Below, one piece after another: positions 1 through 40,591 of a stretch of 40,591 nucleotides of DNA. The notes under the pieces were generated by a model, which searched no databases, was not told the DNA's origin, and saw only the letters and a program-made list of their open reading frames with translations. Position numbers and translations under genes: made by a program. Source of the stretch: an uncultured Bacilli bacterium (lineage in GTDB: Bacteria > Bacillota_I > Bacilli_A > RF39 > UBA660); assembly GCA_944332575.1 (NCBI GenBank), contig CALVKH010000004.1, positions 1 to 40,591 of the forward strand. Reading direction: 5' to 3'. Position 1 is the stretch's first letter; every line of letters starts with the position of its first letter.

Positions 1-441
1 TTAGATAAAAATTATAAAAAAGAAGAAATATTAAATAAAAAACCAATTGTATTATCTACTTCAACTTCAAAAAAAATTGATGTTGATACTGTTCGTGAAA
101 AAGCATACGGTGATTTAGCTAGTGATATTACAGCATCTATGCAAGAAGAAGTAAAAGTTGACGATAAAAAAGAGGATGAAGACACCGAAAAAGAAAATAC
201 TTTCTATGATTTAAATATTGGCTCTCCAGCGGTAGAAAAAGTAACAGTTGGAGATGCTGAGGAATATTTTAATGATTTAGGGTTAGAATATAATGTAGAT
301 TACAAAGATAATAGTATTGAAAAAGCAACTGGTCGAAGAACTTCTAAATTGGACAAGCAAACAAGTGATGAAGAAGATACATCACTAGAAAATAATTTGT
401 TTGATTTAATTGAATCAATGTATGAGGATAAGGAGGAATAG
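1..441 (+). CDS. C-terminal part of an unidentified acidic protein (5' end outside window)
   Basis: The reading frame is open from the first base, so the Met at 139 is probably internal and the gene begins before the window. The visible 146 residues are hydrophilic and rich in Lys, Asp and Glu, with no membrane segment and no catalytic motif I recognise; residues after about 50 look like a disordered acidic tail. It ends at a TAG two bases before the next start, and the Shine-Dalgarno of the next gene lies in its last codons, so it is cotranscribed with the two small genes that follow. In Bacillus the ytxG-ytxH pair follows murC, but nothing here looks like MurC. The function is unknown. Confidence 0.6.
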   Translation, partial: LDKNYKKEEILNKKPIVLSTSTSKKIDVDTVREKAYGDLASDITASMQEEVKVDDKKEDEDTEKENTFYDLNIGSPAVEKVTVGDAEEYFNDLGLEYNVDYKDNSIEKATGRRTSKLDKQTSDEEDTSLENNLFDLIESMYEDKEE

Positions 442-443
442 TT

Positions 444-746
444 GTGGAAATGTTAGGTGAAGTATTACCTATATTAGTGTACTTTTTAGGTTCTATTTTA
501 TTAGTAGTACTAATAATATTAGGTATAAAACTAATTCAAACAGTTGATAGAGCTAATAGTATACTAGATGATCTAGAAGAGAAAGCAAAATCATTAAATG
601 GCTTCTTCAATGTTATTGATAGCTTTTCAAACACAATAGCAGTAGTTGGAGATAGAATCATTGACGGTTTTACCGGTTTAATTTCTAGTTTCTTTCATAA
701 AAGAAAGAAGAAAAAAGAAGAAGAGGAGATGGATGAATATGAGTAA
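444..746 (+). CDS. DUF948/YtxG-like membrane protein
   Basis: A 100-residue protein with one N-terminal hydrophobic segment (about residues 7-29), an amphipathic middle and a Lys/Glu-rich tail. The single anchor followed by a helical cytosolic part, and the position directly before a YtxH-like gene, fit the DUF948 (YtxG) family, whose role is poorly known and linked to the cell envelope or general stress. GTG at 444 is preferred as the start because it lies 7 bases from an AGGAGG at 431-436; ATG 450 would be 13 bases away. The 3' end overlaps the next gene by 14 bases, which suggests coupled translation. The family call rests on layout and neighbours, not on a diagnostic motif. Confidence 0.6.
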   Translation: MEMLGEVLPILVYFLGSILLVVLIILGIKLIQTVDRANSILDDLEEKAKSLNGFFNVIDSFSNTIAVVGDRIIDGFTGLISSFFHKRKKKKEEEEMDEYE

Positions 747-1155
747 AGACAAAAAGAAAAAAGGTTGGGGTAAATTTTTAGCAGGAGCTGCCATTGGTGC
801 AGGATTAGGAATTTTATTTGCACCTAAAAAAGGTAGTGAAACAAGACGTGAATTAAAAGAAAAACTAGATGAATTAGCTAACAAAGTAAAAGGTATCGAT
901 ATGGATGATGTAAAAGAATCAATCGAACTAAAAATTGAAGAGATCAAAATGGAACTTGCTGATCTTGATAAAGAAAAGGTTTTAAAAATTGCTAAAGAAA
1001 AAGGGAATGCTTTAAAAAAGAAAAGTGAAGAACTAGTTAATTTAGCTATTGAAAAAGGAACTCCTGTTTTACAAAAAGCTGCTGAAGAAGTAAGAGAAAA
1101 AACAATTGCAGTAGTTAAAGAAGTATTAAACAAACTAGAGAAAAAAGATAAATAA
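733..1155 (+). CDS. YtxH-like protein
   Basis: A 140-residue protein. A basic N-terminus is followed by a Gly/Ala-rich hydrophobic stretch (about residues 14-28) that runs into a FAPKKG motif and then R-R-E-L. This is the hallmark of the YtxH-like (Gly-zipper) family of small envelope or stress proteins. The remainder is Lys/Glu-rich helix and probably coiled coil. The start overlaps the end of the preceding gene and has a GAGGAG upstream. A hairpin with a T-run follows the stop codon at once and closes this operon. No enzymatic role is indicated. Confidence 0.75.
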   Translation: MNMSKDKKKKGWGKFLAGAAIGAGLGILFAPKKGSETRRELKEKLDELANKVKGIDMDDVKESIELKIEEIKMELADLDKEKVLKIAKEKGNALKKKSEELVNLAIEKGTPVLQKAAEEVREKTIAVVKEVLNKLEKKDK

Positions 1156-1179
1156 GAGTTGTATAAACTCTTTTTTTAT
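1154..1179 (+). terminator. Rho-independent terminator after ytxH-like gene
   Basis: A 7-bp stem (AAGAGTT / AACTCTT) with a 5-base loop is followed by a run of T. It overlaps the stop codon of the ytxH-like gene. Confidence 0.8.
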
Positions 1180-1187
1180 GTTAAAAT
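1179..1187 (+). promoter_or_regulatory. Candidate extended -10 promoter of the T-box/deoC-tyrS unit
   Basis: TGTTAAAAT matches an extended -10 (TGn plus TATAAT-like box) just after the preceding terminator. No good -35 is visible. It would start transcription about 10-15 bases later, at the head of the T-box leader. Confidence 0.45.
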
Positions 1188-1194
1188 TCTAAAT

Positions 1195-1400
1195 ATAAAT
1201 GGCAATGAAGAATTCTAGTAGTTATCTATTAACTAATATAGAGAATTAGTGGCAGGTGAAAACTAATAGTAATAGAATAACGAAATACAAGTTTGGAGTC
1301 ATATAGGTTACGCTTTATAGTACTTGAGTGCATAGTTTTACTATGAATTAAGGTGGTACCACGGAAATTTCGTCCTTATTTATTAAGGGCTTTTTTTATT
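1195..1400 (+). promoter_or_regulatory. T-box leader, probably tyrosine-specific
   Basis: The conserved T-box core AAGGTGGTACCACGG lies at about 1350-1364. It is followed by the antiterminator/terminator switch, in which GTCCTT (1372-1377) pairs with AAGGGC (1385-1390) ahead of seven T. Upstream is a Stem I-like region with an AGAGAA followed by a TTAGT/ACTAA hairpin. A TAC at 1286-1288, in the context GAAATACAAG, is a good specifier codon for tyrosine and agrees with tyrS downstream. T-boxes bind uncharged cognate tRNA and then allow read-through. The core is certain; the specifier assignment is from position and context and has not been folded by program. Confidence 0.88.
1371..1397 (+). 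terminator. Intrinsic terminator of the T-box
   Basis: A stem of GTCCTT and AAGGGC with a 7-base loop and a T-run. Its 5' strand overlaps the part of the T-box that forms the antiterminator, as expected for the switch. Confidence 0.8.
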
Positions 1401-1413
1401 GTAAGGAGGATGT

Positions 1414-2064
1414 ATGGAAATTAATAAGTATATTGATCATACCAATTTAAAAGCATATGCTTCTAAAGAAGATATTGAAACCTTATGTAAGGAAGCTAAA
1501 AAATATAATTTTGCTTCAGTTTGTGTTAATCCTTATTATGTAAGTTATGCTTATGAATTATTAAAAAACATTGATGTAAAAGTATGTACCGTAATAGGAT
1601 TCCCTTTAGGGCAAAACACTACTTTTATAAAAGCTTCTGAAGCAAGAGATGCTATCAATAATGGAGCAGATGAAATAGATATGGTTATAAACATTGCAGC
1701 ATTAAAGAATCAAGATTATGATTATGTTAAAGAAGAAATAAAAAGTATTAAAGAAGTAGTTAATGATAAAATCTTAAAAGTAATAATTGAGACATGTTAT
1801 TTAACCAAAGAAGAAATTATTAAAATGACTAAAATATGTAATGAAGTAGAAGTTGATTTCATTAAAACTTCTACTGGATTTGGTCCTAATGGAGCTAAAA
1901 TAGAAGATATAGATATTATCAATGAATATAAAAGTAATAACTTGCAAATAAAAGCAAGTGGCGGAATAAAAAATTATCAAGATGCACTATCTTTTATAAA
2001 CAAAGGAGTAATGCGTATTGGTACTAGTAATGGAGTAAAGATAATGGAAGGTGATAAAGAATGA
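1414..2064 (+). CDS. deoC: Deoxyribose-phosphate aldolase
   Basis: A 216-residue protein that catalyses reversible cleavage of 2-deoxyribose 5-phosphate to acetaldehyde and glyceraldehyde 3-phosphate in deoxynucleoside salvage. It shows the class I aldolase motifs of DeoC: IDHTNL at the N-terminus, the DEIDMV segment, the Schiff-base lysine in FIKTSTGFG (Lys151) and the second lysine in IKASGGI (Lys180). The length is usual for the family. The start has an AGGAGG 6-7 bases upstream. It sits between a T-box and tyrS and overlaps tyrS by ATGA, so it should be made with TyrRS and be induced by tyrosine starvation. That is unusual, because deoC normally lies with nucleoside catabolism genes. Confidence 0.95.
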   Translation: MEINKYIDHTNLKAYASKEDIETLCKEAKKYNFASVCVNPYYVSYAYELLKNIDVKVCTVIGFPLGQNTTFIKASEARDAINNGADEIDMVINIAALKNQDYDYVKEEIKSIKEVVNDKILKVIIETCYLTKEEIIKMTKICNEVEVDFIKTSTGFGPNGAKIEDIDIINEYKSNNLQIKASGGIKNYQDALSFINKGVMRIGTSNGVKIMEGDKE

Positions 2065-3293
2065 AATTATATGAAGATTTAATGTGGAGAGGACTAATTA
2101 AAGATATTTCTAGTCCAGAATTAGAAGAAAAATTAAATAACGAGAAATTAACTTTTTATTGGGGAACGGATCCTACTGCAGATAGTTTGCATTTAGGTCA
2201 TTATTCTTCTTTGGTAACAGCGAAACGTTTAGCTATATATGGTCATCATCCAATTCTTTTAGTAGGGGGAGCTACTGGATTAATTGGTGATCCTAGACCA
2301 ACTGCAGAACGTGAAATCATAAGTAAAGATACTGTTTTAAAGAATCTAGAAGGAATAAGTAAACAAGTAAATGATATTTTTGATGGTAAAGCGGAAGTTG
2401 TTAATAACTATGATTGGACGAAAGATGTAAGTTTCTTAGATTTCTTACGTGATGTTGGTAAATATATTAATGTTAATTATATGTTAGATAAAGATATTAT
2501 TCGAAGAAGATTAGACACAGGGATTACTTTTGCAGAGTTTGCTTATACTCTTATCCAAGGGAATGATTTCTTACATTTATTCAAAGAAAAGAATTGTATA
2601 CTTCAAGTAGAAGGATCTGATCAATGGGGAAATATTACAACTGGTATTGATCTTATTAGAAAAAAATTAGATAAAACAGCATATGGATTTACAATGCCAC
2701 TAATATTAGATAAGTTTGGTAATAAATTTGGTAAGAGTGAAGGAAATGCTTTATGGTTAGATAAAAATAAAACTTCTTCTTATGAATTATATCAATACTT
2801 AATTAATACTGATGATGAAATGGTGATTCATTATTTAAAAGTATTTACTTTCTTATCTAGGGAAGAAATAGAAAAATTAGAGGTTATTCATAAAAATAAT
2901 CCTGAATTAAGAGAGGCTCAACAAGCTTTAGCTAGAGAAATCATTACTGATTTACATGGTAAAGAAGAATATGATAAAGCTAGAAAAATAAGCGAATCTT
3001 TATTTACTGGTAATATTAAAGAATTAAATGCCTCTGAAATAGAAATCGGTTTTAAAGGTGTTCCAACATTTGAACTTAAAGAAGAATCTACATTAATTGA
3101 TACTTTAGTAAATAACAAAATTGCTTCAAGTAAAAGAGAAGCAAGAGAATTTATAACTAATGGTGCTATTAGTGTTAATGGAGAAATAATAAAAGATGAA
3201 GGTTATATAATTAATAGTAATATTGCTATTGATAATAAGTTTATTGTTTTAAGAAGAGGTAAAAAGAAATATTATTTAATTAAGTTAGCATAA
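2061..3293 (+). CDS. tyrS: Tyrosyl-tRNA synthetase
   Basis: A 410-residue class I aminoacyl-tRNA synthetase that charges tRNA-Tyr. Visible motifs are the HIGH box as HLGH (residues 44-47), the tyrosine-pocket stretch around YTLIQGNDF, VEGSDQWGNI, and the KMSKS loop as KFGKS (222-226). A C-terminal S4-like RNA-binding domain covers about residues 340-405. The length matches bacterial TyrRS. The start overlaps the deoC stop (ATGA), which implies translational coupling. Expression is presumably set by the T-box some 660 bases upstream. A terminator follows directly and is shared with the convergent rpsD. Confidence 0.97.
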   Translation: MKLYEDLMWRGLIKDISSPELEEKLNNEKLTFYWGTDPTADSLHLGHYSSLVTAKRLAIYGHHPILLVGGATGLIGDPRPTAEREIISKDTVLKNLEGISKQVNDIFDGKAEVVNNYDWTKDVSFLDFLRDVGKYINVNYMLDKDIIRRRLDTGITFAEFAYTLIQGNDFLHLFKEKNCILQVEGSDQWGNITTGIDLIRKKLDKTAYGFTMPLILDKFGNKFGKSEGNALWLDKNKTSSYELYQYLINTDDEMVIHYLKVFTFLSREEIEKLEVIHKNNPELREAQQALAREIITDLHGKEEYDKARKISESLFTGNIKELNASEIEIGFKGVPTFELKEESTLIDTLVNNKIASSKREAREFITNGAISVNGEIIKDEGYIINSNIAIDNKFIVLRRGKKKYYLIKLA

Positions 3294-3295
3294 TA

Positions 3296-3330
3296 AAAGA
3301 AACCAGGATAACATCCCGGTTTCTTTATTT
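3296..3330. terminator. Bidirectional terminator between tyrS and rpsD
   Basis: A long stem, AAAGAAACC paired with GGTTTCTTT, is extended by GGA/TCC around a 5-base loop. T-rich sequence lies on both flanks, so it can end tyrS on plus and rpsD on minus. Confidence 0.85.
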
Positions 3331-3933
3331 TTATCTGTTATAGAATTCAACGATTAATGATTCATCAATATCAGCATTTAATTCGCGTCTTTCAGGTAAT
3401 CTTACATAAGTTCCAGAAAGCTTGTTTTCGTCGAATGTTACAAATTCAACTCTATTCGTTACTTTTTCTAATGCTTCTTTAATTACTTTCATATCTTTAG
3501 AAGAATCTTTAACTGCAATTGTTGAACCTGGCTTAACTCTAAATGATGGAATGTCAACTTTTTTACCATCAACAGTAATATGACCATGGTTTACTAATTG
3601 TCTTGCCCCACGTCTAGTAGATGCTAACCCTAGACGATATACTAAGTTATCAAGTCTAGATTCAAGTAATCTTAAGAAGTTTTCACCATGGATACCTTTC
3701 ATTTTACCAGCTTCATCAAATGTTTTTCTAAATTGTTTTTCATTTAGACCGTACATAAATCTAACTTTTTGTTTTTCTTTTAATTGAACACCATAGTTAG
3801 ATGGTTTTCCTTTTCTAGCAGCACCATGTTGACCAGGTCCGTATGGACGTCTAGCAATATCTTTACCGTTTTCTAGAATTGAGAAACCAACACGACGAGC
3901 TTTTTTGTAACTAGGCCCTGTGTATCTTGCCAT
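3331..3933 (-). CDS. rpsD: 30S ribosomal protein S4
   Basis: A 200-residue S4, the primary 16S rRNA-binding protein that nucleates 30S assembly. The N-terminus begins MARYTGP, followed by the RPYGPGQHG block. The S4 RNA-binding domain lies at about residues 92-155 ([12 protein letters not shown], then [10 protein letters not shown]), and the tail ends in EFYNR. The length is typical. It is a single-gene unit on the minus strand, with a GGAGG Shine-Dalgarno, its own strong promoter and a roughly 150-base structured leader, as in Bacillus where S4 represses its own mRNA. Confidence 0.98.
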
Positions 3934-3944
3934 TATTTACCTCC

Positions 3945-4090
3945 TTTATTTATTTACATAAACTCTGGACGATATCTTTTATCAATAACTAGGGAGTTTA
4001 TTTTAATACTTTCATCTAACAGCCAGATTACTTATAAACTTAATAAACACGTTAATTATCATAAAAGATGCGCTGTTCATTGAATATGCA
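3945..4090 (-). promoter_or_regulatory. Candidate S4-binding autoregulatory leader of rpsD
   Basis: The untranslated leader holds interleaved helices. Stem A pairs AACAGC with GCTGTT (plus-strand 4073-4078 and 4018-4023). Stem B pairs ATAAACTC with GAGTTTAT (3994-4001 and 3958-3965). A 9-base element inside loop A (4061-4069) is perfectly complementary to one inside loop B (3974-3982), which gives a pseudoknot or kissing interaction. A pseudoknotted leader that binds S4 is known for rpsD in Bacillus. That this one is the same is inference. Confidence 0.6.
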
Positions 4091-4096
4091 GTAATA

Positions 4097-4125
4097 ATTA
4101 TATATAAAAATATCATAATAGTCAA
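4097..4125 (-). promoter_or_regulatory. Sigma-A promoter of rpsD
   Basis: Read on the minus strand: -35 TTGACT (plus 4120-4125), a 17-base spacer, -10 TATAAT (plus 4097-4102). Confidence 0.85.
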
Positions 4126-4188
4126 TCGTTTTTGAAATTATTTTCTTATATAAATTGTTATTTTAGTCTACTCTAAATTGATTTTTTT

Positions 4189-4197
4189 TGTTATAAT
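4189..4197 (+). promoter_or_regulatory. Candidate extended -10 promoter
   Basis: TGTTATAAT is a perfect extended -10, 24 bases before the ATG of the DUF3592-like gene. No clear -35 is visible. Confidence 0.55.
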
Positions 4198-4220
4198 CTT
4201 TATGAAAGGGTAGTGTGATT

Positions 4221-4679
4221 ATGTTTGTTAGTATTCTTTTGTGGGTTGTTGGTGGAATATTAATTTTATTTGGAATTATTAAAACATTGATATATATTAA
4301 TAAGAATAAAGAATTTAAAGGATATAAAATGACTAGAGGTTGTGTTGTAGAACATATATCTAAAGAAGGACATATCAAATTTGATGATGAAGAATTTGGA
4401 TATGATGCTATTAATTATGATGAAGATGATCAAGCTTTTTTAATTCAAGATGGTATCAATACTCATGCCGGAATGGTTGAATTCATGGTTAAGGATAAAA
4501 AATATCGTATCATGGATTCTGTAAATGATACAAATTTAATGCCTATTGGTCAAGAAGTAATGGTAAAGTATAATCCTAAAAAACCAAAAGATGCTTTTAT
4601 TGTAGAAGATTTTGATGGAATGGTTTTTTATATAGTTGGGATATTTTTACTTTTGGTAGGTACTTTTTTATATTTTTAA
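4221..4679 (+). CDS. DUF3592-like membrane protein
   Basis: A 152-residue protein with one hydrophobic segment at each end (about residues 3-24 and 130-150). A mainly beta-type soluble domain lies between them and ends in a V-K-Y-N-P-K-K-P segment. Two helices enclosing a domain that ends in a YNP-type motif is the pattern of DUF3592, a family of unknown function. ATG 4221 is chosen, 10 bases after GAAAGGG; a GTG at 4215 is also in frame. It stands before ezrA with a 41-base gap and may share its transcript. No enzymatic role is suggested. Confidence 0.6.
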   Translation: MFVSILLWVVGGILILFGIIKTLIYINKNKEFKGYKMTRGCVVEHISKEGHIKFDDEEFGYDAINYDEDDQAFLIQDGINTHAGMVEFMVKDKKYRIMDSVNDTNLMPIGQEVMVKYNPKKPKDAFIVEDFDGMVFYIVGIFLLLVGTFLYF

Positions 4680-4720
4680 GTTAAAGAGGTAAATATACAT
4701 ATTAGAATAGAGGTGCTTAT

Positions 4721-6439
4721 ATGGATGGAGTAATACTTATTATTGTTACTTATGCTTTAATAGCCATCATTTTAATTACTATAACAATAGTTGTAATTAA
4801 GAAAAAACGTAGCGGTAATTTTAAGCGTACAATTGAACAATTAGATAAAGAGAAAAATATGATCGAAAGTACTCCGATATTATTAGAACTTGCTAAGGTT
4901 GAGACTATTATAAAAAATGATAAAATGGAAGAGAAATATAAACAGTGGCAAGAAAGATTTGAGAATATTAAAAACAACCAAATTGCTCATATTACTGATA
5001 TGATAATTGATCTAGATATTTTTATAGGTAATAAAGATTACACTGGATATCAAGAAAAATTAGCGGATGTAGAAATAGAACTTTCCAAGGCTAGAACGAT
5101 GATGAATACTTTATTAGATGAAATCAAAGAATTAAATTCTAGCGAAGAGAAATATCGAAGCATAATAACTAAGTTAAAAAGTAAATATCGTGAATTAAAT
5201 AGTACATTTAATGAAAATAAACAAGAATATGAGGATATAGCAGAAATAGTAGAATTACAGTTTGAAAATATTGAAAAAAGATTTCAAGATTTTGAAGAAT
5301 CGATGGAAAAAAATGAATATGGAGAAGTAGTGCATATTGTTAAAGCTATTGATAACATGATTGATCACATGTCTATTGTGGTAAGTGAAGTTCCGGATTT
5401 AGTGTTATTAGCTGAAAAATTAATTCCTAAACGAATTGAACAAATCAGTGAAACATATCAAGATATGGTTGAGAAAAATTATCCTATTGGTTATATGAAC
5501 ATTGAATACAATGTAGAAGAAGCGCTAAAAAACGTCAATTCAATTGTCGATCGTATTAAAGTTTTAAATCTTGAAGATTGTATGTTTGAATTAAGAACTA
5601 TGTTAGAATATTTAGATTCCTTATTTAATGAATTTGAAAAAGAGAAAAAATCACGTAAACAATATGAAGAGGAATCTGGTTTATTTAATAAAAAACTAGA
5701 AAAAATTAATAATATCGTTTCAGGAATATATGGTCAATTAGATGAAATAAAAAGTATGTATGATTTAACTGATGATGATATACAAGTAATTGATGAAGTA
5801 AATAATGCATTACAAGAAATAAATGAAGAATATAAAAAAGACTTAATTGATTTAGAGAAGAAAGAAATTCCTTATTCTAAAATTATTAAAGCGATAGAAC
5901 ATTTAACCATTAAATTATCTAAAGTAGAAAATGATTTGGATATATCATTGAAATCTTTAGGTAATATGTATGAAGACGAAGTAAGAGCTAGAGAACAATT
6001 AGATGAAATTCAAGAATTGTTAAATCAATCTAAAGTTAGAATAAGAGGATATAAGTTACCTATTATTGGTAATGAATACTTTGTTCAATTAACGGAAGCT
6101 AATGAAGCAATTTTAGAAATAATTAAAGAATTGGAAAAGAAACCTATTTCTATTAGAACTTTAAATACTAGAGTTGATACAGCACGTGACTTGGTTTTAA
6201 AACTTTATAACACAACTAACGAGATGATAAAAACAGCACGATTAGTGGAAGATGCTATTATTTATGGTAATCGCTTTAGAAAAGATCATCCAGAAATAAA
6301 TAGTGGTTTATCTAAAGCAGAAGTATTATTTTATAAGGGTAATTACAAGAAAGCATTAGAAGTATCTTTCAATACTTTGGATACATATGATCCAGGAATA
6401 AAAGTGAGGTTGATGCACTCCTATGAAACAGAAAAATAA
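4721..6439 (+). CDS. ezrA: Septation ring formation regulator EzrA
   Basis: A 572-residue protein with a single N-terminal membrane helix (about residues 4-27), a short basic linker and then almost entirely coiled-coil helix rich in Glu, Lys and Leu to the C-terminus. This anchor-plus-spectrin-like-repeat layout and the length match EzrA (about 560 residues), which binds FtsZ, limits extra Z-rings and helps link division to cell-wall synthesis in Bacilli. AGAGGTG precedes the ATG. The 3' end overlaps the next gene by 17 bases, so that gene is probably translated by coupling. Confidence 0.85.
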   Translation: MDGVILIIVTYALIAIILITITIVVIKKKRSGNFKRTIEQLDKEKNMIESTPILLELAKVETIIKNDKMEEKYKQWQERFENIKNNQIAHITDMIIDLDIFIGNKDYTGYQEKLADVEIELSKARTMMNTLLDEIKELNSSEEKYRSIITKLKSKYRELNSTFNENKQEYEDIAEIVELQFENIEKRFQDFEESMEKNEYGEVVHIVKAIDNMIDHMSIVVSEVPDLVLLAEKLIPKRIEQISETYQDMVEKNYPIGYMNIEYNVEEALKNVNSIVDRIKVLNLEDCMFELRTMLEYLDSLFNEFEKEKKSRKQYEEESGLFNKKLEKINNIVSGIYGQLDEIKSMYDLTDDDIQVIDEVNNALQEINEEYKKDLIDLEKKEIPYSKIIKAIEHLTIKLSKVENDLDISLKSLGNMYEDEVRAREQLDEIQELLNQSKVRIRGYKLPIIGNEYFVQLTEANEAILEIIKELEKKPISIRTLNTRVDTARDLVLKLYNTTNEMIKTARLVEDAIIYGNRFRKDHPEINSGLSKAEVLFYKGNYKKALEVSFNTLDTYDPGIKVRLMHSYETEK

Positions 6440-7067
6440 AAGTGGTCTTGCTTCTATGGAATTATTATTGGTATTAGCTTTTATAATTGTAATTGTAGCA
6501 ATAGTGGCATGGCTGTTTTTAAGCAATGATAATAATAAACGTAAGTATGAGGTTTTTGCAGAAAATGCTAGAGATTTCTCGGTAAGAGTATCTGAATATC
6601 GTGATAGGTATGTAAAATATGATGATGTTATTTATTTAGCTGATTTAGTTAATGATAATTACATAAAAGCTTTTAAGAATCCGTTTGGAGGGAGTACTAC
6701 TTGTGATTTGTATGAATCCAAAGTAGAAATAATATCTAGCAATAAAAAATATGTAACACTAAGATGTGGGGATTATTTAATTGACAAACAAGAAACCTCT
6801 AGTAATGATTACAAAATTTATAAAGTTTCTGATTGGAAAGATAAAGTGAGTAATTCTGAACTAGTACAAAGTGCTAAATTATACAATTATCAGAAAGATG
6901 ATAAAAATGTCTTACCTAGTTATGTAACAGAGAAGGAACTTATTGATTCATATAATACAAATGAAAATCAAAATATTAAATCTCTTGAAGAAATTGATTT
7001 AAAAGAGTTTGCTGTTACTACTAAAACATTTTATAGAACTAAAGAATTAGTTGCAGAAAATCTATAA
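6423..7067 (+). CDS. Type IV pilin-like (prepilin signal) protein of unknown role
   Basis: A 214-residue protein. A short basic leader ends in Gly8, followed by L-A-S-M-E and then about 20 hydrophobic residues. A Gly at the cleavage site with Glu at mature position 5 is the class III (type IV pilin or pseudopilin) signal. The rest is a soluble domain with two Cys (in TTCDLY and LRCGDY) that could form a disulfide. It starts inside the end of ezrA. No prepilin peptidase, assembly ATPase or other pilin gene lies in the window, so the partner machinery must be elsewhere or absent. It may instead be a simple membrane-anchored protein. Downstream is a terminator. Confidence 0.55.
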   Translation: MKQKNKSGLASMELLLVLAFIIVIVAIVAWLFLSNDNNKRKYEVFAENARDFSVRVSEYRDRYVKYDDVIYLADLVNDNYIKAFKNPFGGSTTCDLYESKVEIISSNKKYVTLRCGDYLIDKQETSSNDYKIYKVSDWKDKVSNSELVQSAKLYNYQKDDKNVLPSYVTEKELIDSYNTNENQNIKSLEEIDLKEFAVTTKTFYRTKELVAENL

Positions 7068-7094
7068 AAGGGGTATATTGTCCTCTTTTTTTTT
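7067..7094 (+). terminator. Terminator after the pilin-like gene
   Basis: A stem of AAAGGGG and CCTCTTT (one G-U pair) with an 8-base loop, then a run of T that runs straight into the next -10 element. Confidence 0.7.
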
Positions 7095-7102
7095 GTTATA
7101 AT
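7094..7102 (+). promoter_or_regulatory. Candidate extended -10 promoter of ftsY
   Basis: TGTTATAAT abuts the T-run of the preceding terminator and lies 16 bases before the preferred ftsY start, so the mRNA leader would be very short. Confidence 0.55.
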
Positions 7103-7118
7103 GATAATGGTGATAAAT

Positions 7119-8195
7119 ATGAGACTGTTTAGTAAAATAAAAAATATGTTTAAACAAGAAGCAAAAACAGATGTTAAAAAAGAAGAAAAAATAGAAATAT
7201 CTACTGAAAATGAAGAGGTAGAACAAAAAATAGAAGCAAAAGAAGATAACGAAACTAAAAAGAATGTCGAAAGTGTCAAAGTTTATGAGAAAGGTTTAAC
7301 TAAAAGCCGTGAAAATTTTGTTTCGAAGTTAATTAATTTGACGAATAAGTATCATAAAATTACTGAAGATTACTTTGAAGAATTAGAAGAAATCTTAATT
7401 ATGGCTGACATAGGAGTTAATACGGTAATGGATTTTATGGATCGTCTTCGTAAAAGAGTAAAACAAGAACACATTGAAGATGTAGCTTCTTTAAATGAAA
7501 TTATTGTGGATGAGTTATTTATTATTTATGTTAATGATGAAGTAATTGTTAATAAAATAAATTTTGCTAAAGAAAAGCCTACAGTTGTACTTTTTGTTGG
7601 GGTAAATGGAGTAGGAAAAACTACGACAATTGCAAAGTTAGCAGAGAAATTAAAACAAGAAGGTAAAAAGGTTATGTTAGTGGCTGGAGATACTTTTAGA
7701 GCTGGGGCTACTAAGCAATTAGAAGAATGGGCTAATAGAGTGGATGCTTCTTTTGTGGGAGCTCATGAAGGAGCAGATCCTGCTAGTGTTATCTATGATG
7801 GATTAACTCGTGCAAAAGAAGAAAATATAGATGTAGTTCTAATTGATACTGCTGGTCGTCTTCAAAATAAAACTAATCTTATGAATGAATTAGAAAAAAT
7901 AAATAGAGTTATTGGTAAAGTAATCGAAGGTGCACCACATGAGACTTTATTAGTAATAGATGCTACTACTGGTCAAAATGGTATAAGTCAAGCTAAAAGT
8001 TTTAAAGAAATTACTAATATTACAGGAATTGTTCTAACTAAACTAGATGGAACTGCTAAAGGTGGAATTGTATTAGCAATTAAAGAAAATGTTGGTATCC
8101 CAGTAAAATATATTGGATTAGGTGAAACTAAAGATGATTTACAAGTATTTGATATAGAAAAATATATTTATGGTTTATTTAAAGATATGATGTAA
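7119..8195 (+). CDS. ftsY: Signal recognition particle receptor FtsY
   Basis: A 358-residue GTPase that docks the SRP-ribosome complex at the membrane. An acidic, Lys/Glu-rich A-region (about residues 12-60) precedes the NG domain. It has the P-loop GVNGVGKTT, the DTFRAGA motif, DTAGRL and TKLDGTAKGG. The start is placed at ATG 7119, which gives the basic amphipathic MRLFSKIKNMFK start typical of FtsY and has a GGTGA upstream; an upstream in-frame ATG at 7101 would overlap the -10 box. It heads the ftsY-ylxM-HerA-like-ffh cluster. Confidence 0.95.
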   Translation: MRLFSKIKNMFKQEAKTDVKKEEKIEISTENEEVEQKIEAKEDNETKKNVESVKVYEKGLTKSRENFVSKLINLTNKYHKITEDYFEELEEILIMADIGVNTVMDFMDRLRKRVKQEHIEDVASLNEIIVDELFIIYVNDEVIVNKINFAKEKPTVVLFVGVNGVGKTTTIAKLAEKLKQEGKKVMLVAGDTFRAGATKQLEEWANRVDASFVGAHEGADPASVIYDGLTRAKEENIDVVLIDTAGRLQNKTNLMNELEKINRVIGKVIEGAPHETLLVIDATTGQNGISQAKSFKEITNITGIVLTKLDGTAKGGIVLAIKENVGIPVKYIGLGETKDDLQVFDIEKYIYGLFKDMM

Positions 8196-8204
8196 GAGGT
8201 TATT

Positions 8205-8498
8205 ATGGATAAGAGAGTACGATTAAATATGTTATATGATTATTATAAAGATTTCTTTACTTCAAAACAACAATCCTATTTTGAAGATTATTACTATAAT
8301 AATTATTCGCTAGGAGAGATTGCAGAAGTGAATAATGTAAGTCGTAATGCTGTACATAATCAATTAAAAATTGTAGAAGAAAGACTAGAAGAGATGGAAA
8401 GTATTTTAGAACTTATTTCTAAAAAAGAAAAAGTATTAGCTTTATTAGAGAAAGAAGTTAGTAGTGATACTTTGGAACAAATAAAAGAAATATTGTAA
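8205..8498 (+). CDS. ylxM: YlxM/p13-like helix-turn-helix protein
   Basis: A 97-residue protein with a sigma-70 region 4-like helix-turn-helix (Y-S-L-G-E-I-A-E, then V-S-R-N-A-V-H). The leading L-Y-D-Y-Y and T-x-K-Q-Q-x-Y-F motif is typical of YlxM, the small protein found with ffh and ftsY in Firmicutes. Its role in SRP assembly or regulation is only partly known. It lies 9 bases after ftsY and just before the HerA-like gene. Confidence 0.85.
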   Translation: MDKRVRLNMLYDYYKDFFTSKQQSYFEDYYYNNYSLGEIAEVNNVSRNAVHNQLKIVEERLEEMESILELISKKEKVLALLEKEVSSDTLEQIKEIL

Positions 8499-8513
8499 TA
8501 GAAAGGGGATATT

Positions 8514-10268
8514 ATGTTTAATAAAATTAATTTTATGAATGATACTAATATATTTGTTAGTATTAAAGAAGACGTTGAAGTAAAAAACAATCTGTTGAAT
8601 GTTCATGTAGTTATTTCTGATAATGAAAAACAATTATTAGGAGAAATAGAAGAAATTAAAGATCGTGTTGTAAAAATAAAACTTTTAGGAGAATTTAGGG
8701 AAGGAGAACTATATGGTGGTGTTATTAGAAAACCATTATTAGATGCTGAGATAAGACCACTATTAGAAAACGAAATACCTTTAATTCTTGGCCAAAGCCA
8801 AAAGAATGCTTTATTATTAGGGGTTAGCCCTTATTATAATAATCATCCTATTTATTTAGATGTTAATAAATTTTTTAGTAATCACTTTGCTATTTTTGGT
8901 AATAGTGGAAGTGGTAAATCTTGTGGATTAGCAAGATTGATGCAAAATGTATTTAAAAATCCTAATGTCATACCTTATAAAGCTAATTTCGTTATTTTTG
9001 ATGCTTCAGGAGAATATACTAGTGCTTTCTCTACGATTAATAGTATTAACCCTAATTTTAATTATCGTGTTTTTACAACTAGTTTAACTGATAATACTGT
9101 AGAAAAGTTAAGAATTCCTATTTGGTTATTAAGTGTAAATGATATTTCATCTTTATTGATGGCTAATACTCATTCACAGATTCCTATGATTGAAAAAACT
9201 CTAAAGTTAGCTAGATCATTTGCTGAAGCGGGAGATCAGGCAATTAATTATAAAAATCACATTATAGCCAAAGCTATTATGGGAGTATTGTTTAGTGATT
9301 CTTCTCCAGCTAATAAGAAAAATGATATATTTAGAATCATTGATTCTTGTAGTACACCACAATTTAGTATGGATTCCGTAGTGGAAGGAGTAGGATATAC
9401 TAGATTATTTCGAGACTGCTTTAATATTGATAAAACAGGTACATTTACGGAAGGTATCTTAATTACTGAATATGTTTCTAAATTTATTGATGCCAAATTT
9501 GACAGTTATGAGCCAGCTCAAAATTCTTATTTTACACTTAATGATTTTGAAAAAGCATTGGAGTTTACATTAATATCTGATGGATGGTATAAAAATAAAC
9601 AAACTTATTCTGATGCTATGACAATAAGAGTTAGATTACGTTCGTTATTGACAGGGCCATATAGCAGTATATTTACATTCCCAGAATTCATTAACATTGA
9701 TCAATATATGAATTATTTATTTGCTCCTAATGGAAGGAAATGTCAAATTGTTAATATTAATTTAGATGATATGGATGATTCTTTTGCAGCGGTAATTACT
9801 AAAATCTTTACAAGGTTAATTTTTGATTATGCTAAGCGCATTCCTAATAGAGGATCCGTTCCATTCAACATTTTAGTGGATGAAGCACATAGATATATTA
9901 AGAATAATGATAGTGATGATTTCTTATATGGATTTAATATTTTTAACCGCGTAGCTAAAGAAGGAAGAAAATATGGAGTAATGTTAGGAGTGATTTCTCA
10001 ACGACCAGTAGAATTATCCGATACCGTTATATCACAATGTTCTAATTTCTTAATTTTTAAAACTAATCACCCATTAGACGTTGAATATATTAAAAATATG
10101 ATTCCAAATATTAATACTGAAATAGTAGAAAAGCAAAAGGGGTTACAATCTGGTACTTGTTTAGGATTTGGAACAGCATTTAAAATTCCTGTTATTGCTA
10201 GAATGGAAATGCCTGATCCAATGCCGTTAAGTACAAATAGTGACGTAGTTAGATACTGGACGCAATAA
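8514..10268 (+). CDS. HerA/DUF87-like hexameric ATPase
   Basis: A 584-residue P-loop ATPase. A small N-terminal beta-rich domain (about 1-115, HAS-barrel-like) precedes Walker A GNSGSGKS (Lys135) and the early strand FVIFDASGEY. Walker B plus catalytic Glu is ILVDEAH (Asp456-Glu457), and ISQRP is a sensor-like motif. This is the order of the HerA/FtsK-related DUF87 family of DNA-translocating ATPases. HerA usually works with the nuclease NurA, or in defence pairs with Sir2 or other effectors. None of these is nearby. It interrupts the common ylxM-ffh arrangement and has its own GGGG Shine-Dalgarno. A chromosomal DNA-processing role is the simplest guess. Confidence 0.8.
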   Translation: MFNKINFMNDTNIFVSIKEDVEVKNNLLNVHVVISDNEKQLLGEIEEIKDRVVKIKLLGEFREGELYGGVIRKPLLDAEIRPLLENEIPLILGQSQKNALLLGVSPYYNNHPIYLDVNKFFSNHFAIFGNSGSGKSCGLARLMQNVFKNPNVIPYKANFVIFDASGEYTSAFSTINSINPNFNYRVFTTSLTDNTVEKLRIPIWLLSVNDISSLLMANTHSQIPMIEKTLKLARSFAEAGDQAINYKNHIIAKAIMGVLFSDSSPANKKNDIFRIIDSCSTPQFSMDSVVEGVGYTRLFRDCFNIDKTGTFTEGILITEYVSKFIDAKFDSYEPAQNSYFTLNDFEKALEFTLISDGWYKNKQTYSDAMTIRVRLRSLLTGPYSSIFTFPEFINIDQYMNYLFAPNGRKCQIVNINLDDMDDSFAAVITKIFTRLIFDYAKRIPNRGSVPFNILVDEAHRYIKNNDSDDFLYGFNIFNRVAKEGRKYGVMLGVISQRPVELSDTVISQCSNFLIFKTNHPLDVEYIKNMIPNINTEIVEKQKGLQSGTCLGFGTAFKIPVIARMEMPDPMPLSTNSDVVRYWTQ

Positions 10269-10293
10269 TATTTACAGAAAGTAGAGTGATAAA

Positions 10294-11601
10294 ATGTTTG
10301 AAAGCTTAGGCGATAGATTACAGACAGTAGTATCTAAAATAAAAGGTTATGGAAAAATAACAGAAGAAAACATAAGTGAAATGACAAGAGAAATTCGTCT
10401 TGCACTATTAGAAGCCGATGTTAACTATAAAGTTGTTAAAGAATTTATTAATAATGTTAAAGAAAAAGCTTTAGGAGAAGAAGTAAAAAGAAGTCTAAAG
10501 CCAGGAGATGTCTTTGTAAAAATAGTGAAAGATGAATTGACTGAGCTATTAGGTGGAGAAAAAGAAGATCTAAAAATAAATGGTAGCCCTGCTATTTTAA
10601 TGCTAGTCGGATTACAAGGTAGTGGTAAAACTACAACGATTGGTAAACTTGCTAATTTGCTTCGTAAAAAACATAAGAAAAATCCATTATTAGTAGCATG
10701 TGATGTATATCGACCTGCGGCTATTGATCAATTAAAACAAATTGGTAGTGGATTGAATATTGAAGTATATGAAGAAGGTAAAAAAGATCCTGTTGAAATT
10801 GCCAATAATGCAATTAAATATGCAAAAGAAAATAATTATGATTATGTTTTAATTGATACTGCTGGACGTCTGCATATAGATGAAGATTTAATGCAAGAAT
10901 TAGATAACATTAAAAATTCTGTTAATCCAGATGAAATATTATTAGTCATTGATGCTATGATGGGGCAAGATGCTATTAATGTTATCGAAGGATTCCATAA
11001 TGCTCTACCATTAACTGGCGTAATACTTACTAAATTAGATGGTGATACCAAAGGTGGAGTAGCACTATCAGTTAGACATTTAACCAATGTACCTATTAAA
11101 TTCATTGGTACTAGTGAGAAGATGGATGGAATAGATTATTTCGATCCTGAACGTATGGCTGGTAGAATTCTAGGAATGGGAGACATTATCTCTCTTGTTG
11201 AAAAAGCGACGGAAGCAATAGATGAAAAAGAAGCTGAGAAAGCAGCGAAAAAAATGCAGTCAGGAAAATTTGATTTGGATGATTTTCTATCACAAATGAA
11301 ACAAATCAAAAAATTAGGACCATTGGAAAACTTATTAAAATTAATACCTGGGGCATCTAAACTAGGACTTAATAACATTAAAGTAGATCCTAAACAATTA
11401 GCACATATAGAAGCCATTATTTTATCCATGACTCCTAGTGAAAGACGTAATCCTGATATAATAAAAGCAAGTCGTAAAACAAGAATTGCTAAAGGATGTG
11501 GGTTATCAGTACAAGAAGTCAATAAATTATTAACTCAATTTGAACAAATGAAAAAGATGATGAAACAAATTTCAAGTGGTAATATGAAAATGCCTTTTTA
11601 G
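10294..11601 (+). CDS. ffh: Signal recognition particle protein Ffh (SRP54)
   Basis: A 435-residue GTPase subunit of SRP. The N domain (about 1-85) precedes the P-loop GLQGSGKTT, the DVYRPAA motif, DTAGRL and TKLDGD. The methionine-rich M domain (about 295-435) carries the RNA-binding helix with SPSERR-like MTPSERR and the RIAKGCGLSVQEV segment. The C-terminus is Met/Lys-rich. The length matches the family. The stop codon lies in the loop of an intrinsic terminator. It is the last gene of the ftsY cluster. Confidence 0.97.
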   Translation: MFESLGDRLQTVVSKIKGYGKITEENISEMTREIRLALLEADVNYKVVKEFINNVKEKALGEEVKRSLKPGDVFVKIVKDELTELLGGEKEDLKINGSPAILMLVGLQGSGKTTTIGKLANLLRKKHKKNPLLVACDVYRPAAIDQLKQIGSGLNIEVYEEGKKDPVEIANNAIKYAKENNYDYVLIDTAGRLHIDEDLMQELDNIKNSVNPDEILLVIDAMMGQDAINVIEGFHNALPLTGVILTKLDGDTKGGVALSVRHLTNVPIKFIGTSEKMDGIDYFDPERMAGRILGMGDIISLVEKATEAIDEKEAEKAAKKMQSGKFDLDDFLSQMKQIKKLGPLENLLKLIPGASKLGLNNIKVDPKQLAHIEAIILSMTPSERRNPDIIKASRKTRIAKGCGLSVQEVNKLLTQFEQMKKMMKQISSGNMKMPF

Positions 11602-11611
11602 GTATTTTTTT
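11588..11611 (+). terminator. Terminator overlapping the ffh stop codon
   Basis: A stem of AAATGCCT and AGGTATTT (one G-U pair) around TTTT, then T's. The ffh TAG lies in the loop and the 3' strand. Confidence 0.6.
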
Positions 11612-11656
11612 ATTGTAAGAACTGTTGTATAATAAAAAGTAAAACGAGGTGGGTTT

Positions 11657-12463
11657 ATGGATAATATATTAGAAGTTAATAACTTAACTTATTCTTATAA
11701 CAACAATAAAACTATCTTTAATAACCTGCAATTTTCGATAAAAAAAGAAACAATTAATCTTTTATTAGGTTCTAATTCCAGTGGTAAGACAACATTAATT
11801 AGACTTTTAAGTGGTATTCTCCCAACTAATGAGAATGTTAGTATAGATGAAATAAAATTAAATAAACAAAATATAAGGAAATATATGTTGTCCATAGGAG
11901 TCGTATTTTTTGATGATCCAAATAAATTTTTATTTGATAATGTATTAGATGAATTAGCGTTTCCATTAGAAAATTTAAATTATAAAAAAGATATCATCAT
12001 TAATAGAATATATGAAGTAAGAAATATCTTAGATTTACAAAATTGTTTAAACAAAAAAATAAGCAACCTAACTTATTATGAACAAGTTAAAGTATTAATT
12101 GGAACTTCTATTATTCATAAGCCTAAAATAATTTTTTTAGATAATCCTTTTTCTAAATTAAACGATTTAGAAATAAAGAAAGTTTTTAAATTTTTAGATA
12201 AAATAAAAAAAGATACGACTGTTTTTATAACAAGTAGTAATTTAGATCAAATTTTATTGTTTGATGACGTAATAGTAATTGATAATGGTAATGTTTTGAT
12301 TCATGACAATCCAAAAAATGTTTTACAACACGATAATGAATTATCGAAAGCAGGATTTATAATTCCACCAATGATAGATTTATCACTCAAACTTAGTTTT
12401 TATGGAATTATTGACGAAGTAATAACGGATGTGAATGAGATGGTGAATAAATTATGGAAATAA
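11657..12463 (+). CDS. ECF transporter ATPase (EcfA1 position), with eroded catalytic motifs
   Basis: A 268-residue ABC ATPase. Walker A is intact (GSNSSGKTT, Lys44). The signature is LTYYEQ instead of LSGGQ. After the Walker B Asp162 the catalytic Glu is replaced by Asn163 (FLDNPF). The place directly before a second ATPase, a small membrane protein and truA is that of ecfA1 in Bacilli, where the complex energises vitamin and metal uptake by S-components. ATP binding looks possible but hydrolysis should be weak. It overlaps the next gene by 10 bases. Either the unit works as an unusual variant or it is decaying. Confidence 0.75.
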   Translation: MDNILEVNNLTYSYNNNKTIFNNLQFSIKKETINLLLGSNSSGKTTLIRLLSGILPTNENVSIDEIKLNKQNIRKYMLSIGVVFFDDPNKFLFDNVLDELAFPLENLNYKKDIIINRIYEVRNILDLQNCLNKKISNLTYYEQVKVLIGTSIIHKPKIIFLDNPFSKLNDLEIKKVFKFLDKIKKDTTVFITSSNLDQILLFDDVIVIDNGNVLIHDNPKNVLQHDNELSKAGFIIPPMIDLSLKLSFYGIIDEVITDVNEMVNKLWK

Positions 12464-13230
12464 AGTTTAATGATGTAAATTATAAAACCAAACTTACTGA
12501 TATAAATATTACTTTGAATAATAGTAAGATAAACGGTGTCTACAATTATAATAGTTTTTTAAAAGTATTACTAAATCCTAAATTAATTGAAAAAGGTAAT
12601 ATTACTATCGATGGTAAAGTATATAATAAATATGATCCTAAAGTAATTGCTGTAATTGATAAAGATATGCCTTTTTATACTTCTAAAGTAATCGATGAAA
12701 TACTGTTTTATTCTAAAATAAGAGGTTATAAAAATAACAATATTAAAGAAGACATCAATAATTTATTAGAAAAATTTAATTTAGATTCCAATATTTTAAA
12801 AAGAATTGGCCATAGTTTATCAGAGACAGAGAAGTATTATATTAAGCTTATTGCTAATTTAATTTATAAGCCTAAAATTATTATTTTTAAAGATATAATG
12901 AGTGGTATGGATTATAAAAATAAGAAAATAATAAAAAAACTTATGGAAGAGCTAAAAGAACAAGGAGTCTTAATTATTTTAACTAGTTCTAATAGTAATA
13001 TTTTATATGAATTAACAGATGAGGTAGTTATTTTTAATAAAGGTAAAGTGTTAATTAATGGCTCTACTAACGATATTTATTCTAATATAGAAATATTATT
13101 AAATAACAATATAGATGTTCCTTATTTTTCTTTGTTAACTTATAAAGCAAATAATGAGAAAGGTGCGCATCTATTCTATAGAAAAGATGTAAGAGATGTG
13201 ATTAAAGATGTTTACAAAAGTGTGTCATAG
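12454..13230 (+). CDS. Degenerate ECF ATPase-like protein (EcfA2 position)
   Basis: A 258-residue protein with the fold signals of an ABC ATPase but almost every catalytic motif lost. At the Walker A place there is GVYNYNS (from Gly28) with no Lys. The signature reads SLSETEK. Walker B has Lys146-Asp147 where Asp-Glu is expected (IIIFKDIMSG). The downstream ILTSSNS keeps the switch-His region without the His. Its position between the EcfA1-like and EcfT-like genes fits ecfA2. It probably cannot hydrolyse ATP and may only be a structural partner. The reading frame is long and intact and has a TGTTT start context, so it is not an obvious pseudogene. Confidence 0.7.
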   Translation: MEIKFNDVNYKTKLTDINITLNNSKINGVYNYNSFLKVLLNPKLIEKGNITIDGKVYNKYDPKVIAVIDKDMPFYTSKVIDEILFYSKIRGYKNNNIKEDINNLLEKFNLDSNILKRIGHSLSETEKYYIKLIANLIYKPKIIIFKDIMSGMDYKNKKIIKKLMEELKEQGVLIILTSSNSNILYELTDEVVIFNKGKVLINGSTNDIYSNIEILLNNNIDVPYFSLLTYKANNEKGAHLFYRKDVRDVIKDVYKSVS

Positions 13231-13849
13231 TTTAAAAGAGTTAAATTTATATTCAAAACTAATAGGATTAATATTAATGATGTTATCTATTATATTAGTA
13301 AAAAATGTATATTTAGTTTTTGCTTTAGTAGTTATTAGTATTATCGTATCAGCAATATTAAAAAATTTTGAATCACTTCAAATGTCTATCATATTAATCG
13401 TTATTGCTATGTTCTATTATCTTCATCCTTTTCTTTTAATCCTTGTTAAACTTTTGTTATTATATGTTTTCTATTTAAATATGAAATCCATGACTAGGAC
13501 CAAAGAAAAAAGATATATTATTGATAAATTATTTTATCGAAGTAAATCTAAAACTGCGATGAATTTGTATTTAAATAATTGTTTTAAGAATAAGAAATTT
13601 AATAATAATTTAGATGTTTATAATACAATCGATAAATATACTAGAAGAAAATATAGTAAATATATAGTAAATCAAGCTTTAATAAAAACTAATTACGATA
13701 TGCAAGACATTTATTACCGTAGTAAATTAAGTTTTTATAAATTTTATAACAAAAAAACAACTATTTTGAATATGAAATGGGATAACACTGATAATACATT
13801 TTTGATTTTAACTATTTTAATATTTGTACTTGTACTAATTTATAGATAG
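13208..13849 (+). CDS. EcfT-like membrane protein, divergent
   Basis: A 213-residue protein with four or so hydrophobic segments (about residues 18-32, 33-50, 56-75 and 77-92), a long basic cytosolic stretch rich in Lys, Tyr and Asn, and a last membrane segment at the C-terminus (about 196-212). Gene order (two ECF-type ATPases before, truA after) is that of ecfT. I do not see the paired Ala-Arg-Gly coupling motifs of normal EcfT, and the protein is shorter than the usual 260 or so residues. It overlaps the previous gene by 23 bases. The identification is mostly positional. Confidence 0.5.
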   Translation: MFTKVCHSLKELNLYSKLIGLILMMLSIILVKNVYLVFALVVISIIVSAILKNFESLQMSIILIVIAMFYYLHPFLLILVKLLLLYVFYLNMKSMTRTKEKRYIIDKLFYRSKSKTAMNLYLNNCFKNKKFNNNLDVYNTIDKYTRRKYSKYIVNQALIKTNYDMQDIYYRSKLSFYKFYNKKTTILNMKWDNTDNTFLILTILIFVLVLIYR

Positions 13850-13859
13850 AAGGGATAAT

Positions 13860-14594
13860 ATGCGATATTTAATTAAATTTTCCTATGATGGAACGGACTT
13901 TTACGGTTATCAGAAGCAACCAGGTAAAAGAACAGTAGAAGGGGAACTAGAGAAAGCGTTATATAATATTAATGCTCATAAAGAAACAAGAATATTTTCA
14001 TCAGGGAGAACAGATCGAGGAGTTCATGCTTTAGGACAAATGGCACATTTTGATTTAGATATTGATATTACATTATATAAGTTGAAGTGTGCTTTAAATA
14101 GCTTATTGCCAGATGATATTCATGTAATAGAAGTAAAAATAGTTGATGATGATTTTCATTCTAGATATATGGTTACTAGAAAAACTTATAAATATTATTT
14201 AAATATGGGAGAGTATAACCCTCTTATGCGAACTTGCATCTATCAATATAATAAAAAGCTAGATGTTGATAAAATGAGAAAAGCGATTACTAGTTTTATC
14301 GGAACTTATGATTTTAAAATATTCGTGTCCAACGAAGCGATTAAAGATAATTATACAAGAACTATATATGAAGCTAATATAGAAGTAGACAATGATATAG
14401 TAGTATTTACTTTTGTTGGCAATGGATTTATGAAATATCAAGTAAGAAATATGGTAGGAACTTTAATTAAAATAGGTAAGGGTAAATTACCTGTGGAAAT
14501 TATTGAAAAGTTGTTAAAAAACGAAGCACCTAATAAATATATATATACAGCGAAACCAGAAGGTCTATATTTGGTAGATGTTTCATATAAATAG
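13860..14594 (+). CDS. truA: tRNA pseudouridine(38-40) synthase TruA
   Basis: A 244-residue protein that converts uridines 38-40 of tRNA anticodon stems to pseudouridine. The N-terminal YDGTDFYGYQ motif and the catalytic GRTDRGVHA motif with Asp52 are clear, as is the late V-R-N-M-V-G segment. The length is normal. It starts 10 bases after the EcfT-like gene and is probably the last gene of that unit, because a strong promoter for rplM follows within 12 bases of its stop. Confidence 0.96.
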   Translation: MRYLIKFSYDGTDFYGYQKQPGKRTVEGELEKALYNINAHKETRIFSSGRTDRGVHALGQMAHFDLDIDITLYKLKCALNSLLPDDIHVIEVKIVDDDFHSRYMVTRKTYKYYLNMGEYNPLMRTCIYQYNKKLDVDKMRKAITSFIGTYDFKIFVSNEAIKDNYTRTIYEANIEVDNDIVVFTFVGNGFMKYQVRNMVGTLIKIGKGKLPVEIIEKLLKNEAPNKYIYTAKPEGLYLVDVSYK

Positions 14595-14605
14595 TGTTAA
14601 AAAAG

Positions 14606-14634
14606 TTGACAAACAAATGGCAATTTAGTATAAT
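14606..14634 (+). promoter_or_regulatory. Sigma-A promoter of rplM-rpsI
   Basis: TTGACA (14606-14611), a 17-base spacer and TATAAT (14629-14634): a consensus promoter just after truA. Confidence 0.9.
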
Positions 14635-14640
14635 CTTAAT

Positions 14641-14700
14641 CGGTACATTGAAATCCCCACATAAGTTTGGCCGTGGGAAAGCTAAACTTAAGTAAAGGAG
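14641..14700 (+). promoter_or_regulatory. Candidate L13 ribosomal-protein leader (pseudoknot)
   Basis: Between promoter and rplM, CCCAC (14656-14660) pairs with GTGGG (14673-14677), and TAAGTTT (14662-14668) pairs with AAACTTA (14684-14690). The helices interleave, so they form a pseudoknot or exclude each other. L13 leaders upstream of rplM are a known class of Firmicutes autoregulatory RNA. Location and size fit; the match to that class is inference. Confidence 0.65.
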
Positions 14701-14707
14701 AAAAAAT

Positions 14708-15139
14708 ATGAAAAGCTATATGCAAAAGAAAGAGACAATTGAACGTAAATGGTATGTAATTGATGCTAATGGATTATCATTAGGTAGAGTAGCTGCTAAA
14801 GCTGCACATATTCTTCGTGGTAAACATAAAGCAACTTACACACCACATATTGATTGCGGTGATAACGTTATCATTATTAATGCTGATAAAGTTAATTTAA
14901 CTGGTAATAAATTAGAAGATAAGATTTATTACAATCACTCTATGTATACTGGTGGATTAAGAGAAAGAACTGCAAAAGTAATGAAAGAACAATATCCTGT
15001 GGAAATGGTGGAACGTGCAGTAAAAGGAATGCTTCCTCATAATAGATTAGGAAGACAAATGTACAAAAAATTATTTGTATATACAGGAGAAAATCATCCA
15101 CATGCTGCTCAAAAACCAGAAATTATGGAAGTTAAATAA
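14708..15139 (+). CDS. rplM: 50S ribosomal protein L13
   Basis: A 143-residue L13, an early 23S rRNA-binding assembly protein. It contains W-Y-V-I-D-A near the start, the [12 protein letters not shown] block, GDNVIIINA and the [10 protein letters not shown] motif. Length and the partner rpsI 13 bases downstream are as in nearly all bacteria. It has its own promoter and a structured leader likely to mediate feedback, and an AAAGGAG Shine-Dalgarno. Confidence 0.98.
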
Positions 15140-15152
15140 GGAGGAATAACTA

Positions 15153-15578
15153 ATGGCAAAAGAAAAGAAAAACGTATATTACGGAACTGGTAGAAGAAAA
15201 GCTAGTATTGCTAAAGTTAAATTAATTCCAGGTAAAGGTAATGTAACCGTTAATGGAAAAGATGTACACGAATACCTACCTTATGAAACTTTAGTTATGG
15301 ATTTAATGCAACCTTTAGAATTAACTAAAACATCTGAAATTTTTGACGTTGAAGTTGAAGTTAAAGGTGGAGGATTCTCTGGTCAAACAGGTGCTATTCG
15401 TTTAGGGATTACTAGAGCATTATTAGAATATGATAGTACAACTGCTAGTGATAGCGAAAATAGTTTCCGCAAAATTTTAAAACCAGCTGGATTTATTACA
15501 AGAGACTCAAGAATTAAAGAACGTAAAAAACCAGGATTGAAAAAAGCAAGACGTGCACCACAATTTTCAAAACGTTAA
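15153..15578 (+). CDS. rpsI: 30S ribosomal protein S9
   Basis: A 141-residue S9 whose C-terminal tail reaches the P-site tRNA. It has the [10 protein letters not shown] start, a [12 protein letters not shown]-like core, and the basic end DSRIKERKK...RRAPQFSKR with the universally conserved terminal Lys-Arg. It follows rplM with an AGGAGG Shine-Dalgarno and is closed by a terminator. Confidence 0.98.
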
Positions 15579-15590
15579 GATTGTTTTATG

Positions 15591-15616
15591 GGAAGATTTT
15601 ATCTTCCTTTTCTTTT
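15591..15616 (+). terminator. Terminator of rplM-rpsI
   Basis: GGAAGAT paired with ATCTTCC around TTT, followed by TTTTCTTTT. Confidence 0.85.
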
Positions 15617-15655
15617 GTAAAAATTTAAAAATATGTATTATATTTTATACTGATA

Positions 15656-15664
15656 TGATAAAAT
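15656..15664 (+). promoter_or_regulatory. Candidate extended -10 promoter
   Basis: TGATAAAAT lies about 30 bases before the next gene start, with no clear -35. Confidence 0.45.
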
Positions 15665-15694
15665 AACGTTAGATAATATAAAGAGGTAATATGT

Positions 15695-17785
15695 ATGAAT
15701 AAAAGGCAATGGCAACTTGACCAAGTTAAACAAGATATAATAAATAATGAAAAAGAAGATATTGAAGACTACTATGGTAATGTAAATTTAGTTTATCATA
15801 ATATTGATAAATATATTGATGCTTTAGATAATAGTTATGATAAAATTGCTTTAGCTCAATGGGCTAATAATTATGCTAAAGCAAAAGAGATAATATCAAA
15901 TTTAAATTTAAGTGATGAAGAAAGAATAAAATATCAACAATTAAAAAATAAAAATATAGATTTAGATGAAACATTAAATTTTGAATTACTATCTTCCAAA
16001 TATGCCTTTTTAAATGATATGTTAGATATGATTACAACAGATATTAAGGTTCAAGAACGTATTGTATCTCTTTCAGATGAAGAATTAGAATTATTTAAAA
16101 CAATGTATACAAGATTGCAAGAAGTATCTGATTACAATGTTCCTTATGTTGATAATATTTTAAAAAGAATGGGGCAGATTACACCTTTAGATTCTGCTAT
16201 TAATAAAGCTCATTATTACGATAATTTGAGCAAAGAAATAGGGCGTTTAATTAGAGATGGATATAAATTGTCTAATAAAGATTTAGATACTTTATTATTT
16301 ATATATAACTCTGATGCAAATTGGAATGTTCAAAATATGTGGGAATTAAGAAGCTTTGGTTTATCAAATTCAAAAGATCAATTAGAAATTGATGAAATGG
16401 TTGATAGTGAAAGAGAAAAAGATGAAAAGAATGTTGATAATATTAAAGCCGCATTACTATATAGAACTTATGGAATGAGTTTACCTAAAGCTAAAGATAT
16501 ATGCAAAATGTATCAAATTTCTCATCTTGATATTACCGAAGATAATTTAGACCTTTTTGAAATGTATCAAGCGATTGCACAAATCGTTTCCGAAAATGAT
16601 CCTGATATTCTTATTGATGTTTTTGATTCTTTCAATAAAGAAATGAACCCTAATTTAGATTTTATGCGAGTAACTACTTTTGAAAATGATTTAAGAAAAG
16701 AGTTTGCTAAAAGTTTAAATCAACAAGTATACAAAATACAGGATCAAAACAGTTTAGTTTTAGATGGAGTTAATGTATATGAGGTAGATGAGGACTTTAA
16801 AATGATAGTTACCGCAGTGGGAGCTTATCAATCTAATTTCAAGAGTCCTGATAATTATAGTCAATATTGGAATTCTACTAATATTAGATCGCATGGTAAT
16901 TGTTGTAGTCTAATTAGTAATAGCAATTTATCAATGGCAACAGTAAGGAATGTAATTCTAGGATTTTCTACCATGAGCGATAACATGCTACTTTTAAGTG
17001 GAAGCAGGGATATAAATTCTACTCCTGATAGTCAAAAATTTAATACTTGCGAAAGTAGAAATAAGGTTTTCATGAGCCCAGAAGATTTAATAGATAATAC
17101 TAGAGGAGATTATAATGAATTAGTATTTGAACGAAGAGATTTAGGCAATAATACTGCTTTTTATAAGAAAAATCCAGATTATATAGTTTTTGTAGAAGAA
17201 TATGAAAATATACAAGAGTATTTTGATAAGTACAAAGATTCTCCTAAAAACATTGCTTTTTTGTCAAAACAACAGCAAATGCAAGAAAATTTTTGGCATG
17301 AATCTTTAAAAGCAGCAAAAGATCTTGGAATTCCAATTGTAAAAATAAATAGAGAGAAATGTGCAAAGAAAGAGTTAGCACATATTAATTCTATGGTAAA
17401 TGATTTTTCTATTACCAAGGATCCTGATTTGATAGATAAAATAATTAATAAATATGAGAGTAATCGTGTAGGAAATACAGAACAACATATCCCTATAAGA
17501 GAAAGATATTTTTCTAAAAAAAGAATGAACGGGATATTAGACCAATTGGTATTTACTATTGAAGAGGTAACAGACCTTGATCAAAGGAATTTATTAGTAA
17601 GTGCTTACAAGGAAGCAATTTTAAATGAAAAAAGGAAAGTCGATGAAGATAAATTATATAGACATAAAGGTCAAACTAGTGCAATTGATTTTGATAAAGA
17701 ATTGAATAGGGTAAATTCACTATATACTTCATATGAAATGGATTATGATTCAACTATATCGAAACCCACTATTAGTAGGAGATAA
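15695..17785 (+). CDS. Large protein of unknown function (696 residues)
   Basis: I do not recognise a family. The protein is soluble, acidic and Asn/Lys/Asp-rich, with no signal peptide or membrane segment. Residues 1-320 look all-helical with coiled-coil tendency. About 365-470 form a more conserved-looking alpha/beta core with VTAVGAYQSNF, an SHGNCCSLIS segment with adjacent cysteines, and LGFSTM, then LLLSGSRDINS. Residues 490-560 contain DYIVFVEEY and IPIVKINREKC, and a charged helical tail ends the protein. The core has the look of an enzyme domain, but no catalytic set is assignable by eye. It has its own promoter, an AGAGGT Shine-Dalgarno and a small gene directly after it. Confidence 0.75.
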   Translation: MNKRQWQLDQVKQDIINNEKEDIEDYYGNVNLVYHNIDKYIDALDNSYDKIALAQWANNYAKAKEIISNLNLSDEERIKYQQLKNKNIDLDETLNFELLSSKYAFLNDMLDMITTDIKVQERIVSLSDEELELFKTMYTRLQEVSDYNVPYVDNILKRMGQITPLDSAINKAHYYDNLSKEIGRLIRDGYKLSNKDLDTLLFIYNSDANWNVQNMWELRSFGLSNSKDQLEIDEMVDSEREKDEKNVDNIKAALLYRTYGMSLPKAKDICKMYQISHLDITEDNLDLFEMYQAIAQIVSENDPDILIDVFDSFNKEMNPNLDFMRVTTFENDLRKEFAKSLNQQVYKIQDQNSLVLDGVNVYEVDEDFKMIVTAVGAYQSNFKSPDNYSQYWNSTNIRSHGNCCSLISNSNLSMATVRNVILGFSTMSDNMLLLSGSRDINSTPDSQKFNTCESRNKVFMSPEDLIDNTRGDYNELVFERRDLGNNTAFYKKNPDYIVFVEEYENIQEYFDKYKDSPKNIAFLSKQQQMQENFWHESLKAAKDLGIPIVKINREKCAKKELAHINSMVNDFSITKDPDLIDKIINKYESNRVGNTEQHIPIRERYFSKKRMNGILDQLVFTIEEVTDLDQRNLLVSAYKEAILNEKRKVDEDKLYRHKGQTSAIDFDKELNRVNSLYTSYEMDYDSTISKPTISRR

Positions 17786-17787
17786 TT

Positions 17788-17889
17788 ATGAAAAAAGAAG
17801 AAAAAATAAGAGAAGAGAATAAAAAGATTAGCAAACTAATCATTTCATTATTAAAAAATGCTAAAAGTAAAAAGGAACAACTAAAATAA
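17788..17889 (+). CDS. Possible 33-residue basic peptide
   Basis: An ATG with TAGGAG placed 6 bases upstream (inside the stop region of the preceding gene) opens a 33-codon frame coding a highly charged helix: Lys/Glu-rich with a short Leu/Ile-rich centre. Only two bases separate it from the 696-residue gene, so it would be translated from the same mRNA. No family is known to me. Confidence 0.4.
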   Translation: MKKEEKIREENKKISKLIISLLKNAKSKKEQLK

Positions 17890-17987
17890 GTTTAATAAAA
17901 AGTTATAAGAATAAAAAATATGCTTATACCATGAAATTTAATTGTATAATTATGTCATTTTAAATACATATAATTAATCAGGTGGTA

Positions 17988-18689
17988 ATGGTGTTTTTTA
18001 AAAAATATATATTTTGGATAATTTTTATTATTGGAGTAATTATTTTATGTATCATATGTGTAAAAGCAACTGAACAAGAAAATTATTTACCTTTATTAGG
18101 TAAAGTAATAGTAGTAGATCCAGGACACGGTGGAAGAGATCCTGGTACTATTTATGGTACTATTTATGAGAAAGATATTAATTTAGAAATCTCTATAGTA
18201 TTGGAACGTGTTTTATCAGAAAACGGTGCGATTGTATACATGGTAAGGGAAGATGATAGCGATCTATCTAGTATTTATGATGCTAGAAAGAAAAGAGGGG
18301 ATTTATACCGTCGCATTTTGTTTATAGAAGATGAAAAGAAAAAGACCGATTTATATCTATCGATCCATATTAATTGGTATAAAAATACTTCATGGAGTGG
18401 GGCTGAGGTTTTATATAATGAAATTAATCCTAATAATAAAATATTAGGGGAGATATTAATGAAACATTTTAAAAATGATTTAAATACTAAAAGAACTCTT
18501 AAAAAAACTGACTTATATTTGTATAGAAATACTAGAAAAGCAGGAGTATTAATTGAATGCGGTTTTTTATCTAATCCTAATGAAAGATATTTATTAAGGC
18601 AAGAGGATTATCAAGAAAAATTATCTATTGCTATTACTAATGCGGTTATTGAATATTTTCAGACTATTTCTAATGTAGCATCAGGGTAA
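17988..18689 (+). CDS. N-acetylmuramoyl-L-alanine amidase, CwlD-like
   Basis: A roughly 233-residue amidase_3 enzyme that cuts the bond between N-acetylmuramic acid and L-Ala in peptidoglycan. An N-terminal membrane segment or signal anchor (about residues 8-26) is followed by the zinc-binding DPGHGG, a Glu in the YEKDINLE segment, SIHINW with the third ligand, and IECGFLSN with the catalytic Glu. There is no cell-wall-binding repeat. Size and layout resemble CwlD, which makes muramic lactam in spore cortex. The start is uncertain: GGTGG sits 2 bases before ATG 17988 and 5 before GTG 17991. The last 31 bases overlap the convergent SpoIID-like gene. Confidence 0.85.
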   Translation: MVFFKKYIFWIIFIIGVIILCIICVKATEQENYLPLLGKVIVVDPGHGGRDPGTIYGTIYEKDINLEISIVLERVLSENGAIVYMVREDDSDLSSIYDARKKRGDLYRRILFIEDEKKKTDLYLSIHINWYKNTSWSGAEVLYNEINPNNKILGEILMKHFKNDLNTKRTLKKTDLYLYRNTRKAGVLIECGFLSNPNERYLLRQEDYQEKLSIAITNAVIEYFQTISNVASG

Positions 18690-19459
18690 TAATGATTTAA
18701 AATATCTCTATATTGGTATCCTGATTTAGCTAACATATTAGCTCCATAGCTACTAAATGGTACTTGGTATTTATCTCTAATATTGAAATCAAAATAATAT
18801 TGGTTTTTATTAGATAAATATTGATAACTAGTTTCTTCTACAGCGTCTTTTAATTTATCGAAATTTGCCCAAAATTGGTTTTTCCACATTTTTTGAAAAG
18901 TATTAATATTTCGGTATTCTTCTTCCTCTACATAATTATTTTCATATAATGCTCTAAAAACATTAGTTCTTACAATAATAGCTGCACTTTTTAAAGCTTC
19001 CTCTTCATAAGTGGGAGGAATAATTCTAGTTAATAAATTAACAATATAATTATTTAAATCTACATAGCTAGTTTTACCATCTTTATTTCGCATTTTTATA
19101 AAATTAGATATAATGTGTTCACTATAGGTTTTAAGTTCATCCCTAATAAAGTCTTTTATTTCATCTTCATAATCAATTATATCTATATTATCTTTTTTAT
19201 CTAAATCGATCATTTCTTTATAGTTTATAAAATTTTGATCTAATGTTAGATTAGCAATAATAATATCATTTACAACTAGCATAACTTTTTTACCATCAAA
19301 TTTTATATCCATAGCATTAATATAATCATTAACTTTATGTAAAAGAGATGTTGGCTTATTCTCTTTATTTAATTCACTAGAAAACTCATAGATACTGCTA
19401 ACATATAAATATAATATCTCTTCGTTATTAGTATTTAAAATTTTATAATTATAAAACAT
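18659..19459 (-). CDS. SpoIID/LytB-domain protein, divergent
   Basis: A 266-residue protein. The N-terminal half resembles no family I know. The C-terminal half has the SpoIID/LytB pattern: A-L-K-S-A-A-I-I-V-R-T-N near residue 165, then SSYGANMLAKSGYQYRDIL and HYYPDA near the end. SpoIID is a lytic transglycosylase that acts on septal peptidoglycan during engulfment. No signal peptide is evident, unlike normal SpoIID, and the expected catalytic Glu is not securely placed by eye. ATG 19459 is chosen because AGGTG lies 6 bases before it. It is convergent with, and overlaps, the CwlD-like amidase. Confidence 0.6.
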   Translation of the reverse strand: MFYNYKILNTNNEEILYLYVSSIYEFSSELNKENKPTSLLHKVNDYINAMDIKFDGKKVMLVVNDIIIANLTLDQNFINYKEMIDLDKKDNIDIIDYEDEIKDFIRDELKTYSEHIISNFIKMRNKDGKTSYVDLNNYIVNLLTRIIPPTYEEEALKSAAIIVRTNVFRALYENNYVEEEEYRNINTFQKMWKNQFWANFDKLKDAVEETSYQYLSNKNQYYFDFNIRDKYQVPFSSYGANMLAKSGYQYRDILNHYYPDATLEIV

Positions 19460-19582
19460 TATGATCACCTATTTCTATTATGAAAAAAAATAGGTATTTT
19501 AATTCATAAAAACAAAAATAAAAAATATCACAAATAAATTACAATATTTTCATAAAATTTTCATGTATTTTTATACTAATTA

Positions 19583-19591
19583 TGCTATAAT
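19583..19591 (+). promoter_or_regulatory. Candidate extended -10 promoter of the Abi gene
   Basis: TGCTATAAT, 19 bases before the ATG at 19610, gives a very short leader with AGGTGA. Confidence 0.55.
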
Positions 19592-19609
19592 TTACACTAG
19601 GTGAGAATG

Positions 19610-20548
19610 ATGAAGGTAAAGCAATTTAAGACTTTAGATGAACAAATTGAAATATTGAAGTATAAAGGTCTAATCATTAATGATGAAGAATATGCTAAAC
19701 AAGTTTTACTTCGTGAAAATTACTTTTTCTTGAGTGGTTATCGACATGTTTTTATGAGGCCTGATGATCCTAAGAAATATATTGAAGGCGCAACTTTTGA
19801 AGAGTTATATAGTTTATTCTTATTTGATAGACAATTTAGAAATATAATATTTAAAAATTTATTAATTATAGAAAATAATCTAAAGTCAATAATTTCTTAC
19901 CGTTTATCTAAAAAATATGGTTATAAAGAACACGATTATTTAAAACCAAAAAACTTTGATACTAGTCCAGAAAAATCAAGACAAGTAAATGATTTAATTA
20001 AAAAAATGAAAAGGCAAGTGAGAGTTAATGGTAGACAACATTCTGCAACAATGCATTACTTAAGTAATTATGGTTATATTCCACTATGGGTATTAGTAAA
20101 AGTTTTATCTTTTGGTATAGTTAGTGAATTATATTCAATACTAAGAATTGATGATAGAATAGCTATAGCTGAAATATATAGAACTGATATTGTAACTTTA
20201 AGCACTTATTTACCAATACTTTCTAACTATCGAAATTTATGTGCGCATGAAGATATTTTGTATGAAAATAAAACACAAAAGATAATAAGTAATACTATTT
20301 ATCATAAATTATTGAACATAGAAAAAGTAAATGATGAATATAAATATGGGAAAAATGATTTATTTGCTTTATTGATCATAATGAAACACTTATTAACAAA
20401 TGATGAAATAAAAAATATTGTGATTGAAATAGATCATGCATTAGAGAATTTAGATTATAATTTACATTCTATTCCAATTTCTAAAGTAATGGATCGAATG
20501 GGATTCCCTATGAATTGGAAAGATATAGCTAATATTGAAAAGGAGTGA
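19610..20548 (+). CDS. Abi_2 (AbiD/AbiF-like) abortive-infection family protein, HEPN fold
   Basis: A 312-residue protein with the Abi_2 pattern: an early FKTLDEQIEIL, then LRENYFFLSGYR; a middle LFLFDRQFRNIIFKNLLIIENNLKS-type helix; the G-Y-I-P-L-W segment; and late SNYRNLCAHED. The RNLCAH motif (Arg208, His213) is the R-x4-H active site of HEPN ribonucleases. Some Abi_2 members stop phage growth by killing or halting infected cells. Others may have house-keeping roles. ATG 19610 is preferred over 19607 because AGGTGA is 5 bases away. It lies outside the integrated element, 6 bases before the htrA-like gene, so cotranscription with the protease is likely. Confidence 0.85.
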   Translation: MKVKQFKTLDEQIEILKYKGLIINDEEYAKQVLLRENYFFLSGYRHVFMRPDDPKKYIEGATFEELYSLFLFDRQFRNIIFKNLLIIENNLKSIISYRLSKKYGYKEHDYLKPKNFDTSPEKSRQVNDLIKKMKRQVRVNGRQHSATMHYLSNYGYIPLWVLVKVLSFGIVSELYSILRIDDRIAIAEIYRTDIVTLSTYLPILSNYRNLCAHEDILYENKTQKIISNTIYHKLLNIEKVNDEYKYGKNDLFALLIIMKHLLTNDEIKNIVIEIDHALENLDYNLHSIPISKVMDRMGFPMNWKDIANIEKE

Positions 20549-20554
20549 TAAAAA

Positions 20555-21664
20555 ATGCGTGGGAAAATAATTAATTTTGCAATAATATTATGTGCTTTTT
20601 TACTAGGTGGAGGAGTAATGTATTTAGTAATTGCTAATCCATTAGGTCAAGGAGAAACTAATTCGGCAGGATTATTGGGGTGTCAATATACTAGTTGTGA
20701 AAATAGAGTAATTATAGATAATACTGGTATAAGTGCTGCTGTTGATAAAGTTTATGATGCAGTAGTTATGGTTAAAAACTTTCAGGGTAATCAATTAGCT
20801 AGCACTGGAAGTGGATTTGTATATAAAGTAGATGAAAAGTATGGTTATATTATGACTAATGAACATGTAGTAGAAGATGCTACAAGTATCACTGTAGTAA
20901 TGACTAATGAAAAAGAAGTAGAAGCTACTAAATTAGGGGGAGATGAATATTTAGATATTGCTGTACTACGTATTCCTGTATCTGAAGTATTGCAAGTAGC
21001 AACAATTGGTAGTACAGAGGACTTAAAATTAGGGGATACAATATTTACCATTGGATCACCAGTTGGGGAAGAATATTATAATACTGTAACTAGTGGCATT
21101 ATTTCTGGAATAGATCGTTTAGTAACAGTTAGTGTTAATTCTCAATCTGATTGGATTATGAAAGTATCTCAAGTAGATGCAGCAATTAACCCTGGAAATA
21201 GTGGAGGACCATTGTTAAACTCTAATGGAGAAGTAATTGGAGTTAACTCAATGAAACTTGTTGATAGTAGTGTGGAGGGCATGGGATTTTCAATTAAAAT
21301 AGAAGATGCTATGGCTCACGTGGAAGAACTAGAAAATTCACAAGAAATAGAAAGACCAGCTTTAGGTATTACTCTTTTAAATGCTTCTGATGCTAGAGCT
21401 TTAATGTCATACGGAATAAGTCTTCCTAATGATATAACAAGTGGAGTAGTTGTTGTTTCTGTAGTTAGTGGATCTGGGGCTTCAAAATCTGGATTAGAAA
21501 AAGGTGATGTAATCACTAAAATCGATGATGAAGAAGTTATTAATGGGGCATATTTAAAATATGTGTTATACAAATATAATCCAGGGGATAAAATCAAAGT
21601 AACTTATCTTAGAGATGGAGATGAGAAAACTACTACTGTAACTTTAACGAAAGCAAGCGATTAG
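20555..21664 (+). CDS. HtrA/DegP-like serine protease
   Basis: A 369-residue protein with an N-terminal membrane anchor (about residues 5-27) and a chymotrypsin-like domain. Catalytic residues are His104 (TNEHVV), Asp134 (YLDIAVL) and Ser216 (NPGNSGGPL). One C-terminal PDZ domain spans about 265-365 (VVVSVVSGSGASKSGLEKGD). HtrA proteases act outside the membrane on misfolded proteins. Two Cys occur in the linker (LGCQYTSCEN) after the anchor. It has a GGAG Shine-Dalgarno and a terminator after the stop. Confidence 0.95.
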   Translation: MRGKIINFAIILCAFLLGGGVMYLVIANPLGQGETNSAGLLGCQYTSCENRVIIDNTGISAAVDKVYDAVVMVKNFQGNQLASTGSGFVYKVDEKYGYIMTNEHVVEDATSITVVMTNEKEVEATKLGGDEYLDIAVLRIPVSEVLQVATIGSTEDLKLGDTIFTIGSPVGEEYYNTVTSGIISGIDRLVTVSVNSQSDWIMKVSQVDAAINPGNSGGPLLNSNGEVIGVNSMKLVDSSVEGMGFSIKIEDAMAHVEELENSQEIERPALGITLLNASDARALMSYGISLPNDITSGVVVVSVVSGSGASKSGLEKGDVITKIDDEEVINGAYLKYVLYKYNPGDKIKVTYLRDGDEKTTTVTLTKASD

Positions 21665-21690
21665 AAAGAACAGAAATGTTCTTTTTTTCT
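21665..21690 (+). terminator. Terminator of the htrA-like gene
   Basis: AAAGAACA paired with TGTTCTTT around GAAA, then a T-run. Confidence 0.9.
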
Positions 21691-21750
21691 TGATTTAATG
21701 TAACAACAAACTAGACCATTGTCATAGAATATGGCGAGGAGGAATATTTT

Positions 21751-22020
21751 ATGGATTATAAAATAGTTGTAGATGCTGGGCATGGTGGAGATGATCCTGG
21801 TGCAGTCAATGGAAATATATATGAAAAAGATTTTACATTAGAAGTATCTAAGTATATTTATGATCGTTTTAGGGAGTTAGGTGTACCAGTGGTTTTAACG
21901 AGAGATATAGATAAAACATTAGATAGAGATGATCGTGTTGATGCTATTTTATCAGCTTTTGGTAATAATCCTAACGTAATAGTTTTATCGAATCACATAA
22001 ATGCAGGAGGTCACCCTTAG
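21751..22020 (+). pseudogene. 5' fragment of LysM amidase, cut by the element
   Basis: The first 87 codons of an amidase_3 gene: DAGHGG (zinc His), the YEKDFTLE segment (zinc Glu) and SNHINAGG (zinc His). After the codon for the second Gly the frame enters element sequence and stops at TAG after two foreign codons (His-Pro), giving 89 residues. The catalytic Glu segment is missing; it is found at 35,733 onward. AGGAGG precedes the ATG, so a short, inactive product is probably still made. Amidase_3 domains need about 180 residues, so this piece should not fold normally. Confidence 0.93.
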
Positions 22021-22030
22021 CCCTCTCGAA
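21995..22030. other. Left attachment site (attL) of the element
   Basis: Chromosomal amidase sequence ends at GGT (22009-22011). Element sequence begins CACCC and then carries the arm TTAGCCCTC (22017-22025). The same GGT is found at the right junction. Confidence 0.8.
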
Positions 22031-22122
22031 GATTAAATTTATAAGGGTATTAAGACGGCTGTATTTGAACGATTGAGTTAGATAGTATAATTTACTAGAA
22101 AGATATTAAATACTGCAAAAAC

Positions 22123-22158
22123 AGCATTTATTCCTTAGATAAATGCTATTTTTTTCTT
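22123..22158 (+). terminator. Terminator just inside the left end of the element
   Basis: AGCATTTAT and ATAAATGCT form a perfect 9-bp stem with a 7-base loop and a T-rich tail. It would stop transcripts coming from the amidase promoter and insulate the cargo. The rest of 22,021-22,296 contains only this and the leader described next. Confidence 0.85.
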
Positions 22159-22236
22159 TTCAACTAAAAAATACTAAATTATTTTTAAAATACTGAAAAA
22201 AATGTCAAAATATGATAATATACATTTATAAGGATG

Positions 22237-22279
22237 AGCAGTATTTAATCTTTTTAAGATAGATACTGCTTATTTTTTA
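22237..22279 (+). promoter_or_regulatory. Terminator-like hairpin in the leader of the helicase gene
   Basis: AGCAGTAT (22237-22244) pairs with ATACTGCT (22263-22270), with an 18-base loop that is itself partly self-complementary, and is followed by TTATTTTTT. It ends about 20 bases before the start codon, after a possible -10 (TATGAT, 22211-22216). The layout suggests attenuation or protein-controlled read-through, but it could be a weak terminator alone. Confidence 0.45.
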
Positions 22280-22296
22280 GTTAGAGGTGATTTTTT

Positions 22297-24777
22297 ATGA
22301 TAGATTTAAGCAAATTAACTACTGAAAGAAAAAGTGATATTATTAATCCTTTAGCAATTTTTTCTTCCTTGCCAAATAAATCCGAAAAGTATAATGGATA
22401 CTTGAGAAATGTACAGGGTGAAGTGTTAAATCAATGGTTTGAATTAAGAAATAATAAAGATAATATAATAAAGATGAATACTGGTAGTGGAAAAACTACT
22501 GTTGCGTTGTTAATATTACAAAGTTGCTTAAATGAGCAAAAAGGCAATGCTGTTTATGTTGTTAGAGATAACTTCTTAATTCAACAAGTTAAATATGAAG
22601 CAAAAGATTTGGGGATAAAAATTGTAGAAAATGAACAGGATATTGATTTCTTAAAAAATAAAGCAATATTAGTTATTTCAATTCAGAAACTAATTAATGG
22701 AAGAACAGTATTTGATGAAAGAAATCATATTGATAATATTATTATTGATGATGTTCATGCTTGTCTAGATACTGCAGAACAGCAATTTATTATCAAAATA
22801 ATGCGTGATAAACATTCTCAATTATATGATGATATTTTTAATTTATTTAAAAGGGAACTTCAGAGACAAAACCATATTAATGCAATTAACATTGAAGATA
22901 AAATAATGGAATCTAACCCTATGCTTGTACCATTTTGGGAAGTAAAGAGTAAATATAAAAAAATATTAGAGTTTATTAATAAATATCAATATAATGAGAT
23001 ATATAATGATATTTTCTTTCCATTTTCTTTTTTGAATGATATTATTCAATACTGCAATATTTCTATAGCATATAATGTAATAGAAATTAGTCCAGATTGT
23101 TTGCCTATATATAAAGTATCTGCATTTAATGATGCTAAGCGAAGAATATTTATAAGTGCAACTTTAAAAGATGATGGTAAACTCATTAATTCATTTAATT
23201 TGGATAAGAATAATATTGAAAAAATTATTACTCCATCTCAAGCTTTAGATATAGGCAATAGAATGATATTATTTCCTCAAGCTATTAATCCTCATATTAC
23301 TGATGATGATTTGAAGCAATATCTAAAAAAAATATCACTTGATAAAAGAATAGTAGTGATTGTACCATCAAATAGAAGAGCAGAGTATTGGAAAGACGTT
23401 GCAGATCACATTTTTAATAAAGAAAATATTAAAGATATAAAGAATTATACTATTGGTCTTGATATATTGGTTAACAGATATGATGGTATTGACTTAAAAG
23501 GAAAACTATGCTCTTACTTAGTAATAGATGGATTACCAAACGCTAAAAGCCTATTTGAACAGATAACAGAATCGTTATTGTGCGATACATCAAAATCAAA
23601 TATAGATAAAATTCAAAAAATTGAGCAAGGCATGGGAAGAGGAATTAGATCTAATCAAGATGATTGTGCTGTTGTAATTATGGGAAAGCAATTATTAAAT
23701 ATAATATATAATGATAATGCATTAGAATCATTTAGTTTTTCTACAAGCATACAATATTCACTATCTGAACAAATTGCAGATCAATTAAAAAATAAACCAT
23801 TAGAAAGTATAATGAATACTTTTGACCTTTGTTTAAATAAAGACTCAGCTTGGATTACAGTTATGAACAAAGCTTTAAGTGATGTTACTATTTCCAATTC
23901 ATTAAACTACAAAGAAGAAGATTTGGAATTGAATAAAGCTTTTAATATTGCCTTAAAAGGAAACTATCAAGAATGTTTTAATATTATTCAAAAATTAGTA
24001 AATAATGAGAATACTGAACAAAAAAAAGGATATTTAATGTTTTATTTAGCAAAATATAAGTGTTTTATTGATGAAGTAGAATCTCAAAAAATCTTATTGT
24101 CTGCTAAACAATATAATAGGAATTTGATTTTACCATTGAATGGCTTTGATGTAAAGCAGAGAAAACTAAATAAAACAATTCAATCTTCTAAAATTATGAG
24201 ATTGTATAGAGAAAAATATAAGGAAGATATGCAATTGTATTTATATGCATTTGAAACGCATTTTTCAAATTTGATATTTAGTGAAAATACATATAAAGAC
24301 TTTGAAAAAGCTATTAATGATGTTGGTGAGCTTTTAGGTTTTGAGGTTTCTATGCCGGATTCCGAATTTGGAGAAGGCCCAGATAATATATGGTATTTAA
24401 ATGATACAAGTTATATGATTATTGAGTGCAAAAATGAATCTCAAACAGAAACAATCAGTAAGGAATATTGTGGGCAATTATGTATGTCAGATAATTGGGC
24501 TAAAGAAAAATATGGGAATGACAATACATTTTATCCAATAATAGTACATAAAAGCAATACTTTTAGTAGACTTGCAAGTCCGAATGATAACTTTAGAATT
24601 ATTACAGAGGAAAATATAAATAAATTATCTGAAAATATTAGATTATTTTGTAATTCCATGATAAGTACATCAAGTATTAATGAACAATTGATAAATGAAT
24701 GTTTAGTTAAATATAGACTTGATTATAAAAATATAATAGATAATTATACTTCCCAGTTTATAAAAGAAAAAAACTAG
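22297..24777 (+). CDS. SF2 helicase (XPD/DinG-like motifs) fused to a PD-(D/E)XK-like nuclease domain
   Basis: An 826-residue protein. The helicase part has Walker A TGSGKTT (Lys66), a Walker B/DEAH-box variant DDVHA (Asp151-His154), motif III-like FISAT, and motif VI QGMGRGIR (Arg448, Arg451), which is closest to the XPD/DinG pattern. The middle (about 540-640) is helical. The C-terminal domain (about 670-800) has GFEVSMPDSEFGEGPDN, then IIECK; Asp696, Glu710 and Lys712 fit a PD-(D/E)XK active site, with a following Gln. It lies first in the element, 125 bases before hsdM, which has its own promoter. A role in DNA-targeting defence is inferred. I do not recognise a named system with this architecture. 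Confidence 0.75.
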   Translation: MIDLSKLTTERKSDIINPLAIFSSLPNKSEKYNGYLRNVQGEVLNQWFELRNNKDNIIKMNTGSGKTTVALLILQSCLNEQKGNAVYVVRDNFLIQQVKYEAKDLGIKIVENEQDIDFLKNKAILVISIQKLINGRTVFDERNHIDNIIIDDVHACLDTAEQQFIIKIMRDKHSQLYDDIFNLFKRELQRQNHINAINIEDKIMESNPMLVPFWEVKSKYKKILEFINKYQYNEIYNDIFFPFSFLNDIIQYCNISIAYNVIEISPDCLPIYKVSAFNDAKRRIFISATLKDDGKLINSFNLDKNNIEKIITPSQALDIGNRMILFPQAINPHITDDDLKQYLKKISLDKRIVVIVPSNRRAEYWKDVADHIFNKENIKDIKNYTIGLDILVNRYDGIDLKGKLCSYLVIDGLPNAKSLFEQITESLLCDTSKSNIDKIQKIEQGMGRGIRSNQDDCAVVIMGKQLLNIIYNDNALESFSFSTSIQYSLSEQIADQLKNKPLESIMNTFDLCLNKDSAWITVMNKALSDVTISNSLNYKEEDLELNKAFNIALKGNYQECFNIIQKLVNNENTEQKKGYLMFYLAKYKCFIDEVESQKILLSAKQYNRNLILPLNGFDVKQRKLNKTIQSSKIMRLYREKYKEDMQLYLYAFETHFSNLIFSENTYKDFEKAINDVGELLGFEVSMPDSEFGEGPDNIWYLNDTSYMIIECKNESQTETISKEYCGQLCMSDNWAKEKYGNDNTFYPIIVHKSNTFSRLASPNDNFRIITEENINKLSENIRLFCNSMISTSSINEQLINECLVKYRLDYKNIIDNYTSQFIKEKN

Positions 24778-24861
24778 AGGTCTACTTTTTATTGACAAAT
24801 TCAGACAGAAAATTAATTTCTTCTTTTTTGTTTGAATTAAGCCAAAAAAGGGCAAAATTCA

Positions 24862-24870
24862 TGATATAAT
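24862..24870 (+). promoter_or_regulatory. Extended -10 promoter of the hsd operon
   Basis: TGATATAAT is a perfect extended -10. Transcription would start at about 24,877, so an upstream in-frame ATG at 24,876 cannot be the normal start. This supports ATG 24,903 for hsdM. Confidence 0.65.
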
Positions 24871-24902
24871 TGTAAATGAAAGTACTAGGAGTGTGGAAGT
24901 TA

Positions 24903-26471
24903 ATGAATAATAAAAAAGAGATTGAAAGAGAAGAATTGCATAAAACTATTTGGAAAATAGCAAATGAATTAAGAGGTTCAGTAGATGGCTGGGATTTTAA
25001 ACAATATGTATTAGGTTTATTATTTTACAGATTCATTTCAGAAAATATAGAAAATTATGTTAATGAAAATCAAAGAAAAGCAGGTATTAATGATTTTAAA
25101 TATAGGAATATATCTGACGATGAAGCGTTATTGGGAAAAACACAAATATTAGAAGAAAAAGGATTATTTATTTTACCTAGTGAATTATTTTGTAATGTTA
25201 GAAAAAATGCTGATAAAAACGAAAATTTAAATGTAGTTATTTCTAATATATTTAACAATATTGAATCATCAGCTAGAGGAACTGCATCAGAAGATGATGT
25301 AAAAGGTTTATTTGATGATTTTACAATAGATAATAAATTGGGTAATACAGTTGATGAAAGAAATGAAAAACTTGTTAAATTATTAAATGCAATAGGAGAA
25401 TTGAATTTCGGAGATTATGAAGAAAATAAGATAGACTTATTTGGTGATGCTTACGAATTTTTAATGACAATGTATGCATCATCAGCAGGTAAATCAGGTG
25501 GGGAATTCTTTACTCCACAAGAAGTTGGAGAATTACTCGCTAAAATAGTAATAATGGATAAAACATCTGTTAATAAAGTATATGATCCTGCATGTGGTTC
25601 AGGTGGATTATTACTTAAATTCGCTAAGATACTTGGAAAAGAAAATGTAAGAGAAGGATTTTTCGGTCAAGAAATAAATCTTACAACATACAACTTAGCT
25701 AGAATAAATATGTTCTTACATAATATCAATTATAATAACTTTAGTATTGAAAGAGGAGATACATTAATTCATCCAGTCCATTGGAATGATGAACCATTTG
25801 ATGCAATAGTATCTAATCCTCCTTATTCAATAAAATGGGCAGGCAAGTCTAATCCACTTTTAATAAATGATGAAAGATTTGCTCCAGCAGGTGTATTAGC
25901 ACCAGAATCAAAAGCAGATTTAGCATTTACTATGCATATGTTATCATGGTTATCGCCAAAAGGTACTGCTGCTATAGTTGAGTTCCCAGGTGTACTTTAC
26001 AGAGGCGGTGCAGAACAAAAGATTAGAAAGTACATGATTGATAACAACTTTGTTGATACTGTCATTCAATTACCTTCAGATTTATTCTTTGGTACATCAA
26101 TTGCAACTTGTATTTTAGTATTAAAGAAAAATAAATTAGATAATAATATATTATTTGTAGATGCATCTAATGAATTTATTAGAAATACTAATAAAAATAA
26201 ATTATCAGAAGAAAACATTAATAATATAATTAGTTTATTAAAAGATAGAAAATCAGTTGAAAATAAATCCTATTTAGCTACATATGAAGAAATCAAAGAT
26301 AATGATTATAATATATCAGTTAATTCTTACTTAAGAACAAATACTGAAGATAAAAAAATAGATATAAATGAAGTAAATAGAAAACTTGCTGAAATTGTGC
26401 CTAGACAACAACAAATTAGAGAAGAACTAGAAGAGATAATTAAAGAACTTGAGGTTGACTATCATGAGTAA
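24903..26471 (+). CDS. hsdM: Type I restriction-modification system, DNA methyltransferase subunit
   Basis: A 522-residue N6-adenine methyltransferase. An N-terminal helical domain (W-D-F-K-Q-Y-V-L-G-L-L-F-Y-R-F, about residues 20-40) contacts HsdS. The AdoMet site is DPACGSGG (from Asp228), and catalytic motif IV is NPPY (305-308). A C-terminal coiled tail (R-Q-Q-Q-I-R-E-E-L-E) completes the usual HsdM layout. Two HsdM and one HsdS form the methylase; with HsdR they form the restriction complex. AGGAGTG stands 9 bases before the start. The stop overlaps the hsdS start in the sequence ATGAGTAA. Confidence 0.96.
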   Translation: MNNKKEIEREELHKTIWKIANELRGSVDGWDFKQYVLGLLFYRFISENIENYVNENQRKAGINDFKYRNISDDEALLGKTQILEEKGLFILPSELFCNVRKNADKNENLNVVISNIFNNIESSARGTASEDDVKGLFDDFTIDNKLGNTVDERNEKLVKLLNAIGELNFGDYEENKIDLFGDAYEFLMTMYASSAGKSGGEFFTPQEVGELLAKIVIMDKTSVNKVYDPACGSGGLLLKFAKILGKENVREGFFGQEINLTTYNLARINMFLHNINYNNFSIERGDTLIHPVHWNDEPFDAIVSNPPYSIKWAGKSNPLLINDERFAPAGVLAPESKADLAFTMHMLSWLSPKGTAAIVEFPGVLYRGGAEQKIRKYMIDNNFVDTVIQLPSDLFFGTSIATCILVLKKNKLDNNILFVDASNEFIRNTNKNKLSEENINNIISLLKDRKSVENKSYLATYEEIKDNDYNISVNSYLRTNTEDKKIDINEVNRKLAEIVPRQQQIREELEEIIKELEVDYHE

Positions 26472-27615
26472 GATAAATGATTTAATAAAAGAAATGTGTC
26501 CTAATGGGGTTGAATTTAAAAAGTTAGAAGATTGTTGTAATATTTTAGATAACAAAAGAAAACCGATTAGTAAAGGCATAAGAGAGATGGGAGAATATCC
26601 TTATTATGGTGCCAATGGAATTCAAGACTACATTAGTGATTATATTTTTGATGGCAAATATGTTTTAGTTGGAGAGGATGGTAGTGTTCAAACTCCTAAT
26701 GGAACACCAATTGTTAATTGGGCAATTGGTAAAATATGGGTTAATAATCATGCACACATAATTGAAGAAATAGACGGTGTATCATTAAGATATTTATATC
26801 ATTATCTTCAAATAGTTGATGTTAAGGATTTAATACATGGAAATATACCTAAGTTGAATCAAAGCAATTTTAGAAATATAAAAATAGCTGTTCCACCACT
26901 AGAAGTGCAAGAAGAAATAGTTAAAATTCTTGATAAATTTGGCGAGCTAGAGGCGGAGCTAGAGGCGGAGCTAGAGGCGAGAAAGAGTCAATACGAGTTT
27001 TGGCGTGGAAAACTTTTGAATATTGAAAATTCTAATCAACAATATATAACTTTAGGAGATATTGGTAAAGTATGTATGTGTAAGAGAATTATGAAAAACG
27101 AAACATCAGATTCTGGTGATGTACCATTCTACAAGATTGGTACATTTGGTAAACAAGCAGATGCATATATATCTTACAATATTTTTAATGATTATAAAAA
27201 AAGATTTTCTTATCCTAAAAAAGGTGAAATATTAGTTTCATGTTCCGGAACAATTGGTAGAACGGTAGTATTTGATGGTAATGATGCTTATTTTCAAGAT
27301 TCTAATATTGTATGGTTAGGCAATGATGAAAGAAGAATTTTAAATAAATTTTTATATTATTTTTATCAAACTTCTCCATGGAATATATCTGATGGTGGAA
27401 CAATTAAAAGATTATATAATAATCAGTTTATATCTGCAAAAGTACCGTTATACTCTTTAGAAGAGCAAAAAAGGATTGTTAGTACATTAGAACGTTTTGA
27501 TAAATTGATTAATGATATATCAGAAGGCCTTCCAGCAGAAATTGAGTTAAGAAAAAAACAATATGAGTATTATAGAAATAAATTATTAAATTTTGAGGAA
27601 TTATATTATGAATGA
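26464..27615 (+). CDS. hsdS: Type I restriction-modification system, specificity subunit
   Basis: A 383-residue protein with two target-recognition domains (about residues 8-140 and 195-325), each followed by a conserved helical region. These are PLEVQEEIVKILDKFG near 150 and SLEEQKRIVSTLERFD near 335, each leading into an RK-x-Q-Y-x-x-x-R-x-K-L-L block. Between the halves are three perfect copies of Glu-Leu-Glu-Ala (161-172). This linker sets the distance between the two half-sites read in the DNA. The start overlaps hsdM and the end overlaps the next gene, each by 8 bases. There is no second hsdS copy, so no shuffling system is evident. Confidence 0.95.
   Translation: MSKINDLIKEMCPNGVEFKKLEDCCNILDNKRKPISKGIREMGEYPYYGANGIQDYISDYIFDGKYVLVGEDGSVQTPNGTPIVNWAIGKIWVNNHAHIIEEIDGVSLRYLYHYLQIVDVKDLIHGNIPKLNQSNFRNIKIAVPPLEVQEEIVKILDKFGELEAELEAELEARKSQYEFWRGKLLNIENSNQQYITLGDIGKVCMCKRIMKNETSDSGDVPFYKIGTFGKQADAYISYNIFNDYKKRFSYPKKGEILVSCSGTIGRTVVFDGNDAYFQDSNIVWLGNDERRILNKFLYYFYQTSPWNISDGGTIKRLYNNQFISAKVPLYSLEEQKRIVSTLERFDKLINDISEGLPAEIELRKKQYEYYRNKLLNFEELYYE
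26944..26979 (+). repeat. Three perfect 12-bp tandem repeats in the hsdS spacer
   Basis: The unit GAGCTAGAGGCG occurs three times with no mismatch. It is GC-rich (8 of 12) in a very AT-rich gene. It codes for Glu-Leu-Glu-Ala in the central linker, like the Thr-Ala-Glu-Leu repeats of the EcoR124 HsdS family. Confidence 0.95.
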
Positions 27616-28744
27616 TTTATTAGATGGTAAACTAGTCTATGATTTGAGAGATGTTATTAATAAAACTAATATCTTTGTTGCGGATGTTAACGAGAAAGAA
27701 AAGTATAATTTAATATGTGCAGTTATGGATCAGTTTGATAATTCGGTAATATATCTTAATTCACATCAAAATATTCCGTTATCTGAAGATGAGATAATAA
27801 TACTTTTTCATCATTTTTGCATTATTAGAGATGGAATTAAAGTTGTTTCAAATATTTTGAATATAGATAATAAACCTACAAATATTTTTCAAAGTTATTG
27901 TCAAAAAGAACCATATCTAATACCTAAAGATGAATATAAAGGTGATGATAAATTTTTTGATTATCTTAGATCTTTGTTCTTTGCTCATCCATTTATTACC
28001 GATAGATCTATTCCCAATCCTATTAAGGGAGAAGTTCAATATAGTCCTTATATTTTGAATAATAAAATGAAAATTTTTCCCGACCAAAAAGATTCGATTG
28101 GTGTAATGGTCTATAGTAATAAAAGAGATATGTTTCACATTTGTATTAAGTTTGATGATTTAAAAGAATATATTAGACTTAAATTTGAAAAGATTAACAA
28201 TATAATTAATGCATTTCAAGAGATTATTGATGGTAAAGAGAAGAAATGGTCTAGTAGAAAAGTAAATAGAAATCAAGACAATAATGCAATTTTACTAGAT
28301 GTTATTGATATCTTGAATGAAAGATATCTGGATGATTCTAATATAAAAGAATTATATAATTATTTGACTTGTGACATATTTGATGAATCAAATTTTGAAA
28401 TAGTAAACAAATATAGGAAAATAATAGTTAAGATAATACCAGCTATTTGTGATTGCATAGACAATATGGATTATGATGGGTTATATCAAATAACTGATCC
28501 TATACTTAATCCTCATTTAAAAGAAATATATCCTATGATGCATTACCAATTGGAAAAGATATATTGTTATTTAAATGATGATGGTTATGGAGATATTTAT
28601 TGGGGATTAACACAAGCAGATCTTTTTTCTAAAGAATTTGCAAAAGATTGGGTTAATATTAGTATCGTTGGTATGAGTTTTACTGAGATAAAATTACTAG
28701 TGACAATTGCCTGTTATTACCAAGCACAAAAAGAGGTGAATTAA
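27608..28744 (+). CDS. Unrecognised protein with HEPN-type motif, inside the hsd operon
   Basis: A 378-residue protein of no family I can name. The N-terminal third is helical and ends in FFDYLRSLFFAHP, where Arg121-x5-His127 followed by Pro matches the R-x4-6-H catalytic motif of HEPN ribonucleases. The remainder has a short beta region (about 140-180) and then helices, with no P-loop or methylase motif. Its start overlaps the hsdS stop by 8 bases and its stop touches the hsdR start, so it is a full member of the operon. In the E. coli prr locus, prrC (a HEPN-type anticodon nuclease) lies in this same place. The HEPN call rests on one motif and helical context. Confidence 0.6.
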   Translation: MNDLLDGKLVYDLRDVINKTNIFVADVNEKEKYNLICAVMDQFDNSVIYLNSHQNIPLSEDEIIILFHHFCIIRDGIKVVSNILNIDNKPTNIFQSYCQKEPYLIPKDEYKGDDKFFDYLRSLFFAHPFITDRSIPNPIKGEVQYSPYILNNKMKIFPDQKDSIGVMVYSNKRDMFHICIKFDDLKEYIRLKFEKINNIINAFQEIIDGKEKKWSSRKVNRNQDNNAILLDVIDILNERYLDDSNIKELYNYLTCDIFDESNFEIVNKYRKIIVKIIPAICDCIDNMDYDGLYQITDPILNPHLKEIYPMMHYQLEKIYCYLNDDGYGDIYWGLTQADLFSKEFAKDWVNISIVGMSFTEIKLLVTIACYYQAQKEVN

Positions 28745-31700
28745 ATGACTAATATAGGATTAATAAGTGAAAATGATAATTCTACTGTACTTGCTGAGTA
28801 TAAAGGATTAAATAAAATAGAAACATCTTTTCAAAGTGAAGATGCTCTTGAAAAAGAATTAATTAAAACTTTAGTTGAACAAGGATATGAAAGATTAAAT
28901 ATTAACTCTGAAAATGAATTAATTCTTAATTTAAGAAAACAACTTGAAAAACTTAATAATTATCATTTTACTGATGGAGAATGGGATGATTTCTTTACTA
29001 GAGTAATAGCAAATAAGAACGATTATATAATAGAAAAGACAAGACTTATTCAAGAAGATTATAAACAAGAAATAACTCTTGATTCAGGTGAAAAGAAAAA
29101 TATCTATTTAATAGATAAAAATAATATTCATAACAATAGTCTTCAAGTGTTAAATCAGTATGTTAATAATGATGGTAACTTTGATAATAGATATGATGTA
29201 ACCATTTTAGTTAATGGTCTACCTTTAGTTCATGTTGAATTAAAGAAAAGAGGAATAGATTTAAGAGAAGCTTTCAATCAAATAGAGAGATATCAAAGAG
29301 ATTCTTTCTGGGCAGGATCAGGATTATATAACTTTGTTCAAATATTTGTTATATCAAATGGAACATTAACTAAGTATTATTCAAATACAACAAGAGAGTT
29401 TCATATTAATAATCAAAAGAAAAAGAAATCTAACTCATTTGAATTTACTTCATATTGGGCAGATCAAAAAAATAATGGCATTACCGATTTAATAGATTTT
29501 GCTAAAACTTTCTTTACTAAACATACTTTATTAAATATATTAACTAAATATTGTGTATTTACTTCAGAAGAAGATTTATTAGTAATGCGTCCTTATCAAA
29601 TAGTTGCTACTGAAAAGATTTTAAATAGAATTAATATTGCATATAATAATAAGTTTTATGGAACTTTAAAATCAGGTGGTTATATTTGGCATACAACAGG
29701 TTCTGGAAAAACACTTACATCATTTAAAACTTCACAACTTGCTAGTAAACTAGATTTTATTGATAAAGTACTATTTGTTGTAGATAGAAAAGATTTAGAT
29801 TATCAAACAATGAAAGAATACGATAGATTTAAAGAGGGAGCAGCTAATTCTAATACCTCAACAAAAATACTAGAAGGACAATTAAATGATCCAAGTACTA
29901 AGATTATTATTACTACGATTCAAAAATTATCACAATTTATCAAGAAAAACGAGAACAGTGATGTATTTAATAAGCATGTAGTATTTATATTTGATGAATG
30001 TCATAGATCTCAATTTGGAGATATGCATAAAGCTATTATTAAAAAGTTTAATAAATACTACTTATTTGGATTTACAGGAACTCCAATATTCCCAGAGAAT
30101 GCTAGAACAATTAAAGGTATCTCTGAAACAACAGAACAAATCTTTGGAGAAAGGTTACATACTTATACAATAGTAAATGCTATTGCTGATAAGAATGTAT
30201 TACCATTTAGATATGAATATGTTGGAAGAATTGATATTCGTGATGGTGTTCAAGATGAAAAAGTATATAATATTGATGAAGAAAAACTATTTGATAATCA
30301 AATTAGAATTTCTATGATTACAGATTACATAATAGAGCATTTTAGTACAAAAACTAAGACATCAGAAAGTTATGTTTACTCAACTTTAGATAATGTTTCT
30401 GTAGTGGCTAAAAAGCAAGATGCAGAAGAAATTAAGTCTAAGAAGAATATTAATGGTTTTAATTCATTATTTGCTGTATCAAGCATTAAAATGGCTAAAG
30501 AATACTATGCTGAATTTAAGAAACAGTTGGATATTAAAAAGAGTAATCTTAAAGTAGCTATAATATATTCTTATGGTGTTAATGGAGAAGATGGGGTAAT
30601 TGATGAAAACTCTGAATCAACAGAAGCATTAAGTACAGATGATAGAACATTCTTAGAAAATGCTATTAAGGATTATAATAATATGTTTGGAACAAGTTAT
30701 GATACATCATCAGAAAAATTCCAAAATTACTATAAAGATGTATCTCTAAGAATGAAAAATAGAGAAATAGATATATTAATCGTTGCTAATATGTTTTTAA
30801 CAGGTTTTGATGCAAAAACATTAAATACATTATGGGTTGATAAGAATTTAAAATGGCACGGATTAATTCAAGCTTTCTCAAGAACTAACAGGATCTTAAA
30901 TAGTGTAAAAACATATGGTAATATAGTTTCATTTAGAAATTTAGAAGATAGACTTAATGAAGCACTTGCTAAATTTGGTGATGAGGAAGCTCATGGAATA
31001 GTTTTATTAAAGCCATATAAAGACTACTATTATGGATATGAAGATGATAATGGCAAAACATTTGAGGGCTATAAATCTTTAGTTGAAAAGTTAACTTCTA
31101 AATTTGCACCAGGAGAACTAATGCAAAGCGAAGCAGAACAAAAAGAATTTATTAAGCTATATGGTGCAATATTAAAGGTAACAAATATATTATCATCGTT
31201 TGATGAATTCAAGAATGAAGAGTTAATTAGTGAAAGAGATAAACAAGACTATCATAGCATTTATATTGAACTTTATAATGAATTTAGAAATAAAGCTAAA
31301 CAAGAAAGAACTGATGTTACTGAAGATGTAGTATTTGAAATGGAATTAATAAAATCTATTGAGGTTAATATTGATTACATTTTAGGACTAGTTAAAAAAT
31401 ATCACGATTCTAATATGGAAGATAAAGAAATTCTTATAACTATTCAAAAGACTATTATGGCAAGTCCAGATTTAAGAAATAAGAAAGATCTAATTATGGC
31501 ATTTATTGAATCATTAGATCAAGATTCAAATGTATATGCTGATTTTGAATCATTTATGGATAGTAAAAAGAAAGAAGAATTAGATAAAATAATTGCTGAA
31601 GAAAATCTTAACAAAGAAGAAACATACAGTTTTATTCAAAAATCATTTGAACAAGGAAGAGTAGAAACAAATGGTACTGAAGTATCGTCAATTCTTCCAC

Positions 31701-31813
31701 CTATGAACATGTTTACTCCTACAAATGATAGACAAGAAAAGAAAAATAATGTTATAGATAAATTATTAGATTTTTTTAATAAGTTCTTTAATATCTCAAG
31801 TAGTAAGTTTTAG
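28745..31813 (+). CDS. hsdR: Type I restriction-modification system, endonuclease/translocase subunit
   Basis: A 1022-residue restriction subunit. The N-terminal nuclease domain has Asp151, then Glu165-x-Lys167 in VHVELKK, and a Q-I-E-R-Y motif. The SF2 motor follows, with Walker A TTGSGKT (Lys322), the DECH box (417-420), GFTGTP and a late QAFSRTNR motif. A C-terminal helical domain binds the methylase. HsdR cuts unmethylated DNA after ATP-driven translocation. ATG directly follows the preceding TAA, with AGAGGTG upstream. The length is usual and all motifs are intact, so the system looks active. Confidence 0.96.
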   Translation: MTNIGLISENDNSTVLAEYKGLNKIETSFQSEDALEKELIKTLVEQGYERLNINSENELILNLRKQLEKLNNYHFTDGEWDDFFTRVIANKNDYIIEKTRLIQEDYKQEITLDSGEKKNIYLIDKNNIHNNSLQVLNQYVNNDGNFDNRYDVTILVNGLPLVHVELKKRGIDLREAFNQIERYQRDSFWAGSGLYNFVQIFVISNGTLTKYYSNTTREFHINNQKKKKSNSFEFTSYWADQKNNGITDLIDFAKTFFTKHTLLNILTKYCVFTSEEDLLVMRPYQIVATEKILNRINIAYNNKFYGTLKSGGYIWHTTGSGKTLTSFKTSQLASKLDFIDKVLFVVDRKDLDYQTMKEYDRFKEGAANSNTSTKILEGQLNDPSTKIIITTIQKLSQFIKKNENSDVFNKHVVFIFDECHRSQFGDMHKAIIKKFNKYYLFGFTGTPIFPENARTIKGISETTEQIFGERLHTYTIVNAIADKNVLPFRYEYVGRIDIRDGVQDEKVYNIDEEKLFDNQIRISMITDYIIEHFSTKTKTSESYVYSTLDNVSVVAKKQDAEEIKSKKNINGFNSLFAVSSIKMAKEYYAEFKKQLDIKKSNLKVAIIYSYGVNGEDGVIDENSESTEALSTDDRTFLENAIKDYNNMFGTSYDTSSEKFQNYYKDVSLRMKNREIDILIVANMFLTGFDAKTLNTLWVDKNLKWHGLIQAFSRTNRILNSVKTYGNIVSFRNLEDRLNEALAKFGDEEAHGIVLLKPYKDYYYGYEDDNGKTFEGYKSLVEKLTSKFAPGELMQSEAEQKEFIKLYGAILKVTNILSSFDEFKNEELISERDKQDYHSIYIELYNEFRNKAKQERTDVTEDVVFEMELIKSIEVNIDYILGLVKKYHDSNMEDKEILITIQKTIMASPDLRNKKDLIMAFIESLDQDSNVYADFESFMDSKKKEELDKIIAEENLNKEETYSFIQKSFEQGRVETNGTEVSSILPPMNMFTPTNDRQEKKNNVIDKLLDFFNKFFNISSSKF

Positions 31814-31880
31814 TATATAATTTATCTTTAAATAATTTTAACAATAATATCATTCGACACAAAAAAGCATCGGATATTCA

Positions 31881-31908
31881 TTGACTTATAAAAGTCAAGT
31901 GGTAAAAT
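31881..31908 (+). promoter_or_regulatory. Promoter with overlapping operator-like dyad
   Basis: -35 TTGACT (31881-31886), 16 bases, then -10 TAAAAT (31903-31908). A dyad TTGACTT-ATAA-AAGTCAA (31881-31898) covers the -35 box, which suggests repression by a dimeric protein, perhaps the ribbon-helix-helix product downstream. Confidence 0.6.
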
Positions 31909-31932
31909 ATAGTAAAATGAAATAATTATGCA

Positions 31933-31957
31933 AAGAGGACTTAGGTCTTCTTTTTTC
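31933..31957 (+). terminator. Terminator-like hairpin before the leader peptide
   Basis: AAGAGGAC and GTCTTCTT (one G-U pair) around TTAG, then a T-run. It lies about 25 bases downstream of the promoter at 31,903, so it looks like an early attenuator, not a gene-end terminator. Confidence 0.7.
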
Positions 31958-31977
31958 ATTTTAAGGAGGTGGTCATT

Positions 31978-32025
31978 ATGTGCTATCATCCTATTAGTTT
32001 TGATATTTCTTTAATAATAGGATGA
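31978..32025 (+). CDS. Possible 15-residue leader peptide
   Basis: AAGGAGGTGG is followed at good distance by an ATG and 15 codons (Met-Cys-Tyr-His-Pro-Ile-Ser-Phe and on to Ile-Ile-Gly). The frame lies inside an inverted repeat, CATCCTATTA (31987-31996) with TAATAGGATG (32015-32024). A well-translated short frame inside a hairpin is the layout of translation- or ribosome-stalling attenuators. There is no protein homology to judge. Confidence 0.4.
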   Translation: MCYHPISFDISLIIG

Positions 32026-32103
32026 ACTAATAAGAATTAAAATTAAGAGAAATAAAGGAGATATTTAATAATCATCCTTTATGTGAACCCACAAAGTAGG
32101 ATG

Positions 32104-32121
32104 AATTTCGTAAGTACGAAA
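32104..32121. repeat. Perfect palindrome, operator-like
   Basis: ATTTCGTA-AG-TACGAAAT: two 8-base arms separated by two bases in the leader of the small DNA-binding genes. It could be a protein-binding site or an RNA hairpin. Confidence 0.5.
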
Positions 32122-32126
32122 TAAGA

Positions 32127-32181
32127 ATAGCACCATAACAATTCCTTACATTATAAGGAGTTTTTTTGTTTATGGTGCTAT
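32127..32181 (+). promoter_or_regulatory. Nested hairpin/terminator in the element leader
   Basis: An outer stem pairs ATAGCACCATAA (from 32127) with TTTATGGTGCTAT (ending 32181). Inside it TTCCTT and AAGGAG form a small hairpin followed by seven T (32161-32167), that is, a terminator. Outer and inner pairings cannot give a normal terminator at the same time, which is typical of an attenuator. The region 31,814-32,253 otherwise has no gene. Confidence 0.55.
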
Positions 32182-32253
32182 CTTCTTATCCTGCTCTAAT
32201 TAAAAATAGTAAAAATAATAGGACAATCATCCTATTTAGGAAGGAGGAATAGT

Positions 32254-32406
32254 TTGAGAATATTTAAATTATATTTACCAATAGACTTATTTAATAGAAT
32301 TAAATTAATGTCTAAATTTTATAGAGTATCTATTTCAAAAATGATGACAGAGTTATTAGAAATTGGATATTTAGAAATATTAAAGACAAATACGAAAGGA
32401 GAGTAA
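32254..32406 (+). CDS. Small ribbon-helix-helix-like protein
   Basis: A 50-residue frame starting at TTG, with AAGGAGGAA 7 bases upstream. A short strand (RIFKLYLP) precedes a helix (IDLFNRIKLMSKFYR), a turn with V-S-I-S-K, and a second helix (MMTELLEIGYLEIL). This is the Arc/MetJ (ribbon-helix-helix) pattern of small dimeric repressors. It is the first coding gene after the attenuator-like leader and lies 3 bases before the helix-turn-helix gene. It is a candidate regulator of the element's recombinase unit and of the dyads upstream. Confidence 0.6.
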   Translation: MRIFKLYLPIDLFNRIKLMSKFYRVSISKMMTELLEIGYLEILKTNTKGE

Positions 32407-32409
32407 TAA

Positions 32410-32709
32410 ATGGATTATGATAAATATGTAAAAATACCAATGTTTATAATTTTAGATAGAAATATATGTAATAACAATAAAATTTTGTATGGAATAATAA
32501 TGCTTTTGTCTCATAAAGAAGGCTATTGTTATGCTGATAATAAATACTTAGGTAATTGGTTAGGTGTGTGTCCAAGAAGAATATCAAGTTTATTAAGAGA
32601 GTTATCAGATAATAATTATATAACTATGGAATATAGACATAGATTTCAAAGAAAAATTTATATTAATAAAGAAAAGTTTACATCTGACTTACTAGAAAAT
32701 TTTTTCTAA
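32410..32709 (+). CDS. Helix-turn-helix (HTH_36-like) protein
   Basis: A 99-residue protein. It opens with Y-V-K-I-P-M-F-I-I-L, followed by N-K-I-L-Y-G-I-I-M-L-L-S, and then the winged helix: YADNKYLGNWLGVCPRRIS, SLLRELSDNNYI and a basic wing ending in IYIN. This matches the N-terminal DNA-binding domain found in many phage and transposon replication or regulatory proteins (HTH_36 type), here without any further domain. It has a GGAGAG Shine-Dalgarno. It probably regulates transcription on the element. Confidence 0.75.
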   Translation: MDYDKYVKIPMFIILDRNICNNNKILYGIIMLLSHKEGYCYADNKYLGNWLGVCPRRISSLLRELSDNNYITMEYRHRFQRKIYINKEKFTSDLLENFF

Positions 32710-32728
32710 ATAGTTAGATGTTTTTTTT
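32705..32728 (+). terminator. Weak terminator overlapping the helix-turn-helix gene stop
   Basis: TCTAA and TTAGA with a 4-base loop, followed by eight T. The stem is only 5 bp. Confidence 0.4.
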
Positions 32729-32799
32729 ACACTCAAAGGACATTTAGTTCCATAATAATATAATAAATATAATATAAAAATTAAATATAATAAATAATT

Positions 32800-32815
32800 C
32801 TAATAATATTATTAG
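32800..32815. repeat. 16-bp perfect palindrome in AT-rich spacer
   Basis: CTAATAATATTATTAG, just before two very small frames and the recombinase. It could be an operator; in such AT-rich sequence it may also arise by chance. The spacer 32,710-32,848 holds nothing else clear. Confidence 0.35.
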
Positions 32816-32848
32816 TAATACTAATATAAAAAGAAAGGAAGTAGATAT

Positions 32849-32932
32849 ATGCATGAAAAAAATTCAAAAATAATAAATAAAAACATAAATTTAAATAGGT
32901 GGTTTAATTATGGAAGGAGCCTATTTGAATAG
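32849..32932 (+). CDS. Possible 27-residue leader frame
   Basis: ATG with AAAGGAAG about 6 bases upstream opens 27 basic codons. The frame ends inside the next small frame, whose Shine-Dalgarno (AGGTGG) it covers, so translation of one could control the other. There is no homology evidence. Confidence 0.3.
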   Translation: MHEKNSKIINKNINLNRWFNYGRSLFE

Positions 32933-33023
32933 CATTTCATTTAAAGATCTTATTTTACAATATCTTATTGAAGAGATAATTAAAGAACAAAAGGAGAATC
33001 ATTTAAATAATGGTTTGCAATAA
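32910..33023 (+). CDS. Small 37-residue protein before the recombinase
   Basis: ATG with AGGTGG placed 7-8 bases upstream, then 37 codons: a short polar start (MEGAYLNSISF) and one amphipathic helix (KDLILQYLIEEIIKEQ) with a polar tail. Small helical frames just upstream of large serine recombinases could be directionality or regulatory factors, but this one matches no family I know. Confidence 0.45.
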   Translation: MEGAYLNSISFKDLILQYLIEEIIKEQKENHLNNGLQ

Positions 33024-33082
33024 TCTTGTTATGATGTTATCATTCACTTGTCTTAATATCCAATTAAGTAAAAGGAGGTAAA

Positions 33083-34747
33083 ATGAATAATAACTTAATT
33101 GGTAAAGATTTCAATACTGGAATCTATATAAGATTATCTCAAGAAGATAAAGACAAAAAATATGAATCTGATAGTGAAAGTGTAATTAATCAAAGAGAAT
33201 TATTAAGAAGTTATGTAAATAGTAATAATTTTAATCTAGTTGGAGAATATATTGATGATGGATTTTCTGGAACTGATTTTGAAAGACCTGGATTTCAAAA
33301 ATTACTTGATGACATAAAGAACAAAAAGATAAATTGTGTAGTAGTAAAGGATCTATCAAGATTGGGTAGAGATCATGTTATGACAGGATATTATATGGAA
33401 TCATTCTTTCCTGAAAATAATATTAGATTTATTTCAATACTTGAAGCTTATGATAGTTTTAAAAATCAAGCAAGTAATGATTCTTCAACATTTATAATGG
33501 CTTGTAATGATTATTATAGTAAACAAAATTCAATTAAGATTAGAAATGTTTTAAATGAAAAAAGAAAAAATGGTAAATTTGTTGGAAGTTTACCATGCTT
33601 TGGTTATATGCGAGATCCGGAAGATAAAGGTCATTTAACTCCTGATCCTGTAACTGCTCCAATAGTAAAAAAGATATTTGAATGGAGAAAAAATGGAATA
33701 GGACCATCTAGAATAGCAACTATGTTAAATGAAAAGGGATATCCTACTCCTAGTGGCTACAAAGGAACAAAATATTCAACTAGACTGATAAATAGAAACA
33801 CTTGGAATATTTCTTCTATAAAGAAAATCTTATCAAATAGAATATATACAGGTGATATGATACAACATACACAAACAAAGGTTAATTACAAATCAAAGAA
33901 AAAAATAACGTTAGATAAAAGTTTGTGGATGGTAGTAGAAAATACACATGAACCATTAGTTAGTAAAGATACATTTGAATACATTTCTAAGTTGATAAAA
34001 CAAAATACAAAAGATGTACAACCAAAAAACAGAAGAGAGAAAAGACTATTGGAAGGTAAGTTATTTTGCAAGGAATGTGGCAATAGACTTAGTGTTCTAT
34101 ATAGAAAAAATCATGATTATTGGACTGTTAATTGTAATAGGTATGCAAGAGATCCAATTAGAGAACAATGCCAATCTCATTTTTTTCCATATAATTATCT
34201 AGAAGATCAAATAATGGAAAAATTTATTAAGGATATATCAGTACAATTAAATAATTTGGATTTAAAAGAACTTAATAAAACGGTACAACGAGAAGTGGAA
34301 AAGCAAACAAAAACTTTAGATAATAACATAAATAAGTTGTTAAGTGAAAAAGAAAGCATTACAAAGAGATTAACATCTTTATATGAAGACAAATATAATG
34401 AAGTTATTACTATTGATACTTATAAGGAGTTAGCTAAACCATATGAAGGAAAATTAAAAGAAATAAATTTAAGTATAGATAATAATCAAATGAGAAAATA
34501 TGAAGTAAAATGTAAATTAAATGAATTACCTGATTATACTAAAAAAATAAAAAGACTATTAGATTTAAATAAACCAAAAAAAGAATTAGTTCATTCGTTG
34601 ATAGATAGAATAGTTATTAATAAGGACAGAGTAATAACAATACAGTATAAGTATGGAGTAATACCTGATAATACTTTTACATATAAAAATTTAAATTTAA
34701 CTCGAAATCCTTATGGTAGAAAAGGTAAGAATCAATATAGTAAATAA
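33083..34747 (+). CDS. Large serine recombinase (TnpX/TndX-type integrase)
   Basis: A 554-residue site-specific recombinase. The resolvase-type catalytic domain (about 12-150) has Ser19 in YIRLSQED and D-L-S-R-L-G-R-D. The recombinase domain (about 170-290) has the G-Y-P-T-P-S-G motif. A zinc ribbon starts at Cys329 and Cys332 with a second Cys pair near residues 351-363. A coiled-coil region (about 385-440) and a short C-terminal DUF4368-like end follow. These enzymes integrate and excise elements between short att sites with a 2-bp core. AAAGGAGG precedes the ATG. It lies about 1 kb from the right end and is the likely agent of insertion into the amidase gene. Confidence 0.95.
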   Translation: MNNNLIGKDFNTGIYIRLSQEDKDKKYESDSESVINQRELLRSYVNSNNFNLVGEYIDDGFSGTDFERPGFQKLLDDIKNKKINCVVVKDLSRLGRDHVMTGYYMESFFPENNIRFISILEAYDSFKNQASNDSSTFIMACNDYYSKQNSIKIRNVLNEKRKNGKFVGSLPCFGYMRDPEDKGHLTPDPVTAPIVKKIFEWRKNGIGPSRIATMLNEKGYPTPSGYKGTKYSTRLINRNTWNISSIKKILSNRIYTGDMIQHTQTKVNYKSKKKITLDKSLWMVVENTHEPLVSKDTFEYISKLIKQNTKDVQPKNRREKRLLEGKLFCKECGNRLSVLYRKNHDYWTVNCNRYARDPIREQCQSHFFPYNYLEDQIMEKFIKDISVQLNNLDLKELNKTVQREVEKQTKTLDNNINKLLSEKESITKRLTSLYEDKYNEVITIDTYKELAKPYEGKLKEINLSIDNNQMRKYEVKCKLNELPDYTKKIKRLLDLNKPKKELVHSLIDRIVINKDRVITIQYKYGVIPDNTFTYKNLNLTRNPYGRKGKNQYSK

Positions 34748-34749
34748 GT

Positions 34750-34788
34750 AAGACCTCACTATTCATCTAGTGGGGTCTTTATTTTTTT
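34750..34788 (+). terminator. Terminator of the recombinase gene
   Basis: AAGACCTCACT pairs with AGTGGGGTCTT (one G-U) around an 8-base loop, followed by a T-run. Confidence 0.88.
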
Positions 34789-34829
34789 GCTATAAAAGAA
34801 TATAATAGTAAGCCAAGAGGGTGATTAGC

Positions 34830-35699
34830 ATGAAATATATAAGAATAATATTACTTTGGTTATGTATTTTTATTATATTTTTATTATGTCCATGGTTTTT
34901 AGATAAGATAGCAAATTTTCTAATATGTATAGGAATAATTGATTATTGTTCTAAAAGTTCATATTTATCATTTTATTCAACAATTATTGGTGGTGCAATA
35001 ACCCTTATAGGTGTTTGGATAACTTTAATAAATGATAGAAAATCAAAAAAGAATGATGATAGTATAAAATATAAACCCATATTAAGAGTTTATGGAATTA
35101 ATAAACAAGATAATTGTCTTTTGAGAGAAGTTCATTTCAATATGCCATTTAGTTGTAGAAATGATGATCCTGAATCTGAAAAAAAACAGGAATTGTTTTA
35201 TAAACAAACTAAAAGTACAAAGCCTTTATTTAGAATAATATTTAAAAATATCGGTAGAGGTGAAACATATAATGCGTTACTTGAAAAAGCAGAAATTAGT
35301 AATGTAAGTTGGGACGATAAATCAAATCTTAGTTTTTCTGGTGGTTGGAATCAATATGTTGGTGAAATATGTCAAAATGAATTATTTGGAGTAGATTTTT
35401 ATTTACCACAACATTTGTTTATAACAGAAGATTTAAATGGAAGATATTATCATAAAATATGTATAAATTTAATTGTTAACTACAGCGACATGTTCAACAG
35501 AGTAAAATACCAAGACATTATACATATTAAATTAAAAGTTATAATTGATAAAATTCAAGAAAAAGAGCCATATTATTATAAAGATAATTTTAAATGGGCT
35601 AAGGTAGGGTATGAAATAATGGAAATACTACCTCAACATAATATTTATTCTGAAAAAAAGAAAAAGTATATTCACGAAGCTTTAATAAATAACAAATAA
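34830..35699 (+). CDS. Membrane protein of unknown function at the element's right end
   Basis: A 289-residue protein. The N-terminus has hydrophobic segments at about residues 5-22 and 24-38 and another at about 46-66, followed by a cytosolic domain of about 220 residues with mixed alpha/beta character (KPLFRIIFKNIGRGETYN, VGEICQNELFGVDFYLP). No motif is recognised. ATG 34,830 is preferred because AAGAGG lies 9 bases upstream; an in-frame GTG at 34,821 directly follows it. A TATAAT at 34,801-34,806 may be its -10. It lies between the recombinase and attR, a common place for cargo, so a defence or exclusion role is possible but unproven. Confidence 0.6.
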   Translation: MKYIRIILLWLCIFIIFLLCPWFLDKIANFLICIGIIDYCSKSSYLSFYSTIIGGAITLIGVWITLINDRKSKKNDDSIKYKPILRVYGINKQDNCLLREVHFNMPFSCRNDDPESEKKQELFYKQTKSTKPLFRIIFKNIGRGETYNALLEKAEISNVSWDDKSNLSFSGGWNQYVGEICQNELFGVDFYLPQHLFITEDLNGRYYHKICINLIVNYSDMFNRVKYQDIIHIKLKVIIDKIQEKEPYYYKDNFKWAKVGYEIMEILPQHNIYSEKKKKYIHEALINNK

Positions 35700-35710
35700 T
35701 GCAGTAATCC

Positions 35711-35750
35711 TTGTGAGGGCTAATTTTGTGGTGGAGAAGGCGCAGAAGTA
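35711..35750. other. Right attachment site (attR) of the element
   Basis: The element arm GAGGGCTAA (35715-35723) is followed by TTTTGTG and the shared GGT (35730-35732), after which the amidase frame resumes. The arm is the inverted copy of the left arm at 22,017-22,025. Confidence 0.8.
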
Positions 35751-36860
35751 ATTTATGCTCTTAGAAATGATTCGACTTTAGCTAAAAGTGTTTTAGAGTC
35801 AATTGGTGCTGAAGGTCAAAAAATGAGAAAATATTATCAAAGAAGATTACCAAGTGATACTTCAAAAGATTATTATTATATACATAGATTAACTGGTAAT
35901 ACTCAACCATTACTTATTGAATATGGTTTTATTGATAATGCCAATGATCTAAAAAAACTTCAAAACAATTTGTTGGATTATGGAGAAGCAGTTGTAAGAG
36001 CAGTAGCTAATTATATAGGAGTGCCTTATACACCACCAGAAGGTTCAACTAGCAATGTTTATGTCGTACAAAAAGGTGATTCTCTTTACTCGATTGCTAG
36101 TAAATATGGAGTTACAGTCGATGAGTTAAAAAGTGCTAATAATTTAACATCTAATTTATTAACTATTGGTCAATTGTTAGTAATACCACAAACTACACCT
36201 GAAGTCACACCACCTGGAGAATATGTAGTATATACTGTAAAAAGTGGGGATACTTTATATAAAATAGCTAATCAATATGGAGTAAGTGTTAATGATATAA
36301 TTGAATTTAATCAATTACCTTCAACAGTTCTTTCCGTTAATCAACAATTATTAATACCAACTACTCCAAATACAGGTAATAATATCACGTATACGGTTAA
36401 AGCAGGAGATAGCTTATGGAAAATAGCTAATCAATATGGTATTACTGTTGATGAATTAATACAAGCTAATAATTTAACTAATACTGTTTTGCAAATAGGG
36501 GATGTGTTAGTTATTCCAGGGACAGTTGAAGAACCAGAAGAACCATCCACACCACCATCTAGTAATGTTATTGAATATGTTGTGCAAAGTGGAGACAGTT
36601 TATATAGTATTGCTAAAAGATATGGGATTACCGCTAGTGAATTACAAAGCTACAACAATTTACCATCTACTTTGTTAAGCATAGGCCAAGTTTTAAAAAT
36701 ACCAACTACGGAGAGTTATATTACTTACTATGTAAAAAGTGGCGACAATTTATATAATATAGCTAGAACATATAATACTACAGTAGATGCTATTAGAAGG
36801 TTAAATAATTTAACATCAGATTTATTAACTATCGGTCAAGTACTTATTATTCCATCATAA
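35733..36860 (+). pseudogene. 3' fragment of LysM amidase (catalytic end plus five LysM repeats)
   Basis: The frame continues the left fragment: GEGAEVIYAL, then LLIEYGFIDN with the catalytic Glu, to about residue 105 of this piece. Five LysM peptidoglycan-binding repeats follow (pattern Y-x-V-x-x-G-D-S-L-Y-x-I-A...G-x-x-L-x-I-P) with Pro/Thr-rich linkers after the first, second and third. The intact gene would encode 462 residues. A TAA lies four codons upstream of the junction, so no start from the element reads in. The first ATG is 35,823, with GAAGG 7 bases before it; a LysM-only product is conceivable but would lack the zinc site. Confidence 0.93.
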
Positions 36861-36867
36861 AATTATA

Positions 36868-36898
36868 AAGATGCACCAATACATTAGGTGCTTTTTAT
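36868..36898 (+). terminator. Terminator of the LysM amidase gene
   Basis: GCACC and GGTGC with a 9-base loop, A-rich before and TTTTTAT after. Confidence 0.75.
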
Positions 36899-36983
36899 AT
36901 TGAAATTTAATTATATTAGAATCATTATTTGTGTCATAAAATGTAATATATGATATTTTAAAATTTACTTTAATAGTAATCCA

Positions 36984-36992
36984 TGATATACT
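36984..36992 (+). promoter_or_regulatory. Candidate extended -10 promoter of the dedA-like gene
   Basis: TGATATACT, 24 bases before the ATG, without a clear -35. Confidence 0.45.
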
Positions 36993-37015
36993 TATAAAGA
37001 ATTAGAGGAGATTAT

Positions 37016-37636
37016 ATGCAAGAGTTAATTATATCGATTATGAACGAATTCGGTTATTTAGGAATTTTTCTTTTAATAGCCATTGAAAATATTTTTCCAC
37101 CTATTCCATCTGAGGTAATTTTATTATTTGGTGGATTTATGACTACTTATAGTGATTTAAACATTGTTAATGTTGTTATTTTTTCAACATTGGGTTCACT
37201 ATTAGGAGCAATAGTCTTATATTATATTGGTAAGATATTAAATAAAGAACGTTTGAAGAAAATAGTCTCAGGTAAAGTTGGTAAAATTTTACGGCTTAAG
37301 ACTAAAGATATTGATAAAGCGGATGAATGGTTTGATACGAAAGGTAATAAAACAGTATTTTTCTGTAGATTTATTCCTATTGTTAGGAGTTTAATTTCTA
37401 TTCCGGCTGGAATGAGTGAAATGCCAATGGGAAAATTCTTAATATATACTATAGCTGGTTCTTTAATTTGGAATGCGGTATTAACGATACTAGGAAGTAG
37501 TTTTGGTGAAAACTGGGAATCAATCTTAGATATATTTGATAGATACTCTCATATAGTAGTTATCTTATTAGTAATTATATTTGTGGTATTCATTAGTGTT
37601 TTCTATTCAAAGAGAATGAAAAAATCTAAAAAATGA
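37016..37636 (+). CDS. DedA family membrane protein
   Basis: A 206-residue polytopic membrane protein. The family motifs are FPPIPSE with the E-x-x-L-x-x-x-G segment near the N-terminus, and FCRFIPIVRSLISIPAGMSEM in the middle, with the conserved F/W-x-R-F-x-P-x-x-R and G core. DedA proteins are linked to lipid-carrier recycling (undecaprenyl phosphate or phosphatidylethanolamine flipping) and membrane potential. The C-terminus is basic and cytosolic. AGAGGAG precedes the ATG. It converges with the CwlJ-like gene across a bidirectional terminator. Confidence 0.93.
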   Translation: MQELIISIMNEFGYLGIFLLIAIENIFPPIPSEVILLFGGFMTTYSDLNIVNVVIFSTLGSLLGAIVLYYIGKILNKERLKKIVSGKVGKILRLKTKDIDKADEWFDTKGNKTVFFCRFIPIVRSLISIPAGMSEMPMGKFLIYTIAGSLIWNAVLTILGSSFGENWESILDIFDRYSHIVVILLVIIFVVFISVFYSKRMKKSKK

Positions 37637-37710
37637 TTTATGTTTTTTTAAATTAATAAATTTGTATTATGGTTATATATTTATAAATAATTACAAGTCT
37701 AAAAAAAAAA

Positions 37711-37745
37711 TTAAGTACATTGTCACTTGATAATGTACTTTTTAA
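37711..37745. terminator. Bidirectional terminator between dedA-like and cwlJ-like genes
   Basis: AAGTACATT and AATGTACTT form a perfect 9-bp stem with a 10-base loop. T's follow on the plus strand, and a long A-run before the stem gives T's on the minus strand. Confidence 0.88.
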
Positions 37746-37803
37746 TATAAAAGCATCATATGATTTTATATAATGTTTTTAAGAAATAAGTTAAACAGCA
37801 TTT

Positions 37804-38232
37804 TTAATGAATAGCCACACACACACTAGGTTCTGGATTATAAAAACAATGGTTTAAATATCTACCACTCAAACGTTGATCGTACCATAAGGGAACACAT
37901 GATTCTTCACCTGTTGGTGCATAAAACCACAATGCATTAGTAGCAGGATAATAATATTCTCCATTTATATTACGCATAGCTAATTCTTTTTCTAAAGTAG
38001 TTGCAGAGCCGAAAAACAAAGGACTATTAATTCCTGCAAATCCACCCGGAGATTGATAGACCATTTGAGTAATGGAAGTAATGTCTTTAAATGTTAGGCA
38101 ATTAGCAAGAACGCGATTAATACCAACATTTCCTACCATGAGCATTCCTAAATCTCCTTCTCCCACAGCTTCCGCTCTCATTAGCCTTGCTAAAAGATCA
38201 ACTTCTTTCGTTGTATATGCGACAATAGCCAT
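37804..38232 (-). CDS. Cell-wall hydrolase, CwlJ/SleB family
   Basis: A 142-residue Hydrolase_2 domain without signal peptide, the same length and plain layout as CwlJ, which breaks down spore cortex during germination. Motifs: LLARLMRAEAVGE with the conserved Glu, G-N-V-x-I-N-R-V, the Q-M-V-Y-Q-S-P segment, and a C-terminal ALWFYAP, then GRYLNHCFYNP. AGGTGATATT precedes the start. A stand-alone CwlJ-like gene with CwlD- and SpoIID-like genes in the same window hints at sporulation. Related domains also occur in vegetative hydrolases. Confidence 0.85.
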   Translation of the reverse strand: MAIVAYTTKEVDLLARLMRAEAVGEGDLGMLMVGNVGINRVLANCLTFKDITSITQMVYQSPGGFAGINSPLFFGSATTLEKELAMRNINGEYYYPATNALWFYAPTGEESCVPLWYDQRLSGRYLNHCFYNPEPSVCVAIH

Positions 38233-38275
38233 AATATCACCTATAATAAAATATGTAAAAAAATTATTTGTGTTA

Positions 38276-38304
38276 TTGTCTATTGAAATCTATTATGTTA
38301 TAAT
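38276..38304 (+). promoter_or_regulatory. Promoter of tRNA-Trp
   Basis: -35 TTGTCT (38276-38281), 17 bases, -10 TATAAT (38299-38304), 20 bases before the tRNA. Confidence 0.8.
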
Positions 38305-38323
38305 ACAAATATCTGATTTATTT

Positions 38324-38397
38324 AGGGGCGTAGTTAAATGGTATAATAGGAGTCTCCAAAACTTTTGTTGGGAGTTCGATTCTCTCCGCCCCTGCCA
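38324..38397 (+). tRNA. trnW: tRNA-Trp (anticodon CCA)
   Basis: Acceptor strands AGGGGCG and CGCCCCT, discriminator G and an encoded CCA end (38395-38397). The anticodon loop CTCCAAA has CCA at 38356-38358; the anticodon stem uses two G-U pairs. The T-arm is GGGAG-TTCGATT-CTCTC. It closely resembles Bacillus tRNA-Trp. It reads UGG, in keeping with TGA being a stop here. Confidence 0.95.
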
Positions 38398-38406
38398 TGA
38401 ATTAAT

Positions 38407-38444
38407 CGATTTATCTTTAATAATAAAGATAAATCGTTTTTTAT
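38407..38444 (+). terminator. Terminator of tRNA-Trp
   Basis: A perfect 13-bp stem, CGATTTATCTTTA with TAAAGATAAATCG, around ATAA and followed by six T. Confidence 0.92.
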
Positions 38445-38518
38445 TATTATTTATATAAAATTCATGAATTTTTCTATATAAATAATACTTTTTCTTTTTA
38501 ATTACTATGGGGAAAATA

Positions 38519-38527
38519 TGATATAAT
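38519..38527 (+). promoter_or_regulatory. Extended -10 promoter of mutY-xth
   Basis: TGATATAAT, 22 bases before the mutY start; identical to the hsd-operon element at 24,862. Confidence 0.6.
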
Positions 38528-38548
38528 TGAGATACTTGTGGTGGTAGT

Positions 38549-39583
38549 ATGAAAGAAGTAGTAACTGAACTTTTAAATTGGTATGATAAAAACAAAAGGA
38601 TTCTTCCATGGAGACAAGATAAAGCACCTTACCATGTATGGATTTCTGAGATTATGTTACAGCAGACAAGGATTGAAGCAGTAATTTCTTATTATGAACG
38701 TTTTATGAAAGAATTACCTGATATTTCTTCTCTAGCTAAAGTATCAGAAGATAAATTACTAAAATTATGGGAAGGACTTGGTTATTATAATCGTGCTCGT
38801 AATTTAAAAAAAGCAGCTATGATAATTGAAAAACAGTTTCATGGTATTTTTCCTAATACTTATTCTGAAATTATTCAATTACCAGGGATTGGAGAATATA
38901 CAGCAAGTGCCATTTCATCTATCTGTTTTAATGAAAAACAAGTAACTGTAGACGGAAATGTTATGAGAGTTTTTACAAGATTTTATAATGATTCCTCTAA
39001 TATCTCAAAAGAAAGTACTAAAAAAATGATTCATGAAAAACTTTTATCTGTTATTCCTAAGGATGCTGGTAAATTTAATGAAGGACTAATGGAGTTAGGA
39101 GAAGTTATTTGTATTCCTAATGGAAAGCCTAAATGTGAGATGTGTCCACTTAAAAGGCATTGTAAATCATATAAAAATAGTAATTATTTTTTTTATCCAG
39201 TAAGAGATGATAAGAAGATAAAAGAAGAAATAGATATGACAGTGATTATTCCTATTTATGATAACAAAATTCTTATTAGAAAGAGAATAGAGTCTGGCCT
39301 TTTACATGGATTATATGAATTTCCCAATGTTGTTGGTAAAAAAGATCTGGAGGATATTCATTTGTTAGGCAGTGAATTTGGTCAAGTAAAAGATATTCAA
39401 AAAAGCATTTGTTATACACATGTGTTTACGCATAAAAAGTGGAAGATGCAAGCATATTTTATATTTTTAGAAAGTGTTTGTTGTAAAGATTTATTTTATT
39501 CTATTTCAGAGATAGAAACTATCTTTGCTTTACCTACTGCTTTTACTCCATTTTTATATGCATTGAAGGAGGTATTGAAATGA
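38549..39583 (+). CDS. mutY: A/G-specific adenine DNA glycosylase
   Basis: A 344-residue repair enzyme that removes adenine mispaired with 8-oxoguanine. It has the PWR motif near residue 20, catalytic Glu34 (SEIMLQQT), the helix-hairpin-helix LPGIGEYTA, and catalytic Asp135 (DGNVMRV). The 4Fe-4S cluster cysteines are spaced C-x6-C-x2-C-x5-C around residues 188-204. A C-terminal NUDIX-like domain recognises 8-oxoG. GGTGG precedes the ATG. The stop overlaps the exonuclease III start (ATGA), so the two base-excision repair enzymes are translationally coupled. Confidence 0.96.
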   Translation: MKEVVTELLNWYDKNKRILPWRQDKAPYHVWISEIMLQQTRIEAVISYYERFMKELPDISSLAKVSEDKLLKLWEGLGYYNRARNLKKAAMIIEKQFHGIFPNTYSEIIQLPGIGEYTASAISSICFNEKQVTVDGNVMRVFTRFYNDSSNISKESTKKMIHEKLLSVIPKDAGKFNEGLMELGEVICIPNGKPKCEMCPLKRHCKSYKNSNYFFYPVRDDKKIKEEIDMTVIIPIYDNKILIRKRIESGLLHGLYEFPNVVGKKDLEDIHLLGSEFGQVKDIQKSICYTHVFTHKKWKMQAYFIFLESVCCKDLFYSISEIETIFALPTAFTPFLYALKEVLK

Positions 39584-40335
39584 AAATAGTATCTTGGAAT
39601 GTTGCTGGCATCAGAGCTTGTTTAAAGAAAGGATTAGAAGAATTTTTTAAAGAAGTAAATGCTGATATCTTTTGTATGCAAGAAGTAAAAGCAGAAGAAG
39701 ATCAATTTGATTTTAGACCGGATGGATATATGATGTATTTATATCCAGCTATTCGTAAAGGATATTCTGGTACTGTTATTTTTTCTAAGATAGAACCTCT
39801 TTCTGTTCATTACGGAATAGGAGATAGTGAATATGATAATGAAGGGCGTAATATTACTTTAGAATTTCCAGACTTTTATTTGATAAATTGTTACGTTCCT
39901 AATGTGAAACGTGATCTATCTAGAATGCAATCTCGTATGCGTTATGAAGAATTGTTTTTAAATTATATTAAAAAATTAGAAGAGAAAAAACCAGTTGTTT
40001 TTTGTGGAGATATGAATGTGGCTCATGAAGAGATGGATATCAAAAATGCAAAATCTAATATTGGTAATGCTGGTTTTACTTATGAAGAACGTAATAAATT
40101 TAGTGTATTATTAGAATCTGGTTTTATCGATACCTTTCGTTATTTATATCCAGAAAAAAGTGATGCTTATACTTGGTGGAGCTATAGAAAAGGAGTTAGA
40201 GAGAAAAATATAGGTTGGAGAATTGATTATTTTGTAGTCTCTTGCTCATTTATTTCTAATATAGAAGATAGTCTTATTTATAAAGATATTTTAGGAAGTG
40301 ATCATTGTCCAATTGGACTTGTTATTAAGGAGTAA
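39580..40335 (+). CDS. xth: Exodeoxyribonuclease III (AP endonuclease)
   Basis: A 251-residue Mg-dependent enzyme that cuts at abasic sites, such as those MutY creates, and trims 3' ends. Motifs of the ExoIII/APE1 fold are WNVAGIRA, the metal-binding Glu in QEVKAEE, N-C-Y-V-P-N, GDMNVAH and the C-terminal SDHCPI. The length is typical. The operon with mutY joins two consecutive steps of the same repair path. It has a GGAGG Shine-Dalgarno inside mutY. Confidence 0.96.
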   Translation: MKIVSWNVAGIRACLKKGLEEFFKEVNADIFCMQEVKAEEDQFDFRPDGYMMYLYPAIRKGYSGTVIFSKIEPLSVHYGIGDSEYDNEGRNITLEFPDFYLINCYVPNVKRDLSRMQSRMRYEELFLNYIKKLEEKKPVVFCGDMNVAHEEMDIKNAKSNIGNAGFTYEERNKFSVLLESGFIDTFRYLYPEKSDAYTWWSYRKGVREKNIGWRIDYFVVSCSFISNIEDSLIYKDILGSDHCPIGLVIKE

Positions 40336-40374
40336 AATAGAAAATTTTGTGTAGTTTGCATAATAAGATAATTA

Positions 40375-40515
40375 TATAATTAAATATAAAAAATAAAAGT
40401 TCTCTACTATATTAAAAAGAATTTAGTATAGTAAGTTCTGCAAAATGAAAGATAGACAATGCATTTGAACTGTTTGTATAGTATGGATCTAGATAGAAAT
40501 ATCTAGATTTTTTAA
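40375..40515 (+). ncRNA. Possible small structured RNA
   Basis: A TATAAT at 40375-40380 is followed by about 100 bases without a frame. These contain one inverted repeat (TACTATA with TATAGTA, about 40,405-40,432) and end in a strong intrinsic terminator. A short transcript with a hairpin and terminator is possible, but no known RNA class is recognised and no clear -35 is present. It could also be the leader and attenuator of the next gene. Confidence 0.3.
40487..40515 (+). terminator. Strong intrinsic terminator near the window end
   Basis: ATCTAGATA and TATCTAGAT form a perfect 9-bp stem around GAAA, with six T after it. Confidence 0.85.
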
Positions 40516-40570
40516 TTTATAAGGAATTTGCTTTTCTAAGATGTAAATTTGAAAACTTGGTAAAAAACAG

Positions 40571-40576
40571 TTGACA
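40571..40576 (+). promoter_or_regulatory. -35 box of the next transcription unit (cut by window end)
   Basis: A consensus TTGACA 15 bases before the end of the window; the -10 would lie outside. Confidence 0.45.
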
Positions 40577-40591
40577 AGCGAACAAATGTAT

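Follow-up and report, generated by a model that had tools for sequence, protein, structure and literature searches.

The closest described counterpart of the gene analysed here is Hna of Sinorhizobium meliloti (S. meliloti), named for 'helicase-nuclease abortive infection' and represented in the PDB by entries 10UJ and 9YKJ (PMC13381803, Nat Commun 2026). In that report and in the work of Sather et al. (2023, Cell Host Microbe, as cited in PMC12445080), Hna is described as a Mg2+-dependent 3′-5′ ssDNA exonuclease for which unwinding was not detected; ATP inhibits it by way of a dimer, phage single-stranded DNA-binding protein (SSB) releases it, and the nuclease is toxic to the cell. Exonuclease activity was abolished by the K729A substitution and cleavage was markedly reduced in the P712A/D713A/E727A triple mutant, while S. 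meliloti hna by itself sufficed to restore resistance. The protein has been likened to ExoDinG, the family has been stated to undergo extensive horizontal transfer, and the family paper expects its triggers to be diverse.

The window, i.e. the whole stretch of 40,591 nucleotides analysed in this study, carries on its plus strand an open reading frame that is intact over 826 codons, starting with ATG at position 22,297 and closed by a stop codon ending at 24,777 (Table 1); the reverse strand across the same interval is stop-rich. From the letters alone, the original prediction had described the product as an XPD/DinG-like helicase fused to a C-terminal PD-(D/E)XK-like nuclease, left-most in a defence element and matching no named system. 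The frame and the motifs that it quoted were confirmed: Walker A GSGKTT (residues 63–68, including K66), DDVHA (151–155) and FISAT (285–289) in HEL1, QGMGRGIR (from residue 444, within motif VI EQGMGRGIR, 443–451) in HEL2, and D696, E710, C711 and K712 in the nuclease domain, which we located within GPDN (at 694) and IECK (at 709). Walker A, the DExH-type motif and motif VI are all intact in the N-terminal SF2 half.

A named counterpart does exist. PADLOC model PDLC04986, one of the two models (with PDLC04987) that make up the candidate system PDC-S28, matched the window protein over its full length (871 bits, residues 1–823) with no notable difference, and the same model gave 1007 bits with S. 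meliloti Hna. Since both proteins match PDLC04986, PDC-S28 and Hna are one family. A phmmer search against the PDB returned one significant match, again Hna (10UJ/9YHN/9YKJ, E = 1.2e-93, residues 8–820), and an AlphaFold2 model of the window protein (built from 33 homologues, pLDDT 87.1) superimposed on 9YHN, the Foldseek title of which is 'Hna Monomer', with TM-scores of 0.89/0.90 over 791 residues at 2.5 Å (Z = 37.5). The second-best structural family was DinG (Z = 23.6 over 449 residues). The window protein is a full-length Hna (PADLOC PDC-S28) homologue, which places an apparently unnamed helicase-nuclease in a family whose structure has been solved and whose mechanism has been published; its predicted fold proved to be that of Hna, and the novelty, which the prediction itself had tied to the lack of a known named family, falls away.

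The two proteins share length (826 vs 845 aa), full-length architecture, the HEL1-HEL2-NUC fold, SF2 motifs, P-D-E-K nuclease residues, the ATP-site R/Q pair and the lack of Fe-S cysteines (C77 is the single cysteine of the window protein between residues 66 and 151, and the Fe-S cluster set is absent). They differ in sequence, with 28–29% identity, in dimer-loop residues (see below) and in genetic context, the window gene lying on a serine-recombinase element of a host with a small genome, Bacilli-like as judged by its nearest homologues, and S. meliloti hna on a megaplasmid. DinG, CasDinG and XPD helicases have the fold of the helicase half in common with the window protein (Z = 21–24), but their structural match is limited to that half (approximately residues 12–520), and the window protein scores far under their family cut-offs. 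Hachiman (HamAB) is similar in that a helicase controls a nuclease with an abortive outcome; unlike the present protein, it consists of two proteins, and neither the HamA nuclease family nor HamB is a family matched by the window protein.

Residue conservation was assessed in a MAFFT alignment of 90 rows, which included S. meliloti Hna and in which the genome homologues were the 80 most similar to the window protein out of 361 hits, so that the S. meliloti side is under-represented. Within this sample G63, G65, K66, D151, D152, E443, Q444, G445, G447, R451, D696, E710 and K712 were kept in all 90 homologues, well above what chance would give, and P695 was kept in 87 of them. P695/D696/E710/K712 align with P712/D713/E727/K729 of Hna. 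Retention of the D/E/K residues among homologues had been named beforehand as a test of the nuclease call, and their invariance, together with their alignment to the Hna nuclease residues, makes the PD-(D/E)XK assignment of the C-terminal domain correct. The core of this domain runs in the order helix 666–679, strands 683–685, 697–700 and 705–711, helix 722–739 and strand 744–750; a Pfam search gave no family match for the C-terminal 170 residues.

We therefore regard the gene as very probably a single-protein abortive-infection defence of the Hna family. By homology to S. meliloti Hna, exonuclease polarity, inhibition by ATP, triggering by SSB and an abortive outcome are likely in the window protein as well, and the core chemistry should be shared. 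In an uninfected cell the ATP-bound SF2 motor would keep the C-terminal PD-(D/E)XK domain inactive. Upon phage infection, a phage factor (SSB in S. meliloti) or exposed 3′ ssDNA would release the nuclease, which would then degrade ssDNA in the 3′-5′ direction; phage replication would fail, and the infected cell would die or arrest its growth.

In its trigger and regulation, however, the window protein, at 28–29% identity, may differ from the studied member. ATP-site residues R36 and Q39 of Hna correspond to R37 and Q40 (Q in 90/90 aligned sequences, R in 74/90), but the dimer-loop residues T30/D31/P34 correspond to S29/E30/Y35 and are not conserved, with the caveat that T30 and D31 sit in a gappy stretch where exact partners vary between alignments and the pairing is uncertain. 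The position of P34 is occupied by Tyr in 69 of 90 rows and by Pro in two, S. meliloti Hna and a copy in a Salmonella integrative and conjugative element (ICE; L009). Given this divergence, an autoinhibitory dimer of the S. meliloti kind should not be taken for granted in the window protein. In a tree of the 90 rows the window protein grouped with two homologues from Bacilli/Tenericutes (68% and 59% identical), and S. meliloti Hna formed a deep, outlying and long-branched group with Salmonella L009 and a Lysinibacillus plasmid copy, a long-branch join that may be false according to a warning of the tool. Among the proteins sampled, the best-studied Hna thus belongs to a branch set apart from most others, and its dimer switch merits testing in members such as the window protein.

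An Hna fold under other regulation, with no S. meliloti-type ATP-stabilised dimer and with something else than a T7-like phage SSB as its trigger (e.g. DNA ends or another replication protein), is accordingly a possibility that we hold tentatively. It draws on the loss of the dimer-loop residues in the window protein and in nearly all sampled homologues, and on the trigger diversity expected in the family paper. Against it, the fold, the ATP site and the nuclease residues are retained, the loop could dimerise with different residues, and the sample, drawn from the hits closest to the window protein (80 of 361), is thin on the S. meliloti side. The broader proposal, that a large branch of the family has no dimer interface of the S. 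meliloti type and is both restrained and triggered otherwise (e.g. by sensing DNA ends directly or through another phage protein), appears doubtful to a similar degree; if true, the published ATP-dimer/SSB switch would describe a side branch only. The helicase-nuclease design being already known, the interest of the locus rests on this divergent dimer loop and on the insertion hotspot described below.

Table 1 Features of the hna-carrying element and its insertion site (positions in the window)
Feature	Position	Strand	Description and evidence
LysM-amidase gene, 5′ part	21751–22011	+	Pfam Amidase_3; joined product
attL, left crossover core GGT	22009–22011	+	Sequence; homologous break in L096 and L010
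Leader hairpin	22229–22278	+	About −21 kcal/mol; directly 5′ of ribosome-binding site, then T-rich stretch
hna homologue	22297–24777	+	826-aa SF2 helicase / PD-(D/E)XK nuclease; PADLOC, phmmer, AlphaFold model
HEL1	22339–23226	+	Approx. residues 15–310; Pfam ResIII/DEAD; boundaries approximate, from model
HEL2	23227–23901	+	Approx. residues 311–535; Pfam Helicase_C_2 at 395–473; boundaries approximate, from model
NUC, PD-(D/E)XK core	24274–24774	+	P695 D696 ... E710 C711 K712
HsdM, type I methyltransferase, cargo	24876–26471	+	TIGR00497, 715 bits
HsdS specificity subunit, cargo	26449–27615	+	Methylase_S, 8e-59
383-aa protein between HsdS and HsdR	27593–28744	+	Overlaps end of hsdS
HsdR, EcoR124-type, cargo	28745–31813	+	PDLC03048, 1138 bits; TIGR00348
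Large serine recombinase	33083–34747	+	Resolvase, Recombinase, Zn_ribbon_recom; same-site homologues 51–69% identical
attR, right crossover core GGT	35730–35732	+	
LysM-amidase gene, 3′ part	35733–36860	+	Joined to 21751–22011 gives uninterrupted 462-aa amidase

The gene is the first inside a 13.7-kb serine-recombinase element that splits a gene for a LysM-containing cell-wall amidase (N-acetylmuramoyl-L-alanine amidase), in agreement with its predicted place as left-most cargo. Joining the two amidase parts restores a product with LysM repeats, the joint reading SNHINAGG/GEGAEV. The large serine recombinase is likely the integrase of the element, which also holds a small replication-initiator-like protein. 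The defence role put forward in the original prediction was judged right, the gene being carried on an element with defence cargo and next to a type I restriction-modification (R-M) system.

Its claim of an own leader stood in part. A non-coding stretch of 285 bp (22,012–22,296) separates the left junction from hna and contains the hairpin, the strongest among 80 leaders compared (z −3.4 when folded by itself, about −4 in the comparison), which may act as an attenuator or as a terminator of read-through. A separate promoter is possible but gained no support from a scan of the leader for sigma-70-like promoters (25 matches vs 25.9 in shuffled sequences) or from the distance of only 98 bp between the end of hna and the start of HsdM. 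The hairpin was also considered as a conserved family trait and rejected as such, with a mean z of −0.23 over the 80 leaders.

That same short distance, on the same strand, is what speaks for the protein being accessory only to the adjoining type I system. We consider this highly improbable: a 68%-identical homologue in another genome (L010) lies at an HtrA gene and a piece of the amidase gene that is interrupted at the matching point, with no type I genes adjoining it and with different defence cargo (Fic, Dam-type and C5 methylases, and a MutH-type nuclease), neighbours of plasmid homologues vary, and S. meliloti hna acts by itself in restoring resistance.

Relatives of hna were found encoded in 249 plasmid records and in at least 361 genome stretches. 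Their neighbours include toxin-antitoxin pairs, a TIR protein and a cytosine methylase with Vsr, and also ICE and transposition genes. A search of 57 genomes related to the host gave no homologue of the window hna. Single-protein patterns detected no Hna homologue in the viral collection, and in the phage set one record alone carried one, a Salmonella contig with an ICE. The patchy, mobile distribution agrees with the horizontal transfer reported for the family.

Capture by the element of a housekeeping repair enzyme of the DinG/YoaA or ExoDinG type, with no defence role, would account for the DinG/XPD-like helicase half and for the published comparison of Hna to ExoDinG, but this reading was rejected, at barely any residual probability, on NCBIfam scores (DinG and YoaA: 14.6 and 23.1 bits vs cut-offs of 598 and 680) and on absence from all 57 relatives searched, with Hna by far the best structure and sequence match and homologues located on plasmids, ICEs and defence-laden elements.

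The insertion site of the hna-carrying element recurs. At least seven further genomes of this family (G001, G007, G012, G018, G019, G023 and G024) have the amidase gene interrupted at the identical point, with a recombinase 51–69% identical to that of the window between the two halves; the gene is intact in others (e.g. G020 and G030). Cargo at this site in the split-gene genomes comprises type I and type II R-M systems, HamA, McrBC, Mrr, a MutH-type nuclease and Fic. The amidase site looks like a recurrent insertion hotspot where members of this bacterial family exchange defence cargo. A search of the available literature on the amidase insertion site returned nothing relevant. The elements may be able to excise, in the manner of skin-type elements in sporulation genes.

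Several further features of the site and the element were observed. In many genomes of the family the split falls at the same conserved Gly codon, made by related large-serine-recombinase elements of 3 to 17 kb (those of the window, L096, L097, L108–L113 and L010), the cargo of which differs and comprises many defence genes. Beside the GGT cores, the element ends carry a short inverted repeat, TTAGCCCTC / GAGGGCTAA (22,012–22,030 and 35,700–35,732), the two copies of which are likely the recombinase binding arms. The final gene on the right side of the element (34,821–35,699) encodes a protein of 292 aa that has a hydrophobic stretch at its N-terminus and matched neither Pfam nor PHROG entries. 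For the 383-aa protein between HsdS and HsdR, searches of Pfam, NCBIfam, PADLOC and PHROG gave no significant family; very distant full-length relatives (~20% identity) stand alone on enterobacterial and Vibrio plasmids, one of them adjoining AbiH and PIN-domain genes. Immediately 5′ of HtrA, and thus not part of the element, lies a gene for an AbiD/Abi_2-type abortive infection protein (19,601–20,548; PADLOC AbiD, 215 bits), and a tblastx match at positions 1–411 of L010 suggests that the AbiD-HtrA pair is conserved there too.
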